Positions 1 through 64,000 of a stretch of 64,000 nt of DNA are shown piece by piece. Below the pieces are notes generated by a model that was not told where the DNA came from, did no database searches, and saw nothing but the letters and a program-made list of their open reading frames with translations. Made by a program: the position numbers and the translations under genes. Position 1 is the first letter of the stretch. Every line of letters starts with the position of its first letter. The stretch comes from Oscillospiraceae bacterium Marseille-Q3528 (lineage in GTDB: Bacteria > Bacillota > Clostridia > Lachnospirales > Lachnospiraceae), in the NCBI GenBank assembly GCA_018223385.1, contig JAGTTR010000018.1, positions 31,605 through 95,604 on the forward strand, written 5' to 3'.

Positions 1-1
1 G

Positions 2-316
2 ATTCCGCAATTCAGCAGTTTTCTGGAAAGAATCATGGCAGGAAGGGAAACACTTACTGCTGTTCTTGCTAGTCAGATTATGAGCAATGTTCCCGCTGCG
101 CTTCTTTTATCCGGCTTTACAGATAATTACCGGGCTTTAATTGTCGGAACCAATATTGGAGGTCTCGGCACTCTGATTGCATCCATGGCAAGCCTGATAA
201 GTTTCAAATATATTGCAAAAGAAAACAGGAATCTGAAAGGGAAGTATTTGGGAATATTCACAACCTCCAATATTATATTCATGATATTCATGTTAATATT
301 GTATTTTTTTTCTTAG
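2..316 (+). CDS. Anion/citrate-type (SLC13/ArsB-like) transporter, C-terminal part
   Basis: The frame is open from the first complete codon of the window, so the gene starts upstream and only about 104 C-terminal residues are visible. They contain the stretch SNVPAALLL, a Gly-rich NIGGLGTLIASMASL segment and a final hydrophobic helix. This matches the last transmembrane region of the ArsB/NhaD/DASS (SLC13) ion transporter superfamily, whose members carry a conserved NxPA-type motif and a Gly-rich hairpin near the C-terminus. It is an integral membrane protein; the substrate cannot be read from this part. A transposase remnant follows after about 90 bp. Confidence 0.7.
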   Translation: MPQFSSFLERIMAGRETLTAVLASQIMSNVPAALLLSGFTDNYRALIVGTNIGGLGTLIASMASLISFKYIAKENRNLKGKYLGIFTTSNIIFMIFMLILYFFS

Positions 317-404
317 ATAAAGGTTTTCCCGGAATTACAAAAGCTATAACAATTCTTTCTTTGCAAAAAATTCTCCGCGGCACTCTCCTCCTCTTGGCTA
401 TCGT

Positions 405-770
405 ATGTGGCAGAAAAAAGAATCTAAACTGGAACTGGCAGCCTCCATGATCCGGCAGGTTATGCCTGAATTTCACAGCAAAGATCATATCATCATCCTT
501 TGTGACATCTGGTATACAAAACAGAATCTGGTATCCATCGTTGATGAATATCCGAATCTGGATCTGATTGGCAATGCAAGGATTGATTCTGTCATGTATG
601 ATCCTGTTCCTGCACATACCGGCCGCAGAGGACGTCCCGCCAAACATGGGAAGAGACTTTCTGTTGAAACAGATTTTACTTTTTCCAATGAAAAGATCGG
701 AGATTACTATATCGGAGCACACCGTGTGATCACCAACCTTTTTGGATGTCGGGAAATTCAGGCTTATGGT
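405..770 (+). pseudogene. DDE transposase fragment (IS4-like)
   Basis: About 120 residues, including LCDIWYTKQNLVSIV and a GRRGRPAKHGKRLS stretch, resemble the middle of a DDE-fold transposase family common in Clostridia. Both ends are missing. After roughly position 770 the same frame reads into sequence unlike a transposase, and a short near-duplication (GCTTATGGTGGGGA at about 763 and 789) marks the likely breakpoint. The frame runs on to 1022, antisense to the next gene, which I regard as chance. No terminal inverted repeats are visible, so this is a dead remnant. Confidence 0.55.
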
Positions 771-831
771 GGGGAATATAACTTATCGCTTATGGTGGGG
801 AAACCCGCTATTTGCTGCTTTGTGGCAATAG

Positions 832-859
832 AAAAGCGCCACATCGCTGCGGCGCTTTT
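832..859. terminator. Bidirectional intrinsic terminator
   Basis: AAAAGCGCC and GGCGCTTTT form a 9-bp stem around a 10-nt loop, with T-rich flanks on both strands. It lies about 35 bp beyond the stop codon of the minus-strand surface protein gene. Confidence 0.6.
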
Positions 860-895
860 GCTTTGCCCGGAAGATGGAGCGAGGGGGCTGTTCAG

Positions 896-2749
896 TTATC
901 TGTTGTGCTTTTTCTTGCTGGCAACAACGACTGTTCCAATGGCTACACTACCGCTGACAAGCATAAGGACAACCAGCAAAGCAGGGTTGCTGGTGTCGCC
1001 GGTCTGCGGAATGGTGTACTGAGGTGTGGCTGTTGCAGCAGGTGCCGGAGTGGCCGTGGCAGCAGGTGCCGGGGTGGTCTTGTCGGCGTCCTTGTATTGC
1101 AGGGCAGCAATCGCATCTTCAATAGCCTTTGCCATAGCATCAACCTCTGCCTGCTGGGTAATGTTCTTGCCACGGGCAACGGCATTGACGGCGGCTTCCA
1201 CAGCGGAGAAGTCCTTGTAGTTGTCCTTGTTTAGTGCATTTGCTTTGGCAATGGCTGCATCAACCTTGGTGTAGTCGGCGTCCTTGTATTGCAGGGCAGC
1301 AATCGCATCTTCGATAGCCTTTGCCATGGCATCTACTTCGTCCTGTTCGGTAATGCTCTTGTCACGGACAACGGCATTGACAGCAGTTTCCACGGCGGTG
1401 AGGTCCTTGTAGTTGTCCTTGTTCAGTGCATTTGCCTTGGCAATGGCTGCGTCTACTTTGGTGTAGTCGGCAGGTAAATAAGTCATTGCAACCGTCTGCG
1501 TATGCGTTGCCGCATCGGCGGTGATCGTTATATTGCCGGTGTATGCTTTGCAGTTATCGGCTGTTACTTCAACAGGGTAAGTTCCTGCTTCCAAACTGAC
1601 AGAGCCGGTAACCTCCTGACCATTCACTTTAACAACAACATTGGTCAGACCGTCCGGCGTTACAACGAAAGAAACCGGATAGACAGCCTTTGTGATAAAA
1701 TGAACATTTTTATAAAGTGCAAAGTACTGATTACCGCTGGAAAGCAGGTCAATTTCTGTTCCTTCCGAGTCTACAGCTTTTGCATAGTTCAGATGATAGC
1801 CATCGGCAATCACAGGCACACATTCATCGAAAATTGCAGGGATATTATTCGCATTCGTATTCTTTGCATCAATCTCTGCTTCTTCTACGGTAAAAGTACC
1901 GTTACCGCCCATCGGGTATTTACCGTCAGTGGTTACTTTGGCGCCGCCCTTGATCAGAATATCGCTATTAGTCCATATTGCGCTGTCCGCAGTAGAGGTG
2001 CATTTTACCTCGCCGCCGTTAACCGTCAGATTGCCCTCGGTAAACAAAGCGGGATAATGGCTTGTTGCTTCCACCTTGGAGTTGATAATTTCAATTTTGC
2101 CCGCGCCGTTTTCATCGCCCATATACACTGCGTTAAATTGATCCTCGCTTGCAATCAAAGCAACCTCACTGTTGTTTTTGATTTCCAGTTCCTTGGCGCT
2201 TGCAGCAGTGTAATAGGAAGAAACCGCAACCTTTGCGCCGTCAATGGAAAGTATTCCTTTGTTATAAGAAGTAATTCCGCAGCCCTCAGCAGAAGTTATA
2301 TCAAGCTTTGCACCTTCGGATATGCTGATGTTGCCATTAAGCGTATAGAGTGCATCCCATTTTACATTGATTGTAAGCTTACCGTCACCGATAATATTGT
2401 AATTATCACTGCTACCGTCTGCAAAAATTCCGCCGCCGTTATCTAAAGTAATGCTGTTTGTGCCGGAAAGTTTGATCGTTAAATCGGTGTCTCCGACTAC
2501 TCTGATACCGTACTTAGGACTTTCATCGCTTTTGCCGCCGTTTGTAATTGCGGCATTGTTAAGCGTAAGGGTCTTTGTATTCGGGTCATAGCTTGCGGTT
2601 CCTTCTCCACAAGCGATAGAGAGCTTTTCGCTTGTGAACTGTTCGCCGTTTACATACAGATTGTAGTTTTCCGTAGCAAAGGCTACGGTCGGTAGCAATC
2701 CAGCTACCATTACAATGCTGAGTAGGACTGCAAATAGTTTTTTCTTCAT
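896..2749 (-). CDS. Sortase-anchored surface protein with beta-helix-like and FIVAR repeats
   Basis: 617 residues. A signal peptide (1-26) is followed by a region (about 30-310) of short beta-strand repeats with TLTLNN, LTINVK and LSIDGAK motifs, like the carbohydrate-binding/beta-helix domains of clostridial surface proteins. An Ig-like segment (about 350-425) comes next, then two 64-residue FIVAR-type helical repeats beginning YKDADYTKVDAAIAKA. A PAPAATATP linker leads to an IPQTG sorting signal at 580-584, a hydrophobic segment and a KKKHNR tail. The protein is therefore probably linked to peptidoglycan by a sortase; IPQTG is closer to class A/LPXTG substrates than to the SPQTND protein at 47.4-48.1 kb. 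A GGAGGA site precedes the ATG. The ligand is unknown. Confidence 0.8.
   Translation of the reverse strand: MKKKLFAVLLSIVMVAGLLPTVAFATENYNLYVNGEQFTSEKLSIACGEGTASYDPNTKTLTLNNAAITNGGKSDESPKYGIRVVGDTDLTIKLSGTNSITLDNGGGIFADGSSDNYNIIGDGKLTINVKWDALYTLNGNISISEGAKLDITSAEGCGITSYNKGILSIDGAKVAVSSYYTAASAKELEIKNNSEVALIASEDQFNAVYMGDENGAGKIEIINSKVEATSHYPALFTEGNLTVNGGEVKCTSTADSAIWTNSDILIKGGAKVTTDGKYPMGGNGTFTVEEAEIDAKNTNANNIPAIFDECVPVIADGYHLNYAKAVDSEGTEIDLLSSGNQYFALYKNVHFITKAVYPVSFVVTPDGLTNVVVKVNGQEVTGSVSLEAGTYPVEVTADNCKAYTGNITITADAATHTQTVAMTYLPADYTKVDAAIAKANALNKDNYKDLTAVETAVNAVVRDKSITEQDEVDAMAKAIEDAIAALQYKDADYTKVDAAIAKANALNKDNYKDFSAVEAAVNAVARGKNITQQAEVDAMAKAIEDAIAALQYKDADKTTPAPAATATPAPAATATPQYTIPQTGDTSNPALLVVLMLVSGSVAIGTVVVASKKKHNR
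1082..1465 (-). repeat. Two tandem 192-bp repeats encoding FIVAR modules
   Basis: Two copies (about 1082-1273 and 1274-1465) are nearly identical over their first 50 bases and encode 64-residue modules that differ at a few sites (for example LTAVETAV against FSAVEAAV). The high DNA identity points to recent duplication and allows repeat-number change by recombination. Confidence 0.8.
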
Positions 2750-2946
2750 AAGAGTTCCTCCATTTTTTAATTGTCCGCTATTTACTTCCTCCGACAGCGG
2801 ACACGCCGGAGAAGACAGAAGGTTTAACCGGAAAAGATTGATTTGCCGGTCGTGGTTAGGACTTCAATATCAAACCACCATTCTTCCGGCAAACGTTAAA
2901 AACCAAAGCCAAGGCATAATGCGCCCTGTCTCCGGCAACTGGTTCG
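2750..2946 (-). other. Leader of the surface protein gene
   Basis: Untranslated stretch between a 29-codon ORF and the surface protein start. It contains an inverted repeat, TGTCCGCT (2772-2779) with AGCGGACA (2796-2803), that could form a hairpin just upstream of the ribosome binding site. No known riboswitch class was recognised. Confidence 0.35.
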
Positions 2947-3036
2947 TTATAAATTGTATGAAATAAGACTTGACACGCTGAAAAACGGCGCTATGCTCCT
3001 GCCGAGCCGAGCCATTTTCGCGCCTTTGAGTATCAT
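2947..3036 (-). CDS. 29-residue small ORF with strong ribosome binding site
   Basis: A short frame starts ATG ATA CTC AAA GGC and encodes MILKGAKMARL followed by a GRSIAPFF stretch and a hydrophobic, Ser-rich end. An AGGAGGG sequence lies 7 nt before the ATG, better than most sites in the region. No family was identified. It lies about 200 bp upstream of, and on the same strand as, the surface protein gene, so it may be a leader peptide or a short independent protein of the ICE. The region from 3037 to 3234 upstream of it shows nothing else recognisable. Confidence 0.45.
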   Translation of the reverse strand: MILKGAKMARLGRSIAPFFSVSSLISYNL

Positions 3037-3234
3037 TGTCAAGCCCTCCTTCCGTAATTTTAGTAAGAAAAGAATATCAATCCCATTCCTCACAAATATA
3101 CATAGATATTATAGCAGATTGTCCATAAAACCACAAGTAGCGTTCAAAATATTGTCGGTCACTATTCTAAACGCATTACCTCTTCCATTATTATCCCGAC
3201 TTTATGACTTCTTGAATACTATCTGAAAAAGAAA

Positions 3235-3259
3235 AACCGCTGTCCAGCCGACAGCGGTT
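3235..3259 (-). terminator. Intrinsic terminator of the CD1845-like gene
   Basis: Perfect 10-bp stem AACCGCTGTC/GACAGCGGTT with a 5-nt loop; on the minus strand the stem is followed by a T-rich run. It lies about 20 bp past the stop codon of the gene ending at 3278. Confidence 0.85.
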
Positions 3260-3277
3260 CATCGTCATATTCTGTTT

Positions 3278-3610
3278 TCAGAATAGCCAAGCAAATAACG
3301 CTGATGCAGCGACAATCAAGGCACTTCCTGCCAGCGATAACAACATCGGCGCTGCAAATGGGCATAACAGCAGCGCCACAAGCGCCGAAGCTGCCGCCTG
3401 TGCATAGCTGCCATCCAGCAGCGCGAGGAAAGCCGCAAAGCCGCCCAGCCCGGCAAGAATCATACCAATGCTGCCGCAGATATCATACAGAAGATTAAGT
3501 ACAAATCCTGCCGCATACAGCAGCGCAATCACTGGCAACGCAAGTAAGCGCACAATCCACAGTACAACGATGTTGTTTCTTAAACGAGAAAACATTGATA
3601 CCCAAACCAT
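3278..3610 (-). CDS. Small membrane protein, CD1845-like (ICE-associated)
   Basis: About 110 residues with three or four hydrophobic segments and almost no polar loops. The size, the helix layout and the position next to tnpV and a recombinase resemble the CD1845-type membrane proteins found in Tn1549/CTn-like conjugative elements; function unknown. The frame extends to 3634, but the upstream Met would lie inside the 3' end of tnpV; MVWVSMFSRL (3610) or the Met at 3595 is the more likely start, and neither has a strong ribosome binding site. The family assignment rests on resemblance from memory. Confidence 0.5.
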   Translation of the reverse strand: MVWVSMFSRLRNNIVVLWIVRLLALPVIALLYAAGFVLNLLYDICGSIGMILAGLGGFAAFLALLDGSYAQAAASALVALLLCPFAAPMLLSLAGSALIVAASALFAWLF

Positions 3611-3670
3611 TCTTTCAGCAGTAGATCGACTCATTCAGCACAATCTCGGAAGCCACATTCTGCACATTGT

Positions 3671-4015
3671 TCATCTGCTGCAAAATCCTAACTTTTGGAT
3701 TTTCTGCACCCACAGCATTTGGTTTTCCGCTTTAAGCGCTTCCGTTACGCTCTCCTTTTCGGCAAGTTGTTTTACCAGCCGAGAGAACAGTTCCTCTGCC
3801 TGCTCGTTTAGGTCGGCAAGATAATCGTTCAGCTTTCCGCTTATCAGCAGTTCGGAATAGAGTACCTTGCGGTGCTGTTTCAGATACCGCAAGTGTCGCT
3901 GTCCCCATACGCCGATGGGTCTGCCCTCCGGCTCGTCCTCTCCGGCAATCAGATAGTAGTCCCCGACAAGCTCATAACGCAAGCCTGTCCTTTCGTCTGT
4001 GATGAATTTTTCCAT
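3671..4015 (-). CDS. tnpV: Transposon protein TnpV, C-terminus frameshifted
   Basis: 114 residues starting MEKFITDERTGLRYELVGDY after an AAGGAGG site. The middle part, with HLRYLKQHRK, LLISGKLNDYL and EKESVTEALKAENQMLWVQ, matches the TnpV family carried by Tn4451/Tn1549-type elements next to large serine recombinases; the biochemical role is unknown. After MLWVQK the frame runs out in KLGFCSR. The expected family C-terminus (MNNVQNVASEIVLNE...) is readable in another frame and ends at 3615-3617, so a short insertion or indel near 3690-3710 has broken the last 25 residues. It lies 20 bp downstream of the recombinase gene, the usual order. Confidence 0.75.
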   Translation of the reverse strand: MEKFITDERTGLRYELVGDYYLIAGEDEPEGRPIGVWGQRHLRYLKQHRKVLYSELLISGKLNDYLADLNEQAEELFSRLVKQLAEKESVTEALKAENQMLWVQKIQKLGFCSR

Positions 4016-4034
4016 TGTGTGTTCCTCCTTGAAT

Positions 4035-5981
4035 TTATATTGCTTCTCCGGCTTTCTGCTCGGATTGCTTACGATGATAATAGGCAAGCTGTTTCTGCCT
4101 GCGGTTGATTGCCTTACATTCCTCGGAGCATAGCACCTCCTGACCGTTGGACGGCCAGAAGGGCATGCCGCAAATCTTGCAGACCTTTTGACGGAAGGTG
4201 TGGTTGCCCTTTTCGGCATAGCGTTTCTTTTCTTTTTCGGCTTGCTGATGGGCTTTCGTGCAATCGGTGTTGCAAAACCTCTGCCTTGTGCTGTTTGGAT
4301 AAAACTCTTTGCCGCATTGTTCGCAGATACGCTTCGGGTACTTATGACCGTCATTCGCCGCCCAGCGTTCTGCCTTGGCTTTGGCTCGATGGGCAACATT
4401 ACTCTCACGCTGCCGGTTCTTCTTTCGCTTGACTTTTTCCGCCGCTTCTCGCTCGGCCTTCCGCTTTGCTTCGGCAGTTTCCTTTTCGGAAAGCGGGAGG
4501 TCAAACTGCCCGATGAAGTTATAGTAGATGTCCACCTGCTGCTGTCGGTTCGGCTTTTTGCCTATGGCTTCGTGAATAACGATTTTATCAATTAGTTCAC
4601 ACGCCATCTCTTTTGTCAGCTCTGCGGGCTGCTTATACTTCTTGATGAGCCTGATAAACCGCCCGATATGGGCAGAGGACGCTTTTGTTTGCTCCAACTT
4701 CTCCTGAATTTCTGATACTTGGCTCTCAAGGCTGTCCTGCTCAGCAGAATATTTTTTCATCAGGGACTTGTACTGCTTTTCAGGCAGCAGACCTGAAATG
4801 AAATTCTCATAAAGACTTCCAATCAGGCGGTCAAGCTCATTCAGTCTGCGGTTGATTGTCTGAAGTTCTTCCTTTTGCTTTTGCGGTTTACTGTTCGCCT
4901 GTGCTTCCCATTTGCTTTTCAATTCTTCGGCAAAGCCACGCTCATCTGCGATAATGTGGCTTGAAAGGCGTTGGATAGAACGCAGCACCAACTGATAGAG
5001 GACTTTGTCGCTGATATGATGGATGGTGCAGTTCACGGTTCTGTTCCCGTAGCTGCTGCATCGGAACGAGTGATAGGGTTCTCCGCTTTTGTAGTAATTC
5101 GTCTGATAGGACATCTTACTGCCGCAATCAGCGCAATACACAAGACCGGGCAATAAGCATTCCTCTTGGTGCGTCCCTTCCTTTATACGGCGTGTGGCGT
5201 GTTTCAATCTTCTGTGCGCCTGCTCCCAAAGCTCGCTGTCAACGATTGGCTCGTGGGTGTCCTCAAACACAAGGCGTTCCTCATCGGTGGCAAAGCGGCG
5301 TTCATCGGTCTTAAAATTCGTTCCAATGGGCTTTCTCAGCACAGTATGACCGAGATATTCCTGTCGGTTTAAAATCTCTCTTACCGTGTTTGCGTTCCAG
5401 TTTGTGCAGCCGTACTCTGCTTTTCGGTTGCATTGTTCGGGGTGATATTGGAGGGTGTACGCCGATGGAATCAGCACCTTTTCCTCCGTTAGCTGTCTTG
5501 CAATTGCCGGAGGTGTCAAGCCCTCTGCCGCAAGCTCAAAGATGTGTTTTACCACCTGAGAAGCAACAGGATCGACCACTAAGGTCTGTTTATCTTCGGG
5601 CAGTCGATTGTAGCCGTAGGGAATGCTGCCGGAGCAGCGTTTTCCGTCGCTCATACGGGACAGGAAGATGGACTTTATCTTGTTGCTGGTGTCCTTGGCG
5701 TACCACTCGTTCATTATGTTGAGGAACGGGGTGAAGTCGTTATCCTGCTCCCAATCCCTAAATACGTCGGCGAGGGGACTGGGAGATTTCAGAAGCGCTT
5801 TGGCCTGCGCATCCGGCAGATCATTGTATTCCATCGAAAGAAGAATGTCCTCCCGAACCGTGTACTCATAGGTGTGGTTCAGAACTTCTTCCGAAGGCTG
5901 GGAAAGCAGCCATTCCCGATAGGTTTCCTGCTCGGCAAACATCTTTTGATATAATGCTGTGTTCAACTCTGCATTGGTCAT
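4035..5981 (-). CDS. Chimera: DUF3848-like N-terminus fused to a large serine recombinase lacking its catalytic domain
   Basis: 648 residues. Residues 1 to about 79 (TNAELNTALYQKMFAEQETY, ILLSMEYNDLPDAQAKALL) look like the DUF3848-type domain of ICE accessory proteins. From about residue 82 (DFTPFLNIMNEWYAKDTSNK) the protein is a large serine recombinase: recombinase domain with GSIPYGYNR, a zinc-ribbon region (YCADCGSKM), a coiled coil (about 370-460) and two extra C-terminal Cys clusters (CEQCGKEF, CKICGMPF). The resolvase domain of about 130 residues with the nucleophilic serine, normally first, is absent. The join lies near 5744 and is in frame, so a fusion protein can be made but it should not catalyse recombination. 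A GGAGG site precedes the ATG. Confidence 0.75.
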   Translation of the reverse strand: MTNAELNTALYQKMFAEQETYREWLLSQPSEEVLNHTYEYTVREDILLSMEYNDLPDAQAKALLKSPSPLADVFRDWEQDNDFTPFLNIMNEWYAKDTSNKIKSIFLSRMSDGKRCSGSIPYGYNRLPEDKQTLVVDPVASQVVKHIFELAAEGLTPPAIARQLTEEKVLIPSAYTLQYHPEQCNRKAEYGCTNWNANTVREILNRQEYLGHTVLRKPIGTNFKTDERRFATDEERLVFEDTHEPIVDSELWEQAHRRLKHATRRIKEGTHQEECLLPGLVYCADCGSKMSYQTNYYKSGEPYHSFRCSSYGNRTVNCTIHHISDKVLYQLVLRSIQRLSSHIIADERGFAEELKSKWEAQANSKPQKQKEELQTINRRLNELDRLIGSLYENFISGLLPEKQYKSLMKKYSAEQDSLESQVSEIQEKLEQTKASSAHIGRFIRLIKKYKQPAELTKEMACELIDKIVIHEAIGKKPNRQQQVDIYYNFIGQFDLPLSEKETAEAKRKAEREAAEKVKRKKNRQRESNVAHRAKAKAERWAANDGHKYPKRICEQCGKEFYPNSTRQRFCNTDCTKAHQQAEKEKKRYAEKGNHTFRQKVCKICGMPFWPSNGQEVLCSEECKAINRRQKQLAYYHRKQSEQKAGEAI

Positions 5982-6013
5982 GTAGTAATACCTCCGTTTT
6001 GATTTTGATATAG

Positions 6014-6050
6014 AAAAAGCCGACTGGCTCTCAAAAGAACACCAATCGGC
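6014..6050 (-). terminator. Intrinsic terminator after the AbiE operon
   Basis: On the minus strand a GCCGATTGG...CCAGTCGGC stem is followed by TTTTT, about 20 bp past the stop codon of the AbiEii-like gene. It separates the toxin-antitoxin operon from the recombinase chimera. Confidence 0.75.
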
Positions 6051-6070
6051 GATGTATATGAATTTTTATG

Positions 6071-7120
6071 TTAGCCCTGCAATTCGGCCAATAATCTGTC
6101 TGTTTTTATAACATAGGCGTATGCCGCAGGATTGACCTTTCTCATATAGCGAAGAGAAGCCAATTTTTCCTGCTCTATCTTCATATCCAAGAACTTCGCA
6201 TAGTCATTTACGCGCAGATATTCTGTATCCGACAACAGACATGCAACCATATACATGATCTTAGCAGCTCTCCCAGCGGCAATCTCTGGCGTATAGTTCT
6301 CGGCATAAATATGGCTTCTCAGTTCCCGAATACCCTTTACATAAATCGGATATTCCTCTTTGCTCACTTTTCCACGGGATGCAATGCACAATGCAGCTTC
6401 AAAAGTATCCCACAAGCAATCTTTACTGTTGCTTTCAATTCTTCGATAAGCGATTTCCGCCTGTGCAATTTTCCCATATGTAGGTCCTATCTGCTGAAAA
6501 TCTGTAAATATCTCCAGCAGAGAAGATACATCATAGAACTGCTTCATGACTTCCATGTCTTTTCCGCAATTTAACGGAATACCTGTGGTGTGCGGAGCAA
6601 ATGCTGTCAATTTATCCGCCAGAATGCAGTTTGCTGACGGTAGGGAAACAGTAAGATATTCCGGTTCTGTCAAAAGAAGATCATTCTGAATTTCTTTTTG
6701 AACCAGCTCTGAGTAATGATTGTGTTCAAACAGAACATCCAGAAGAATGTAGAATGGTCTGTTATTGATTGGAGAATCATAAGTGAACTTAAAGTGCCTT
6801 TTTTCAATATTGTTCTTTCCAATCCACTTCTGTTCCTCAACAGCCTTAAAAGGGAAAATCTCCGATGCTCGATCCAAATACTTATCCAAATCTGTACCCG
6901 GTTCAGCAATAATATCAATATCTGTAGATAACCGACGCGGATGTTCCATCAGCAGCATAAGGCAGGTGCCACCTTTGAAAATAAAGGGCATACCAACCTT
7001 CGCAAGTGCTTCCAACAGTCCAAACGCATATACAGCACGTTCCAAAAGTACAGGATCTCTGCGACTGGTCCTTTGCAGCTCTCTAATATGTTCTTCGGCA
7101 AAATTCTCTTGTAACAGCAT
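6071..7120 (-). CDS. AbiEii-type nucleotidyltransferase toxin
   Basis: 349 residues. The N-terminal half has the minimal nucleotidyltransferase signature GGTCL (51-54 region) followed by STDIDI (65-70), whose Asp residues coordinate metal in the DNA polymerase beta superfamily. A later ILADKLTAFAP stretch is also typical of the AbiEii/DUF1814 family. AbiEii proteins are the toxins of type IV AbiE systems, which use nucleotides to block growth and can abort phage infection. The gene follows the antitoxin gene by 4 bp and has the site AGAGGT, so the two are probably translated together. Members of the wider family also occur as stand-alone proteins, but pairing with AbiEi makes the toxin role likely. 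Confidence 0.88.
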   Translation of the reverse strand: MLLQENFAEEHIRELQRTSRRDPVLLERAVYAFGLLEALAKVGMPFIFKGGTCLMLLMEHPRRLSTDIDIIAEPGTDLDKYLDRASEIFPFKAVEEQKWIGKNNIEKRHFKFTYDSPINNRPFYILLDVLFEHNHYSELVQKEIQNDLLLTEPEYLTVSLPSANCILADKLTAFAPHTTGIPLNCGKDMEVMKQFYDVSSLLEIFTDFQQIGPTYGKIAQAEIAYRRIESNSKDCLWDTFEAALCIASRGKVSKEEYPIYVKGIRELRSHIYAENYTPEIAAGRAAKIMYMVACLLSDTEYLRVNDYAKFLDMKIEQEKLASLRYMRKVNPAAYAYVIKTDRLLAELQG

Positions 7121-7124
7121 ATCT

Positions 7125-7862
7125 TTACCTCTTTGTTCGTAATGTGATGTTTGTTTTCTCTCTAATCAGTTTCTTAATTTTTTTATCAACGGCTCTGCGT
7201 GCTGCATATCGAAATAGACAACTCTCATCTACCACATACATGGAAAATGCGTCCTCATATATAGTCGGATATTCACTCTCACTGACAGAATCAAGCAGTA
7301 GCGGGTCTGCAACTATATCAACAAGCAATTTCTCCAATCGTGTATGCCATGGGATTCCAGCGCTTTTCGGTGCCTCTGTTGTGAGCTTGTTAATAACAAT
7401 CATATTGTCGCTCCAATACTGGTGATACATTCCCAGTGTTGGGTTAATAAACACTTTTCCAAAATACTGGTCCTTTAGCATGTCAAACACAAATTCTATT
7501 ACATCAGATTCCACAGATAAAAACAGAACATTATGTGCAAGTTGATGATTCACAAAATCATTGAGCTGAATCAGTTCCAGGATAGAAAAATCTACCAGCG
7601 GATATTGTTCCTGTATCAAAGATGCCACTTCTACCGCCAGATCAGAGTATTCGTGGTCATATGGTCTTGCATTATTACCAGGAAGGCAGTACAGGCCGTT
7701 ACCAACACGAGCCAGATCACCATCTTTAACCATTGACGCAAATCTTTTATAAAAGGAAGCATCGCTTAATTGATATCCAGCGTTACGGAACGATTGTAAT
7801 ACTTGTTGCCTGTTGAAACATTTTTGATTCTTTACACCTTCAAAATATCTCGAATCGGTCAT
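7125..7862 (-). CDS. AbiEi-type antitoxin/transcriptional repressor
   Basis: 245 residues. The N-terminus contains a winged-helix-like segment (FNRQQVLQSFRNAGYQLSDASFYKRFASMVKDG, read in parts) and YCLPGNN, and the rest is an AbiEi-like C-terminal domain. In the AbiE family this protein neutralises the nucleotidyltransferase and represses its own promoter by binding two inverted repeats. Exactly that arrangement lies upstream here (7889-7994). The start is chosen from GGAGGTGTAGGA followed by ATG. The gene is first in the operon, as usual for AbiE. Confidence 0.85.
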   Translation of the reverse strand: MTDSRYFEGVKNQKCFNRQQVLQSFRNAGYQLSDASFYKRFASMVKDGDLARVGNGLYCLPGNNARPYDHEYSDLAVEVASLIQEQYPLVDFSILELIQLNDFVNHQLAHNVLFLSVESDVIEFVFDMLKDQYFGKVFINPTLGMYHQYWSDNMIVINKLTTEAPKSAGIPWHTRLEKLLVDIVADPLLLDSVSESEYPTIYEDAFSMYVVDESCLFRYAARRAVDKKIKKLIREKTNITLRTKR

Positions 7863-7883
7863 TCCTACACCTCCATCTGATTA

Positions 7884-7994
7884 TTTTTGCGGCAGTAAAC
7901 GTCATTTGCTGCCGCCACAATAACAGTATATTCATGTCAAACGCTTTTGTCAATATTTTTGCGGCAGTAATCTCGTTTTACTGCCGCAAAAATA
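7884..7994 (-). promoter_or_regulatory. AbiE promoter between two inverted-repeat operators
   Basis: On the minus strand, TTGACA (7948-7953) and TATACT (7925-7930) are separated by 17 bp, a near-consensus SigA promoter. Upstream is a perfect inverted repeat with 17-bp arms (7954-7970 and 7978-7994) containing TTGCGGCAGTAA. Downstream is a second copy with 7-bp arms GCGGCAG (7889-7895) and CTGCCGC (7909-7915). Two inverted repeats around the promoter fit the known AbiEi autoregulation model, with both operators sharing the half-site GCGGCAGTAA. Confidence 0.85.
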
Positions 7995-8038
7995 GTTCTT
8001 CTATATAGTATGACCGATATCTCCAATTCTATGCACAT

Positions 8039-8212
8039 TCAAATCGTTTTGATTTTTTTGAGATACGCCACCGCATCGGTATGACCACGGAAGTAAATCT
8101 GCTGTCGCTCCATATCATCCCGCTGACGTACCAGATGCAGATACTGTGTAAAGGCTGCGTGTTCCTTAGCGGTCAATCGAATTTCTCCGCTAGGTGTAGA
8201 TATGTATCCTGC
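8039..8212 (-). pseudogene. Fragment of a small ICE-associated protein
   Basis: A frame without a usable start codon encodes GEIRLTAKEHAAFTQYL, HLVRQRDDMERQQIYFRGH and a TDAVAYLKKI ending. It reads like the C-terminal part of a short helical protein of conjugative elements, but I cannot name the family with certainty. The 5' end is replaced by other sequence at about 8180-8212. Confidence 0.4.
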
Positions 8213-8442
8213 TTATAATTTGATGTCTGCCAATTTTCGAAGAACAGGAGCTCCTTTTTTCCAGCTAAAATGTGAGCGGTCTCATCGGAAAAACTAGGCG
8301 TATTTTTCCCATCGCCAACGCTAACCGTCGTAGGGAAGGCATACTCTTCTGGTTGGCACAATATTCCTAAATCTGCTAATTGGGAAAATTCTTCTCTGGA
8401 ACAAGAAATCTGAATAGAATAAAGCCGGAGGAATAGGGGCAT
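8173..8442 (-). CDS. Possible short ORF, no family recognised
   Basis: 89 residues with an AGGAG 4 nt before the ATG. The middle (LADLGILCQPEEYAFPTTVSV) looks like real protein, but the end overlaps the preceding fragment in a different frame and no family was recognised. It may itself be a piece of a larger lost gene. Confidence 0.25.
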   Translation of the reverse strand: MPLFLRLYSIQISCSREEFSQLADLGILCQPEEYAFPTTVSVGDGKNTPSFSDETAHILAGKKELLFFENWQTSNYKQDTYLHLAEKFD

Positions 8443-8465
8443 AATGCTCCTGCAGGATCAAATCC

Positions 8466-8651
8466 TTGGCCCAGTTCCGAAGAATCTCTGCCGCAAACAG
8501 AGAAGAACGCTGCAAGCAACCAGTCACACTGCGGCTTTCCCCTCAAACAATCAGACGTGCAAAATCCCTTGGTAAAGGATACACTTCCGTTCTCAGTCGC
8601 ATACTTGAAAGCGCCCTTGAAAACCCGGATATTGTAAAACATTATCTTTGA
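8466..8651 (+). pseudogene. C-terminal part of a BrnA/CopG-like antitoxin
   Basis: About 45 residues from CKQPVTLRLSPQTIRRAKSL onward have the beta-strand plus two-helix pattern of ribbon-helix-helix antitoxins and end in ESALENPDIVKHYL, as in small antitoxins of Clostridia. The only start in frame is a TTG at 8466 with no clear ribosome binding site, and a stop codon lies a few codons upstream. The N-terminal toxin-binding or linker part is therefore missing, and no partner toxin is visible upstream. The gene ends only a few bases before the IS66 left end. Confidence 0.45.
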
Positions 8652-8654
8652 TAA

Positions 8655-9186
8655 GTAAGCGCCTCATAATCCACCGTCTGGCAAGATCAAAGTAGAGATG
8701 AGATAATGAGACCGAGGTATCAGAAGACCCATCGGTACCAAAAGTCTCAAGGAGGTCTCAGGAATGCCGGACGAGTTTCAAACCCTGAAAAAAGAGAGCA
8801 GTATCGAAATCATAAAAGCGTGCAACGGAAGCGGTATGCCAAAGCGGCAATGGTGCCGGGAGCATGGGATCAGCTACAGCACGTTCATGCGTTGGCAGAG
8901 GATCCTGCGAAATGAGCTTGCGGGAGAGATCATGGTTACACAGGCAGTGGTTCCACTGCAAATCGAGCCGCAAGCTTCCCGCTGTACGCCTGCTCAAGAA
9001 GTCACGATACAGAAAAGACGGTATCTCCATCAGCATGCACGGAGTAAGCAGCGATACGGCGAATATGTTCGATTTCAACGAGCAAACAAAGCAACCTATC
9101 TTGAATTTTTTAAGCAGAATAGCAGATCCCATATTATCGTTGACGGCCGTGCCTACACGATTGACCAATTTTTAAAACTATACTGA
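8655..9186 (+). mobile_element. IS66-family remnant with orf1 (TnpA accessory gene), degraded
   Basis: The segment opens with GTAAGCGCCTC, which resembles IS66-family terminal repeats. It then carries a gene at 8764 with AAGGAGG before its ATG; the first 80 residues (KACNGSGMPKRQWCREHG, TFMRWQRILRNELA) match the IS66 orf1/TnpA accessory protein. After about residue 80 the family sequence continues in another frame, so the gene is frameshifted. The last 30 residues (LEFFKQNSRSHIIVDGR and following) belong to something unrecognised. orf2 (TnpB) and the DDE transposase gene are gone. Confidence 0.6.
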
Positions 9187-9189
9187 TTT

Positions 9190-9221
9190 GAGCACTATCT
9201 GGGCTATCCCGGATAGTGCTC
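9190..9221 (+). terminator. Hairpin, probable terminator
   Basis: GAGCACTATC and GATAGTGCTC form a 10-bp stem with a 12-nt loop, followed by CTTTGGTT. It closes the degraded IS66 segment and lies before the GH3 gene. Confidence 0.5.
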
Positions 9222-9312
9222 TTTGGTTACGGGCGATTATTGTGCGGATACTTTTTTCTTTCTTTTTTTCCCGGTTTATGTTAGACTGAAGCTACTTTGA
9301 AAGGAGGCGCCT

Positions 9313-10530
9313 ATGAAACGCTTTTTGGCCGCGCTTTTGGCGGCATTGACTGTATTTACCCTTACAGGCTGCGGAAAAACAGAGAATCCCGCTGAACCGG
9401 TGACGCCGGGACAGGCAGAGGAACCCGCCACGCCCACGGAACCGGAGCTGACGCCGGAGGAAATCGCGGAACAGGAACGTCTGGCGGCGGAAAAGGCCCG
9501 TGAAGAACGGCTGCAGGGACTACTGGACTCCATGACCTTAGAGGAAAAGGTGGGACAGCTTTTCTTCGTCCGGTGCCCGGAGACCAACGCCGTGGAGGAT
9601 ATTTCCACCTACCATTTAGGAGGCTATCTGCTGTTCGGACGAGACTACAAGGACGGCGACAACTGGCTGACGTGGGAGCAGTTCATCCAGAAAATCGAGA
9701 GCTACCAGGATGCGACCGCTATCCCCCTGTTTATTGGAAGCGACGAGGAGGGCGGCACCGTCACCCGGGCCAGCCGAAACCCTAACCTCTTCTCTGAACC
9801 CTTCAAATCTCCTCAGAAGCTGAACTACATCGGCGGCATTGAAGAAATTCTCCGGGATACGGACACCCGAAGCCGGGAGCTGCGGGCGCTGGGCATCAAT
9901 GTAAATTTCGCGCCGGTGTGCGACGTGTCCACCGACCCGAAGGATTTCATCTATGACCGGACGCTGGGGCAGGACGCGAACATGACAGCGGATTATGTGA
10001 GGCTGGTGGTGCCGGCCATGACAGAGGGCGGTACGCTGCCGGTACTGAAGCACTTCCCCGGCTACGGTAATAACGCAGACACCCACACCGGCATCGCCGT
10101 GGATCAGCGGCCGATGGAGACCTTTGAGACTGCCGACCTGCTGCCCTTCAAGGCGGGGATCGAGGCCGGGACTCCTTTTGTGCTGGTGAGCCACAACATC
10201 GTCAACTGCATGGACCCGGAGCTGCCGGCGTCCCTCTCCCCTGCCGTTCACAAAATTCTGCGGGAAGAATGCGGCTTTGACGGCATCGCCATCACCGACG
10301 ATCTGGCGATGGACGCCGTGAAGGCCTACGCCAAGGACGGCGCTGTAGTTGTGCTGGCCTTGCAAGCGGGAAACGATATGGTTGTTACCACGGACTACCG
10401 GACCCAGATCCCCGCCGTCATTGCGGCGGTGCAGGAGGGCACATTGGATGAAAGCGTCATCGATGACGCCTGTCTCCGGGTACTGCGGTGCAAGGACACC
10501 TTTTTGAGGATCCCAGAAAACAATCCCTGA
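9313..10530 (+). CDS. Lipoprotein, glycoside hydrolase family 3 (beta-N-acetylhexosaminidase-like)
   Basis: 405 residues. A lipobox (LTGC, Cys about 20) ends the signal peptide and is followed by a Pro/Glu-rich spacer, so the enzyme is probably anchored to the outer face of the membrane. The catalytic domain begins at about residue 75 (MTLEEKVGQLFF). It has the NagZ-type signature KHFPGYGN followed by ADTHTG, and ITDDLAMDAV, whose Asp is the expected nucleophile. Family members of this type release N-acetylglucosamine from peptidoglycan fragments or glycans; the lipoprotein form suggests scavenging or wall turnover. GAAAGGAGGC precedes the ATG. The high GC of this gene contrasts with the AT-rich debris around it. 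Confidence 0.88.
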   Translation: MKRFLAALLAALTVFTLTGCGKTENPAEPVTPGQAEEPATPTEPELTPEEIAEQERLAAEKAREERLQGLLDSMTLEEKVGQLFFVRCPETNAVEDISTYHLGGYLLFGRDYKDGDNWLTWEQFIQKIESYQDATAIPLFIGSDEEGGTVTRASRNPNLFSEPFKSPQKLNYIGGIEEILRDTDTRSRELRALGINVNFAPVCDVSTDPKDFIYDRTLGQDANMTADYVRLVVPAMTEGGTLPVLKHFPGYGNNADTHTGIAVDQRPMETFETADLLPFKAGIEAGTPFVLVSHNIVNCMDPELPASLSPAVHKILREECGFDGIAITDDLAMDAVKAYAKDGAVVVLALQAGNDMVVTTDYRTQIPAVIAAVQEGTLDESVIDDACLRVLRCKDTFLRIPENNP

Positions 10531-10659
10531 TTGGATATTCCATGAAAACAGCCTGATTTGCTGCATTTTTTTGAAAATGTGCAACCAAAACGCCTCTTTT
10601 TTCGTCTTTCCTTGTGAACAGCTATTGGAAAGACCGGTCTATGGGAAAGGAGCATTTCT

Positions 10660-10818
10660 ATGAAAAAGTCTCTGCGTTTTTGCGTTTTACTAACTTTCGC
10701 CGCCGCGCTGCTGACGGTCTCCGTCTTTGCGGACACTTTGATAAGAAGAAACCCACCTCTATGCAGAGGTGGGTTTCTTCTTATCATTTTTCAACTATCC
10801 AAATATGTTCTGGGCTAA
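10660..10818 (+). pseudogene. Signal peptide of a truncated secreted protein
   Basis: AAAGGAG precedes an ATG and a clean signal peptide, MKKSLRFCVLLTFAAALL followed by TVSVFAD. At about codon 26 the frame enters a 46-bp palindrome and then unrelated sequence, so the mature part has been lost by insertion or deletion. It may have formed an operon with the GH3 gene 130 bp upstream. Confidence 0.5.
10740..10785. terminator. Perfect 21-bp hairpin
   Basis: GATAAGAAGAAACCCACCTC pairs with its complement around a 4-nt ATGC loop, with a T-rich flank on each side. It can work as a bidirectional terminator and sits exactly at the junction between the truncated secreted gene and the group II intron debris. 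Confidence 0.65.
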
Positions 10819-10954
10819 ATCGAAATGTGTACTTTATATCTTTATTGAAATTAGACTTACCAGTCGTCATTGCAATCACCGTATATTTTTTCTTGCCTCT
10901 AAATCCGACCTTGTTAAAATCTGTGACACCGAAGCCGTCGGCACATATAGACAT
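10784..10954 (-). pseudogene. Unidentified 56-codon frame downstream of the truncated reverse transcriptase
   Basis: The frame reads MSICADGFGVTDF, VGFRGKKKYTVIAM and ends in FRFSPEHIWIVEK, followed directly by the palindromic terminator. It looks like the C-terminal end of a real protein joined to the broken intron near 10957. No family was recognised and the start has only a weak ribosome binding site. Confidence 0.3.
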
Positions 10955-11754
10955 AGCATCCTATTCTTGCAGATGATTACTGTATCATCTGCGTACCTTA
11001 CAAGAATACCGTGAGTAAGTCCATACTTTTCCCACAGTCTGTCCAGTGTATTTAAGTAGATGTTTGCCAATAACGGAGATATAACTGAACCTTGACTTGT
11101 TCCCTGTTCAGAAATTGTCAGTACATTTCCGTATAATACTCCTGATACTAACCATTGTCTTATCAGCTTCAATATCCTACGGTCTGATATTCTCTGCTCT
11201 ACCAGTTTCATCAGCTTATCTTGGTTTACGTTATCAAAGAACTTCTCAATATCTGCGTCTACTACATAATAGCCCTTGTTGTTACACGCTTTTCTTACCA
11301 CTTCCAGTGCTTGCTTGGCACTTCTTTTCGGTCGGAATCCATAGGAACAATCTCTAAAGTCAGCTTCGAATACTGGCTCTATTGCTATCTTGGTAGCCAT
11401 CTGCACAATTCTGTCCTTGACTGTTGGTATTCCAAGAGGTCTTTCACTTCCGTCTGGTTTTGGTATCATAACTCGCTTTACTGGGGATGGTTTGTACTTT
11501 CCATCCATCAGTTCCGATTTGATTTCTGACAGGTATTTTTCAATTCCCATCTCTTCAATATCTTCGATTCTGATACCATCTACACCACTGGAACCTTTGT
11601 TAGCTTTTACCCGTTTCCATGCTTCAAAAAGTATATCATCCCGATATACCTTATCGTAAAGTACATGAAATCTTCGGCTATCGCATTTCTTGGCTGTCAG
11701 ATATAGTTTGTTTTGAAGTTGTCGAACTTTTTCTTTGGAGTTGTTAGTCTGCAT
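10876..11754 (-). pseudogene. ltrA: Group II intron reverse transcriptase, truncated after the YADD motif
   Basis: The first ~262 residues contain the reverse transcriptase motifs in order: GSSGVDG, IPKPDGSERPLGIPTVKDR, SYGFRPKRSA, YYVVDADIEKFFD, QGSVISPLLANIYL and the catalytic YADD at 254-257. After ICKN the reading continues into foreign sequence and stops 28 residues later. The thumb, maturase and any DNA-binding or endonuclease domains are absent, so the protein should not support mobility. Confidence 0.85.
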
Positions 11755-12275
11755 GACATTCTCTCACTCTTACCCTCTCTACAAACGTGAATGAAGCAAG
11801 GAACCTTCTCATAGACTGCGTTTTCTTGCACAGTCATTATCGGTACTATGTTCCTCTCCGACTCCCTCCCATCAGAAATACGATTTCGCCAAGCTTATAC
11901 GCTTTCTTTTTACCTTTCGGTGATGGGTAGGGTCTCTCCAGTTCCGAACCACACTTTTCATACATACCGTTTCCTCTATACCGAGGGATTCCTCTGTGCT
12001 GCTTTCCAGTTTCTTCACACGTTCCATGGCTTTCACCCATATACCCAAGGTTCAGCTTCCCTTTGCTCTCTTTTCAGAGACCCTTTTAACGATACGGCAG
12101 AATTCACTTTATGTTACGGTCTGCATAATTGCTCGCCCCTCTTACCGAGGTTACTTTATCCACTCGCTTAGTACCCTGCATTACTGCAACGCACCGAGTT
12201 TAGCTACACGGCTCACTGGCGATTACCGTGACCGGACTTACACCGGCTAGTGTGGTCCAGCTTCGCTGGACACAC
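10957..12275 (-). mobile_element. Group II intron, 3'-truncated
   Basis: The 5' boundary is GTGTG at 12271-12275 (minus strand). About 520 nt of RNA-only sequence follows before the reverse transcriptase ORF, including the hairpin-rich 5' domains and several short spurious frames. The maturase/X domain, the rest of the ORF and RNA domains V and VI are missing, because the element stops near 10957. It lies directly after a stem-loop (12284-12308). Without domain V it cannot splice by itself. Confidence 0.75.
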
Positions 12276-12283
12276 GATATGTA

Positions 12284-12308
12284 AACAGGCAGCAAGCTGC
12301 CGCCTGTT
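12284..12308 (-). terminator. Stem-loop at the intron insertion site
   Basis: AACAGGC and GCCTGTT bracket a GCAGC/GCTGC inner stem, about 10 bp downstream of the small gene ending at 12319. The intron 5' end follows 9 bp later, so the intron seems to have entered just behind a terminator-like hairpin. Confidence 0.6.
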
Positions 12309-12318
12309 GCCCGAGCAT

Positions 12319-12507
12319 TTACTCATTTTGTTCTGCTTTCCTGCAGCCGAGTGTTTTCAGAATATCTTTCAGATACTTTGCGCTTCGGGCATATTTGTCT
12401 CCGGTATCCAACCGGATCCAGATGGTTGCTGTACCAGGGCTGGCATCAATGCTGATGATGTGATCTGCATTAATATACTCTTCGCCGGTGTAAACGAATG
12501 TCGCCAT
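12319..12507 (-). CDS. Small conserved-looking ICE protein, unknown function
   Basis: 62 residues, MATFVYTGEEYINADHIISI, with alternating charged and hydrophobic residues and an AAGGAG site 5 nt before the ATG. It starts 9 bp after the stop codon of the 175-residue gene and, like it, lies downstream of a coupling-protein remnant, so the three probably formed one conjugation operon. No domain recognised. Confidence 0.6.
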   Translation of the reverse strand: MATFVYTGEEYINADHIISIDASPGTATIWIRLDTGDKYARSAKYLKDILKTLGCRKAEQNE

Positions 12508-12516
12508 TTTGTCTCC

Positions 12517-13044
12517 TTATCTGGCAACTTCCTGCTTCCTGGCCGCCTTACCGGAAGGGCTGACTGCCGCTGTTTCTTCCTTCCGGTCAGATAGATCCGA
12601 GAGGACAGATCCTCTGGATCTATCCTTGTAGGATTCCATCAGAGCCTTCAGCTCCACATTGGTCACTTCTCTGGTCTCGCGTCCCCAGATCGGCTGACCG
12701 GCATCGTCGATTCCATTCTTTACAGAACGGGAAAGGCGGGTCGTTCCGTCCTCAGGGAGCTTCATCCAGACACCCTTGCCGAACTTGTTTTCATGGATCA
12801 TCTTCGGGGAGATCACAAAGGTCTCCCAGGGACGGGTATCCGCCTTATCCGGATTCGGAATACTAACTTCTACCAGTTCCTTGCCGTTCCTGGAAGTAAA
12901 CGGATCTCCCACAAGCCCCTTGCCGAACTTGATCGTCAATTCCGTGTAGCTGACGCCCAGGGTTTCGCCACGTGCCATCGCTTCCTCGGCTTCTCTTACG
13001 AAGTCAGGCACATCCATGGACATCCACGGTCTCTCATCTGCCAT
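12517..13044 (-). CDS. ICE-associated hypothetical protein
   Basis: 175 residues without signal peptide or membrane segment. Notable parts are MSMDVPDFVREAEEAMARGE, PWETFVISPKMIHENKFGKG and a Lys/Arg-rich C-terminus. It is preceded by AGGAGG and follows the coupling-protein remnant by 13 bp. The context suggests an accessory protein of conjugative transfer; I cannot name a family. Confidence 0.65.
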   Translation of the reverse strand: MADERPWMSMDVPDFVREAEEAMARGETLGVSYTELTIKFGKGLVGDPFTSRNGKELVEVSIPNPDKADTRPWETFVISPKMIHENKFGKGVWMKLPEDGTTRLSRSVKNGIDDAGQPIWGRETREVTNVELKALMESYKDRSRGSVLSDLSDRKEETAAVSPSGKAARKQEVAR

Positions 13045-13057
13045 ATTGGCTTACCTC

Positions 13058-13297
13058 CTATTCCTCAGATATAACAAAAAACTCATCCTTCGGATGAAGC
13101 TTTACCCTGGTATCCAGGAACTGCTCAATGTCAAAGGTGAGTTTCTTGTCGAAATCTGCCGTATATTTGTAGTTTAGGTGCTGCGTCAGGTCATACTTAT
13201 CGGACAGGAACGGACGCACGCCCCTAAGCTGCATGATACACTTGCTGTCATCCATCACGGCCAGCTCATCCCGGCTCATCAGTTCCTTGCCACAATG
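13058..13297 (-). pseudogene. VirD4/TraG-like coupling protein, C-terminal remnant
   Basis: Residues GKELMSRDELAVMDDSKCIM and RGVRPFLSDKYDLTQH match the end of the ATPase domain of type IV secretion coupling proteins in Tn1549/CTn-like ICEs, which feed the relaxosome into the transfer channel. The remaining ~500 residues, including the Walker motifs, are missing. An in-frame stop lies just upstream of the conserved part, at about 13298, next to the start of the AraC-type region. Confidence 0.75.
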
Positions 13298-13414
13298 TCA
13301 AGTGATGAATTAAGAAAATAAACATACATCCATCTTCTCCACAAAGAAAAATAAATCACTGTCGATTCCAGTGTAGATAAATTTTCTTTTGCCTTCTTCA
13401 TAAGGAACTTTTAT

Positions 13415-14461
13415 GTGTTCAAATTGACTTTTATGTCCCCATATTGTAAACTATGGTTAGCTGACGCTAACCGTATAAAAGCGTCAGCTGGAGGTGTATC
13501 AGCTACGACAGAACTTCAATATTTAAAGCAAGATAAGAAAATTCCGGGCAAGGAACCTTTTATTACTTATGTAGATTATCAGGCGGGCGATGCCCCCGCT
13601 GATATGTGGGTATATGATATTTTTCCGGGCGTACAGTTAATGGTGGTTGATTTTGCTATCGAAAGCTGTTTTCGTGGAAGCGGAAAAGAAAATGTTATTG
13701 AAATCAATCATTGCGAAAAAGGTAGATTTGAGTGTGCTTTCGATAATAAGAGCTATATCTATTTAGGAGAAGGAGATATTGCGATTAACAGTCAACTGCA
13801 TCCGCCGGTTGCTTCTTCTTTTCCTTTAAAATATTATTACGGCTCTACCATTTTGCTTTTTCCGGAAATCATGAAAAGGGGACACGAATTACAGGCTTTT
13901 CAAATCAGTGCAGAGAAAATAGTTGAAAAATATTCTCTCAATACAGAATGCCATGTGTATCGCCGTAATGCGGAAATAGAGCATGTATATCGGGAGTTAT
14001 ATGCACATTTGGCACTTCCCCATCCATCGTTACCATTTTTGAGGTTAAAGGTATTGGAGCTGCTTTATCATTTTCAGTCAAAACAAACAGTTTTTGAAGA
14101 AAACCGGGAGTATCTTTCGGGAGCAACTGTGGAGCATATTATGCATGTGAAAGAGCATTTGCTGCAGGATATGACGCAGAGAACAAATTTGAAGGAGTTA
14201 GCTTTGGAACATGGTTTAAGCCTGACGCAGTTAAAGGATGGGTTCCGGCAGGTGTATGGAGAATCTCCTTATGCGTATTTGCGGAATTACAAGATGCATC
14301 AGGCTGCGCAGTTACTGCGTCAGACCGATCGTAAAATCAGTGAGGTTGCATTGATGATGGGATATGAGAATCCAAGCAAGTTTTCAGAAGCCTTTTACGC
14401 CGTGATGGGATGCAAACCCAATGCCTATCGTAAGTCACAAAAATCAAGTGCTGCGGTATAA
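13415..14461 (+). CDS. AraC-family transcriptional regulator of the ECF/ABC transporter locus
   Basis: About 348 residues from a GTG at 13415 (AAGGA upstream), or 342 from the ATG at 13433 (MSPYCKLWLADANRI). The N-terminal half is a ligand-binding/dimerisation region (WVYDIFPGVQLMVVDF). The C-terminal 100 residues form two helix-turn-helix units (TNLKELALEHGLSLTQLKDGF and KISEVALMMGYENPSKFSEAF). The overall layout resembles the AraC regulators that accompany siderophore and metallophore uptake loci. It is encoded 185 bp upstream of and in line with the transporter genes, so it most likely controls them in response to the substrate; that is an inference. Confidence 0.85.
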   Translation: MFKLTFMSPYCKLWLADANRIKASAGGVSATTELQYLKQDKKIPGKEPFITYVDYQAGDAPADMWVYDIFPGVQLMVVDFAIESCFRGSGKENVIEINHCEKGRFECAFDNKSYIYLGEGDIAINSQLHPPVASSFPLKYYYGSTILLFPEIMKRGHELQAFQISAEKIVEKYSLNTECHVYRRNAEIEHVYRELYAHLALPHPSLPFLRLKVLELLYHFQSKQTVFEENREYLSGATVEHIMHVKEHLLQDMTQRTNLKELALEHGLSLTQLKDGFRQVYGESPYAYLRNYKMHQAAQLLRQTDRKISEVALMMGYENPSKFSEAFYAVMGCKPNAYRKSQKSSAAV

Positions 14462-14645
14462 CCAAAGTAAAATCAACAGGAACGAAAGATTCGGTGATGC
14501 TGTCTTTTGATAGCGTCACTTTTTTGGCTTTTCGGAGCATTTTTGCGATTTGTTGGCTTTTTAGAGTAGAAGCAAATCTGGATAAATGCTACAATACAAG
14601 AGTTAGTTGAGACTAATAAACAATAATAAAAAGGTAGGTATCTAT

Positions 14646-15230
14646 ATGAAAACAAAACTTACGACAAAAGATTTAATTGCCGCAGGTGCTTTCGGTGCCA
14701 TTTATCTGGTGGTTCTGACCGTCCTGGCATCGGTGGTTCTGCCCATTGTTCCGGTTCTCTTTTTAGCAACTCCCCTGATTGCCGGTATCGTTCTGGGTAC
14801 AGTATACATGCTGTATGCGGCAAAGGTTCCCAAGAAAGGTGCAATCCTGATATTGGCTGTGCTGGTGGGACTAATCACTTCTATGTCAACATATTATCCG
14901 CTACTGTTTTCCGTTATCTGGGGAATCCTTGCGGAAGTAATCGCATCCAGAAAAGAGAGAAGATCTGCTGGTATGCTGGCTGCAAGCTATGTCGTATTCA
15001 ATATGACTTCAATGGGATCGTTTTATGCAATTATTGTAGCAAAGGAAGCGTTTCTGGAGAATTGTGCAACCTATTATGGCGCGGATTATGCCGCAGCATT
15101 TGATGCCCTGACACCTGATTGGATTGTTGCGGTTCTGATAGCCTTTGCACTGATCGGCGGTCTGCTGGGAGGTCTCCTTGGAAAGCGCATTCTGAAAAAG
15201 CATTTTGAGAAAGCGGGAATCACTGCGTGA
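14646..15230 (+). CDS. ECF transporter S component, MptD/Trep_Strep-like
   Basis: 194 residues with five or six hydrophobic helices. The start MKTKLTTKDLIAAGAFGAIY is typical of S components, whose first helices contact the T component; a further start at 14607 is unlikely. The length and the sequence style match the MptD/Trep_Strep family, for which no substrate is firmly established. AAGGTAGG precedes the ATG. The stop overlaps the start of the next gene (TGATG), which indicates translational coupling. Confidence 0.8.
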   Translation: MKTKLTTKDLIAAGAFGAIYLVVLTVLASVVLPIVPVLFLATPLIAGIVLGTVYMLYAAKVPKKGAILILAVLVGLITSMSTYYPLLFSVIWGILAEVIASRKERRSAGMLAASYVVFNMTSMGSFYAIIVAKEAFLENCATYYGADYAAAFDALTPDWIVAVLIAFALIGGLLGGLLGKRILKKHFEKAGITA

Positions 15231-15931
15231 TGGCGCGGAATAATCCGACTGGCATATTAGATCCGAGGAGCAAGCTGGCGGTGTTTGTCACAGCTTGCTT
15301 CTCCGTCTTTTCAGGCTTGTCGTACATACAGGAAATATCGTTGCTTGCGTTATGTGTGTTTACCATGCTTCTTTGCAGGAAATGGAAACGGGCATTTTAT
15401 ACAGGCGTTCTTTTTCTTGCCATGCTGCTTTCAGATTTGTATATGGTGCCGCATCTAACCGGGGTATCAAGGAACATTATGACAGCTATCTGCCATGTTT
15501 TGCGTTTTATCCTCCCTCTGTTTGCATCCTTTTATCTTATTACAAAGACAACGAAAATTGGAGAATATATATCCGCACTTACCAAAATACACATGCCGTC
15601 CGAGGTTGTAATACCACTGGCGGTAATGTTCCGTTTTGTTCCCACGATTCAGGAGGAATGGCAAATGGTAAATCAGGCGCTCCGCCTGAGGGGGCTGGCA
15701 TGGAACTGGCGCAATGTTTTGACTCGACCTGTCCATATGTTGGAGTATATGATGGTTCCTTTTTTGATGCAATGCTCCGTTGTTGTGGATGAAATGTCCG
15801 CCGCTGTGATGGCAAGAGGATTTGACCGAGATACACGCCGCAGCAGCTACATAGAAGTAAAACTGTCCATTCTGGACTGGTGCATCATAACCGTATCGGC
15901 CGGAATATTGGCATGGAACTTGATTGTTTGA
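15230..15931 (+). CDS. ECF transporter T component
   Basis: 233 residues with several membrane helices and the family's coupling-helix motif region (AVMARGFDRDTRRSSY), where the Ala-Arg-Gly signature contacts the ATPases. It forms the scaffold between the S component and the ATPases. The ATG overlaps the stop of the S gene; a GTG three bases earlier is also possible. It is clearly distinct from the housekeeping EcfT at 29.3-30.1 kb, so the locus has a dedicated (group I) energising module. Confidence 0.88.
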   Translation: MARNNPTGILDPRSKLAVFVTACFSVFSGLSYIQEISLLALCVFTMLLCRKWKRAFYTGVLFLAMLLSDLYMVPHLTGVSRNIMTAICHVLRFILPLFASFYLITKTTKIGEYISALTKIHMPSEVVIPLAVMFRFVPTIQEEWQMVNQALRLRGLAWNWRNVLTRPVHMLEYMMVPFLMQCSVVVDEMSAAVMARGFDRDTRRSSYIEVKLSILDWCIITVSAGILAWNLIV

Positions 15932-15945
15932 AAGGGGGGAGGACT

Positions 15946-18900
15946 ATGATTACTTTCGATGATGTCAGCTTTGCCTATCAGGGCGGTATTCCGGACGGAT
16001 CAGAACCACCGGCTCTCCGGCATATTCATTTTCATGCGGAACGCGGCGAATGTATCGTATTATGCGGAAAAAGCGGATGCGGGAAAACGACGATGCTGCG
16101 CATGGTCAATGGCCTTGTTCCTAATTTTTATCAGGGACGCCTGGAGGGAGACATTACTGTTGGAAACGTCCATATAAAGGAAGCATCCCTTCCCCAGGTT
16201 GCCGCCGTGGTGGGCAGCGTGTTTCAGAATCCGAGGACACAGTTTTTTCATCTGGATACGACCGGAGAGATGGCGTTCAATATGGAAAATTTGAACATCC
16301 CGCATGACAAAATGGTGGAACGCTTAAAGGAAACTGCCTGGAAGCTGGATATACAGACTTTGATGGACAGAGATATTTTTCAATTATCCGGTGGGGAAAA
16401 GCAGCAAATTGCATGTGGTTCCGTGTATGCCTCCATGCCTGAGGTCATCGTCATGGATGAACCGTCCTCGAATCTGGATATGGAAAGCATCCGAAAGCTG
16501 CAAGACCTGATCCGAACCATGAAGGACGAGGGAAAGACGATTCTGATCTCCGAACACCGTTTATGGTATCTGGAAGATATTGCAGACAGGTACGTTCTGT
16601 TGAAAGATGGACAAATAGAAAATGAATTTACATCGGATGAAATTCTGGCGCTGTCGCTTCAAGAACTTGAACAGTCAGGCTTAAGAGCAGTACGCTGCAA
16701 ACAGCTTTGGAATATGGGGACACGCACGATTAGGCAGGAAAAGGACATGGAAAAGGCGGCTTTTCTTGAAATAGAAGGGCTTCGGTTTTCGCGTCAAATG
16801 AGGCAAGTATTGGATATAAACAGACTGGCGATTCCCAAAGGTGCAATTGTAGCGGTCATTGGAGAAAATGGTGCGGGGAAATCAACATTTGCGCTTTGTC
16901 TTTGCGGTTTGCTGAAACATCATGGAACTGTGCGGATCAATGGAGAGCGAATATCAAACAAAAAGCTGCCGGAGCAGGCTTACCTGGTCATGCAGGAACC
17001 CGGCCATCAATTGTTCAGTGATTCGGTGCTGGGTGAACTGATGCTGAATAAAGGAACTGTTACAGAGACTAAAGCGGTAGCCGTTTTGGCAAAAATGGGG
17101 CTGGCAGGATTGGAAAACCGCCATCCGGGTTCTTTGTCAGGCGGTCAGCAGCAGAGGCTCTCTCTTAGTGTGGCGTTATGTACAAATCGAGAAATTATGC
17201 TGTATGATGAACCCACAAGCGGTCAAGATGGAGATAATCTGATGAGAACTGCGGAAATGATCCGGGAAGCAAACGAAAATGCTTTTTGCAGTATGATGGT
17301 TACCCATGATCCGGAACTGATCCTGCGCTGCGCCACACATATTCTTCATATCCATTCTGGTGAGATAAAAAAATTTATTAAATTAGACGACAGGGGGATA
17401 CTTTATATGAAAAATGTGTTTGGAGAAAACTCACAAACAGAAAAACCGCTAAAAACAGGAATCCCACGGTTGCTTGAGTTCTCCGGAAAATACAAAGGGC
17501 TTTTCAGCATGTCTCAGATTTTGGCAGGATTCAGTTCTCTGTTATTACTGGCACCTTTTCTGTGTATTTATTTTGCCACAAGAGAATTGCTCATCGGCAT
17601 GTCGGGCGGCGGATATGACACTGTGCATATGATGCAATGGGGGATATGGGCGCTTGTGTTTGAGTTGGCGGGGTTAGCAGTCAATTTCATTGCACTTCTC
17701 TGCTCTCATGTGGGGGCGTTTCATACGGAAAAGAATTTGAAAATGGCAGCGCTTCGCCATCTTTCTGAAATGCCGTTGGGCTATTTTGAAGAAAATCCCG
17801 GTGGAAAACTGCGGAAGATTATTGATGAAAACAGCGCGCAGGTAGAAAGCTATCTGGCGCATCAGATGCCCGATCTTGTGGGCGCACAAGTAGCGACGGT
17901 TGTCGGGCTTATTTTAATGCTTGCGATTGACTGGCGGATCGGTTTACCGTTGCTCCTGCTTCTGATTGCCAGCTTTACCTGCCAGATGACCATAATGGGT
18001 GAAAAAACCATGCGCTTTATGAAACGGTATCAGGACGCACAGGAAGAAATGAACCATGAGGCGGTAGAATTTGTACGGGGAATATCGGTTATCAAGGTTT
18101 TTGGACAATCCGCCTGGTCCATAAGAAAATTCCGGGACGCAATTACTGCATACCGTGACGACGCCCTTGCTTTTACAATGGCGTGTAAATCAGGATATGT
18201 CGGATTTAATACAATAGTGAACGCTTCCTTTTTGGTACTTGTCCCGGCAGCGCTGATAGGAATGACGTTTTCAGGTGATACCGTTGCTTTTGCAGGAAAA
18301 TTCCTGTTTTATCTGGTGTTTGCTCCGGCCTGTGCTTCCATGCTCAATAAAATTATGTATATGAGCAATTATAAAATGCAGGCGGTAGAATCTATGCGAA
18401 GAATCGATACCATTCTTTTGGCGAAACCACAAAAGCAGCCGATGCAGCCTGTAAAACCGCAGAACGGGGATATTTGTTTTGAACATGTGACATTTACTTA
18501 TCCCACGGGAGAAACGCCTGCGATTTCCGATATTAACTTTATTGCCCCGACAGGTACTACGACTGCGTTGGTAGGACACTCCGGCTCCGGAAAGACGACC
18601 ATTGCCAGCTTGATCCCTCGTTTTTACGATACGCAGGAGGGAACCATCTTGATTGGAGGAACGCCGCTGGATCAGATTGAGAGGGAATCTCTGATGAAGC
18701 AGGTTGCTTTCGTATTCCAGAATCCTAAATTACGGAAGGCAACGCTTGAGGATAATATCCGTGGCGGCTGCCACGATGCAGACCGGAATGCGATCCTCCG
18801 TGCGGCACATCTGGCACAGTGTGATGATATTTTGAAGAAGCTGCCGGATGGCCTTGATAGTGTGGTCGGGAAAAAAGGCGTGTACCTGTCCGGCGGCGAG

Positions 18901-19230
18901 GTACAACGGATTGCAATTGCCAGAGCGATACTAAAAAATGCGCCTATTCTTGTGTTGGATGAGGCCACAGCATTTGCCGATCCGGAAAACGAGGCGCAGC
19001 TCCAGAAGGCTCTTGCGGAACTGCAAAAAGGGAAAACGGTTATTATGGTTGCGCATCGTTTGAGTACGGTACAAAATGCGGATCAGATTTTAGTAATGAA
19101 AGAAGGAAGCATTGTAGAGAGAGGAACACATGAAAAATTGCTGGAACTGCAGGGGGAATATGCCCGTATGTGGGAGGACTACAATCAGTCTATTTCCTGG
19201 AAGCTTACAAAGGAGGTGCGTTCATGCTAA
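15946..19230 (+). CDS. Dual ECF ATPase fused in frame to an exporter-type ABC half-transporter
   Basis: 1094 residues. Residues 1-235 form NBD1 (GKSGCGKTT, LSGGEKQQIA, VIVMDEPSSNLD). About 265-480 form NBD2 (GENGAGKST, LSGGQQQRLS, IMLYDEPTSGQD). These two are the ECF ATPase pair in one chain. From residue 488 (MKNVFGENSQ) follows a complete type IV exporter half: six membrane helices, then NBD3 (GHSGSGKTT, LSGGEVQRIA, ILVLDEATAFAD). The junction holds A7 at 17367-17373 and an internal site AGGGGGA 9 nt before the codon-488 ATG. A one-base change at A7 would end the first protein within eight codons and leave two separate genes. Either a real fusion or a frameshift-prone boundary is present. 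Confidence 0.85.
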   Translation: MITFDDVSFAYQGGIPDGSEPPALRHIHFHAERGECIVLCGKSGCGKTTMLRMVNGLVPNFYQGRLEGDITVGNVHIKEASLPQVAAVVGSVFQNPRTQFFHLDTTGEMAFNMENLNIPHDKMVERLKETAWKLDIQTLMDRDIFQLSGGEKQQIACGSVYASMPEVIVMDEPSSNLDMESIRKLQDLIRTMKDEGKTILISEHRLWYLEDIADRYVLLKDGQIENEFTSDEILALSLQELEQSGLRAVRCKQLWNMGTRTIRQEKDMEKAAFLEIEGLRFSRQMRQVLDINRLAIPKGAIVAVIGENGAGKSTFALCLCGLLKHHGTVRINGERISNKKLPEQAYLVMQEPGHQLFSDSVLGELMLNKGTVTETKAVAVLAKMGLAGLENRHPGSLSGGQQQRLSLSVALCTNREIMLYDEPTSGQDGDNLMRTAEMIREANENAFCSMMVTHDPELILRCATHILHIHSGEIKKFIKLDDRGILYMKNVFGENSQTEKPLKTGIPRLLEFSGKYKGLFSMSQILAGFSSLLLLAPFLCIYFATRELLIGMSGGGYDTVHMMQWGIWALVFELAGLAVNFIALLCSHVGAFHTEKNLKMAALRHLSEMPLGYFEENPGGKLRKIIDENSAQVESYLAHQMPDLVGAQVATVVGLILMLAIDWRIGLPLLLLLIASFTCQMTIMGEKTMRFMKRYQDAQEEMNHEAVEFVRGISVIKVFGQSAWSIRKFRDAITAYRDDALAFTMACKSGYVGFNTIVNASFLVLVPAALIGMTFSGDTVAFAGKFLFYLVFAPACASMLNKIMYMSNYKMQAVESMRRIDTILLAKPQKQPMQPVKPQNGDICFEHVTFTYPTGETPAISDINFIAPTGTTTALVGHSGSGKTTIASLIPRFYDTQEGTILIGGTPLDQIERESLMKQVAFVFQNPKLRKATLEDNIRGGCHDADRNAILRAAHLAQCDDILKKLPDGLDSVVGKKGVYLSGGEVQRIAIARAILKNAPILVLDEATAFADPENEAQLQKALAELQKGKTVIMVAHRLSTVQNADQILVMKEGSIVERGTHEKLLELQGEYARMWEDYNQSISWKLTKEVRSC

Positions 19231-20978
19231 AAGAAATGCTTGCGCTCAGTGATAAGGGCGCACGGGATTTGAAAAAAGGTATCGCTGCGACAGCGGCGGC
19301 GCATCTCTGTGTCATGCTGCCTGTTTCCTTGCTGATGACTGTGACAATGGCGTTGATTGATAAAACGGTCGGTCGTGGTGGCTCAGAATCAAATATTCCG
19401 TTTATCCTTTTATTATGTGCTTTTTTGACTGCGCTTATCTTTGTCACTCAGTGGGTTCAATACAACTTGACCTATAAGGTGGCATATGAGGAAAGCGCTG
19501 AGCGCCGGATGTCCCTTGCTGAAAAAATGCGTCGTCTGCCGTTGTCTTTCTTTGGTCAAAGAGATCTATCCGATTTGACAACAACGATGATGGGGGATTG
19601 CTCAAAATTGGAACGCATGTTTTCAAATGCGGTACCCGGCTTTTTGGGAACTGTCATCATGTTTATCATTATTTCCTGCGGATTGCTGGTGATTGACTGG
19701 CGTATGGGATTGTGTATTATCCTTCCGGTTCCAATTTCTGCACTTGTAGTGCTTGCCGCACGAAAAAAACAAATAAAGGCAGAAGAACGGAATCTGGATG
19801 CGCATCGAGCCGCATATGACAGTGTGCAGGAGTATTTAGATGTGATGAAAGAACTGCGCTCGGACGGACTTGAAAAAGCATATCTTGAGGATGTGGACAA
19901 AAAGTTAGAGCATGTTGTGTCTTGTGCGTTCCAAAATGAGCTGCCCCCCGGAATCGCCGTGACATTAGCACAATTTTTCTTACGGTTTGGGATTGTGGCG
20001 GTATTGCTTGCAGGTGGTCTGATGCTTGCGGATGGAAGCCTTTCGGTTACCATGTTTATTTTATATCTTGTTATGGCCGGGCGTGTATATGAGCCATTTG
20101 GTTCATCGTTCATGCTGATGGCGGAAATGATCTCATCTCTTGTCAGTATTAAACGGACAAAACAAATGGAGGCTATCAAGGAGCAGTGCGGGCAGCCTGT
20201 CTGCAATAATCAGGGATATGATATTGAATTTCAGGATGTTGTGTTTACCTATCATGCAGATTTGGAGGATACGGCTGTTTCTGGCAGACATGGCGAGCGT
20301 GTCCTGAATGGTGTTTCCTTTGTGGCAAAGCAGGGTGAGATTACTGCGCTGGTAGGCCCGTCAGGCGGCGGAAAATCTACCGTTTCCCGACTGGCGGCAA
20401 GATTTTGGGATGCTGATTCCGGTAGGGTTTTATTAGGCGGTGTGGACGTTACTACAGTAGAGCCTGAAACGCTGTTCAAAAATTATTCGATTGTGTTCCA
20501 GGAAGTTACTTTGTTTGATCAATCCGTCATGGAAAATATCCGGCTGGGGCGGAAGAATGCCACCGATGAGGAAGTGCTGGCGGCGGCAAGGGCCGCGCAA
20601 TGCGAGGAGTTCGTATCACGGCTACCAGAAGGCTATCAAAGCAATATCGGAGAAAATGGGTGCATTCTTTCCGGCGGTGAGAGACAGCGTATTTCGATTG
20701 CCAGGGCAATCTTAAAGGATGCTCCTGTTGTAATATTGGACGAGGCCACCGCTTCTATGGATGCGGAAAATGAAACCCTTGTCCAGCAGGCGTTGTCAGA
20801 ACTGCTGCAAGGAAAAACTGTGTTGGTGATTGCGCACCGCATGAGGACGATTGCAAATGCGGATAAAGTTGTTGTTTTGGATCACGGACAGGTCGTGGAA
20901 ATGGGAACGCCAACAGAATTATTAGAAGAAAACGGGTTGTTCCAGCGATTGGTTGCAGCACAAGGCGGACACTTATAA
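19224..20978 (+). CDS. Exporter-type ABC half-transporter, second subunit
   Basis: 584 residues: six membrane helices (about 20-310) and an ATPase domain with GPSGGGKST, LSGGERQRIS and VVILDEATASMD. AAGGAGG precedes the ATG, which overlaps the stop of the upstream gene by 7 bp. It probably forms a heterodimer with the C-terminal half of the preceding protein. Exporter-fold pairs next to AraC regulators can work as siderophore importers (YbtPQ and IrtAB are known cases); whether this pair imports or exports cannot be read from sequence. Confidence 0.9.
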   Translation: MLKEMLALSDKGARDLKKGIAATAAAHLCVMLPVSLLMTVTMALIDKTVGRGGSESNIPFILLLCAFLTALIFVTQWVQYNLTYKVAYEESAERRMSLAEKMRRLPLSFFGQRDLSDLTTTMMGDCSKLERMFSNAVPGFLGTVIMFIIISCGLLVIDWRMGLCIILPVPISALVVLAARKKQIKAEERNLDAHRAAYDSVQEYLDVMKELRSDGLEKAYLEDVDKKLEHVVSCAFQNELPPGIAVTLAQFFLRFGIVAVLLAGGLMLADGSLSVTMFILYLVMAGRVYEPFGSSFMLMAEMISSLVSIKRTKQMEAIKEQCGQPVCNNQGYDIEFQDVVFTYHADLEDTAVSGRHGERVLNGVSFVAKQGEITALVGPSGGGKSTVSRLAARFWDADSGRVLLGGVDVTTVEPETLFKNYSIVFQEVTLFDQSVMENIRLGRKNATDEEVLAAARAAQCEEFVSRLPEGYQSNIGENGCILSGGERQRISIARAILKDAPVVILDEATASMDAENETLVQQALSELLQGKTVLVIAHRMRTIANADKVVVLDHGQVVEMGTPTELLEENGLFQRLVAAQGGHL

Positions 20979-21042
20979 AAATGCAGATATTTGCATGTGC
21001 GTTAAATACTCAGACAATTACACCCCCAAGCCCCTGTAGAAT

Positions 21043-21089
21043 AAATAACGCCAGTACTGGATATCAAAAATCCCGCACCGGCGTTATTT
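21043..21089. terminator. Bidirectional terminator between the ABC operon and the small membrane gene
   Basis: AAATAACGCC and GGCGTTATTT form a 10-bp stem with T-rich sequence on both strands. It lies 65 bp beyond the plus-strand ABC gene and about 20 bp beyond the minus-strand gene ending at 21108. Confidence 0.75.
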
Positions 21090-21107
21090 ATTAAAATATT
21101 TTGTTTT

Positions 21108-21317
21108 TTAATCTTCAACACTCTCTACTGAAACTTCTTTTTTCTTCCTACTTTTACCAGAAATCATCTTGTGTCCTGTATAAATAGCCATAATCATGCA
21201 AAGCAAAGAACTTGCTGCAAAGTACTTATGGCCTTCTTTTGATCCCTTATAACCTGTATAAAAAGTTCCAAGCATTGTAATCAGTGCACCGATAGACCAA
21301 TATTTATGTGATTTCAT
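21108..21317 (-). CDS. Small two-helix membrane protein
   Basis: 69 residues with two hydrophobic helices (about 7-22 and 33-50), a GYKGSKEGHKYF loop and a charged Lys/Glu tail. GCAGGAGG precedes the ATG. Similar short proteins occur in accessory DNA of Lachnospiraceae, but I cannot name a function. Confidence 0.6.
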   Translation of the reverse strand: MKSHKYWSIGALITMLGTFYTGYKGSKEGHKYFAASSLLCMIMAIYTGHKMISGKSRKKKEVSVESVED

Positions 21318-21404
21318 TCAGATACCTCCTGCCGTTTTTCTTAATCATATACCTTTTAAAAGATATATACAAACTGAAAGTTTCTTTTTCTTGATAAATG
21401 GGGA

Positions 21405-22169
21405 TTAGTTTTCCTTTTTTCCAATCAGCAATAACCACCTATGGTCAAAGCATATTTGTCCCTCCTTGATATAGGGATTAAAACCTGTTTTATCTCCACC
21501 ATTCAAATCGTATTCCATTTTATCAATAATATCTTTTTGAATATCCTCTGGTGTACTTGTCAAATCCATCCAACTTTGTAGATTTACAGGAACAAGTGTT
21601 GTTTCTTCAAGCTGAAGCTCAAAAGCATCCTCAAACAATGCTTCAAATTCTTCTCTGCTAAGTATTCTTGTATGTGAGTTATCACGCATCGTTTCAATAG
21701 CGTCATTAGTTTCACGCAATTCTTCTGTAGTCGCTACCATATCCCAAATAACAAGTTTTCCACCTTTTTTCAAAACTCGTTGCATCTCCCGAAAAGGCTT
21801 TTCAGGCTCAACAAAATGGTGCAATGAAAGTCTTGTAATCACAAGGTCAAATGTTTCATCTTCAAAAGGTAAGCATTCCGCATTCCCCGATACAAATGAT
21901 ATGTTCTGAATACCTTCTTGCTTTGCCAGTTTTTTTCCCTGCTCCAACATTGCTTCTGTCAAATCCAAACAAGTAATGTCCTTAACATAAGGAGCCACTG
22001 CTCTTCCACATATACAGGTTCCAGCAGCAACCTCCAATGCATGTTCATTGCCCTTTGCCTGAATACTACGAATCAAATAATCGGTATATTCTGCCTTAGA
22101 CATATGATATGAAGCAAATTTCTCTGCTTGTGTACCAAATGATTTTTTCACTTCATTATAGTTATTCAT
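21405..22169 (-). CDS. Class I SAM-dependent methyltransferase (UbiE/Methyltransf_11-like)
   Basis: 254 residues. Motif I is ALEVAAGTCICG, followed by ITCLDLTEAMLEQGK, FVSGNAECLPFEDETFDLVI and LKKGGKLVIWD, the standard order of class I methyltransferases. Motif I departs from the usual D/E-x-G-x-G-x-G in having Cys residues. The substrate is unknown. The start is fixed by GCGAGGT upstream. The IS1182 element lies about 100 bp upstream. Confidence 0.85.
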   Translation of the reverse strand: MNNYNEVKKSFGTQAEKFASYHMSKAEYTDYLIRSIQAKGNEHALEVAAGTCICGRAVAPYVKDITCLDLTEAMLEQGKKLAKQEGIQNISFVSGNAECLPFEDETFDLVITRLSLHHFVEPEKPFREMQRVLKKGGKLVIWDMVATTEELRETNDAIETMRDNSHTRILSREEFEALFEDAFELQLEETTLVPVNLQSWMDLTSTPEDIQKDIIDKMEYDLNGGDKTGFNPYIKEGQICFDHRWLLLIGKKEN

Positions 22170-22377
22170 AAACTTTTACCTCGCTGTAAACTTCAAAGTT
22201 TCTGTTCCTTACATACTTCGATTTTAATGTCTCTATTATACCATAATGATACTATTATAAAAAAGGAGGGGCTGTTGCAAAATAGATGAGTAATCATCTA
22301 TGGAGCAGCAGCTCTTTTTTGTGCCAAAAATGAAAAAGCAGGCTCCGAAGAACCTGCCATTCATGGTATAATAAATT

Positions 22378-23982
22378 ATGTCGAGTAAAATAAAATACCA
22401 AAAGAATTATACCGAATTCAATGAAAGTTATCAACTGGTTTTGCCATTAAGTTTAGAAGGTTTTGTCCCAGATGACGATTCTGTCCGGCTGCTGAGCCAT
22501 GAGCTTGAGGAACTCGATTATACTTTATTGTATAAGGCTTACTCTTCCAAAGGAAGAAATCCTGCAGTGGACCCGAAGACCATGTTCAAAATCCTGACCT
22601 ATGCTTATTCCCAAAACATCTATTCTTCCCGGAAAATTGAGCAGGCCTGCCGCAGGGATATCAACTTTATGTGGCTGCTTGCCGGACAAAAAGCACCAGA
22701 TCACAGTACGATTGCCCGTTTCCGAACCGGATTTCTCGCGGAGGCCTGCGAAGACCTGTTTTATCAGATGGTGCGCCGTCTGAAAGACGCGGAAGAATTA
22801 TCTATGGAAACCGTTTTCATTGATGGAACCAAGCTGGAAGCCTGTGCCAATAAATATACTTTCGTCTGGAAAAAGTCCGTAGGAAAATGGGAAGAAAAAA
22901 TGTTTCATAAGATTCAGGAAGCTGTAAGGCTTCTGAATCATGATTATATGCAGTCTTTTACTGTAAATGCGGAATCCAGAGCGCAGGATCTGCAAAGAAT
23001 CACTGGCTATCTGGAAGAAAAATGCCAGCAGGATGGAACAGAGTTCGTCTATGGACGTGGCAGACGAAAAAGCAAAAATCAGAAATATCTGGAGCTTTTC
23101 CAAAGGTTCCGGGAACGGCAGGTAACCTACGACTGGCATACGGCCAGCTTCCAGGGAAGGAACAATTATTGTAAGACCGATCCGGATGCAACATTTATGC
23201 ACATGAAGGATGACCATATGCGGAATGCCCAGTTGAAACCGGGATATAACATACAGATTGGGGTAGACAGCGAATACATTGTATCGGCAGATGTATTTCA
23301 GGACAGAAATGATGTCTGGACACTGGTTCCATTTTTAAAGATGATGGATGAAAAGCTGGGGTTTCGTTATCCGAGCGTCACGGCTGATTCCGGGTATGAA
23401 AGTGAAGAAGGATATACTTATCTGCGTAGTTCAGGTCAGAAGCCGTATATCAAGCCCCAGACCTATGAAAAATGGAAGAAACGTAGTTTTAAACAGGATA
23501 TCAGTAAACGTGAAAATATGGGGTATGATAAGGAGACGGACACATATACCTGCCATGCCGGTAAAAAGTTGAAAGCTCTTTTCGTAAAGAAGCAGAAAAG
23601 CAAAAGTGGCTATGAATCGGAAGTAACCGTGTATGAATGCGAGGATTGCGCCAATTGTCCCCATAAGGAAAAATGTACCCGTGCGAAAGGGAATAAACGG
23701 CTGTATATTTCAAAAAGCTTTCTGGAGAAGCGTCAGGAATCATACGAAAATATCCTGAGCGAAACCGGTATCCAGTACCGGATGAACCGTTCCATACAGG
23801 TGGAATGGGCATTCGGAGTTTTGAAAAATGATTACGAATTCCAGAGATTTCTGCTCCGGGGAAAAACCAAAGTAAAACTTGAGATTCTTTTGCTTTGCAT
23901 GGGGTATAACCTGAATAAACTGCATGCAAAAATCCAGAAGGAGCGAACCAGAACGTATTTATTTGAAGTACAGTCAGCCTAA
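22378..23982 (+). CDS. IS1182-family transposase
   Basis: 534 residues, full length for the family. The N-terminus (YRxxNxxYQLVLPLSLEGFV region, LVPDDD-like) and the DUF772 region (PKTMFKILTYAYSQNIYSSR, HSTIARFRTGF) are present. The catalytic residues are expected at FIDGTKLEA (Asp), VTADSGYESEE (Asp) and the RSIQVEWAFGVLK region (Glu). The frame is uninterrupted, so the element may be active. TATAAT lies immediately upstream of the start codon. Confidence 0.93.
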   Translation: MSSKIKYQKNYTEFNESYQLVLPLSLEGFVPDDDSVRLLSHELEELDYTLLYKAYSSKGRNPAVDPKTMFKILTYAYSQNIYSSRKIEQACRRDINFMWLLAGQKAPDHSTIARFRTGFLAEACEDLFYQMVRRLKDAEELSMETVFIDGTKLEACANKYTFVWKKSVGKWEEKMFHKIQEAVRLLNHDYMQSFTVNAESRAQDLQRITGYLEEKCQQDGTEFVYGRGRRKSKNQKYLELFQRFRERQVTYDWHTASFQGRNNYCKTDPDATFMHMKDDHMRNAQLKPGYNIQIGVDSEYIVSADVFQDRNDVWTLVPFLKMMDEKLGFRYPSVTADSGYESEEGYTYLRSSGQKPYIKPQTYEKWKKRSFKQDISKRENMGYDKETDTYTCHAGKKLKALFVKKQKSKSGYESEVTVYECEDCANCPHKEKCTRAKGNKRLYISKSFLEKRQESYENILSETGIQYRMNRSIQVEWAFGVLKNDYEFQRFLLRGKTKVKLEILLLCMGYNLNKLHAKIQKERTRTYLFEVQSA

Positions 23983-24021
23983 AATATGTAAAAAGCCAAA
24001 GGCTTATTAAAATGCGGCAAA

Positions 24022-24063
24022 AAACCGGGATGAAATCCAGAAAAATAGATTTCATCCCGGTTT
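24022..24063 (+). terminator. Transposase terminator
   Basis: AAACCGGGATGAAATC pairs with GATTTCATCCCGGTTT around a 10-nt loop, inside the IS and about 40 bp after the transposase stop codon. Confidence 0.85.
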
Positions 24064-24125
24064 ATGTCTATAACGGCAGAGGCTGCCGCTCAATCATCTA
24101 TTGTTGATGATTTTGCGACAGCCCC

Positions 24126-24386
24126 TGGGTCAGTTCTGCAAACTGGAATTTCTATTTGTGTTGCCATGTCATTGGTAGCCTCATCTAAGCCACTATGCTG
24201 AATCTCAAATTCTTCTCTCTTATAAAAAGATATTGCCCGTGCGTTCTTTTGGTATACGTTCAAGTACAACTTATTCCTTTTATCCTTTGCATAATTCAGC
24301 AGAATTTTACCTAGACCCTGCGATTGCATTTCACCAGAAACAAAAATGCCCTCAACATATTCATCATTTAACCCTAGGGTTAAACT
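24126..24386 (-). pseudogene. GNAT acetyltransferase, C-terminal fragment cut by the IS
   Basis: Residues VEGIFVSGEMQSQGLGKILL and NVYQKNARAISFYKREEFEI contain the Q/R-x-x-G-x-G acetyl-CoA-binding motif and the C-terminal strands of a GNAT fold. The N-terminal half is missing: the frame begins next to an 18-bp palindrome at 24367-24384. The last codons run into the right end of the IS1182 element. It is not expected to be functional. Confidence 0.75.
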
Positions 24387-24439
24387 TAACTACTATTTTT
24401 TCTTTGCGATATAAAATACATAACTGTAATAATCTACTA

Positions 24440-24934
24440 CTAATCTAAAATAAAGCGATTATAAGCTATCCTTTTTCCTGTGTTTGTTTTAAAGTTTTCA
24501 TCTATACACTTTTTTATCTTTTCCTGTTCTTTTTCTTTATCCATAACCGTTAAATTTTCAAGCAAATCAGCTTCCCATTGTATTTGAAAATCAAGTCCAT
24601 CAATTTTAGATGGAGTATGATGGTTGCCTATTATAAAGCATATTCTATCAATATTTTTGTTATAGCCTACCTTTTTTAATATTTCTTTCGCTACTTCTGG
24701 TCCTTCCTTTTCTTGATAGACACCATCAATAGAACCGTATTTTTTTTGTGCTTCAACCGCACCAATATCATGTAGTATAGCAATAATACTGATGAATTCT
24801 TTTTCTTCCTCTCCGATATTTTCTCCTTTCATTATATCTTCTGCATTTTTCAAAACTTTGAGAGTATGCTCTATGCCAAAAGGAATTTCTTTGAATACTT
24901 CTTTCATCTCTATAATAATTTTTTCTTTAAACAT
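24440..24934 (-). CDS. HD-domain phosphohydrolase
   Basis: 164 residues. The metal-binding HD pattern is visible as H (PFGIEHTLKVL), HD (AILHDIGAV), H (IGNHHTPSK) and a later Asp (WEADLLENL). Such small HD proteins hydrolyse phosphate esters of nucleotides or similar compounds; the substrate is unknown. GGAGGT precedes the ATG. Confidence 0.85.
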   Translation of the reverse strand: MFKEKIIIEMKEVFKEIPFGIEHTLKVLKNAEDIMKGENIGEEEKEFISIIAILHDIGAVEAQKKYGSIDGVYQEKEGPEVAKEILKKVGYNKNIDRICFIIGNHHTPSKIDGLDFQIQWEADLLENLTVMDKEKEQEKIKKCIDENFKTNTGKRIAYNRFILD

Positions 24935-24971
24935 AAATTACCTCCATTTATACCTTATAGGTGTTTTAGTT

Positions 24972-25285
24972 CTATCTATCCACTTTTTTGTTCGCCGATA
25001 CAATCAGCATCATGGGACGGCGCATTTCATCCTGCATCCCCGGAATATCCATCATGTATTCCGGCGGCTGCGGCTCCACAATATGATTTATTATAAAACC
25101 ATTTGAAAGCAGTGTATTTAGATATGTGGTCAGTGTTCTATGATATTTTGTAACCTTTTCTCCCAAAAACACAGCTGTCCGTTTGCCCTCATAATAATAA
25201 TTATCCACCGGAAAATGCAGTATTTCTCCTTTTTCGTTATAATGCCAGTCTTGTGTTCCATAGGCAGTAAAAACAGGATCTATGT
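24972..25285 (-). pseudogene. SAM-dependent methyltransferase, C-terminal fragment
   Basis: About 100 residues (DPVFTAYGTQDWHYNEKGE, FPVDNYYYEGKRTAVFLG, EKVTKYHRTLTTYLNTLL, PQPPEYMMDIPGM) match the end of small class I methyltransferases common in Firmicutes. The SAM-binding N-terminal part is missing and a stop codon precedes the fragment. A reading beginning at 25208 (TTG/GTG-like) would give only 78 residues. Confidence 0.7.
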
Positions 25286-25314
25286 TTTACCTTCCCAACT
25301 TCTAATTTTTTACA

Positions 25315-25824
25315 TCATATCCCAAAAGCCTTGTCGTACTCAATAACTCCATTTAATTTGTTTTGACTTCCGTTAAGATTAAGTGCCATAAAACTTTCAT
25401 CGTCAACTTCAAATGGCGCTTTTATTCCACACTCACTTGCCGGAATATATCCTGCCTTTGGATAGTATTTGGAATGTCCCAAAACAACTGAATATTCATA
25501 TCCCAATTTATGTGCTATACTGTGTCCTTCTTTCATCAAAGATAATCCGATTCCCCTGTTCTGATAATCGGGTAATACAGAAAGAGGGGCAAGCGCAAGA
25601 ACCTCAACCCCTTGATCAACTGCTTTTGTAAAAAGAATATGTCCTACAATTTTTTCGTCCTCGACAGCAACAAGAGAAAGTTCCGGAATAAACGATTTGT
25701 TTTTTCTTAACGCAGCAACTAAGTTCTGTTCATTTCCATCTGTATATTCAGCATTTTCAAATGCTTCTTTTACAACATGATATACCGTATCATAATCTTC
25801 TGGTCTTTCTTGTCTTATAATCAA
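25315..25824 (-). CDS. GNAT-family N-acetyltransferase (YhbS-like)
   Basis: 169 residues. Motif A is LSVLPDYQNRGIGLSLMKEG, the acetyl-CoA-binding segment, and the protein has the full GNAT length. GHSKYYPKAGYIPAS and the region after it are typical of YhbS-like enzymes. The likely start is TTG at 25824 with TAGGT upstream. The substrate is unknown. Confidence 0.85.
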   Translation of the reverse strand: MIIRQERPEDYDTVYHVVKEAFENAEYTDGNEQNLVAALRKNKSFIPELSLVAVEDEKIVGHILFTKAVDQGVEVLALAPLSVLPDYQNRGIGLSLMKEGHSIAHKLGYEYSVVLGHSKYYPKAGYIPASECGIKAPFEVDDESFMALNLNGSQNKLNGVIEYDKAFGI

Positions 25825-26073
25825 AATAGATACCTACATAGTTTTAAGCTTTTTACAATTACAGGAAATGGCTATCCAGAGGTCTCTTTTCCATGTCACA
25901 AACTCAGATATTTTATGAGAAGTTAGCTTAATTATACCAGTTATCTAAAGATTTTGCTCATTATAATTCAATAAAATCAAGGAATTTTAATGTCTGGTGG
26001 AATTTACCACTGCACTGGAATTTAAAATTTCAAGTCAGCCAAAATAGTTCATTCACAAACCATTTAGCTATGT
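25825..26073. other. Intergenic stretch without recognisable features
   Basis: AT-rich DNA between the GNAT gene and the ICE debris. No ORF with a ribosome binding site, no RNA gene and no repeat was found. Confidence 0.5.
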
Positions 26074-26098
26074 AAAAGGGACGGCTTTTCAGCCGCCC
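26074..26098 (-). terminator. Terminator of the DUF4366 fragment
   Basis: On the minus strand GGGCGGCT-GAAA-AGCCGTCCC is followed by TTTTAC, about 20 bp past the stop codon at 26120. Confidence 0.8.
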
Positions 26099-26119
26099 CA
26101 CCGGTCAACGCTGTCTTAA

Positions 26120-26480
26120 TCAGACAGGTTCATCATCCGATTCCGCTTCGTAATCCTCGTTGACATCCACTTCTTCGTCCTCGTCACCGTCATCCTCCGG
26201 CAGCTGGAGCGCGTCTTCATCCTCATCGTGATAATCCGCATCCGGGTCCGGCTGATTTTTCTTGGATGCAGGCTTTACGCCCTTCATCTTGATATAGAGG
26301 TAACCTCCGACACTGGCTGCACCGATCATAAACAGAAGCAGCATAATCATCGGAAGCGGGGAAGCTTTCTTTTCCTCGCTCTCTGTTTTCTGCTCTTCCG
26401 GTGCAGGTTCCGTCTCCTGCGGTTTTTCGGTTTCCGCCGGTTCCGTTACTTCCGGCTCCTTCTCCTGATACTTGGCGGCT
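26120..26480 (-). pseudogene. DUF4366-like ICE membrane protein, C-terminal fragment
   Basis: The frame reads AAKYQEKEPEVTEPAETEKP, a Glu/Pro-rich spacer, a membrane helix (MIMLLLFMIGAASVGGYLYI) and a very acidic tail (DPDADYHDEDEDALQLPEDD and on). This is the C-terminal architecture of the DUF4366 proteins of Tn1549/CTn-type elements, presumably a cell-surface part of the transfer machinery. The upstream part has been replaced by the BRO antirepressor gene, which enters in a different frame near 26470-26480. A shorter protein could start at the Met at 26350. Confidence 0.7.
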
Positions 26481-27015
26481 TGGGCTGTGCCGCATCCAGC
26501 TGTTTGCGGATACCTTCAAGCTGCTTCCTCTCGGCTACAAGCTCCTGCGCCAGTGTATAGATGACCTCCGGATGCTGAATCACCTGATCCAAAATGGAAT
26601 CGCTCATATACACACCATACTTGCGGATGGAAGGGAGAACTTCATCAAACACCCAGTGTTCAAATCGTTCTGCCGATGGCAGCTTGCTGTGAACGATCAG
26701 CCGGTAAACATCGCCTTCCGTGATAAAGGCGATTTCAACAACCTGCTCTCCAGCATCCCCATACTGATTCGCCTTCTGAACGACCCCCTCGCGTTTCGTT
26801 AGGGGGCCTCTGCAATGGCGTTTCACTGCTGCGTAGGGATTCACATACCCCAACGCTTTCGCCACGTCGCTTGCACAGAAAAAGGTCTTGCCCGCCTCCT
26901 GCAACACGCGGATCGAACCAAACTCCTGGTTCTCAAACACCTCCATCATCTGCCTTGACTGTCCGCCATGACTGCCCACATCGGTGTCATGGGTCTTCTG
27001 ATTGAAATCCGTCAT
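26446..27015 (-). CDS. BRO-N domain antirepressor-like protein
   Basis: 189 residues. A BRO-N domain spans about 25-130 (MMEVFENQEFGSIRVLQEAG, FCASDVAKALGYVNPYAAVK, EAFI-like FITEGDVYRLIVHSKLPSAE, FEHWVFDEVLPSIRKYGVYM). These domains occur in phage and ICE antirepressors that bind DNA or the repressor. The usual second domain is replaced: after LDAAQPK the frame ends in PPSIRRRSRK because the gene is joined out of frame to the DUF4366 fragment. GGAGGT precedes the ATG. An intrinsic terminator lies upstream. Confidence 0.8.
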   Translation of the reverse strand: MTDFNQKTHDTDVGSHGGQSRQMMEVFENQEFGSIRVLQEAGKTFFCASDVAKALGYVNPYAAVKRHCRGPLTKREGVVQKANQYGDAGEQVVEIAFITEGDVYRLIVHSKLPSAERFEHWVFDEVLPSIRKYGVYMSDSILDQVIQHPEVIYTLAQELVAERKQLEGIRKQLDAAQPKPPSIRRRSRK

Positions 27016-27058
27016 ACCTGTTACCTCCTACTCAAATTTGTCTCGCCGGATTTCGGGC

Positions 27059-27114
27059 GAAAAAAATAGAGCCTCGACCCATTCTCGTTTTCAAAGAATG
27101 AGCCAAGGCTCTAT
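27059..27114 (-). terminator. Terminator-like hairpin upstream of the BRO gene
   Basis: On the minus strand ATAGAGCCT...AGGCTCTAT with an inner CATTCT/AGAATG stem is followed by seven T. It lies between the BRO gene and rpsI in the direction of transcription, so it either stops read-through into the island or attenuates BRO expression. Confidence 0.75.
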
Positions 27115-27392
27115 GTAACAGGATACCTGATATTAAATTTTTGCAGAATTCGTCAGAACTCGCCAAACGAACCTGACACTGTTTTTCATTCCGTTTCAGC
27201 CGGATTTTTGCCGAAAATCTGTCAAGGATATGGGGCTAATTTCCCCTCCAAAATGGCCTTCTGTAAACCCATTTTCCCACCCATTAGGCTCAAAAATAGG
27301 CCGTAAACCCATGGTAAACCCATCAAAATGGGTTAATTTGAAGTCAAATTTCCTCAAATTTCACCATCGGAATCAGGCGATTTCAGGCATAG
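27115..27392. other. Non-coding stretch with GTAAACCCAT repeats
   Basis: The DNA between the BRO terminator and the rpsI terminator has no convincing gene. It contains three copies of GTAAACCCAT (27263-27272, 27303-27312, 27314-27323) and an inverted near-copy at 27329. These may be sites for an ICE- or phage-encoded DNA-binding protein. Confidence 0.45.
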
Positions 27393-27428
27393 AAAAAGCC
27401 CAGAAAATGGCGTATTTCCGGGCTTTTT
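27393..27428 (-). terminator. rpsI terminator
   Basis: On the minus strand AAAAAGCCC-like arms (AAAAAAGCCCGG...CTGGGCTTTTT) form a strong stem, about 20 bp past the rpsI stop codon. Confidence 0.85.
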
Positions 27429-27448
27429 TAGCATTTTTAAGCTGTAGA

Positions 27449-27841
27449 TTATCGCTTGCTGAACTGCGGAGCGCGACGAGCTGCTTTGAGACCGTATTTC
27501 TTTCTCTCTTTCATACGAGGATCTCTGGTCAGGAAACCAGCCTTCTTAAGAATCGGACGGTAATCCGGATCTGCCTGCAGAAGTGCTCTGGAAATGCCGT
27601 GTCTTACAGCACCGGCCTGGCCTGTGTATCCGCCGCCGTGAACATTTACGATCACGTCGAACTTATCAGCGGTCTCTGTAGCCACGAGGGGCTGACGAAC
27701 GATAACCTTCAGGGTCTCCAGTCCGAAATACTCATCAATAGTTCTTTTATTTACAGTGATAACACCGGTACCAGGTACCAGATATACTCTTGCGATAGAT
27801 TTCTTTCTTCTTCCAGTTCCGTAAAAACTTGCTTTAGCCAA
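27449..27841 (-). CDS. rpsI: 30S ribosomal protein S9
   Basis: 130 residues. The signature [20 protein letters not shown] and the C-terminal [17 protein letters not shown], whose last Arg contacts P-site tRNA, are intact. Translation starts at a TTG codon (27839-27841) with GGGAGGT 8 nt upstream; no ATG fits. It lies 20 bp after rplM, the universal pairing. Confidence 0.97.
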
Positions 27842-27861
27842 TGTGATTTACCTCCCTCTGA

Positions 27862-28290
27862 TTAAAATGTCAGGACTTCCGGCTTCTGTGCCTCATGTCC
27901 GTGCTCTGCGCCTGCATATACAAACAGCTTCTTGTACATGGTTCTTCCTAAAGGTCCCTTCGGCAGCATGCCCTTAACAGCAAGCTCGATCACCTTCTCA
28001 GGCTTCTTGTCCATCATTTCTCTTAAGGTTGCCTCTTTCATTCCTCCAACATAATCGGAATGACGATAGTAAATCTTCTGGTCTAATTTCTTACCGGTCA
28101 CTTTCACCTTGTCAGCGTTTACGATGATCACATAATCACCTGTGTCAATGTGAGGAGTGTAGATCGGCTTATTCTTTCCTCTTAATACCTTTGCTACTTC
28201 TGATGCTAAACGACCTAATGTATATCCTGTAGCGTCAACTACATACCATTTTCTTTCAATTGTTGCTGGACTAGCCATGTAACTTTTCAT
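27862..28290 (-). CDS. rplM: 50S ribosomal protein L13
   Basis: 142 residues with the L13 signature region ([20 protein letters not shown]) and the N-terminal [16 protein letters not shown]. Full length. AAGGAGG precedes the ATG. It is cotranscribed with rpsI from the promoter at 28386-28414. Confidence 0.97.
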
Positions 28291-28385
28291 CGGTTGACCT
28301 CCTTAAAATATCTGCTTTCTATTAAGTAAAATACCTGATCCGGGGCTTTGGTTCAGGATATTTCCATACATAACCATGCTAAAAT

Positions 28386-28414
28386 AGTTTACTACACACC
28401 GCCTGGTGTGTCAA
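28386..28414 (-). promoter_or_regulatory. rplM-rpsI promoter
   Basis: On the minus strand TTGACA (28409-28414) and TAAACT (28386-28391) are 17 bp apart. The 95-nt leader that follows contains a pairing segment (ATCCTGAACC against GGATCAGGTAT), which fits an L13-type autoregulatory leader, although I could not confirm the Rfam motif. Confidence 0.65.
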
Positions 28415-28477
28415 CTACTTTTGTGTTTTTTCAATGTTTTTGTGTTTTTTGTTTTTTCAATGCTTTTTGGACTTTTT

Positions 28478-29248
28478 TCAATGGACAGCTTCTTTTCGCG
28501 GATCGTTCTCATATTCCATCTTTACCAGCGTCAATCCTCTGGCCGGTGCTGTCGGGCCTGCTGCCGCCCGGCTGGCAGCTTCCAGAATGTCTATCATATG
28601 CTCCGGCGGGTATTTGCCTTCACCGATCTCCATGAGCGTTCCGGCAATGATCCGCACCATATTATAGAGAAAGCCGTCCCCCACAATGCGCAGGGTGATG
28701 ATGCTTGTCCGGGGATCTCTTGAAATATCAACAGACCGCACGGTACGCACCGTGGTCAGCGCCTGGCTTTTCACACTGCAGAAGCTGGCAAAATCATGGG
28801 TGCCGATGAGGTAGGCCGCCCCCCGCCGCATAAGCTCCACGTCGATATTCCAGTAATTAAAATGCGTGTACAGCCGGTAATTCGGCACCGGATGGATGGT
28901 GTTTAAAATCTTGTATTCGTAGGTCTTCCGACAGTGCTGCCTGCGTGGATGGAACTCCAGTGGAACTTCCCGGGAATCCACAATTTTCACATCTTCCGGC
29001 AGACGCTGGTTCATGGCAAAGCTGACCTTCTCCGCCGGCATCCGGGCGTTGGTATCAAAAACCGCCACATTTCCAAGGGCATGCACCCCGGAATCGGTGC
29101 GGCTGGCGCCGATGACCACAATATTTTCCTGCAAAAGCGATGACAGATGCTTGTTCAGCACTTCCTCGATGGTCACACCGTTGGGCTGCACCTGCCATCC
29201 GGCATAAGCAGTGCCGTCATAGGCCACCGTCAGCATTACCCTTTTCAT
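28478..29248 (-). CDS. truA: tRNA pseudouridine(38-40) synthase TruA
   Basis: 256 residues. The catalytic Asp is D52 in GASRTDSGVHA. RKTYEYKI, FASFCSVKSQ and GDGFLYNMVR are further family motifs. It modifies U38-U40 in the anticodon arm of tRNAs. It follows ecfT by 14 bp, the normal Firmicutes arrangement. Confidence 0.96.
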   Translation of the reverse strand: MKRVMLTVAYDGTAYAGWQVQPNGVTIEEVLNKHLSSLLQENIVVIGASRTDSGVHALGNVAVFDTNARMPAEKVSFAMNQRLPEDVKIVDSREVPLEFHPRRQHCRKTYEYKILNTIHPVPNYRLYTHFNYWNIDVELMRRGAAYLIGTHDFASFCSVKSQALTTVRTVRSVDISRDPRTSIITLRIVGDGFLYNMVRIIAGTLMEIGEGKYPPEHMIDILEAASRAAAGPTAPARGLTLVKMEYENDPRKEAVH

Positions 29249-29262
29249 AACATCCGCCTTTC

Positions 29263-30066
29263 CTAACGCACGACGATACCGATGGCCGTCACTGCTGCAA
29301 GATAAGCCACCAGAATCCCATACGCCATATAATCTCTTTTTTCATAAAGCAACGGTTTCATTTTCGTCCGGCCTTCCCCGCCGCGATAACATCTGGCCTC
29401 CATGGCCATGGCCAGGTCGTTGGCCCGGCGAAAAGCAGACAGAAACAGCGGCACCAAAAGTGGCACCATGTTTTTTGCTTTCTGGATCAGATTGCCGTTT
29501 TCAAAATCCGCACCTCTGGCCATCTGAGCCTTCATGATCTTGTCTGTTTCTTCCAGCAAAATCGGGATAAACCGAAGGGCAATGGACATCATCATGGAAA
29601 TCTCATGCACCGGCACATGAAGCACCTTCAACGGCCCCAGAACCCGCTCCAGGCCATCTGTCAGGTCATTGGGCGTGGTCGTCAGCGTCATGATGGAAGA
29701 ACCTATGATCAGGTAAATCAGGCGCACCGCCATGAAACCTGCCTGAGAAAGGCCTTCCCGTGTGATTTTCAAAATGCCGAAATCCCAGATAACTTCTCCG
29801 GGAATGATGAACAGATTAAACACCACGGTGATCAGCAGCAGCACGATGATGGCTTTCAGACCCCGCATCATATAACGGAAAGGCACCTTGGAGACACGGA
29901 TGATCCCGGCCAGAAACAGGGTGGCTGCCGCATAGCCCAGCCAGCTTTTGAACAAAAACAGAGACACGATAAACGCTATGGTTCCGATAAGCTTTGTCCG
30001 GGGATCCAGCCGGTGGATCACCGAATCGGTCGGATAATATTGTCCCAAAGTAATATCTCTTATCAT
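29263..30066 (-). CDS. ecfT: ECF transporter T component (housekeeping)
   Basis: 267 residues, with LGQYYPTDSVIHRLDPRTKL at the start and the coupling motifs MARGADF and MEARCYRGGEGRT. It is the membrane scaffold shared by many S components for vitamins and metals. The ATG overlaps the ecfA2 stop codon (ATGA). Confidence 0.95.
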   Translation of the reverse strand: MIRDITLGQYYPTDSVIHRLDPRTKLIGTIAFIVSLFLFKSWLGYAAATLFLAGIIRVSKVPFRYMMRGLKAIIVLLLITVVFNLFIIPGEVIWDFGILKITREGLSQAGFMAVRLIYLIIGSSIMTLTTTPNDLTDGLERVLGPLKVLHVPVHEISMMMSIALRFIPILLEETDKIMKAQMARGADFENGNLIQKAKNMVPLLVPLFLSAFRRANDLAMAMEARCYRGGEGRTKMKPLLYEKRDYMAYGILVAYLAAVTAIGIVVR

Positions 30067-30923
30067 ACTCGTCCTCCTGCCGCAAGTGCACGCAGGATCT
30101 CATCCCTTGCCTCTTCCACTGTCGTGGCATCTGTGCGCACATCCAGGCCTTTTTCTTTCAGCCGGTTCATCACGTAGGTCACCTGCGGTGCCGCCAGACC
30201 GATCTCTTCCAGTTCCCGGTAATGGGAAAACACTTCCTTCGGGGTGCCGTCGTACATGACCTCCCCCCGGTTCATCACGATGATCCGCTCCACATAACGG
30301 GCCACATCCTCCATGCTGTGAGAAACGAGTACACAAGTGATATGGCGTTTTTCATGCAGGTCACTGATCAGTCCCAGAATCTCATCCCGGCCCCGGGGAT
30401 CCAGTCCTGCTGTGGGTTCGTCCAGGATGAGCACCTCCGGCTCCATGGCAAGCACACCGGCAATAGCCACCCGACGCTTCTGCCCGCCGGACAGATCAAA
30501 GGGCGACTGGTGGAACATTTCCTCCGAAATGCCGGTCAGACGCAGGGCGTTTGCCGCCCGCGCCTTTGCCTCTTCCTCCGAAAACCCCTGGTTTTTCGGG
30601 CCAAAACACACGTCACTGATGACATCCACTTCAAAAAGCTGGTGCTCCGGGTACTGAAATACCAGCCCCACCTTTGCCCGCAGTTTCCGCATGTCATAAT
30701 CTTTATCATAAATATTTTCCCCGTTAAAACGGATCACGCCGCCGGACGCCTTCAAAAGACCGTTCAAATGCTGGATCAGCGTGGATTTTCCCGAACCGGT
30801 ATGGCCGATGAGGCCGATAAACTGCCCCTCCGGGATTTCCAGATTGATATCCTTTAACGCCTGCCGCTGGTAGGCGGTATTTTCCGAATAAATATAATTC
30901 AAATGCTCGATCACGATTGACAT
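30063..30923 (-). CDS. ecfA2: ECF transporter ATPase A2
   Basis: 286 residues with GHTGSGKST (Walker A), [10 protein letters not shown] (signature) and [12 protein letters not shown] (Walker B). The C-terminal domain typical of EcfA2 is present. It overlaps ecfA1 by 13 bp and ecfT by 4 bp. Confidence 0.95.
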
Positions 30924-31759
30924 AATTCATCCACCAGTTCATCTATTGTCAGGATTCCATCCGAAAGCGGAACGCCTTTTTCTTTCAGCTCATGGGCCAG
31001 CAGCGTTACCTGCGGCACGTCCAGGCTGTATTTCTTCAGTTCATCCACCCGGGAGAAAATCTCTCTGGGCGTTCCCTGCATGACGATTTTTCCATCGTCC
31101 ATGACGATGACCTTATCCGCCCACACCACTTCTTCCATATAATGGGTGATAAGGATGACCGTCACCTCTTCTACCTCGTTCAGCGCCCGCACCGTCCGGA
31201 TGACCTCCTTGCGTCCGTTGGGATCCAGCATGGCTGTCGGTTCATCCAGCACGATACATTTCGGGTGCATGGCCACCACACCGGCAATGGCTACCCTCTG
31301 CTTCTGTCCGCCGGACAGACGGTTGGGCGAATGATGCCGGTATTCCAGCATTCCCACAGCCTGCAGGCTTTCCTGCACCCGATCCCAGATTTCCAGCGAT
31401 GGCACACCCAAGTTCTCAGGACCAAAGCCCACATCCTCTTCCACCACACTTCCAATGATCTGATTATCCGGATTCTGGAAAACCATTCCGGCCGTCTGTC
31501 GGATATTCCAGATGTCTTTTTCCTCTTTGGTATCCATGCCGCCTACCCACATCGTTCCCTCCGTGGGAGTCAGAATGGCATTGATATGCTTGGCCAGCGT
31601 GGATTTTCCGGAACCGTTATGACCAAGGATTGCAATAAATTCGCCCCGTTGCACATCCAGATCGACGCCGTCCACTGCCCGGCGGATCTCCTCGACCCTT
31701 CCTTCTTCATCTCTTCTGATATATTCATGCACCAGCTTTGCTGCCTCAATGATTCCCAT
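30911..31759 (-). CDS. ecfA1: ECF transporter ATPase A1
   Basis: 282 residues with [19 protein letters not shown] and [12 protein letters not shown]. It is first in the operon ecfA1-ecfA2-ecfT-truA; GAAGGAG precedes the ATG. Together with EcfA2 and EcfT it energises uptake through interchangeable S components. Confidence 0.95.
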
Positions 31760-31934
31760 GCAAATGCTCCTTCGTAAAAGCCGTCTAAATTACTCCCATT
31801 GTATCCAACTTGCCTCATTTTTGCAAGCGGTAATCCCATCTGCCGTAAAACATGCGTACTGTTCAGTTCTCATCCAGACATCAAAAACCGCCGCAGCGGG
31901 ATTACACGCCTGCCGCTTCTATATGGCAGTTCTG

Positions 31935-32573
31935 TCAGATTTCAGTCACATCAACCTTAATAAAATCACCAAACTGCTGTTGTAATCGCCGGGCCACTGC
32001 CAGAGATGCGCTGTTTCTCTGATCCACCCGGATCCATACCCGGTCCAGATACAGGGAATCCCGGGCGTAGAGAAGAATCTGCCGGCAGGCAAACGAAGCT
32101 AGCCCTTTGCCACGGTATGGAGTAGAAATTACGTAGCCTAACGTTATCCTGGCATCTATCGGCTCTTTCACCGCGATCCCGTCCTCAACCGCCGTCTCTG
32201 TTTCCGATGCCTGCCTGTCTGTTTTCCCGGTCGTCTCCTCCGATTTCTGTCTGCCTGTTTCTACTGTCGGCGCTTCCGGTTCCCACCTGTCACTGCCTCT
32301 GGAATCGTTCCTGCCGGATTCTTCTGTTTGTGCTGTCCTGCCTCCGTCGCTTTCCGTTCCGTCCTCCACGCCCAATCCGACATGCCCGATGATCCTCCCG
32401 GTTCGCGCATCCTCCAGCACGTACATGCCGAAATCATAAAACCGATACATATTTTTTACATAGCTTTCAAAATATGCTTCCGGTTCCTCCGCCGGAAAAA
32501 AGGAGGGCATATAGGCAAGCATCCCCGGCTCTTCATACAGCGCCCGCACGGCCTCATAGTCATCCACGGTCAT
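31935..32573 (-). CDS. GNAT-family acetyltransferase with a long hydrophilic insert
   Basis: 212 residues. The N-terminal strands (VDDYEAVRALYEEP, DFGMYVLEDARTGRIIGHVG) and motif A (LGYVISTPYRGKGLASFACR) are those of a GNAT fold. Between them lies an insert of about 65 residues rich in Glu, Thr, Arg and Ser (about 75-140) that interrupts the domain at a loop. The conserved N-terminus LTIREM lies just upstream of the ATG, so a CTG start at about 32588 is also possible. The gene follows the HAD gene almost directly. Confidence 0.75.
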   Translation of the reverse strand: MTVDDYEAVRALYEEPGMLAYMPSFFPAEEPEAYFESYVKNMYRFYDFGMYVLEDARTGRIIGHVGLGVEDGTESDGGRTAQTEESGRNDSRGSDRWEPEAPTVETGRQKSEETTGKTDRQASETETAVEDGIAVKEPIDARITLGYVISTPYRGKGLASFACRQILLYARDSLYLDRVWIRVDQRNSASLAVARRLQQQFGDFIKVDVTEI

Positions 32574-32588
32574 TTCCCGGATGGTCAG

Positions 32589-33302
32589 TCATATGTCTGT
32601 TTCCGGCACCTCCGTCTGCGCGATCGTCACCGGCAGATCATGTACCCGATGATGCAGCCGTTTTACAAAAGCATAATCCACTTCCTCAAAGCCCTCGGTC
32701 ACCAGATCCGCCAGACTTAAGTCCTGATTGCCGGAATCCGGGTTATAAAATCCCAGACACGCCGCACCGGCCGCCTTGGCCGCACGCACGCCGTTGCAGG
32801 AATCCTCCACGATGACGCATTCCTCCGGCTGCACACCCAGCTCCTCCATGGCTTTCAAAAACACATCCGGTGCCGGCTTCGGGTGCGCCACATCTGCACC
32901 GCTGACGATTTTGTCAAAATAATCATATAATCCAATGGCCTTCGTCGTCTTCACGATCAGATCATAATAGGAAGAAGATGCCACCGCCAGCTTCACGCCG
33001 TGGGCCCGCAGATCCAGGATCATCTGCCGGATGCCGGGGATTTCCCCGTAGCCATCTTTCTCGATGATGGCCGCCTCGTGCTCCTTGATCCGTGCCCAGT
33101 TCTCCGGCTTGCGGATGTCAATGCCGTACTTTTCCATCAGCATTCCCCGCAGATGCTCCGTGGTCGAACCGATGGACGGCGCATAGTAGTCATAATTCAG
33201 TTCGATTCCCTGCTCCCGGAAAAATGCCTGATACATCCGAAAATGAATCGGCTCCGTGTTCACCAGTACCCCGTCCATGTCAAAAATCACGCTTTTAAAC
33301 AT
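32589..33302 (-). CDS. HAD-superfamily phosphatase/phosphoglucomutase-like (subfamily IA)
   Basis: 237 residues. Motif I is FDMDGVLVNTEPIH (nucleophile Asp and acid/base Asp), motif II AVASSSYYDL, then a Lys in the HPKPAPDVFLKA stretch and motif IV VIVEDSCNGVRAA. This is the beta-phosphoglucomutase-like/PgmB group; a phosphatase or phosphosugar mutase role is possible. The start MFKSVIFDMDG after AAAGGTGGA is preferred to a start 25 codons upstream. Confidence 0.88.
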   Translation of the reverse strand: MFKSVIFDMDGVLVNTEPIHFRMYQAFFREQGIELNYDYYAPSIGSTTEHLRGMLMEKYGIDIRKPENWARIKEHEAAIIEKDGYGEIPGIRQMILDLRAHGVKLAVASSSYYDLIVKTTKAIGLYDYFDKIVSGADVAHPKPAPDVFLKAMEELGVQPEECVIVEDSCNGVRAAKAAGAACLGFYNPDSGNQDLSLADLVTEGFEEVDYAFVKRLHHRVHDLPVTIAQTEVPETDI

Positions 33303-33436
33303 TCTATTTCCACCTTTTCTTCGGTTATGGTCGTTTTGTTCCTTCCTCACTATAGACTGTGGAGGAGGATTTTTCAAGCATGAAATGAGCGCCAGATGAT
33401 GAGCAAAATTTTCTTTCGATTTTGGACAGAATAGGG

Positions 33437-33479
33437 TATAATAGGAAAAGAAAATTCAACGAAAGAAAGGATGTCATTT
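33437..33479 (+). promoter_or_regulatory. -10 element and ribosome binding site of the cyclophilin gene
   Basis: A perfect TATAAT at 33437-33442 is followed 25 nt later by GAAAGAAAGG. The AAAGG to ATG distance (9 nt) supports the start at 33480 rather than the ATG at 33471. Confidence 0.6.
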
Positions 33480-34001
33480 ATGGCAAAGAACCCCATCGTT
33501 ACCATTGAAATGGAAAACGGCGATATCATGAAAGCAGAGCTGTACCCGGCAGTTGCCCCGAATACAGTGAACAATTTTATCTCTCTTGTAAAAAAAGGCT
33601 TCTATGACGGACTGATCTTCCACCGCGTCATCAAAGGCTTTATGATCCAGGGCGGATGCCCGGACGGCACCGGCATGGGCGGCCCGGGATACTGCATCAA
33701 GGGTGAGTTTTCCCACAACGGTTTCCAGAATGATCTGGCGCACACACCGGGCGTGCTGTCCATGGCAAGAACCATGATGCCCGACACCGCAGGCTCCCAG
33801 TTTTTCCTGATGCACAAGACTTCCCCGCATCTGGACGGCGAGTACGCTGCTTTCGGAAAAGTCATCGAGGGACTGGAAATTGTGGACAAGATCGCCAACG
33901 TACGCACAGACTACTCTGACCGCCCGCTGGAAAAACAGCAGATCAAATCCATGACAGTGGAAACCTTCGGCGTGGATTACCCGGAACCGGAGAAGTGCTA
34001 A
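33480..34001 (+). CDS. Peptidyl-prolyl cis-trans isomerase, cyclophilin type
   Basis: 173 residues. Core motifs are FHRVIKGFMIQGG, GPGYCIKGEF, GVLSMAR and GSQFFLMHK, with the catalytic Arg in FHRV. No signal peptide, so it is cytosolic and helps protein folding. It is the only plus-strand gene between 27 and 43 kb and ends in a terminator of its own. Confidence 0.93.
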   Translation: MAKNPIVTIEMENGDIMKAELYPAVAPNTVNNFISLVKKGFYDGLIFHRVIKGFMIQGGCPDGTGMGGPGYCIKGEFSHNGFQNDLAHTPGVLSMARTMMPDTAGSQFFLMHKTSPHLDGEYAAFGKVIEGLEIVDKIANVRTDYSDRPLEKQQIKSMTVETFGVDYPEPEKC

Positions 34002-34007
34002 ATGAGA

Positions 34008-34052
34008 AAAGGATAGCTGATGGGAAACAACATCCCCCGGCTATCCTTTTTC
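34008..34052. terminator. Terminator between the cyclophilin and LCP genes
   Basis: AAAAGGATAGC and GCTATCCTTTTT form the stem, with an inner GATGGGA...CATCCCC pairing. It can serve both convergent genes. Confidence 0.85.
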
Positions 34053-34092
34053 ATTCCATGTCTTTTATTGTCAGTTACAAATCTTTCCCAAT

Positions 34093-35901
34093 TTACTCTG
34101 TCTGCGTTTCTCCGAAAAGCAGTTCCTTCAGATAGGCAATATTTTTCTCCATATCCGGTACCAGCACCTGCATTTCCCGGATGGTCTGGTTGGTATAGCC
34201 GCCGTCGATGGGCAGGCGGTACGTCTCGATATCGCTTTCATCCATGCCGATGGCCGTCGTTCCCAGACTGATCATGTCACCGATGCCGATATCCGTATCC
34301 AACATGGGATAGATGTCTTTTGCCAGGGACAGCATTTTCAGCTTGCCCTGCCCTTTCACTTTGCGGAATACCGTCATAAGCACGGTTCTCTGCCGCTCGG
34401 TACGCTGGAAATCGGAATTGCCCACCTGACGGATCCGGGAGTAAGCCAGCGCCTGGTCGCCGTCCAGCGTCTGTACCCCGGCACTTAAACTCCACCCATT
34501 CTGCCAGTACGCGGTATTCAGATAATCCGCCTCTTCCTGGCTCAGCTCAATTTCCACCCCATCCACCTTGTCGATGATGGTCTTAAAGCTTTCAAAATCA
34601 ATCTGCACATTTCCGTCGATTTTTACCTGAAAATCATTTTCTATCGTCTGCTCCAGCAGTTTTACACCGCCCAGAGAATATGCCGCATTGATCCGGTTGT
34701 CATCATGCCCCGGAATGGAGACGTACATGTCACGCATCAAGGAGACGATCTTCACCTTGCCGGTTCCTTTATTCACAGACACCAGCATCATGGAGTCAGA
34801 ACGGCTGCCTTCCACATCCTCCCGGCCATCCTGTCCCACCAGCAGAATGTTGATGACACCTTTGCCGGAGGCCAACTGGGTCGTATCCCCGCCGGAAGCC
34901 AGTTTTGAAAAAATCTTTCCGCCAAATATGGTGATGACCACCAGAAGCACGATGATGATACCAATGATCCCACCGATGAGACGAATGATCTTTTCAGAAA
35001 AAAACGGTTTTTCTTCTCTGCGCATGCCCTCGTCCTCCTGCTCCTCTTCCACTTCTTCATACCGCTGCTGCCGTTCCTGGCTGCGATACTGCGCTTCCTG
35101 CCGACGACGATTCTCCTCCTGCTGCCGACGTTCATTCGAAACTCGCTGCCCATCCTGCCCAGAGCGGCGACGCGGCGCCTCTTCATAGCCATCACGGCTT
35201 CTTCCAGCTTCCCGGCTCTGCCGCTCTCCATAACCATCACCAGTGCTTCCGGCAGCACGGCGGCGCGGCATTTCCTGCGCATAATCCTCACTGGCAGCAC
35301 GGCGGCGGGTTGCCCCGTCACTGTACCTTTCTTCCGCTGGACGACGGCGGGCTGCCCCATCACTGTACCCTTCTCCTGCAGGGCGACGGCGGGGTGCTCC
35401 GTCACTGTACCCTTCTCTTGTGGGGCGGCGGCGCGGCGTCCCCTCGTTATAACCTTCTCCCGTCGGGCGGCGGCGCTGCGCTCTCTGCTCGTAGTCCTCT
35501 CCTGTCGGACGACGGCGCTGCGCTCTCTGCTCGTAGTCCTCTCCTGTCGGACGACGGCGTGGGGCTCCCTCGCCATAGCCTTCTCCCGTCGGGCGGCGGC
35601 GCTGCGCTCCCTGACCATAGCTTTCTCCTGTGGGGCGGCGGCGCGGTGTCTCCCCGTTCCCATTTTCTGTCAGACCTTCCCCACGCGAAGCAGAGCGATA
35701 ACCGCCTGTGCTGCCCAGGGAATCACGATGCACGGTATCACTCTCTCCCTCGTAAAAATTATGGGCATCCTCATAAGAAGGCGACGTGTATCCCCCCTGC
35801 TCGCGGTTCTGCCGCTCTGCCTCCAGTCGTTCCAGCTCTCTATATTTTTCCTCGATCATCCGATCCAGTTCTTCCTGACTTACCGGATTCTTTTTCTCCA
35901 T
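34093..35901 (-). CDS. LytR-CpsA-Psr (LCP) family protein with Arg-rich repeat domain
   Basis: 602 residues. After a short helical start (SQEELDRMIEEKYRELERLE) come ten 14-residue repeats of the type RRRPTGEGYGEGAP (residues 87-226), a further Arg/Gln/Glu-rich stretch, one membrane helix (about 304-328) and an extracellular LCP domain with INILLVGQDGRED, SDSMMLVSVNKGT, VSLMRDMYVSIPG and the later GDQALAYSRIRQVG and FQRTERQR motifs. LCP enzymes transfer undecaprenyl-linked polymers to the peptidoglycan. The repeat domain lies on the cytoplasmic side and has a strong positive charge, unusual for the family. The start MEKKNP is set by CAGGAGG. Confidence 0.9.
   Translation of the reverse strand: MEKKNPVSQEELDRMIEEKYRELERLEAERQNREQGGYTSPSYEDAHNFYEGESDTVHRDSLGSTGGYRSASRGEGLTENGNGETPRRRPTGESYGQGAQRRRPTGEGYGEGAPRRRPTGEDYEQRAQRRRPTGEDYEQRAQRRRPTGEGYNEGTPRRRPTREGYSDGAPRRRPAGEGYSDGAARRRPAEERYSDGATRRRAASEDYAQEMPRRRAAGSTGDGYGERQSREAGRSRDGYEEAPRRRSGQDGQRVSNERRQQEENRRRQEAQYRSQERQQRYEEVEEEQEDEGMRREEKPFFSEKIIRLIGGIIGIIIVLLVVITIFGGKIFSKLASGGDTTQLASGKGVINILLVGQDGREDVEGSRSDSMMLVSVNKGTGKVKIVSLMRDMYVSIPGHDDNRINAAYSLGGVKLLEQTIENDFQVKIDGNVQIDFESFKTIIDKVDGVEIELSQEEADYLNTAYWQNGWSLSAGVQTLDGDQALAYSRIRQVGNSDFQRTERQRTVLMTVFRKVKGQGKLKMLSLAKDIYPMLDTDIGIGDMISLGTTAIGMDESDIETYRLPIDGGYTNQTIREMQVLVPDMEKNIAYLKELLFGETQTE
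35226..35643 (-). repeat. Ten tandem 42-bp repeats in the LCP gene
   Basis: The unit encodes RRRPTG followed by E-x-Y and six to seven variable residues; RRR recurs every 14 residues at positions 87 to 213. Some neighbours (near 35470-35560) are identical over 42 bp, so repeat number can change by slippage or recombination. Confidence 0.85.
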
Positions 35902-36116
35902 TCGTTTTCCTCCTGCATGATCCATTGCCTTTTTATTGTACCTATTTTTTTCTGGAAATTCAAGGAGACAGACTACTTCTTAAAGATTCTTTAAGGAACT
36001 CCCCATGGAGCTGCGTGCGTCTGCGTTCCACTTTGATCGCTACATAACAAACGCCACTGACGTTTTGCACCCTACGAAGCGTTTCTGTATGATAAGATAC
36101 AATCTCCCGTCATGCA

Positions 36117-36170
36117 AAAAGGACACCGCCCGGTACAGATTTCTCTGTATCAGACAGTGCCCTTTTCCAA
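36117..36170 (-). terminator. Terminator of the nucleotidyltransferase gene
   Basis: On the minus strand AAAAGGGCAC and GTGTCCTTTTT form the outer stem with an inner GATACAGA/TCTGTACC pairing. It ends about 10 bp past the stop codon at 36179. Confidence 0.7.
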
Positions 36171-36178
36171 AAAACAGC

Positions 36179-37096
36179 TTAATCAAATAATTTTTCTTTG
36201 TAAACACCGGCAGCGATCAGATCTTTGAAAGCTTTCACCACATCTGCCTTGTCTTCCTTATAGGTCACGCCGAACCATTTGTCCCGGCTCTCCAGCAGTT
36301 TCACCTTGGCTTCGCCGCTCTGGAGCATATCGCCGATGATGGTGGGCAGCAGATATTCCTTCTTGATCTCCCCTTCCGGAAGATTCTTGAGGAAGTCTAC
36401 AAAACCTTTTTCCAGATATTCCATGAAATCCGGTGTCAGGCCCCACATGTTCATAGATACATGGCTGTCAGGGTCAAGCCAGCGGATCTGTCCGTCCTCA
36501 CCGCGCACACCCGGTTTGCCGTCAATCTTCTCGATGTTGCTTGTCTCGTTGACATCCACCAGATTGCCTGCATCGTCCAGCACACACACACCTCTCGTCA
36601 CGGCACCGTTATCGCTGAGGGTATTGCCCAGGATAAAGCCCACCATGCAGAACTGGAAATCTGCGGTTTTTTCCGGCTGGGAAACCAGATAATCATGCAG
36701 CTTCACAAAACCTTCTTTGCCGTAATAATCATCGGCATTGATAACCGCAAAGGGCTCATGGATAATGTCCTTGCATGCCAGAATCGCCTGGCCGGTTCCC
36801 CAGGGCTTCGTCCGGTCTGCGGGCTTTGTAAAGCCGCCCGGAAGATCATCCAGCTCCTGATAAGCATATGCCACATCAGCAATCTTCTCGATCCGATTGC
36901 CGATAACTTCCTTGAAATCCTTCTCAAGATCCTTGCGGATGATGAAAACGATCCGGTCAAAACCAGCCTCCAGTGCGTCCTTGATGGAGTAATCCATGAT
37001 GATCTCTCCATTGGGTCCCACCGGCTCCAGCTGCTTGATGCCGCCGCCAAAACGGCTGCCGATACCGGCCGCCATAATTGCAAGTGTTGTTTTCAT
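36179..37096 (-). CDS. Sugar-phosphate nucleotidyltransferase
   Basis: 305 residues. The nucleotide-binding start is LAIMAAGIGSRFGGGIKQLE, and the metal-binding Asp pair lies in FAVINADDYYGKEGF. KPWGTGQAIL and DNGAVTRGVC are further conserved parts. Enzymes of this type form NDP-sugars from a sugar-1-phosphate; the exact sugar is not readable. A paralogue lies at 60.3-61.2 kb with the same motifs. The start at 37096 has AAGGTGAG upstream; a longer reading to 37189 lacks one. Confidence 0.85.
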   Translation of the reverse strand: MKTTLAIMAAGIGSRFGGGIKQLEPVGPNGEIIMDYSIKDALEAGFDRIVFIIRKDLEKDFKEVIGNRIEKIADVAYAYQELDDLPGGFTKPADRTKPWGTGQAILACKDIIHEPFAVINADDYYGKEGFVKLHDYLVSQPEKTADFQFCMVGFILGNTLSDNGAVTRGVCVLDDAGNLVDVNETSNIEKIDGKPGVRGEDGQIRWLDPDSHVSMNMWGLTPDFMEYLEKGFVDFLKNLPEGEIKKEYLLPTIIGDMLQSGEAKVKLLESRDKWFGVTYKEDKADVVKAFKDLIAAGVYKEKLFD

Positions 37097-37412
37097 TGTA
37101 CTCACCTTCGTTTGCCTTTCTGTTGTTGCTTGCAGCGCTCCCCTGCTGCCCGGGTAATCTGTGACATTATCATACCAGATTTGGGACAATTATACAATGC
37201 TGCCATAAAAAATCGTGTCAAAATTTCAGGCAAAAGCAAGATTTTTTGACTCTAGTCACAAATACCAAGCAAATTTTTCTATTTTCAAAAAGCAAACAGG
37301 AAAGTAACGTCCTATTTCCACATATCACCCGAAAGGTCTATCGTCAGCAACTGCTTTTAGACACAAGGCACAAAGAACAATCCCAGCCATAAAAATTCCA
37401 ACTCATCCACGT

Positions 37413-39107
37413 TTACAGGAAGTACTGGCTCAGCTTCTCCGTAATCTGCGCCTCAATAGCTGCCGCAGCCTCCTTATTTTCCGCACTGACGGAAATGTAC
37501 GTTTTCAGCTTGGGCTCGGTTCCAGAGGGGCGCACAACCACAGAACAGTGATCTGCCAGGATAAATTTCAGCACATCGGACTTGGGCAGGCCGTCCAGTC
37601 CCTTTGCATAATCCAGGCACTCCACCAGCGCTTTGCCGCCAAAATCCGGCGTCTCCTGGCGGAATTTTTTCATGATGCCCTGCATTTTTTCAAATCCTGC
37701 TGCCCCGTCAAATTCATAGGAGTGCAGCGTGTTCAGGCAATAGCCGTAGGTTGCGTACAGTTCTTTTAACCTTGCAGTCAGGCTGATGCCGCGGCTCTTG
37801 TAGTAAGCAAACATCTCACAGATGAGGAAAGCGCCGTCCACAGCGTCCTTATCCCGGACATAACTGCCGCTTAAGTAACCGTAGCTTTCCTCAAAGCCAA
37901 AGATATAAGAATCTTCTTTTCCCTGTTTTTCCAGCATGCCAATCTGCTCACCGATGAATTTGAAGCCGGTCAGCACATTGATGGTACGCACGCCGTAATG
38001 GGCGGCGATCCGCTCCGCCATATCAATGGTCACAATGGTTTTCACCAGCACCGGATCTGCGGGCATTTTCCCAAGGGCCATCCGTCTGCTGCACACGTAA
38101 TCCAGCAGCAGCATACCGGTCTCATTGCCGGTCAGAAGAACATATTCGCCCTGCTCATTTTTCACCGCGATACCCACCCGGTCACAGTCCGGATCGGTGG
38201 CCAGCAACAGGTCTGCCTGCTGTTTTTTCGCATATTCCATGCCCAGCGCCATGGCTTCCCGGATCTCCGGGTTCGGATAGGGGCAGGTAGGGAAATTGCC
38301 GTCTGGCAGCTCCTGCTCTTTTACCACGGTAATGTTCGTATATCCGCTCTCTTTCAGCGTGCGCAGCACCGGCTTCCGGCCGGTTCCGTTCAGCGGAGAA
38401 TACACGATGGCCACATTTTTGTCCACCTGCTCATCCCCCAGCAGCGACTGCCCTTTCACAGCCTCCACGAAAGCTGTCGTCACATCCTCGCCGATCCAGG
38501 CAATTTTGCCCGCCTCCATAGAGGCATCAAAATCTGCCCGCTTTACGTCAGCAAACACATCCAGCTTCTCAATCTCCGCCAGGATGGCAGCCGCAGCCTC
38601 CGTGGTGATCTGGCAGCCGTCTGCGCCGTACACTTTGTATCCGTTGTATTTGGACGGATTGTGGGACGCCGTCACCATGATGCCTGCCGCGCAGTGTAAC
38701 TCCCGCACCGCAAAGGACAGGCAGGGGGTGGGCATGAGCTCCGGATACATGTGCACTGTAATGCCGTTTGCCGCAAACACACCGGAAGCGGTGCGGGCAA
38801 ACAGATCGGATTTGATCCGGGAATCATAGCTCACCGCGATCCGCCGCTGCTCTGCCGGGAAATGTTTGATCACATAGTCCGCCAGGCCCTGAGACGCCTT
38901 TGCCACCGTGTATACATTCATCCGGTTGGTGCCTGCACCGATCACGCCCCGCAGTCCTCCGGTGCCAAATTCCAGATTCCGGTAAAAGGCATCTACAATT
39001 TTATCTTCTTTGCCTTCAATCTCGCCCAGCTCCCGGGCCAGATCGACATCCTCTGTCGCCAGCTGTTTCCAGCGGGCGTATTCATTTATAATTTTCTGAT
39101 CCATCAT
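37413..39107 (-). CDS. pgm: Phosphoglucomutase/phosphomannomutase
   Basis: 564 residues. The phosphoserine loop is MVTASHNPSKYNGYKVYG, the metal loop DPDCDRVGIA, the sugar loop GFEESYGY and the phosphate-binding end RPSGTEPKLKTY. It interconverts hexose 1- and 6-phosphates and feeds the GDP-mannose and UDP-glucose pathways. AGAAGGAGA precedes the ATG. It is the last gene of the minus-strand GDP-fucose block. Confidence 0.93.
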   Translation of the reverse strand: MMDQKIINEYARWKQLATEDVDLARELGEIEGKEDKIVDAFYRNLEFGTGGLRGVIGAGTNRMNVYTVAKASQGLADYVIKHFPAEQRRIAVSYDSRIKSDLFARTASGVFAANGITVHMYPELMPTPCLSFAVRELHCAAGIMVTASHNPSKYNGYKVYGADGCQITTEAAAAILAEIEKLDVFADVKRADFDASMEAGKIAWIGEDVTTAFVEAVKGQSLLGDEQVDKNVAIVYSPLNGTGRKPVLRTLKESGYTNITVVKEQELPDGNFPTCPYPNPEIREAMALGMEYAKKQQADLLLATDPDCDRVGIAVKNEQGEYVLLTGNETGMLLLDYVCSRRMALGKMPADPVLVKTIVTIDMAERIAAHYGVRTINVLTGFKFIGEQIGMLEKQGKEDSYIFGFEESYGYLSGSYVRDKDAVDGAFLICEMFAYYKSRGISLTARLKELYATYGYCLNTLHSYEFDGAAGFEKMQGIMKKFRQETPDFGGKALVECLDYAKGLDGLPKSDVLKFILADHCSVVVRPSGTEPKLKTYISVSAENKEAAAAIEAQITEKLSQYFL

Positions 39108-39220
39108 CCTCGTCTCCTTCTATCTTGGCATGCGCACCTCTCGTCACAGTTCCAGCAATCATAAAAATTCCTCATAACTGCAACACAATGTGCCGTATCC
39201 CCCATGCCTGTATTCTGACA

Positions 39221-40243
39221 TCAGCAGCTCACCTTCAGGAACTGTGCTTTTCCGTGCAGCTTCATGGGCACAGAATCCGCCGGTACAAAAATACAGTCTC
39301 CCCGGAAAAACGGCAGCGACTGGGCTTCTTCCCCTTCCCCCCAGAGCACTGTGCCGCACCCGTTGGTGCACAGCAGCACCTGAAAAGAATTGCTGCCCGT
39401 CTGGAAATCCGCCATCTTCCGGCAGCGCTCCGTATTTACCAGCAGCCGCTCCGCCTGAAAATACTGGCACCGGCACAGGAACTCCGAAGCGCAGCCTTCC
39501 CGGTAACGCAGCACCCGCATGGGCTGCCGCGGCTCAGCGCTTCCTTTCAGGTTCGCCACAGCCAGTGATTTTTCGATATGCAGTTCCCGGGGATTGCCGT
39601 TTTTGTCCACCCGGTTGTAATCATACATCCGATACGTGAGGTTGGAGCTCTCCTGGATTTCCGCGATCAGCACCCCTGCCCCGATGGCGTGCACGGTTCC
39701 CGCCTTGATGTAAAACACATCGTCCCGCTGCACCGGTACTTTCTGCAGGTACTTCTCCACCGTACCTTTCCGAAGACTTTCTTCCAGATCAGCCTTCATC
39801 ATGTCATGGCGAAAACCGTACACCAGGCTGGCATCCTTCGCCGCATCCAGAACGTACCACATCTCACTCTTTCCCCGGGGCTCATGCTCCTGCTCCCTGG
39901 CGTACGTATCATCCGGGTGCACCTGCACCGACAGATCCCGCTTGGCATCAATGAATTTGATGAGAATCGGCAGCCCGTCTGTGCCATCCGGGTGCGTACC
40001 CAGATAGGACGGATGCGTTCTTAATACGTCTGCCAGAAGAGCACCTGTATGCGCCCCGCTGGCCACCCGGCTGGGGCCGTCAGGATGGGTCGAGCACTCC
40101 CAGGTTTCCGCCAGCGGTTTTAAATCAATCCCTTTGGAAAAATCGTCGTTCAGGCGATTGCCGCCCCACAGATAATCCTTTCCCGCCGGTTTTAACAGGA
40201 AAGGGCTATTCTTCCCACTCGAATTTCTGTTTGTCATGCACAC
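39221..40243 (-). CDS. manA: Mannose-6-phosphate isomerase, class I
   Basis: 340 residues. The zinc site includes SVQVHPDD, GKSEMWYVLD and the KAGTVHAIGAGVLIAEIQ stretch; the C-terminal cupin is complete. It converts fructose-6-phosphate to mannose-6-phosphate. The likely start is GTG at 40243 with AAGGAG 4 nt upstream; an ATG at 40237 is possible. It overlaps the end of manC by 38 bp. Confidence 0.93.
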   Translation of the reverse strand: MCMTNRNSSGKNSPFLLKPAGKDYLWGGNRLNDDFSKGIDLKPLAETWECSTHPDGPSRVASGAHTGALLADVLRTHPSYLGTHPDGTDGLPILIKFIDAKRDLSVQVHPDDTYAREQEHEPRGKSEMWYVLDAAKDASLVYGFRHDMMKADLEESLRKGTVEKYLQKVPVQRDDVFYIKAGTVHAIGAGVLIAEIQESSNLTYRMYDYNRVDKNGNPRELHIEKSLAVANLKGSAEPRQPMRVLRYREGCASEFLCRCQYFQAERLLVNTERCRKMADFQTGSNSFQVLLCTNGCGTVLWGEGEEAQSLPFFRGDCIFVPADSVPMKLHGKAQFLKVSC

Positions 40244-41522
40244 TGATCTCCTTACCCAACTGTACCTCGATCACCGTCAGCTCGGTATCCGCGATAATCG
40301 TATGACGGCAACCCGCCTCCATGGTCACCACATCTCCAGGATGAACCGGCTGCTCCATGCCATCTACAACGGTGCGGCCGGTTCCGGACACAATGGTCCA
40401 TACCTCGTCCCGGTGGGCATGGCTGTGATAATTCATCCGATGCCCCGGATGGAGCGTCACTTTGACAGTCATGCTCTCCGGCTGCACATCCAGTACCCGG
40501 AAATCTCCCCAGGATTTTTCCGCAAACATGATCTGCTGATCAATTTTATCCACAAAGGGCTTGATATAGCTGGACTGTTCCTTGTCAGACACAAGAATAC
40601 CTTCCGCGCTGGCTGACACGATCACGTCCTTTAAGCCCATGCACAGCACCGGCACTGCCAGCTCATTGATCACATGCACATTCTCGCATGTCTCGTTGAG
40701 GATCGCATCCCCCACGCAGGATTCCTCCATGGCCTCTGTCAGCGTATTCCAGGTGCCCAGATCCTTCCACTGGCCGGCAAAACGCATCACTGCGATCTTC
40801 GGCTCTTTTTCCACCACCGCATAGTCAAAGCTGATCTTTTCCAGTGTCTCATATTTACCATAGAGATCATCATAATCCTCAAAATCAATGAGCTCATGGG
40901 CCTTCTCCAGCACATAGCCCAGCCTGTAGGCGAACACGCCACCGTTCCAAAGGGCGCCCTGGCTGATATACTGCTCCGCCGTTTTCACATCCGGTTTCTC
41001 CTTGAACGTCTTCACCTGGCTGACCGCTTCTTTATCCGCCGGAATGATATAGCCATATTTTTCGCTGGGATACGTGGGCTCAATGCCCATCAGCGTCAGA
41101 TTGGCCTCTCCTGTCTGAGCCAGATCAGACAGCTTTTTCAGCGCCTCAAAATAATCCTGTTCCACAAAAGGATCCACCGGGCAAACCACCACAGCCTCCT
41201 CCACAGGCACATGCTTCACATCATGAAGGTACGCCGTTGCCAGCGCGATGGCCGGAAACGTATCCCGGCGGCAGGGCTCCACGCAGACACCCACGTTTTC
41301 TCCCAGCTGGTTGTGAATGGCAGACACCTGGGTCTTGGAGGTGGCAATGGTTACTGATGCACCCTGATCCACGGTACAGATCTGACGGTACACCCGCTGC
41401 ACCATGGACTCATATTCTCCGTTTGCCCCTTTAAAAATCTTGATAAACTGTTTGGAGCGGACATCATTGGACAGAGGCCACAGCCGTTTGCCCGATCCGC
41501 CGGATAACAATACGATATTCAT
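40206..41522 (-). CDS. manC: Mannose-1-phosphate guanylyltransferase with C-terminal cupin
   Basis: 438 residues. The nucleotide-binding loop LLSGGSGKRLWPLS and FKEKPD occur in the transferase part. The C-terminal cupin (LHPGHRMNYHSHAHRDEVWTIV, PVHPGDVVTMEAGCRHTI) is that of bifunctional ManC/AlgA proteins. It makes GDP-mannose; the separate ManA downstream suggests that isomerase activity of the cupin is not needed. Confidence 0.93.
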   Translation of the reverse strand: MNIVLLSGGSGKRLWPLSNDVRSKQFIKIFKGANGEYESMVQRVYRQICTVDQGASVTIATSKTQVSAIHNQLGENVGVCVEPCRRDTFPAIALATAYLHDVKHVPVEEAVVVCPVDPFVEQDYFEALKKLSDLAQTGEANLTLMGIEPTYPSEKYGYIIPADKEAVSQVKTFKEKPDVKTAEQYISQGALWNGGVFAYRLGYVLEKAHELIDFEDYDDLYGKYETLEKISFDYAVVEKEPKIAVMRFAGQWKDLGTWNTLTEAMEESCVGDAILNETCENVHVINELAVPVLCMGLKDVIVSASAEGILVSDKEQSSYIKPFVDKIDQQIMFAEKSWGDFRVLDVQPESMTVKVTLHPGHRMNYHSHAHRDEVWTIVSGTGRTVVDGMEQPVHPGDVVTMEAGCRHTIIADTELTVIEVQLGKEISVHDKQKFEWEE

Positions 41523-41552
41523 ATTCCGTTCCCTTCTTTATTCAAAATGCAA

Positions 41553-42497
41553 TTACCGTTCTGCACGCATGGGATTATGCAGGAAATCCTCGTAGGCCAG
41601 ACGAATGCCGTCCCGCAGCTCCGTCTTGTATTTCCATCCCAGATTTTCCAGTTTGGACACATCCAGCAGCTTTCTCGGTGTGCCGTCCGGTTTGGAAGGA
41701 TCCCAGTTGATCTTTCCCTTGTAACCGATCACCTCTGCCGTCAGCTCTGTCAGCTCTTTGATGGTCAGCTCCTTGCCCGTACCCACATTGACCGTCTCAT
41801 TTCCGGAATAATGGTTCATCAGAAAGACGCAGGCATCCGCCAGATCGTCCACGTACAGGAACTCCCGCAGCGGCGTGCCGGTGCCCCAGCAAGTCACCTC
41901 CGGCAGTCCTGCCTCTTTCGCCTCATGGAACCGTCGGATCAGTGCCGGCAGCACATGGCTGTGGGTCGGATGATAGTTGTCATTGGGGCCATATAGATTG
42001 GTGGGCATGGCAGAAATATAATCGGTGCCGTACTGGCGGTTCAGGAACTCACAGTATTTCAGACCGGAAATTTTTGCCAGCGCATATGCCTCATTGGTCT
42101 TCTCCAGCTCTGAAGTCAGCAGACAGCTCTCCGGCATGGGCTGGGGTGCCATCCGCGGATAAATGCAGGAAGAACCCAGAAACAGCAATTTCTTGCAGCC
42201 GTTCTGCCAGGCCGAATGAATGGTGTTCATCTCCAGGATCATATTTTCATACATAAAATCTGCCAGCGCCTCTGCGTTTGCCACAATGCCGCCCACCTTG
42301 GCAGCCGCCAGAAATACATAATCCGGTTTTTCTTTTTCAAAAAAGGCTTCTACCTCATCCTGACGGCACAGGTTCAGCTCCTTGTGGGTACGAAGGACAA
42401 AATTGTGATATCCTTCCCGTTCCAGCGCCCGCACAATAGCGGATCCAACCATACCTCTGTGTCCGGCAACATAAATTTTCGCATCTTTTTCCATCAT
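41553..42497 (-). CDS. fcl: GDP-L-fucose synthase
   Basis: 314 residues. The NADP-binding [14 protein letters not shown], the catalytic triad region LGSSCIYPR and the [13 protein letters not shown] stretch (Tyr and Lys) are intact. It carries out the epimerase/reductase step from GDP-4-keto-6-deoxymannose to GDP-L-fucose. The ATG follows the gmd stop by one base. Confidence 0.95.
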
Positions 42498-42498
42498 C

Positions 42499-43587
42499 TT
42501 ATTTCACAACTCCTTTTTCCAGATATTCCTCCAGATTACATTTGATGTGCTCTTCTGCACGCTCCACAGCCACTTTCTGCATGTCATGCTCGGTCATGAG
42601 CCGCACCAGTTCCTCAAAGGAAGTTTTGGTCGGGTTCCATCCCAGCTCGGTTCTTGCCTTGGTGGGATCTCCCCACAGGTTTACCACGTCTGTCGGACGG
42701 TAGAAATCCGGAGAAACCTCTACCAGCACCTTGCCGGTCGCCTTGTCGATGCCCTTCTCGTCCATGCCCTCGCCGTTAAATTCCAGTTCGATGCCGGCAT
42801 AATGGAAGGCCAGCTTACAGAATTCCCGCACGGAATGCTGCTCGCCGGTGGCAATGACAAAATCCTCCGGCTTCTCGTTCTGCAGGATCAGCCACATGCA
42901 TTCCACATAATCTTTGGCATAGCCCCAGTCACGAAGGCTGGACAGATTGCCCAGATACAGCTTCTCCTGCTTGCCCTGGGCGATTCTGGCTGCTGCCAGG
43001 GTGATCTTTCTTGTGACAAAGGTCTCACCTCTGCGCTCGGACTCGTGATTGAACAAAATGCCGGAGCAGCAGAACATGTTATATGCTTCCCGGTACTCTT
43101 TCACGATCCAGTAGCCGTACTGTTTTGCCACAGCGTAGGGGCTGTAGGGATGGAAGGGGGTCTTCTCGTTCTGCGGTACTTCCTCCACCTTTCCGTAAAG
43201 CTCGGAAGTGGACGCCTGATATACCCGGCACGTATCGGTTAAACCGCACAGACGCACCGCCTCCAGCACCCGCAGCACACCGGTTGCCACCACATCTGCC
43301 GTGTACTCCGGCACATCAAAGGATACCTGTACATGGCTCTGGGCTGCCAGGTTATAAATCTCATCCGGACGGACGGAACCCACAATGGCCATCAGACTCA
43401 TGGAATCCCCCAGATCGCCGTAGTGCAGATGGAACCGCTCATGTCCCTCCAGGTGCGCAATGCGCTCCCGGTAATCCACGGAAGACCGGCGGATCATGCC
43501 GTGTACATCATACCCCTTCTCCAGCAGAAGCTCTGCCAGATAAGAACCATCCTGTCCTGTTACTCCTGTAATCAACGCTTTTTTCAT
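42499..43587 (-). CDS. gmd: GDP-mannose 4,6-dehydratase
   Basis: 362 residues. [20 protein letters not shown] binds [22 protein letters not shown] and [15 protein letters not shown] hold the catalytic Ser/Thr, Tyr and Lys. It is the first gene of the minus-strand operon gmd-fcl-manC-manA-pgm, which together gives GDP-L-fucose for a surface glycan. Confidence 0.96.
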
Positions 43588-43827
43588 CGTATTCCTCTTT
43601 CTCTTTCCGGGCTGCCGTCTGCTTTGGGGCGCCCACCTGTGTCGTTTGTTAAATTCTTTTCCATTCTATCGAATCTTTTCCTTCTTTTTAAGGGGTTATC
43701 TTGCAGGATACTAGCATAATATTGACTTTTCTCTTTCCCGGCTGTTATACTGTCTTCAGATAGCCGGCCCTTCGCCTGTTCCGACCGGATCTGCTTTATC
43801 TGATAGTTTTACAAAGGAGGTCTTTCT
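43588..43827. promoter_or_regulatory. Divergent regulatory region, gmd operon and araC-like gene
   Basis: On the plus strand TTGACT (43722-43727) and TATACT (43746-43751) with an 18-bp spacer form a good promoter for the regulator. Transcripts for gmd must also start here. The shared region makes joint control by the AraC-type protein plausible. Confidence 0.6.
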
Positions 43828-44688
43828 ATGGATGATGCCCTTTTTCACGGAAATATTGTCAATTCCCGCCGTATTTTATATACGCCGTCGGCATTTGCCC
43901 GCTCCAATCTGCTGCATCTGCAGGAAATCGGCTCTCTGACGGCCCAGCGCCCTCATGTAAGCCGCCGGGAGAATCTGGCCTCCTGCCTGTTCTTTCTGGT
44001 GGAAAATGGCCAGGGCGAACTGCGCTACGAGGATCGGATCTGGCAGCTGAAATCCGGGGACTGTGTTTTTATTGACTGCCGTCATCCCTATTCCCACAGC
44101 ACCGCCGAGCCGCTGTGGAGCCTGCGCTGGGCCCATTTCTTCGGCCCCAACCTGAACAGCATTTATGACAAATACGCAGAGCGCGGCGGCCTCCCCTGCT
44201 TCCGCCCGGCCGACAGCACCCGTTACCGTACCCTGCTGGAAGAGCTCTACCAGATTGCTGCCTCCTCGGATCACATCAAGGATATGAAAATCTACGAAAA
44301 GCTGGCGTCTCTTTTGACGCTTCTCATGGAGGAAAGCTGGAATCCGGGCGCCCACCCGGAGAAAAAGAACCGCCGCAGAAACGTACAGGCGGTGAAGGAT
44401 TATCTGGATCAGCACTATTCCGAGAAGATCTCTCTGGACAATCTTGCTGAGCAGTTTTATATCAACAAGTTCTATCTCACCCGGATCTTCCGGGAGCAGT
44501 TCGGACTGTCCGTCAGCGCCTACCTGCAGCAGGTGCGCATCACCCACGCCAAACAGCTGCTGCGCTTTACCGATCAGTCCATTGAAAAAATCGGGCAGGA
44601 GTGCGGCATGAACGACGCCAATTATTTTTCCCGGATCTTCCGGAAAACCGAGGGTGTTTCCCCCGGGGAATACAGAAAGCAGTGGTAA
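43828..44688 (+). CDS. AraC-family transcriptional regulator
   Basis: 286 residues. An N-terminal cupin-like sensor (LVENGQGELRYEDRIWQLKS, DCRHPYSHSTAEPLWSLRWA) precedes a C-terminal double helix-turn-helix (ISLDNLAEQFYINKFYLTRIF, IEKIGQECGMNDANYFSRIF). This is the architecture of sugar-responsive regulators. AAAGGAGG precedes the ATG. It is divergent to the GDP-fucose operon. A glycan or sugar signal is the obvious guess. Confidence 0.9.
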   Translation: MDDALFHGNIVNSRRILYTPSAFARSNLLHLQEIGSLTAQRPHVSRRENLASCLFFLVENGQGELRYEDRIWQLKSGDCVFIDCRHPYSHSTAEPLWSLRWAHFFGPNLNSIYDKYAERGGLPCFRPADSTRYRTLLEELYQIAASSDHIKDMKIYEKLASLLTLLMEESWNPGAHPEKKNRRRNVQAVKDYLDQHYSEKISLDNLAEQFYINKFYLTRIFREQFGLSVSAYLQQVRITHAKQLLRFTDQSIEKIGQECGMNDANYFSRIFRKTEGVSPGEYRKQW

Positions 44689-44727
44689 GGGCGCATCTTA
44701 TGACGCGATCCCTTTCCACTGCTTTGC
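44676..44727. terminator. Bidirectional terminator, araC-like gene and glmM
   Basis: AAAGCAGTGGTAAGGG pairs with CCCTTTCCACTGCTTT with one mismatch and a central CGCATC...GACGCG hairpin. The stem overlaps the stop codon of the regulator and lies 30 bp past the glmM stop. Confidence 0.85.
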
Positions 44728-44755
44728 TGTTTCTTTCTGGTTCTGTTTTCTGTGG

Positions 44756-46138
44756 TTACGCTTCTTCCCTGGCTTTCACCACAGCTACCACCTGATCTAC
44801 GTACTGATGGCACAGTTCTTCCGTCTCTGCCTCCACCATGACGCGGATCAGCGGCTCTGTGCCGGACTCCCGGACAAGAATTCGGCCGGAATCTCCCAGT
44901 GCCTGGGCCACAGCATCCACGGCTGCCTGCACTTCCGGGTCCGCCTGAGCTTTCGCCTTATCCTTCACCCGCACATTTTCCAGTACCTGCGGATAAATGG
45001 TCAGCCCTTCCGTCAGCTGGCTCAGCTTCTTCTTGCTGGCCATCATGGCCTCCATGATCTTCAGGCTGGTAAGGATGCCATCGCCGGTAGATGCATATTT
45101 GGAGAAAATAATATGCCCTGACTGCTCACCGCCCAGCCGGCAGCCGTTCTGGGTCATGTATTCGTATACATATTTATCTCCCACGGCAGTCTTGGCATAG
45201 CCGATGCCCGCCTCGTCAAAGGCTTTGTACAGGCCAAAATTGGACATCACCGTAGTCACCACCGTGTTGGGGATCAGTTTGCCCCGTTCCTGCATGTATT
45301 TGCTGTAAATATACAGAATGGCATCGCCGTCCACCACCCGGCCCTGCTCATCCACACACAGACACCGGTCTGCATCGCCGTCATAGGCAAAGCCCACATC
45401 CAGACCATTGTCCTTCACCAGCTGCTGCAGGCCCTCGATATGGGTGGAACCGGCATTTTCATTGATGTTGGTGCCGTCCGGCTGGGCATTGATGACATAG
45501 GTTTTGGCACCCAGGGCATCAAAAATCGTCTTGGCAATGTTCCAGGAGCTGCCGTTGGCACAATCCAGACCTACTTTCACGCCCTTGAAGGAATACAGAC
45601 CCAGAGAAATGAGATACCCCATGTAACGGTTCCGTCCTGCCACGTAGTCCACCGTGCAGCCGATTTTTTCCCGGTGGGCATAAGGGATCTCCGCATAGTC
45701 CTGGTCAAACACATGGAGCTTTCCGTCCAGATAATCCTCCACCAGGCCGATGGTACCCTCATCCATCTTCTCTCCATTGCCGTTCATCAGCTTGATGCCG
45801 TTGTCGTAGTAAGGATTGTGGCTGGCAGAAATCATGATGCCGCAGTCAAAGCCATCGGTTCTGGCCACGTAAGCCACTGAAGGGGTTGTCGTCACATGCA
45901 GCAGATACGCATCCGCACCGGAGGCCACCAGGCCTCCCACCAACGCATACTCAAACATATAGCTGGAACGTCTCGTATCTTTTCCTATCACAATTCTGGC
46001 CGGGGTATCATCCCCTGCCCTTCTCTTTAACTCTCCGTAATACCATCCAAGGAAGCGGCCGATCCGGTGTGCGTGATCCGCCGTCAGATTCTGGTTCGCC
46101 TCACCGCGAAATCCGTCTGTTCCAAAATATCTTCCCAT
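44756..46138 (-). CDS. glmM: Phosphoglucosamine mutase
   Basis: 460 residues. GRYFGTDGFRGEAN at the start and ISASHNPYYDNGIK with the phosphoserine (Ser106) identify GlmM; the metal loop is DGDADRCL and the phosphate loop RESGTEPLIRVM. It makes glucosamine-1-phosphate for UDP-GlcNAc and peptidoglycan. AAGGAGAG precedes the ATG. The glmS remnant at 54.8-55.9 kb is not linked to it, so a functional glmS must lie elsewhere. Confidence 0.96.
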   Translation of the reverse strand: MGRYFGTDGFRGEANQNLTADHAHRIGRFLGWYYGELKRRAGDDTPARIVIGKDTRRSSYMFEYALVGGLVASGADAYLLHVTTTPSVAYVARTDGFDCGIMISASHNPYYDNGIKLMNGNGEKMDEGTIGLVEDYLDGKLHVFDQDYAEIPYAHREKIGCTVDYVAGRNRYMGYLISLGLYSFKGVKVGLDCANGSSWNIAKTIFDALGAKTYVINAQPDGTNINENAGSTHIEGLQQLVKDNGLDVGFAYDGDADRCLCVDEQGRVVDGDAILYIYSKYMQERGKLIPNTVVTTVMSNFGLYKAFDEAGIGYAKTAVGDKYVYEYMTQNGCRLGGEQSGHIIFSKYASTGDGILTSLKIMEAMMASKKKLSQLTEGLTIYPQVLENVRVKDKAKAQADPEVQAAVDAVAQALGDSGRILVRESGTEPLIRVMVEAETEELCHQYVDQVVAVVKAREEA

Positions 46139-46279
46139 GATTCTCTCCTTTCGCCGGGCTCCTGCCCGGCAGATGTCCGCAAAACACAGACTTTTTTATC
46201 TTTTCTATCGTACCACAAATCCCCGGCTATCTCAACTGCAAATCAAGCTGCCGTTCACGCAGGTAAAGCTGCCGTTCAA

Positions 46280-46320
46280 AAAAGCGCAGCCAGCGAAATC
46301 TCTCCCGCCGGCTGCGCTCT
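46280..46320 (-). terminator. Terminator of the cps/sortase operon
   Basis: On the minus strand GCGCAGCC...GGCTGCGC is followed by TTTTTT, just past the LCP stop codon at 46327. A 13-bp direct repeat AAGCTGCCGTTCA lies beside it. Confidence 0.8.
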
Positions 46321-46326
46321 TTCTTC

Positions 46327-47355
46327 TTATTGTTCCGTTGTCGAATTTTCTTTTGTGTAAAAATGATCCATGACGTACTGGCGAAGCTGATCCTCGTCAG
46401 GATAGAACTCCATGAACTCTTCTCCTTTGACATTCTCGCCATCAATGGTATCGATGTCCGGCATATCACAGGCCGTCAGAAAATCTGCCAGCTCCTGTAA
46501 TTGCGTCACACTGCAGTCCGATGTCACATAATCATTGACCGCCAGAAGCAGCTTTGCCGTAAATCCGGCATCCCCGTCCACACAGGCCATCAGTTTCTCA
46601 TACAGTGCCTGCATATACTGGCGCTGACGCTCCATCCGGTGCAGGTTCGTCGTATCATCCAGTTCCTTCCGGTTCCGGACATACTTCAACGCCTGCTCCC
46701 CTTCCAGTGTCACCGTCTCTCCCTGCACGAAGGAGGGATCCACCATGGTCATATCATCCATGACCTGTACGCTGACGCCGCCCACGGCATCGTTGATCAC
46801 CGCCACCGCATCCATGGTCACCGAGCAGAAATGATCAATCGAAACGCCATACAGAAGATTGGATACCGCTTTCGCCTGATAGCGGCAGCTGTCCTGTCCG
46901 CCGCTGCCATATGTATGTGCCAGTGCCAGCTGTCCCTCATAGGTTCCCGCCGACTCTCCGGCCACACCATAGCTCTCGATCTGGGTCATGGTATCCCGGT
47001 TCAGCTGCAGCACCTGGCAGGTGCCGTTTTCCTTGTCCATGATCAGCAGAAGCAGGAAGTCCGCCTGTTTGGTGTTGACGTAGCTCTCCTCCTCCTGCTG
47101 GTTCAGGAACTTATCTTCTCCAATGAGCAGCAGTGTCTCCAGATTTTTCTTTGGAAGATACCGGCCGCCGTTGTAATAGACGCCCTCACTGTCCGCATCA
47201 TCGGCTTCCACAACCCCCTCCTGATTTCTCCGGCTGTGATCCCAGACAGCAACGCCGATCACACCGACACAGAGGAGCAAAACCACCACGATACGGACCA
47301 CCGCTTTCAGCCGGTGATATTTCGTCCGGCCAAGACGTCTTTTTAAATGATTCAT
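46327..47355 (-). CDS. LCP-family cell wall polymer ligase
   Basis: 342 residues. One N-terminal membrane helix (VVRIVVVLLLCVGVIGVAVW) and an LCP domain with LETLLLIGEDKF, ADFLLLLIMDKENG, LQLNRDTMTQI and GEQALKYVRNRKEL followed by RMERQRQYM. It would attach the polysaccharide made by this locus to the wall. The start MNHLKRR directly follows the stop of the SPQTND gene. It is the last of five genes in the operon starting at 50478. Confidence 0.88.
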   Translation of the reverse strand: MNHLKRRLGRTKYHRLKAVVRIVVVLLLCVGVIGVAVWDHSRRNQEGVVEADDADSEGVYYNGGRYLPKKNLETLLLIGEDKFLNQQEEESYVNTKQADFLLLLIMDKENGTCQVLQLNRDTMTQIESYGVAGESAGTYEGQLALAHTYGSGGQDSCRYQAKAVSNLLYGVSIDHFCSVTMDAVAVINDAVGGVSVQVMDDMTMVDPSFVQGETVTLEGEQALKYVRNRKELDDTTNLHRMERQRQYMQALYEKLMACVDGDAGFTAKLLLAVNDYVTSDCSVTQLQELADFLTACDMPDIDTIDGENVKGEEFMEFYPDEDQLRQYVMDHFYTKENSTTEQ

Positions 47356-47359
47356 CCTC

Positions 47360-48124
47360 TTAGAAGCCTGCTTTTCTCTTCTTTGCTGCTGCGGTGCATA
47401 CAAGAGCTGCTGCGCAGATCACTGCCAGTGCACAGCCGAAGGACATGCCGCTGATATCGTTGGTCTGCGGAGATGCCGGGCCGTTGGGATCTACAGAAGC
47501 AGAAGCCACGTCTGTCAGGAATGCAACCGGGCAGAACTTGGTGAAGGTAACGGTTACCGTACCGTCAGCATTGATGGTTACGTTCTTCGGATCAACTGCC
47601 TCCCAGGTCTTGCCATCGCAGCGGGTCAGAACAACCAGCGTCTGACCGGGTGTCTTCTTCACGTTGAAGGTCAGGGTCAGTGTGTTGCCCTCGGTATCCA
47701 TGTATCCGCCATAGTTATCGGAAAAGCTGACATCGAACAGGTCGCTGACCACCAGATCCTCCGGTGTGGCATCAGAGCCTGCCTCTTTCAGGACATCTGC
47801 GATCTGTGCATACAGATCGGTTGTCTTTGCTGCCTTCTGGATATCAGCATACGCGTCATCCAGAAGCTTCTTGATATCTTCGGGTGCGCTGTCACGCTTG
47901 GATACCGGTGTGATGATGATATCCTCTTTTTTCAGACCTGCGATCTCCTTACCATCCTTGTCCTTGAAAATGCCGACTGCCTCTGTGCCGTCTGCTGTCT
48001 TCACGGTTGTCACCTCCGGTGCCTCCTTCTGCGTTACACTGGGTGTGAAGTCTGCTGCCATTACAGACATGGAGCTTCCAAGTGCCAGCACTGCTGTGAG
48101 TAAAATAGCTGCCATCTTTTTCAT
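47360..48124 (-). CDS. Secreted surface protein with SPQTND sorting signal
   Basis: 254 residues. A signal peptide (1-24) is followed by a central beta-rich domain (NTLTLTFNVKKTPGQTLVVL, WEAVDPKNVTINADGTVTVT) and the C-terminal SPQTND (218-223), a hydrophobic stretch and a KKRKAGF tail. SPxTx/NPQTN-type signals are processed by class B sortases, and one is encoded 30 bp upstream. So the pair probably works as enzyme and dedicated substrate. The role of the protein in the polysaccharide operon is unknown. Confidence 0.8.
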   Translation of the reverse strand: MKKMAAILLTAVLALGSSMSVMAADFTPSVTQKEAPEVTTVKTADGTEAVGIFKDKDGKEIAGLKKEDIIITPVSKRDSAPEDIKKLLDDAYADIQKAAKTTDLYAQIADVLKEAGSDATPEDLVVSDLFDVSFSDNYGGYMDTEGNTLTLTFNVKKTPGQTLVVLTRCDGKTWEAVDPKNVTINADGTVTVTFTKFCPVAFLTDVASASVDPNGPASPQTNDISGMSFGCALAVICAAALVCTAAAKKRKAGF

Positions 48125-48153
48125 TTTGGGTTCCCCTTTCCTTGTTAACCTCT

Positions 48154-48939
48154 TCAGTTCATCTCTTTGATAAGTTGTGCCGCCACAAGAAAACGTTTTT
48201 CATGATTTCCACTTAAGCAAGTAGAAAGAATGATGCCATCCGTGTCAGCAGAAATATATGCCTTCTGATCCACACAGGCATTGATCGCCCGGGTATTCAG
48301 AATGTCGCGATAAAAAATCTCAGCCATGCGCATATTGTCAAAATCATAATTATACAAAATATGCACATTGCTGTACGGAACTGCCGCAAAAATCTGATAA
48401 TGCAGTTCCCGGTCAGGCAGGTAGATGACCGCCTCCCCGTACTGCTGCAGCGCATCCTCACTGGAGTACAGCTCCTGCAGCGAACCAAACATTTCCTGGT
48501 TCTTCATATTATGCCCGTAGATGACTGTCATTCTGTCTCCCATCTTCCCATCATTGTAAGAGCATTCGGTAAAAAGACAGCCTTCCTTGTCATCCTCCCC
48601 CTTATAATTCCGACGAAGATAATACTCGTCCTCCGTGGGGTGCTGTAAAATCGGGTAACTGACATTCGTTCCCGGAATTTCCAGCCATGCATATATATCT
48701 TTGTTTACTTTCTGGAGTTCTTCAAAATCCACCGGACTCACATAGGACGACGCCTCAACCGTCTCCGGTGCTTCCGCCTCTTGCGCGGAAGTCTCTTCTT
48801 CCGTCCGGTCTATATAGCCGGACAGATCTTCCTGCCCCGTCTCCCAGGGCCATTCAATCGGTGCTTTCCATAAAAACACAGCCACAGCTGCGACCACCAG
48901 AATGATCAGCAGCAGCCAACGGTCTATCTTCTTTCCCAT
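48154..48939 (-). CDS. srtB: Class B sortase
   Basis: 261 residues. An N-terminal membrane anchor (LLLIILVVAAVAVFLW), a linker, then the catalytic domain with YGHNMKNQEMFGSL (His143), IILSTCLSG (Cys241) and KRFLVAAQL (Arg249). The spacing fits class B enzymes. It cleaves the Thr-Asn/Gly bond in substrates and attaches them to the wall. The gene sits between cpsD-like and the SPQTND gene, 5 bp after the former. Confidence 0.93.
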   Translation of the reverse strand: MGKKIDRWLLLIILVVAAVAVFLWKAPIEWPWETGQEDLSGYIDRTEEETSAQEAEAPETVEASSYVSPVDFEELQKVNKDIYAWLEIPGTNVSYPILQHPTEDEYYLRRNYKGEDDKEGCLFTECSYNDGKMGDRMTVIYGHNMKNQEMFGSLQELYSSEDALQQYGEAVIYLPDRELHYQIFAAVPYSNVHILYNYDFDNMRMAEIFYRDILNTRAINACVDQKAYISADTDGIILSTCLSGNHEKRFLVAAQLIKEMN

Positions 48940-48944
48940 GCCTG

Positions 48945-49730
48945 CTATGCCTTCTTCTTCGTTTTCTTCGAAGCCTTATCTGTGCCGTATCCATATCCGT
49001 ATTCATATTTTCCATAGCGTTTGCCGCCATGGCCGGACATGGTGACCGCAAATCCCAGCACATTGGTGCCGACATACTTCAGCTTGCGCACCGTATCATC
49101 CAGCACCGGCTGTTCACAGTAATCCTGGCGCACCACCACGATCATACCATCCAGCATTTCTGCCAGAACCAGCGCATCGGATACCACCCCAACCGGGGGA
49201 AAATCAAAAATAATATAATCAAATTGGTTTTTCCATAATTCCAGGTACTTCTTCATGGCATCGGAACCGAGAAGCTCTGACGGGTTGGGCGGCACCGCCC
49301 CGGCCTGCACCACGCTGAAATTACAGTCTCCGGCAGGTGGGATCACCACCTCCGCTGCCTCGCATAAACCGGCCAGCAGGTTGGACAGTCCTTTGCGTTT
49401 CTCCAGCCGTAGCTTGGAAACAATGCCCGGCAGACGCATGTCCGCCTCGATCAGCAGCACATTGGCGCCATCCTCGGCCACCATATACGCCAGATTGATG
49501 GCGGTGGTGGACTTTCCTTCTCCGCGCAGGCTGCTGGTCACGCCAACGACCTTGCACTCCTTCTCCGCCGGTACCGCAAACTTCAGATTCGTTCGCAGCA
49601 GCTTATAGGCCTCTGTGCCCTCAAATCCCAGGCTCGGTCCGAAATAGATGCCTTTGCGGGCTTTTCCATAAGACTTGGCCTTCTTCTCCGGCTTTGCGTC
49701 TTCTTTCTTTTCTTTTTCTTCTATCGCCAT
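48945..49730 (-). CDS. CpsD/CapB-like tyrosine kinase of polysaccharide export
   Basis: 261 residues. Walker A SSLRGEGKSTTA, Walker A' VLLIEADMRLPG and Walker B YIIFDFPPVG define a bacterial tyrosine kinase. The C-terminus has the Tyr cluster KRYGKYEYGYGYG, the expected autophosphorylation site. It partners with the CpsC-like protein upstream. The start at 49730 has GGGGCGG before the ATG; a start at 49766, overlapping the preceding gene, is possible. Confidence 0.92.
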   Translation of the reverse strand: MAIEEKEKKEDAKPEKKAKSYGKARKGIYFGPSLGFEGTEAYKLLRTNLKFAVPAEKECKVVGVTSSLRGEGKSTTAINLAYMVAEDGANVLLIEADMRLPGIVSKLRLEKRKGLSNLLAGLCEAAEVVIPPAGDCNFSVVQAGAVPPNPSELLGSDAMKKYLELWKNQFDYIIFDFPPVGVVSDALVLAEMLDGMIVVVRQDYCEQPVLDDTVRKLKYVGTNVLGFAVTMSGHGGKRYGKYEYGYGYGTDKASKKTKKKA

Positions 49731-49743
49731 CTCGTCACCGCCC

Positions 49744-50478
49744 CTACTTATAATAGTACTGTCCATACCTGGATGAACCCTTCTTCTCTAAATCCGGGAT
49801 CACCGCAATAACCGGGATATCGTAGCGTTTGGCCAGTTCCTCCGGATCGTGCACCCGCTTATCCAGCAGTACCCGAAGCACAATGATGCCGGCACTGATC
49901 AGGAAGCCCAGAGCAATGCCCAGGCAGAGATACTTCATCACACTCGGCGAGCAAGGACCCCCAGCCAGTACTGCATACTGCACCACCCGCACCGAGCTTC
50001 CATCCACAACCTGAGAAATATGCTCCGGCAGAAGCTCCGCAATCTTATTGGCGATCTCTTTCGCTTCCTTCCGGTTCGCATCTGTCACCGTAATCTGAAA
50101 TACTTCCGTTCCGTTCACCGCCTCGGCATCGATCATGCCTTTCAGCTGCTCATAAGAATAAGGAAGCTCCAGCTCATCGATCACATCGTCCAGCATGGGA
50201 CGGGAATTCAAGATAACAATATACGTATCTACCAGTCCCTGTGCCGCCAGCAGATCTCCCTGGGAAAACTTGATGGAGGTGCTTCCCACAGAAATATCCG
50301 CATTGTTGACATACATCTGCACATCCGACTGATACAGCGGCGTGATCAGATAATTGGCATAGCCAAACCCTGCCGCTCCAAATATAACCATACTTAATAA
50401 AATGATCCAGAAATGCCGCCACAGCGCACTGAGCAGACGTACCAGATCAATCTCTATGTAATCATTCTCTTCCGCCAT
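49744..50478 (-). CDS. CpsC/Wzz-like chain-length regulator
   Basis: 244 residues with two membrane helices (about 22-42 and 178-200) around an extracellular Wzz domain (YANYLITPLYQSDVQMYV). The C-terminal cytosolic end (LLDKRVHDPEELAKRYDIPV and VIAVIPDLEKK) contacts the kinase. It controls polymer length and export. GAAGAGGA precedes the ATG; the upstream region 50479-50578 is AT-rich with TAATAC as possible -10. Confidence 0.9.
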   Translation of the reverse strand: MAEENDYIEIDLVRLLSALWRHFWIILLSMVIFGAAGFGYANYLITPLYQSDVQMYVNNADISVGSTSIKFSQGDLLAAQGLVDTYIVILNSRPMLDDVIDELELPYSYEQLKGMIDAEAVNGTEVFQITVTDANRKEAKEIANKIAELLPEHISQVVDGSSVRVVQYAVLAGGPCSPSVMKYLCLGIALGFLISAGIIVLRVLLDKRVHDPEELAKRYDIPVIAVIPDLEKKGSSRYGQYYYK

Positions 50479-50578
50479 ATTTTATCCTCTTCGTATTTCT
50501 TTTTTATCCAAAAATTAATTTTTATATTAATATCTGTATTATGCCACACTATTTTTCAAAAGTCTATAGCATAAGTCA

Positions 50579-51025
50579 CTATTTTTTTGTCCTTCTTTGC
50601 CGTTTTTCTGTTCCATCTACGCGAACAGCCGCTTCAATCAGCCCAAAACGCAAAAATAATGCGTAAATATATGAAATTCCACGGATATCTCCCAGCTCTT
50701 TCGGACGCTTCACCGTGATTTTCCCGTTTCTCACACCGGCAAATGCCAGCAGCACCGAACTCCAGGCCAGGCTCTTGCTGTTCTCCCGCCGGTCAATCCA
50801 CAGCTCTTTCGTATATGACCCGTCTCTTCCCCTGTGCAGTTCATAGGTAAACGGCAGGCCCGAATACGTCCAGAACGGCAGCTTCTGACAGGCAACCACC
50901 GCATCCCACAGATGCTGCTCCGTGGGTTCCGTCTGCAGGCGCACGATCAGTGCCTCCCTGTCCGGATCCGGCAGTTTCTCTTCTATTATATTCTGTTCCA
51001 AACCATCACCCCGCACTTTCGTCAC
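50579..51025 (-). CDS. Conserved-looking hypothetical protein
   Basis: 148 residues, soluble. Visible parts are HLWDAVVACQKLPFWTYSGL, FTYELHRGRDGSYTKELWID and RRENSKSLAWSSVLLAFAG. The basic C-terminus (RTKK) and the central Trp/Tyr-rich part suggest nucleic acid or nucleotide contact, but this is only a guess; I know no family. It lies 20 bp after the SHOCT-domain gene and is probably cotranscribed with it. Confidence 0.6.
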   Translation of the reverse strand: MTKVRGDGLEQNIIEEKLPDPDREALIVRLQTEPTEQHLWDAVVACQKLPFWTYSGLPFTYELHRGRDGSYTKELWIDRRENSKSLAWSSVLLAFAGVRNGKITVKRPKELGDIRGISYIYALFLRFGLIEAAVRVDGTEKRQRRTKK

Positions 51026-51045
51026 TGATCCCCGGCCAGATTTCC

Positions 51046-51978
51046 TTAAAGATCCAGCAGCTGTCTTTTCTTCGTCTCAAATTCTTCTCGGGTGATCACA
51101 CCCTCGTCCAGCAGCTGTTTCCATTTCCGCAGCTCATCTGCCCCGGAAAACGTGCTGCGGTCTGCCTGCTGCGTTTTCTCCACCGCGCTGCAGATCACCT
51201 GCAGCAGAGAAAGGATCTCCTGTGCATCCTGATATGCCTTTTTGTAAGTTCCGCTGTCCTTTGCCGTCTCCGTGCTGATGAGTGAAATATACACCACCGG
51301 AGACACCATGCTGGAAACCGTAATCTTGATGCAGAGATTTGTGCATTTCTGGTGCGCCCGTTTACCACCGGTGATGCCGCCCACGACAGCGCCCACGCCG
51401 CCAAACATAAAACCACCGACAACGGCCCTGCCCAGGCCCCCTTTGACCACACTCGTTCCATCCTCCAACAGTTCGAAATCCACGATATCCTCATACTGAT
51501 AAACGGTTCCCTTTTCCAGCGGTGCAAAAATGCCTTTGCCGACCACCCACTGTCTCGTATCTTCATTGATGCCGAAATAAGAACCCACTTTTTTCGTCAG
51601 CATCAACTTTTCTTTTTTCTCTGCTCCGGTGTCAGACTGGTATGCCCGCTGCGTTTTCTTTTTTCCTTCGTAAAACCGATATTCCGTCTGGGAGCTTTCC
51701 CCTGTTCCTGACATCCCCTCGAGTATGATTTCCGGCCGCTGCCAGCGCTGTTTCACCGTGATGCGGACCTCCTCCCGCCGGGTGGTGTCGATCTTCACCA
51801 CGTCCGACCTGTTATTATGTGGAAGCGCACAGCTGAAATAAATCACGCCATCCGCCGCATAACAGATCTCCTCTTTTCCATTCTTTACCCGGCACAGCAG
51901 CGTATCCCCGTCATAACAGTTCATGGCCAGCGCCGCTCCCATCATGGATTTCTCTCGCTTAATGATCAGTTTTGCCAA
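51046..51978 (-). CDS. SHOCT-domain protein with glycine-zipper segment
   Basis: 310 residues from a TTG start (LAKLIIKREKSMMGAALAMN) behind a GGGGGGA site. A beta-rich N-terminal half is followed by a linker, a Gly-zipper-like segment (GGLGRAVVGGFMFGGVGAVV) and a C-terminal SHOCT motif (DELRKWKQLLDEGVITREEF). SHOCT domains mediate oligomerisation in many stress or membrane-associated proteins. The precise role is unknown. The frame extends upstream through a vapB remnant to 52071. Confidence 0.7.
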   Translation of the reverse strand: MAKLIIKREKSMMGAALAMNCYDGDTLLCRVKNGKEEICYAADGVIYFSCALPHNNRSDVVKIDTTRREEVRITVKQRWQRPEIILEGMSGTGESSQTEYRFYEGKKKTQRAYQSDTGAEKKEKLMLTKKVGSYFGINEDTRQWVVGKGIFAPLEKGTVYQYEDIVDFELLEDGTSVVKGGLGRAVVGGFMFGGVGAVVGGITGGKRAHQKCTNLCIKITVSSMVSPVVYISLISTETAKDSGTYKKAYQDAQEILSLLQVICSAVEKTQQADRSTFSGADELRKWKQLLDEGVITREEFETKKRQLLDL

Positions 51979-52071
51979 ACCAATCCCCCCTATGTCACAG
52001 CATTTTCGATCTCTGCCAGAAATTTTTTTGTTCAAAAGCATTGCAAAAGTTACCTGCTGTAAGCATAACAA
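51979..52071 (-). pseudogene. Collapsed vapB remnant
   Basis: The codons upstream of the SHOCT start read LCLQQ followed directly by VTFAMLLNKKIS. The intact vapB at 52.7-52.9 kb has LCLQQ in its leader and ETFAMLSNEDF as its last residues, so this is the same unit with about 200 bp deleted. Confidence 0.6.
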
Positions 52072-52553
52072 ACCGTTCCTGTGAAATCAATACATTTATC
52101 CATCTTTACTGTTTCCGGTCTTTCTGTTCCTCTCTTTCTGTTCCTCCCGGCACAGATATACCCATGCGATCGAAAAGAATTCGCTGACTGTCGGGCGCTC
52201 CCGCAGCGGATACCCTGCCATCTCATTCAGGAAATCCCGGTTGCCTCTCTCCCAGCAGCTGATCACACACGTCCGGATCGCCCGCTCCACGCTGGGCCAT
52301 CTTGCCTTATACGCTTTGCCAATGTCCGGATACAACCGCTTCGTCACGCATTGCAGATAATCCGAATTCTCCCGGATCAGCTCAAATCCTTTCAACAAAT
52401 ACTGATACCCGCTCAGATTCGGCCATATTCCCAGCTTCTTCAATAATTCTTTCTCTGTCATAAACAAAATCCCCCTCTCTTTCTATCTATAGAGAAAACG
52501 ATCTTGTTCAAGATTTTTTTCACTTTTTCAACAATCTTTACACTTTCTTAACA
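52058..52553 (-). repeat. Tandem duplication, copy A
   Basis: About 495 bp that recur at 52949-53447. Shared parts are the segment with TAAGCATAACAAAC, the Spo0A-C-like gene, and its upstream region with the inverted repeat ATCTTG-TT-CAAGAT (52501-52514) and CTATAGAG. Point differences and small indels show that the duplication is not recent. Confidence 0.8.
52096..52461 (-). CDS. Stand-alone Spo0A C-terminal-like DNA-binding protein, copy A
   Basis: 121 residues, MTEKELLKKLGIWPNLSGYQ, with VTKRLYPDIGKAYKARWPSV, ERAIRTCVISCWERGN and PTVSEFFSIAW. This order matches the Spo0A effector (C-terminal) domain: the recognition-helix region corresponds to S-R/S-VERAIRHAIE in Spo0A. No receiver domain precedes it. 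So it could bind DNA without phosphorylation control or act as a small decoy or antagonist. AGAGAGGGGG precedes the ATG. Confidence 0.75.
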   Translation of the reverse strand: MTEKELLKKLGIWPNLSGYQYLLKGFELIRENSDYLQCVTKRLYPDIGKAYKARWPSVERAIRTCVISCWERGNRDFLNEMAGYPLRERPTVSEFFSIAWVYLCREEQKERNRKTGNSKDG

Positions 52554-52623
52554 TTTTTCGTCTCAACGTTCTAAAAAATAAAATTACACGGTAAGTTTCA
52601 CTCACATGATAAAACAACAAAAA

Positions 52624-52659
52624 GGACCGCTCCAGTCCTGTGAAAACTATTAGCGGTCG
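52624..52659 (-). terminator. vapB terminator
   Basis: On the minus strand CGACCGCT...AGCGGTCC is followed by TTTTTG, about 50 bp past the vapB stop codon. Confidence 0.75.
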
Positions 52660-52705
52660 TTTTTTGTTTGTACTTTCCAGGACTTTAAAGAGTCTCCCCT
52701 CTCTG

Positions 52706-52888
52706 TCAGAAATCTTCATTCGAAAGCATTGCAAAAGTTTCCAGAAAGCTGGCCCATTTACTGTCCTTCGGCGCCAATACAACAAGCTCATCCACCTTGC
52801 CGATCACAACCTCTTCACCCTTAAAACGACATGCTTCCGGAAGCCGAACTGCCTGTCCCTGTTCGTCCTCAAATAATTCCGTTGTCAT
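52706..52888 (-). CDS. vapB: VapB-type AbrB-fold antitoxin without a toxin gene
   Basis: 60 residues: MTTELFEDEQGQAVRLPEAC, FKGEEVVIGKVDELVVLAP and KWASFLETFAM. This is the SpoVT/AbrB swapped-hairpin fold of VapB antitoxins, with the C-terminal toxin-binding tail. The PIN-domain toxin gene expected directly downstream is absent: a terminator and the copy A repeat follow. GGAGG lies 10 nt before the ATG. It could act as an orphan antitoxin or a regulator. Confidence 0.75.
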   Translation of the reverse strand: MTTELFEDEQGQAVRLPEACRFKGEEVVIGKVDELVVLAPKDSKWASFLETFAMLSNEDF

Positions 52889-52948
52889 ACAGTCATACAC
52901 CTCCACATAAGCAATCCGCAATCTGTGCGCGGCTGCACTCTGCTGTAA

Positions 52949-53447
52949 GCATAACAAACTGTTCCCACGAAATCAATACATTTATCGACCTTCTTCAACA
53001 GATATTTTATTCCTCTTCCTCCAGTCCCTCCCGGCACAGATACATCCACGTGATTGAAAAGAATTCACTGACTGTCGGGCGCTCCCGCAGCGGGTACCCC
53101 GCCATCTCATTCAGAAAATCCCGGTTGCCTCTCTCCCAGCAGCTAATCACGCACGTCCGAATCGCCCGCTCCACGCTGGGCCACTTTGCCTTATATACTT
53201 TTCCTATGTCCGGATACAACCGCTTCGTCACGCATTGCAGATAATCTGAATTCTCCCGGATCAACTCAAATCCTTTCAGCAAATACTGATACCCATTCAG
53301 ATTCGGCCATATCCCCAGCTTCTTTAATAATTCTTTCTCCGTCATAAACAAAATCACCCTCTCTTTCTATATCTATAGAGAAAACGATCTTGTTCAAGAT
53401 TTTTTTCACTTTTTCAACAATCTTTACGCTTTCTTAACATTTTTCAT
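52949..53447 (-). repeat. Tandem duplication, copy B
   Basis: Second copy of the unit described at 52058-52553, including the inverted repeat ATCTTG-TT-CAAGAT at 53387-53400. The intact vapB lies between the two copies. Confidence 0.8.
53007..53345 (-). CDS. Stand-alone Spo0A C-terminal-like DNA-binding protein, copy B
   Basis: 112 residues, differing from copy A at few positions (for example IGKVYKAKWPSV for IGKAYKARWPSV) and at the C-terminus (CREGLEEEE instead of CREEQKERN). The Spo0A-C core is intact. Its stop codon is followed by the vapB leader, so copy B and vapB may be one transcript. Confidence 0.75.
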   Translation of the reverse strand: MTEKELLKKLGIWPNLNGYQYLLKGFELIRENSDYLQCVTKRLYPDIGKVYKAKWPSVERAIRTCVISCWERGNRDFLNEMAGYPLRERPTVSEFFSITWMYLCREGLEEEE

Positions 53448-53539
53448 CTCGGCTTATATTTATTTTTCTTATTTTTTCTACGCTATATCCATTCTGTATT
53501 CCCAAGCAACCTGGCACAAGGCGAACGTCATGAAGTTAC

Positions 53540-53851
53540 TTAATCCTTCTGAAGCAAATCCACAACTTCCCGTATCTTCGCCTCACTTTCCTCCAACGCA
53601 TCCGCAATCTGCGCGATTGTTTGCCCCTTTTTCAGCTTTTTCTCCACCTGTTCCAGTAATTTCTTTTCGGCACCCTGTTGCACGCCTTGCTGTAGTCCTT
53701 GTTGCAGCCCTTGCTCTATCCCCTTCTCAATGCCAATTTCCAGAATGTTCATCTTCACAGCCTCCCATTCTTCTGATTCCTTCACTTCTTCTACAATATC
53801 ATTCAGTTCCACGATCCGTTTGTCTTTTACCGGATCTTCCTTCAATCGCAC
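53540..53851 (-). pseudogene. Rpn/PD-(D/E)XK nuclease family, C-terminal fragment
   Basis: About 103 residues with EEVKESEEWEAVKMNILEIG, the repeat GIEQGLQQGLQQGVQQG and a final helical end (IAQIADALEESEAKIREVVD). This is the C-terminus of Rpn-type recombination-promoting nucleases. The catalytic N-terminal ~200 residues are missing and the start lies at the 53861 palindrome. Confidence 0.7.
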
Positions 53852-53860
53852 TTATTGATA

Positions 53861-53876
53861 ATATCATTGATGATAT
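53861..53876. promoter_or_regulatory. Palindrome ATATCAT-TG-ATGATAT
   Basis: Perfect 7-bp arms with a 2-bp centre. The same site occurs at 57161-57176 (centre TA), and a 6-bp-arm version at 54269-54282 lies in the promoter region of the XRE gene. This copy and the 57161 copy are part of a longer dispersed repeat (53861-53944 and 57161-57247). Confidence 0.6.
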
Positions 53877-53909
53877 ATTTTTGAAGAGAGAAGCTAACTC
53901 GCTTCTCCC

Positions 53910-54230
53910 TCAATCTTCTATTCCGTCACATAATTTCAATTCTATATGCATTCCTAACGCCGATGCATATTTTTGTAATACGACCAACGTCGGAACTCTA
54001 TTCCCACTCTCCAGTCTTGCAAGATTCGGCGGCAGTATTCCTGTAATATCTGACAAATTCTGCTGCGTCATTCCCTGTCTACGCCTTTCTTCTACCAGCT
54101 GCTCTATCATTTCTGACGTTTTTTTCAACGTCTGCTTCTGTATAGCATCTGCATATGCAGTCAAGCGTTTCTTTCGAGCTTCCTTTTCCAGTTCATAATC
54201 ATTTCTGCTTTTTTCTAAATCCCAACTCAT
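53910..54230 (-). CDS. XRE-family regulator (HigA-like)
   Basis: 106 residues. A charged helical N-terminus precedes a helix-turn-helix (MTQQNLSDITGILPPNLARL, ESGNRVPTLVVLQKYASAL) and the C-terminal end IELKLCDGIED. The size and arrangement match antitoxin-type XRE proteins, but no toxin gene is adjacent. A GAGAGGG lies before the ATG at 54230; a GTG at 54245 is possible. A palindrome at 54269-54282 is a candidate autoregulatory operator. Confidence 0.75.
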   Translation of the reverse strand: MSWDLEKSRNDYELEKEARKKRLTAYADAIQKQTLKKTSEMIEQLVEERRRQGMTQQNLSDITGILPPNLARLESGNRVPTLVVLQKYASALGMHIELKLCDGIED

Positions 54231-54268
54231 ATCCAGCCCTCTCACTCACGATATCTCAGTTGTGATTA

Positions 54269-54282
54269 TATCATGGATGATA
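54269..54282 (-). promoter_or_regulatory. Candidate operator of the XRE gene
   Basis: TATCAT-GG-ATGATA, 40 bp upstream of the XRE start codon, the distance expected for a promoter-overlapping operator. It shares arms with the palindromes at 53861 and 57161. Confidence 0.55.
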
Positions 54283-54312
54283 ATTTTCTTCAATCCATAT
54301 TTCAATTTTAAG

Positions 54313-54340
54313 CTTTTCTTAAGAGTGCCTGACCCCTTTT
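54313..54340 (-). repeat. REP-like element 1
   Basis: On the minus strand AAAAGGGGTCAGGCACTC is followed by TTAAGAAAAGC. Related elements lie at 55945 and 56027, and a RAYT transposase remnant is nearby at 56968-57123. Confidence 0.45.
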
Positions 54341-54569
54341 ATGGACGAAGTCCTTTTACAAGAGTCTGAAACTCTTGCTCTGTATCCACAAAATGATACG
54401 GTGCGTACTCGCCATACGCTGTTGGCCTACTGATTGTTACAAGCTGTACTCCCTTATATCCAACCGCCTTATTCAATTCCCGCTTTAATTCTACCAGATG
54501 CTTTCCATGGGTTGTTTTCAGAGCAAAACAGCCATGTGCATCACGATCTTTCGCTACCAGATAACACAT
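54339..54569 (-). CDS. Small conserved protein, DUF6718-like
   Basis: 76 residues, [20 protein letters not shown], with [20 protein letters not shown] and [16 protein letters not shown] associate this with the DUF6718 family from memory; function unknown. AAGGAGG precedes the ATG, which lies inside the end of the RelA/SpoT fragment, so the two were translationally coupled in the intact ancestor. Confidence 0.6.
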
Positions 54570-54810
54570 TATTCAGCACCTCCTTAAATTCATGCTCATT
54601 CCGAATCGATCCACTCTCATACTTTTCGCGCATGATTCTCCCTGTCTCTATCGGATAACTTTTCTTATACAGGTAATCGTGAAGCCAGTTATTCAGCTGT
54701 CTGTCAAACAGTGTATTAAACTGGATTTCTATAGGATAATGCTTTCCGCTTTTTTGATAGTACGCATGAACGCCTCTGTATCCATCATCCGCTGCTTTTC
54801 CATTTGACAT
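54541..54810 (-). pseudogene. RelA/SpoT-domain protein, C-terminal fragment
   Basis: [20 protein letters not shown] and [20 protein letters not shown] correspond to the GYR-x-H and E-x-Q motifs of the (p)ppGpp synthetase fold, followed by about 50 residues of C-terminal helices. The ATP-binding N-terminal part is missing: upstream of 54810 the frame runs antisense-free into the glmS remnant. Inactive. Confidence 0.65.
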
Positions 54811-54811
54811 A

Positions 54812-55898
54812 TCAGCGATCCTCGATCTCGTAATTGCCATAGTTGGTAAGTCCCATGAGATACGCACCACGGCTCTTGCACTCAAGCATATTGCTTATGG
54901 TCTTCTCGTACAATTCTGTCTGGATCAAAACACCGATCACCAGCGCTCCCGGCTCGATGAGGCTGATGGTTCCATGCTTTAACTCGCCAGCCGCATACGC
55001 TTCGGAATGAATATAAGAAATCTCTTCTAATTTCAGACTGCCCTCCAGGCAGACTGCATAGTCGATCCCGCGCTCCACAAAAAAGACATCATGAGCATTG
55101 GCATATTTTGCTGCAAACCACTGGATACGCTCTTTGTCTTCCAGAATTTTATGTATTTTCTCCGGGATTGTCCCCAGTTCAGAAATATAATGGGCATACT
55201 GGTCTTCCGTAATTTTCCCCCGGACTTTTGCAAACTGAACAGCCAGACAATACATGGCAATCAGCTGCGCACTGTAGGCTTTCGTTGTTGCGACCGAAAT
55301 TTCCGGCCCCGCAAGTGTGTAAAACACCTTGTCCGCCTCACGGGCAATGCTGCTGCCCACCACATTCACAATGGCCATCGTTGTCATATGTTTTTCTTTT
55401 ACCAGATCTTCAAACACATACTGTGCGTTTACCCCGATATAACTTGCTGATCCGCAGGCAATCACATAAATCTGTTCAAAATTGCGAATCTCATCATCGG
55501 TAAAAAGTATACCCATGCTTTAACAGTTTTTCTTTCAGCTCCGCATAGTTCTCGATGATGCCATTATGTACGCCCACCACTTCCGACTCCACCGGGCCTG
55601 ATCCTGATCTGCTGCAATTTCCGTACACATGGGGATGGGCATTGATCTGGCTGGGCTCTCCATGCGTCACCCAACGCGTATGTCCGATTCTGCAAGTGCC
55701 TTTTAACGCATTTCCGCCGTCTGTTTTCTCGACCAAATTTGAGAGACGTCCTTTTGCTTTCACAACCTGGGCCAGCGCCTCGCCATCTCGCACAGCCAGA
55801 CCGGCTGAATCATATCCTCTATATTCCAGTTTCGACAGTCCGTCCAACAGGATCAGCGCCACCTGCTATTTGCTAGTAAAGCCTACAATTCCACACAT
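54812..55898 (-). pseudogene. glmS: glmS (glucosamine-6-phosphate synthase), broken
   Basis: The start MCGIVGFTSK has the catalytic Cys, but codon 11 is TAG (55866-55868 region). After it the frame reads QVALILLDGLSKLEYRGYDS through HNGIIENYAELKEKLLKHGY, the glutaminase N-terminus. A large internal deletion near 55500 then joins, in another frame, to the sugar isomerase part (IYVIACGSASYIGVNAQYVF to [11 protein letters not shown]). The first SIS start and the last ~50 residues are missing. It has at least one nonsense mutation, one deletion/frameshift and a 3' truncation. Confidence 0.85.
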
Positions 55899-55944
55899 GA
55901 AAAAATCACCACTTTCGTACCTTGTTTTGTTTTTTATGATTACT

Positions 55945-55975
55945 GTAAGATTTTCTTAGGAGTACCTGCCCCTTG
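55945..55975 (-). repeat. REP-like element 2
   Basis: On the minus strand ACAAGGGGCAGGTACTCC followed by TAAGAAAATC, similar to element 1. Confidence 0.4.
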
Positions 55976-56026
55976 TACATTAATCTCTTGACATCACACC
56001 GCTGGACTTCTATATTTCGTAACTAT

Positions 56027-56060
56027 CTTAAGGCTTTCTTAACGGGGGCAGCCCCCTTTT
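56027..56060 (-). repeat. REP-like element 3 with GC hairpin
   Basis: On the minus strand AAAAGGGGGCTGCCCCCGTT followed by AAGAAAGCC; GGGGGC/GCCCCC is a perfect inverted repeat, as expected of REP hairpins. Confidence 0.4.
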
Positions 56061-56118
56061 ATTCTGGCTTTGCAACCATTTTTGTATCCTTCAACTGTCA
56101 AAAATGGAATCATGCTCT

Positions 56119-56415
56119 TTACATTTTATTTTTTGTTGGCATCGGAACAAATTCCAATTTTAATTGCATCCCTAATCCCTGTGCAAGTTTTTTCACCATA
56201 CTCAGGCTGGGATTTCTTGTTCCATTCTCAATCCGGCTTATATCTGCCTGCGTAATTCCGGTTTTAGCTGATAAATCTTTCTGTGTCATATTCTGCTGCA
56301 CTCTTGCATCAATCATTGCCTGGATAATATCATATTCCGGTTGCAATGCATCATATTCTGCTTTTACATCTGGATTCTGCAATGCTCTTTTTTTATAATC
56401 TTTATAGCTACTCAT
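56119..56415 (-). CDS. XRE-family antitoxin (HigA/RelB-like partner)
   Basis: 98 residues, MSSYKDYKKRALQNPDVKAE, with a helix-turn-helix (QNMTQKDLSAKTGITQADIS, RIENGTRNPSLSMVKKLAQG). GGAGG lies 8 nt before the ATG. The normal stop of the toxin frame overlaps this start. Because of a one-base change in the toxin gene, the antitoxin frame is at present also open from the toxin start codon, giving a potential 212-residue fusion. Confidence 0.85.
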   Translation of the reverse strand: MSSYKDYKKRALQNPDVKAEYDALQPEYDIIQAMIDARVQQNMTQKDLSAKTGITQADISRIENGTRNPSLSMVKKLAQGLGMQLKLEFVPMPTKNKM

Positions 56416-56757
56416 TGCCATACCTCCGTTCATAATCTGCTTTATATTTCTTTGCCAGTTCCTTTTCTGCCTTTGGTGTCTTCTGCGATTTTTTATAAAT
56501 CCATTTGCCAGCACCGCTTTCTTGCCTACAATAAAGAAATATAACACTCTTGTAATATCTGATCCCTGTTTGGTACGAAGCTCAAATATTCCATTCTCCA
56601 AGGGTTTTGAATATGGCTCACGAAGCAATGGGCCGTTCATTTCCAGCAAGTCAATTGTCCGCAATGTTTTTGCCAGTAACTTAGGCTCCAGGGAATCTAA
56701 TAGTTCCTGCACAGGGCATCTTCCATCTTCTGTATCATATAAAATGATCTCGTACAT
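56408..56757 (-). pseudogene. RelE/HigB-type toxin (Gp49-like) with a frameshift at an A6 run
   Basis: The first 89 residues (MYEIILYDTEDGRCPVQELL, LAKTLRTIDLLEMNGPLLRE, FELRTKQGSDITRVLYFF) match the phage-derived Gp49/HigB toxin family and include the conserved Arg/Lys residues of the RelE fold. After NGFIK the run A6 (56489-56494) leads into NRRRHQRQKRN and on into the antitoxin. With one more A the frame would read SQKTPKAEKELAKKYKADYE and end at 56408, the usual toxin ending. So the toxin is frameshifted, or the base count is wrong. Confidence 0.75.
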
Positions 56758-56967
56758 TAGTATGCTCCTTCCTCTTTATAATTATAATATGTTGTATTCA
56801 ACATATTGTCAAGCTGGTTCCGAATACTTTCCTATGTAATATTACGCATGATTTCTACAATATCTCCACTGTATATTCATCTTCTGAAATCATTCCCTGC
56901 TTTCTCTTTCCCCTGATTGTTTCCCACTGATAACGGAACTCATTGATTTTTTTGTTCAGAAGATTAA

Positions 56968-57123
56968 TCACAATCTCTCCTGTTCTGCTGTTTCGCTCTT
57001 TTTCAATATTTCAAGAAACATCTCAAAATCCATTTCATCTTGGAATATTGCCAGCCTGCGTATTCCTCTCTCCATCAGATGATATGTCGCCCCCGGAAAC
57101 CAATTTCTTAATTTTCTTGCTAT
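56968..57123 (-). pseudogene. RAYT (REP-associated Y1 transposase) N-terminal fragment
   Basis: ARKLRNWFPGATYHLMERGI, RRLAIFQDEMDFEMFLEILK is the N-terminus of IS200-like RAYT transposases (the GA-x-YH part of the HuH fold). The start codon is ATA instead of ATG and only 51 codons remain before a stop. The following frame (VINLLNKKINEFRYQWETIR) belongs to another fragment. Confidence 0.65.
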
Positions 57124-57160
57124 TTTGCTCTTCCTTCTGTTATATTTGTATTTTTTAATA

Positions 57161-57176
57161 ATATCATTAATGATAT
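57161..57176. promoter_or_regulatory. Palindrome ATATCAT-TA-ATGATAT
   Basis: Second perfect copy of the 53861 palindrome, at the end of a dispersed repeat (57161-57247) that also carries a GAAGCGAG hairpin and the codons for IELKLCDGIED. Confidence 0.55.
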
Positions 57177-57209
57177 CTTCTTCTGAAGAGAAGCCACCTC
57201 GCTTCTCCC

Positions 57210-57500
57210 TCAGTCTTCTATCCCGTCACATAATTTCAATTCTATATACCTCTCAAACGTGTCCTGTACCTTCTCCGCCACTTCTGATTCATACACACCG
57301 GCTGTGATGAGCAGCTTTCTCACTTTGATTGGGTTTAGGTTTAGCACCTCGGCGATGGATTGGAGGGAGCAGTCCTCCTCATAGAGCGCCACAGCCGCAT
57401 CCATCTGATCTTTCAGATTCTTCCCGGCATCGTATTCCGGCTTTAACTTTTTCCGGCCGCCGCCTGGTTTCCGGGGCTTATACTTTCTTTTCTCTCCCAT
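57210..57500 (-). CDS. Helix-turn-helix protein with a substituted C-terminus
   Basis: 96 residues. A basic start (MGEKRKYKPRKPGGGRKKLK) precedes a helix-turn-helix (DCSLQSIAEVLNLNPIKVRK) like those of small phage/ICE replication or regulatory proteins in Clostridia. From about residue 84 the end IELKLCDGIED is identical to the end of the XRE protein at 53.9 kb, because a dispersed repeat replaced the original 3' part. The relatives I remember are longer. It starts 4 bp after the GNAT gene stop without a clear ribosome binding site. Confidence 0.6.
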   Translation of the reverse strand: MGEKRKYKPRKPGGGRKKLKPEYDAGKNLKDQMDAAVALYEEDCSLQSIAEVLNLNPIKVRKLLITAGVYESEVAEKVQDTFERYIELKLCDGIED

Positions 57501-57503
57501 AGC

Positions 57504-58028
57504 TCATAGCACCAGTTCATACAATTTGAACATCATCTCACCTACCACATCATAATAAAGTGTCTTGGTCTGGATATATTGAAAGCCCAGTTTCTGATAC
57601 AGCTTTTCAGCCGTTGTGTTATTCTCGATCACATCAAGTCGCAATGCTTTCTTGCCAGCTTTTCTTTCCTGTTCAATCACATTCTCTACTAATTTCCGCG
57701 CCAGTCCTTTTCCACGATGATCTGGATGAACTGCCAAAACATGAAGAACAATTACCTCATCTGAATCAATCTGCCATGGCGCATCTGAATAGCCATCGAC
57801 CTTTTCAGCGTTTGCTATGACACACGCTGTGATTTTCTCATCATCTGACAGCACATACAGTTCTTTTCTATCAATACTGTTCTGTATCATTTCATCAGAT
57901 GGGTGGATTTCTTTCTTCCAATGCGGGAATGACGGATCATTCTGCTCCTGATCAATCAAGTTCCAGTACAGAGATCTTATTTTGTAAAAATCTTCTTTTT
58001 CTGCCTTACGGAATATCATTTTGTCCAC
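57504..58028 (-). CDS. GNAT-family N-acetyltransferase
   Basis: 174 residues. Motif A is LHVLAVHPDHRGKGLARKLV, followed by the family's ALRLDVIENNTTAEKLYQKL. It resembles small Firmicute acetyltransferases of unknown substrate. AAAGGTGG overlaps the stop codon of the VOC gene, so the two form an operon. Confidence 0.88.
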   Translation of the reverse strand: MDKMIFRKAEKEDFYKIRSLYWNLIDQEQNDPSFPHWKKEIHPSDEMIQNSIDRKELYVLSDDEKITACVIANAEKVDGYSDAPWQIDSDEVIVLHVLAVHPDHRGKGLARKLVENVIEQERKAGKKALRLDVIENNTTAEKLYQKLGFQYIQTKTLYYDVVGEMMFKLYELVL

Positions 58029-58030
58029 CT

Positions 58031-58414
58031 TTACTCGTGCAGTTCCAGCGGCAGTCCGTCCGGGTCATGGAAGAAAGTCATCTTCTTCCCGGTATAGTCA
58101 TCCACACGGATTGGCTCACATTCTATACCTAATTCTCCCAGCTCTTTCACCGTCTGCTCCACGCTCTCTACACAAAAAGCAAGATGCCGCAGCCCACAGG
58201 CTTCCGGACGGTTCACACGCTTCGGAGGATTTTCCTCAGCAAAAATCTCCAACTCCGTGTGTTCATTGACACGAAGATCCAGCTTCCAGTCTTTACGCTC
58301 TGGACGATAGTTTTCTCTGATTACAGAGAATCCCAGCTTGTTCACATAGAAATCCTTTGCGGCTTCGTAGTCAGACACGATGATTGCAATGTGATGTATT
58401 TTTGATAAATTCAT
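58031..58414 (-). CDS. VOC-family (glyoxalase-like) metalloprotein
   Basis: 127 residues. The paired beta-alpha-beta units carry metal ligands at KIHHIAIIVSDYE (His), HTELEIFAEE (Glu), LRHLAFCVE (His) and LPLELHE (Glu). The layout fits the SMU1112c/YaeR-like group in Firmicutes; substrate unknown. The start at 58414 is preferred (GGAG 10 nt upstream); a GTG lies three codons earlier. Confidence 0.88.
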   Translation of the reverse strand: MNLSKIHHIAIIVSDYEAAKDFYVNKLGFSVIRENYRPERKDWKLDLRVNEHTELEIFAEENPPKRVNRPEACGLRHLAFCVESVEQTVKELGELGIECEPIRVDDYTGKKMTFFHDPDGLPLELHE

Positions 58415-58477
58415 TTTTCTCACGCTCCATTACTTTTATTTCCGTTGCAAACTATACGGCAACCTTCAAAAATTACC

Positions 58478-58519
58478 GTGTGAACTCCTGGAGTTCAGTC
58501 TGTCCACACGGTCGATCTT
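58478..58519 (-). terminator. Terminator of the coiled-coil gene
   Basis: On the minus strand ACCGTGTG...CACACGGT with an inner GAACTCC/GGAGTTC stem, followed by AATTTTTG. It overlaps the stop of the gene ending at 58518. Confidence 0.75.
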
Positions 58520-58850
58520 ATTTCAATTTTTCGAGGATCTCATCCGCACTCATGCCACTTGCCAGCAGCTTCTTCAGCACAGCCTCTGCCTCGGTCTTCT
58601 TAGCTTCTTCAGCGGCCTTAGCATCTTCCTTTGCCTTCTTTGCTTCCAGCGTTTCCACTTCTTTTTCGGCCTTCTTCAGAGCAGTCTTCTTCTCTTTCAG
58701 GTCAGCCTTCAAAGTGTCAATGTTGGCGCTGATGGATGCAATCTCCGTATTCAGAGACGAAATAGTCTCTTGCTTCTCTGCAATCTTGGATGCGTAGTCT
58801 TTGGTAATACTGGTTTTGGGACGGTTTTTGCTGCCTTTCGTTCTGGGCAT
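58518..58850 (-). CDS. Lys/Glu-rich coiled-coil protein
   Basis: 110 residues. A basic N-terminus (MPRTKGSKNRPKT) with the R/K-G-S-K-N motif resembling short DNA-binding AT-hook-like or H-NS-like tails is followed by a long coiled coil (about 20-90) and a final helix (GMSADEILEKLK). It may bind DNA as a nucleoid-type protein; this is an inference. Cotranscription with neighbours is unclear. Confidence 0.65.
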   Translation of the reverse strand: MPRTKGSKNRPKTSITKDYASKIAEKQETISSLNTEIASISANIDTLKADLKEKKTALKKAEKEVETLEAKKAKEDAKAAEEAKKTEAEAVLKKLLASGMSADEILEKLK

Positions 58851-58875
58851 AGATGATAACCTCTTTTCTTTTTAA

Positions 58876-59589
58876 TCAAAATTGTTCTAAAAATCCGGGA
58901 TAACCACATTCAATCTTAATCGAACTATACTCTTTCTTCATATCGTATTCCTGAATATATTCATTTCTCATCGAATCAATATATTGAATTCCAAAATGAA
59001 GTCCTTCTTTTAGTTCACCTTCGTCAACCATGAAAAACAAGTCGATAGATTCTCCCACCGCAATAACATCATTAAATGCTAATCCACCAAAATTGGCGCC
59101 CGTATGAACTACTAATGTATTTGCAAAACCATTTCCTATATTTTTAATGTTTGCATTAACTTGCAACTGTTTATTCTTGTCCTCTTTACTTTTACCTAAA
59201 GAAAAGCCGCGGGTTGCTTTTCCACCAGACGCTATTGTAACATTTAGGAACGGCTGAATTGCTGCCTTTTCCTTCTGCTCATCCGACTCCTTATAATAGC
59301 GAATAGTATAAAACACACCAATAAAAGCAAGTGTTCCGGAAATCATTCCACCAAGAATCCCACCCCAATATGAAGCTAAAGATCCGATCCACGTTGAGTC
59401 TATCGTGTCATTTATAGCTAGTTTTGCAATGGATATCCGTATCAGTGCTTCTACCACCAGCGTTAGTAGGACTGAAATGGCAATAAATGCGATTAAAAAC
59501 CACACAATGTGTCTAATAATTTTATTTTTATTTTTCTTGTCTTTTTGAGGATTATATGGTAAACCAAAGCGTTTAAATGTTACCTTCAC
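58876..59589 (-). CDS. Membrane protein, two helices and a soluble C-terminal domain
   Basis: 237 residues from a GTG with GGAGAG 6 nt upstream (a TTG 6 codons earlier is possible). Two membrane helices (about 25-50 and 73-97; SYWGGILGGMISGTLAFIGV) are followed by a beta-rich C-terminal domain (FLNVTIASGGKATRGF, NIKNIGNGFANTLVVHTG). The second helix and the KNIGxGxA pattern are common in unnamed phage-defence-associated and accessory membrane proteins; function unknown. Confidence 0.7.
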   Translation of the reverse strand: MKVTFKRFGLPYNPQKDKKNKNKIIRHIVWFLIAFIAISVLLTLVVEALIRISIAKLAINDTIDSTWIGSLASYWGGILGGMISGTLAFIGVFYTIRYYKESDEQKEKAAIQPFLNVTIASGGKATRGFSLGKSKEDKNKQLQVNANIKNIGNGFANTLVVHTGANFGGLAFNDVIAVGESIDLFFMVDEGELKEGLHFGIQYIDSMRNEYIQEYDMKKEYSSIKIECGYPGFLEQF

Positions 59590-59728
59590 AATATACTCTC
59601 CATTCAAATACCATTCTCACACTTAGCCGCTATTTCAGCGTTGCCTGCTGCTCACCAAGGAGAGGTGTGTGATTATCAGAGCAGCGTAGGGAGCTTTTGC
59701 TCCCAGTATATCACAATTTCGTCCAGTT

Positions 59729-60340
59729 TTATAGACGCTTTCTTGCCTTCATCGCTACATGGTAAAATAAACCGCCGAGCACTCCACCTACCGTGTTGTA
59801 GAAGATGTCTGATAGCTGGAACGTTCCTAGCCGTAGCAATAATTGCAACAGCTCAATGCTTATCGAGAAGATGAACGCTATCTTTCCGCTTTGCCACAGT
59901 ATCTTCTTCCAGCCGTTTCCTATCTTCTCTCCGAATGTCCACATCACTACCGAACTAAACGGCACCATCATGATCGCGTTCTCGATGCACTCGGTGGTCA
60001 GCTTCTGCTCACCGTTCACAGTTTCCCAGATTCCCCAACCGCCCATAATATTGGATAAAGGATTCATCCACAGATCACGGTTTAACAGGGTTCGGAACAG
60101 AACAAGTGAGGTCACAAAGGCCAAGAAAAATAGTTTTCTAAAGAACACGCTCTCTTTGAACATCTGATACCATGTCACTATGGCGTTCTTCCAGCCTTTG
60201 CCAGCTGCGGTAGGCTCATACGCATACAGATAGAAAAACATAACCAAAAAGGAAAGCAGGAGCGAGAATCCAAACGGCTCGTAGAGTGCAGTCAGGACGT
60301 TTGTGAGGATCTTTCCAAGTAAATCAATCGTTTCTTTCAT
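59729..60340 (-). CDS. VanZ-family membrane protein
   Basis: 203 residues with four or five membrane helices. The C-terminal signature SIELLQLLLRLGTFQLSDIF and YNTVGGVLGGLFYH is the VanZ core (E-x-x-Q, D-x-x-x-N-x-x-G). VanZ proteins give low-level teicoplanin resistance in one case; most are of unknown function and occur in surface-polymer loci. It follows the nucleotidyltransferase gene by 6 bp. Confidence 0.88.
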   Translation of the reverse strand: MKETIDLLGKILTNVLTALYEPFGFSLLLSFLVMFFYLYAYEPTAAGKGWKNAIVTWYQMFKESVFFRKLFFLAFVTSLVLFRTLLNRDLWMNPLSNIMGGWGIWETVNGEQKLTTECIENAIMMVPFSSVVMWTFGEKIGNGWKKILWQSGKIAFIFSISIELLQLLLRLGTFQLSDIFYNTVGGVLGGLFYHVAMKARKRL

Positions 60341-60346
60341 CGTTGT

Positions 60347-61249
60347 TTACAGATCACTGAACAGATCAGCCTTGTATACACCGTCCTCCAGCATCTTCTT
60401 GAAGCTGTCCTTTACTGCTGCGACATCTTCGTGATAGGTCATTCCGTACCATGTGTCGTTGGTTTTCAGAACCTTTATGTTCATTTTTCCCTGCTCCAGC
60501 AGTTCACCAATGAAAATAGGAATCAGATACTCCGCCTTCAGAGGATTGCCCGGTACTTCCTTCTCGAAAAAAGCTTTGAAGCCCTCGTCCAGTACATTCA
60601 GGAACTCCGGAGTCAGGCCCCACATATTCATGGATACCAGAGAATTCACATCCACAGCCATGCCGTTTGCTTCTGCCCCAGTTGCAGTTTTTACAATATT
60701 CTTGGTCTCCACAACCTCGGTCAGATTACTCTGCTCGTCCATCTTGCAGATGCCACGAGTCACGCCACCGTTATCAGACAGCGTATTCTTCAGCACGAAG
60801 CCAGCCATGCAAGACTTTCCGCCGTTCACCAGATACTCATGAACCGCCTTGAAGCCTTCCTTGCCATAATAATCATCTGCATTGATCACAATAAACGGAG
60901 TCTTGATGACCTTCTTCGCTGCAAGCACGGCCTGACCTGTTCCCCACGGCTTCGTGCGACCTTCCGGCAAGGTTCCCGGAATATCATTGATATCCTGAAA
61001 AGCGTAGTCAACAGTTACATTATGAGAAGAGCAAATGGAGGCAATGCGATCACCGATGACCTCTTTGAACTCTTTCTCGATATCCTTACGGATAATAAAT
61101 ACTACATGATTGAATCCGGCTTCGATTGCATCGTGGATCGAGTAATCCATGATGATATGGTTAGAAGCATCTACCGGCTCCAACTGCTTGATTCCCGTTC
61201 CGAAGCGGCTACCGATACCAGCAGCCATGATAAGTAATGTTGTGTTCAT
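60347..61249 (-). CDS. Sugar-phosphate nucleotidyltransferase, second paralogue
   Basis: 300 residues. LLIMAAGIGSRFGTGIKQLE, KPWGTGQAVLAAKKVI, FIVINADDYYGKEGF and DNGGVTRGICKMD repeat the motif set of the protein at 36.2-37.1 kb. The two are clearly paralogous (roughly two-thirds identical in the conserved blocks by eye). GAGGAAG precedes the ATG. It sits at the edge of the exopolysaccharide locus. Confidence 0.87.
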   Translation of the reverse strand: MNTTLLIMAAGIGSRFGTGIKQLEPVDASNHIIMDYSIHDAIEAGFNHVVFIIRKDIEKEFKEVIGDRIASICSSHNVTVDYAFQDINDIPGTLPEGRTKPWGTGQAVLAAKKVIKTPFIVINADDYYGKEGFKAVHEYLVNGGKSCMAGFVLKNTLSDNGGVTRGICKMDEQSNLTEVVETKNIVKTATGAEANGMAVDVNSLVSMNMWGLTPEFLNVLDEGFKAFFEKEVPGNPLKAEYLIPIFIGELLEQGKMNIKVLKTNDTWYGMTYHEDVAAVKDSFKKMLEDGVYKADLFSDL

Positions 61250-61276
61250 AATTTCTTCCTCTTTTCTTGTTTTCAC

Positions 61277-61399
61277 ATTTTTACTCTAACTTCAATTAAT
61301 TTTTGATGATTATTTCTCGATACGGCCGATTTTTAATACCGGTAAATTGACCAGAGTTAGATTTGAGCACTATATGCTAACAATCACGATAAATTCGCC
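61277..61399. other. Short intergenic region with possible promoter
   Basis: AT-rich DNA before the nucleotidyltransferase gene. No hairpin or operator stands out; the change in composition suggests a boundary between the conserved part and the variable polysaccharide genes. Confidence 0.3.
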
Positions 61400-62477
61400 T
61401 TAATTATCCAGCAAATTGCTCTTTGTCTTGGAAGCCAAAACGAAGCATCCTTTTATAGCACAGAAAAATCTAATTCTTAGTAATTCTATCACTGTACACG
61501 TAGCGTAAACAGAAGCAATAGAAAAATAAAAGCATAAAATAAATATTATTACATTGTCAGTCGGAACATTAATGAATATATTTTTAAATACCAAGTCGTT
61601 AAAGTAGTTATTATTATGGATTAAATAAACACCAAATGTCGCAGATGAAAGTATTCTAAGTTCCTTTTCCTTGAGCAAAAAATTTTTAAAATCAATTTTC
61701 AGAAACAACATAAAAAGAACAACTGCCATAAAAATGATATTCGGTGCATTATAAGAGTACAATCGTCCCCATATATTTATCCCATATTTCTGCATCAGTA
61801 GTTTTAGCACAGATGTAATCAATACATCACTAATCAAAAGGAGCTGTAACGTCTGTCTACTAAATCTTTCTTCCATTCTATATTTCTTGATTCCAGCACC
61901 AAGTATATATACTATCGCAAGCCACCATACCGAAAAGCCTCGATTCAAGAAAAAAATATCATCCTTTATAAAAAAAGCATAAAGCGAAAACAACAAAACA
62001 ACATTAAATATATCCTTTTTAAATTCCTGTTCAGAACAAGATGTAACAATTGCATTGAGAGTAGGCATCAAAAAGAATAGCCCCACATAAGCCGTGAAAT
62101 ACCAATACTGGTTTGTTGATATCGGAAAAAAGCTTTTGCACACAGATAGTAATGTAACTTTTTTGGGGAATACAATATTGAACAGCACTGCAAAGAAAGC
62201 GGAATAAAAGCAAACTTCCACCCACAAGCCTGCTAATTTATTCCAACGCTTTTTACCATCTGTTAATAGGTAGCCCGAAATCAAGGCAAAACAATTAACA
62301 GCACAAATCGAAATTGTATGATTAAGTGACACAAATAGAGATAGAAACAGATTGGCTTCGCTCAATTTTATAAAACCGCCGTAATCCATGCAATGTAATG
62401 CAACTACCAGCAACATTGCAACAATTCTAATCATATCTATATTAGAATTACGATTATTTATTTTTTTCCCCCCCCAT
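61400..62477 (-). CDS. Acyltransferase family 3 membrane protein, start out of frame (candidate phase-variable gene)
   Basis: From the Met at 62434 the frame encodes 344 residues with about ten membrane helices, beginning MIRIVAMLLVVALHC (catalytic His in the first helix), as in O-acetyltransferases of surface polysaccharides. The natural start is the ATG at 62475-62477: it overlaps the stop codon of the upstream gene (TAATG), has AAGGAGG 10 nt before it, and would add the conserved NNRNSNID in front of MIRIV. It is followed by seven G and seven A; in this sequence it reads six codons beyond the ATG and hits TAA. Loss of one base in the tract would restore a 358-residue protein. Confidence 0.82.
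62461..62475 (-). repeat. Homopolymer tract G8 then A7 at the acyltransferase start codon
   Basis: On the plus strand T7 (62461-62467) and C8 (62468-62475). The first G of the minus-strand run belongs to the ATG. Tracts like this change length by slipped-strand mispairing. Confidence 0.85.
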
Positions 62478-63385
62478 TATAATTTTTCCTCCTTAAACAT
62501 CTCATAATATGTTTGTGAATAATCTTTTGGAATAAGGTATTTATTTGATAACTTATGAATTGGAGTTATTTTTTTCAGTGTTTCCCAATAGCTCTTTTCA
62601 TATTTCTTAAAGAAGACTTTTCCAAGCATGTGCGAAATTGCATCTGGCATAAACACTATGTCTTCAAACAAATCTTTATAGTACGGAATTACCAGTGTTG
62701 TGAATAAGTGCCATTGGAAATAGTCTCTTACTTTATTTTCTTTTTCCCAATAGTAATAATTAATGTCCCTCAAAGTTTTAAGAATCGGATAATCTCTTTT
62801 GGAATATATAAAATAATTATTATAAACTCTAGTTATATCCTCAGAATCATCAATAGCATACATGAAAATATCTTTTTCATAGACCCAATCAGGAATTGGC
62901 CCAGATAGAAAAATGGTGCTATCCATCCAAAGACCGCCGTAGCGAATCAGCAACTCCATCCTAAGAAAATCCGACATTTTCGTATCAGTAATTAATCCCC
63001 TCTTCCATTTTTTTAGAATATGGTCCGGGAAGTTAACATACTGATCCATGTTTTCTTTTGTGATGACAATTATCTCTTTATCCGGCATATTCCGTTTAAC
63101 CGACGCATAACATCTTTTAACTAATTCCGGAGCATTTTCCATTCCTTGAAACCAGCAGATCCAAATATATTTATCTCCACTAGCGTCACATTCTTCCGCT
63201 TTTTTATATAAGAATTCACTTATCTTACGACTATAGTTCTTATCTAAATATTGATAGACCTTATTTTTTATTTCAAGCCCTGCAATGTTTCTGTTAGAAT
63301 ACCCGAATAAATTGAGAATTTCCGTAACTATCCTATATTTCAGATTTCCTTCTTGTAGAGCTCTCTTTATTTTTCGACTGTCCAC
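62477..63385 (-). CDS. Capsular polysaccharide glycosyltransferase (Caps_synth/GT32-like)
   Basis: 302 residues. KYIWICWFQGMENAPELVKR and SDFLRMELLIRYGGLWMDST contain the nucleotide-sugar and metal site (D-x-D-like in WMDST) of the family of OCH1/capsule synthesis glycosyltransferases. It acts in the cytosol on the growing repeat unit. The stop codon overlaps the acyltransferase ATG; the upstream flippase gene ends 15 bp before its start region. Confidence 0.85.
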   Translation of the reverse strand: MDSRKIKRALQEGNLKYRIVTEILNLFGYSNRNIAGLEIKNKVYQYLDKNYSRKISEFLYKKAEECDASGDKYIWICWFQGMENAPELVKRCYASVKRNMPDKEIIVITKENMDQYVNFPDHILKKWKRGLITDTKMSDFLRMELLIRYGGLWMDSTIFLSGPIPDWVYEKDIFMYAIDDSEDITRVYNNYFIYSKRDYPILKTLRDINYYYWEKENKVRDYFQWHLFTTLVIPYYKDLFEDIVFMPDAISHMLGKVFFKKYEKSYWETLKKITPIHKLSNKYLIPKDYSQTYYEMFKEEKL

Positions 63386-63400
63386 ACCTACACCTCATTT

Positions 63401-64000
63401 TTACCTTTTAAGCAGTTTATTTAACAGTAACATAAAATTATTCCTAGAAAAATATAACACTAATACAAATAATATAATTTCAATGAAAGTCTCTCTCAAC
63501 AAGCTTAGTCCAGCAATTTGCACTACCGCTTGCAGTAATAGTACAAAATAGTTGAGAGCGTCTTTTTTTATTTCAACGGTAAATTCAAACAGTTTATAGG
63601 ATTTATAAAGTCTAATAAGCCAAACTGTAAAATAAGACATTAGCGTAGCAAATGAAGCGCCCAATGCATTAAAGAAAAATGTTAGTGGAATATTCAGCAT
63701 AACATTGATACATGCCCCTGAAAATGAAGACATCGCATTAATTCTAGATTGCTTCACTGCTGCAAACATCCCCCCCAATAGACCACACATTCCACCGAAC
63801 ACCACAGAAATCATTAGAAATGGAGCAAACTTCCAGGCATTATAAAAATCATTTGCAAACAATATCTTCGCAATCAATTTATTAAAAACAAGTAACCCTG
63901 AACAAACAACAGTCATACCTGTATTGTAAATTTTATATACATTTTCATAAAAATCTGTAGTCCTAGTTTCATCATTTTCTTTTACTGCTGACAATAACCA
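63401..64000 (-). CDS. Polysaccharide flippase (Wzx/RfbX-like), C-terminal part
   Basis: About 200 residues are visible; the frame is open to the window edge, so the gene starts beyond it. Several membrane helices with GGMCGLLGGMFAAVKQSRIN, FSGACINVMLNIPLTFFFNA, and LGASFATLMSYFTVWLIRLY are typical of the C-terminal half of MOP-superfamily flippases. It would move lipid-linked repeat units across the membrane. Confidence 0.87.
   Translation of the reverse strand, partial: WLLSAVKENDETRTTDFYENVYKIYNTGMTVVCSGLLVFNKLIAKILFANDFYNAWKFAPFLMISVVFGGMCGLLGGMFAAVKQSRINAMSSFSGACINVMLNIPLTFFFNALGASFATLMSYFTVWLIRLYKSYKLFEFTVEIKKDALNYFVLLLQAVVQIAGLSLLRETFIEIILFVLVLYFSRNNFMLLLNKLLKR

Follow-up and report, generated by a model that had tools for sequence, protein, structure and literature searches.

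The analysed window, a stretch of 64,000 nt from Oscillospiraceae bacterium Marseille-Q3528 (GCA_018223385.1, contig JAGTTR010000018.1, 31,605-95,604), carries on its minus strand a capsular glycosyltransferase gene followed by the gene of a membrane acyltransferase, between which lies an ATG that runs directly into a G8-A7 tract (Table 1). The overlap of this ATG with the glycosyltransferase stop, the AAGGAGG motif, the runs of G and A and the TAA at codon 8, all named in the original prediction, were confirmed to the base, and the prediction was also right that the acyltransferase body lies in another register than the tract ATG. Beyond the tract, the reading frame of the acyltransferase continues without a stop for 355 codons and shows no other damage. 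Neither the tract ATG nor the ATG at 62505 is in register with it; in the window it shares the phase of the glycosyltransferase and lies behind the TAA of that gene. The repeat tract sets the frame of the gene, and with G8-A7 at the ATG the acyltransferase body is out of register here. The true N-terminus of the acyltransferase is somewhere from the tract to 62434.

Table 1. Positions of the genes and start-region features within the window.
Feature	Position	Strand	Remarks
Caps_synth capsular glycosyltransferase	62477..63385	-	PF05704, 247.4 bits
Weak upstream ATG	62503..62505	-	Out of register here; listed start of homologues P0002 and P0008
Ribosome site AAGGAGG	62488..62494	-	Pairing -11.1 kcal/mol
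Glycosyltransferase stop TAA	62479-62477	-	Last A is the first base of the tract ATG (TAATG)
Tract ATG	62475..62477	-	Overlaps glycosyltransferase stop; reading frame closes at codon 8
G8 tract	62468..62475	-	First G is the G of the ATG
A7 tract	62461..62467	-	Directly 3' of the G8 tract
TAA, codon 8 of the tract-ATG frame	62456-62454	-	
Acyltransferase body from internal ATG	61400..62434	-	PF01757, 92.3 bits

When the tract, upstream and internal ATGs were compared, a strong ribosome site was found only at the tract ATG. The AAGGAGG motif is 10 bases upstream of this codon, and its pairing of -11.1 kcal/mol compares with a 1st percentile of -11.5 kcal/mol at random positions (n = 2000). The pairing at the upstream ATG (62505) was just -0.5 kcal/mol.

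The acyltransferase body matched PF01757 (Acyl_transf_3) well above the cut-off of 31 bits, and the match covers profile positions 7-321 of 326. In a family alignment of 57 hand-picked sequences from the 120 listed homologues (truncated and chimeric rows were omitted, others were left out for size), R17 of the first helix is kept in 55 rows and H28 in all 57; both residues, which have a catalytic role in such enzymes, are present in the window frame. Searches with the acyltransferase among PDB sequences and in NCBIfam returned nothing. In a structure model of the homologue P0003, the tract-coded residues 1-6 are predicted to be disordered.

Genomic context of the tract

The nearest genome, G001, matches the window at 29251-54910 (97.1%) and 55200-57247 (99.1%), and DNA shared with it resumes beyond the cassette at 61251 (86%); the acyltransferase is therefore the last gene of a strain-specific capsule cassette. 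No copy of the acyltransferase was found in G001 by DNA or protein searches, and the glycosyltransferase had no match there in a search run without a positive control. The next cassette gene (63401-63994), which resembles the end of a flippase, gave no Pfam or NCBIfam match and contains an in-frame G7 run at 63770-63776. Elsewhere in the window, two pieces with SIS and GATase_6 domains (54812-55862, about 99% common to G001) look to us like a decayed glutamine-fructose-6-phosphate transaminase.

The G8 is the only G/C run of at least eight within the 64-kb window. Shuffles of the window gave a mean expectation of 1.95 G8-type runs, so the G8 alone is not significant window-wide, while 0.07 such runs were expected under a first-order model built on the final 8 kb of the window. 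The tract thus gains its significance through where it lies and through the comparison of homologues, not from run length by itself.

Start registers of homologous proteins

A protein search returned 988 relatives, of which 120 were listed, each of them representing a cluster from other samples and counted without its members. Among the matches listed, P0001-P0008 are at least 76% identical to the window protein and not visibly chimeric, and six of them have a visible N-terminus. Three start at the tract, P0001 with MGGGKINN, P0003 with MGGEKNNN and P0006 with MRGGEKINN. Two others, P0002 (a cluster of 562 member sequences) and P0008, start with MRCLRR..NYN, the translation of the ribosome-site region when reading begins at the ATG equivalent to 62505. 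The sixth, P0005 (76%), starts with MQGEK and has no poly-G tract. The downstream NNRNSNID is kept in all five of P0001, P0003, P0006, P0002 and P0008; P0003 and P0008 differ also in the flank, beyond the tract. The count of registers omits P0004, which is listed from an internal Met, and P0007, which comes without an N-terminus, as well as P0009, P0010 and P0012. The last three join acyltransferase pieces to other sequence (PF13439 in P0009, PF00239 in P0012) and are either assembly chimeras or real rearrangements.

Read from the DNA of the window and from the protein starts of the homologues, these data indicate that all three registers exist in nature. The alignment of the start region in relatives that had been proposed thus revealed varying registers with kept flanks, at the protein level as far as this tract is concerned, and the differing registers speak against a single fixed tract length. 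As DNA, the gene pair gave only three short, chance-like matches in 145 relatives, none of them in G001. The protein had 23 matches in 397 genomes of the family, at no more than 35% identity and with no close copy among them, and a further search of genome contigs with the protein found three loci at 28-32% identity. Because no close copy was found, the DNA of other alleles of the window tract could not be read. A plasmid search gave no match.

Tract length variation in other capsule genes

The capsule region of G001 (3157009-3178758) holds two of the nine distinct G8+ tracts of that genome (binomial 0.0013, post hoc). There, an FrhB-like gene is split at a G8 into a PF04432 piece and an iron-sulphur piece in different frames. 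This gene also occurs, with matching flanks, in G228, a genome counted as another genus, where the tract is G9 and the gene is also out of frame; the FrhB-like region is 99.1% identical between the two genomes over 3.8 kb. This difference, G8 versus G9, is the one case in which a register difference was seen at the DNA level. The other G001 tract, at 3161660, gives weak support, since it is found where its gene ends (3') and the G228 counterpart has a T within the run.

Intact and tract-truncated FrhB-like representatives coexist among the proteins: P0124 (1,830 members) runs unbroken through the tract site, and P0123, P0127 and P0130 start immediately downstream of it. Furthermore, P0131, P0132 and P0134 differ only in the number of glycines at the tract (1, 3 and 4, respectively), and P0133 has two glycines there together with one other change. 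The 120 listed FrhB rows, again cluster representatives, comprise 93 intact proteins, 25 short ones and 2 without the hinge motif; 23 of the intact rows have GG or more before this motif and 70 do not. These sequence comparisons provide direct evidence that the length of such G tracts changes in Lachnospiraceae capsule genes.

In addition, the capsule locus of G228 contains a glycosyltransferase gene (PF00535) with an in-frame G9 near its start, in an open frame that is short (167 codons), and PF01757 genes of two further genomes (G314 and G029) have in-frame G9 tracts at other positions. In genome G339 (L085, around 2668), an FrhB-like gene ends in a G9 directly before TAATG, an arrangement that is the mirror image of the tract/TAATG order in the window.

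G tracts across Lachnospiraceae genomes

We considered the combination of a ribosome site, an ATG and poly-G as a family-wide signature and rejected it, since it was not enriched: seven matches were found in 6 of the 397 genomes, compared with 14 for the reversed control. G9+ tracts are common, with a total of 135 in 37 of the 45 genomes surveyed. Thirty of them, one per genome, were studied. Nine were in an open frame of at least 200 codons on the G strand and 11 on either strand, and the other 19 were in no such frame on either strand. For the nine G-strand tracts (10 proteins), Pfam matches were obtained for eight proteins on seven tracts, including one PF01757, one hexapeptide transferase and one split DNA methylase. 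This survey of 30 tracts supports no claim of enrichment at capsule genes, and the presence of a G tract does not by itself prove a switch.

Several individual tracts may be recorded here. A C5 DNA methylase gene (PF00145) in genome G039 (L161, 929-2415) is split between frames at a G9, with 191 codons before and 301 after the break, and its sequence makes it a candidate phase-variable methylase. In genome G008 (L163, 1253-1882), an in-frame G9 lies inside a gene for a hexapeptide-repeat transferase, another type of acyltransferase. Hybrid histidine kinase genes end in a G9 at a like place in G001 (L062, 3581508) and in genome G031 (L153); this identity was assigned by Pfam for L153 and by eye for L062. 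Finally, a replication initiation gene (PF02486) in G001 (L057, 3309931; 422-1508) opens directly after a G8 whose upstream start is in another frame.

Discussion

Slipped-strand change of the G tract is likely to switch the acyltransferase, and the copy in the window would be OFF. The original prediction of a phase-variable switch is thus supported by the variation of registers among homologues, by the evidence against a start at 62434 and by the variation of the sister tract. As we envisage this putative contingency (phase-variable) locus of the capsule cassette, bases would be added to or lost from the start-codon G tract during replication. In the ON register, the strong, stop-coupled ATG would be in frame with the membrane acyltransferase; in a second register, only the weak upstream ATG would be in frame, probably with low expression as the result; and in the third register, which is the one present here, neither ATG would be in frame and the gene would be OFF. 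The residues encoded by the tract are predicted to form a disordered tail ahead of the first membrane helix, and steps of three bases should accordingly be harmless. With the acyltransferase gene at the end of the cassette, switching should alter the acyl decoration of the polymer and not stop its synthesis. Reversible switching in one clone, the expression levels and the acylated product are what we infer from this arrangement.

The locus could instead hold a fixed frameshift, that is, a recent pseudogene of this strain that does not switch back, and we regard this as unlikely. One allele of the strain was seen, and broken genes are frequent in capsule cassettes, the FrhB-like genes of G001 and G228 among them. 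However, the acyltransferase frame is undamaged throughout its open length, the break sits exactly at the slippage-prone tract, and large homologue clusters keep tract and body together.

An error of assembly or sequencing in the tract length, which had been raised as an objection from the outset, is very improbable. Homopolymers are the usual site of such errors, but the part of the window aligned with G001 contains 49 homopolymers of at least six bases and only four one-base indels in runs of at least five. These few differences and the tract variation in the related capsule gene weaken the objection, and the registers of the homologues would still differ if the run had been miscounted in the window. 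We give as little credence to transcriptional slippage or ribosomal frameshifting on G8-A7, by which some protein would be made from unchanged DNA. Long runs of A and G are known slippage sites, and such events could still add leaky expression, but they leave the register differences between strains and the glycine numbers of the sister gene unexplained. We rate slipped-strand phase variation as more likely than each of these alternatives (fixed loss, assembly error, and slippage on unchanged DNA). Translation from the internal ATG at 62434, which would make the tract irrelevant, can practically be dismissed. In its favour, no stop interrupts the frame after this ATG, and the listed sequence of P0004 starts with the equivalent Met; P0004, however, derives from contigs no longer than 1,448 bases and may itself be OFF or have been cut. 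The ATG is without a ribosome site (pairing +0.5 kcal/mol), its Met is Met in just 4 of the 57 aligned rows, and R9 (kept in 53 of 57) and D14 (54 of 57) would be lost. The natural start at this position that had been considered is thus contradicted by the alignment of the family and by the lack of a ribosome site.

Beyond slipped-strand switching of this one gene, we lean slightly towards a broader picture, in which capsule cassettes of gut Lachnospiraceae would contain independently switching poly-G contingency genes (acyltransferases, FrhB-like proteins and glycosyltransferases) that yield many coat variants per strain. To such a set, the window gene would add a last-placed start switch with three registers (strong ATG, weak ATG and off) that changes decoration and not synthesis. 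If this holds, the slippage repertoire of Lachnospiraceae would be a form of coat variation that inversion finders miss, and it would bear on antibodies, phages and colonisation. It can be checked in existing reads through tract lengths at a few sites.

Switching by slippage is a mechanism known elsewhere, and capsule variation in gut commensals is known mainly as DNA inversion (Bacteroides, Akkermansia). In our literature searches, some of which covered the best matches only, no report of a slippage switch in Lachnospiraceae was found. The lic genes of Haemophilus influenzae have several start codons before the repeat, and the register chooses the start, with graded expression; as proposed for the window, the register decides the start codon, whereas the repeats are tetranucleotides and the genes are others. 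wciZ of Streptococcus pneumoniae is a capsule O-acetyltransferase gene. A TA repeat in wciZ separates serotypes 15B and 15C (PMC5869949), so that a slipped-strand change alters capsule structure in a Gram-positive bacterium, as proposed for the window; in contrast, wciZ has a dinucleotide repeat inside a pathogen gene, and the window has poly-G at the start codon in a gut commensal.

In Neisseria meningitidis, homopolymers of at least seven switch glycan genes, and the O-acetyltransferase gene pglI is phase-variable in carriage pairs (PMC5445459); it resembles the window gene as a phase-variable glycan O-acetyltransferase but acts in protein glycosylation in a Gram-negative bacterium. A change between G8 and G9 shifts the frame of the surface-glycan gene cgtB of Campylobacter jejuni (PMC6437147), although cgtB encodes a lipooligosaccharide galactosyltransferase and its tract is mid-gene. 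The cps1 inverton of Akkermansia muciniphila varies the capsule of a gut commensal within a population by inversion of DNA for a whole locus (PMC13343947), whereas the window would vary one modification gene by slippage. A 2025 review names Clostridioides for inversion and Gardnerella for repeats (PMC11868660). In Bifidobacterium breve UCC2003, replication slippage of a G tract, which shows a range of lengths within the population, switches sortase-dependent pili (PMC9187656). This system is like the proposed one in having an intragenic G tract that turns a surface structure ON or OFF in a Gram-positive gut commensal. The window gene, a PF01757 gene beside a capsule glycosyltransferase, would work alike but was rejected as a member of this pilus-type switch: the B. 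breve tracts belong to actinobacterial pilus genes, and the tract described here stands at the start codon of a Lachnospiraceae capsule acyltransferase.
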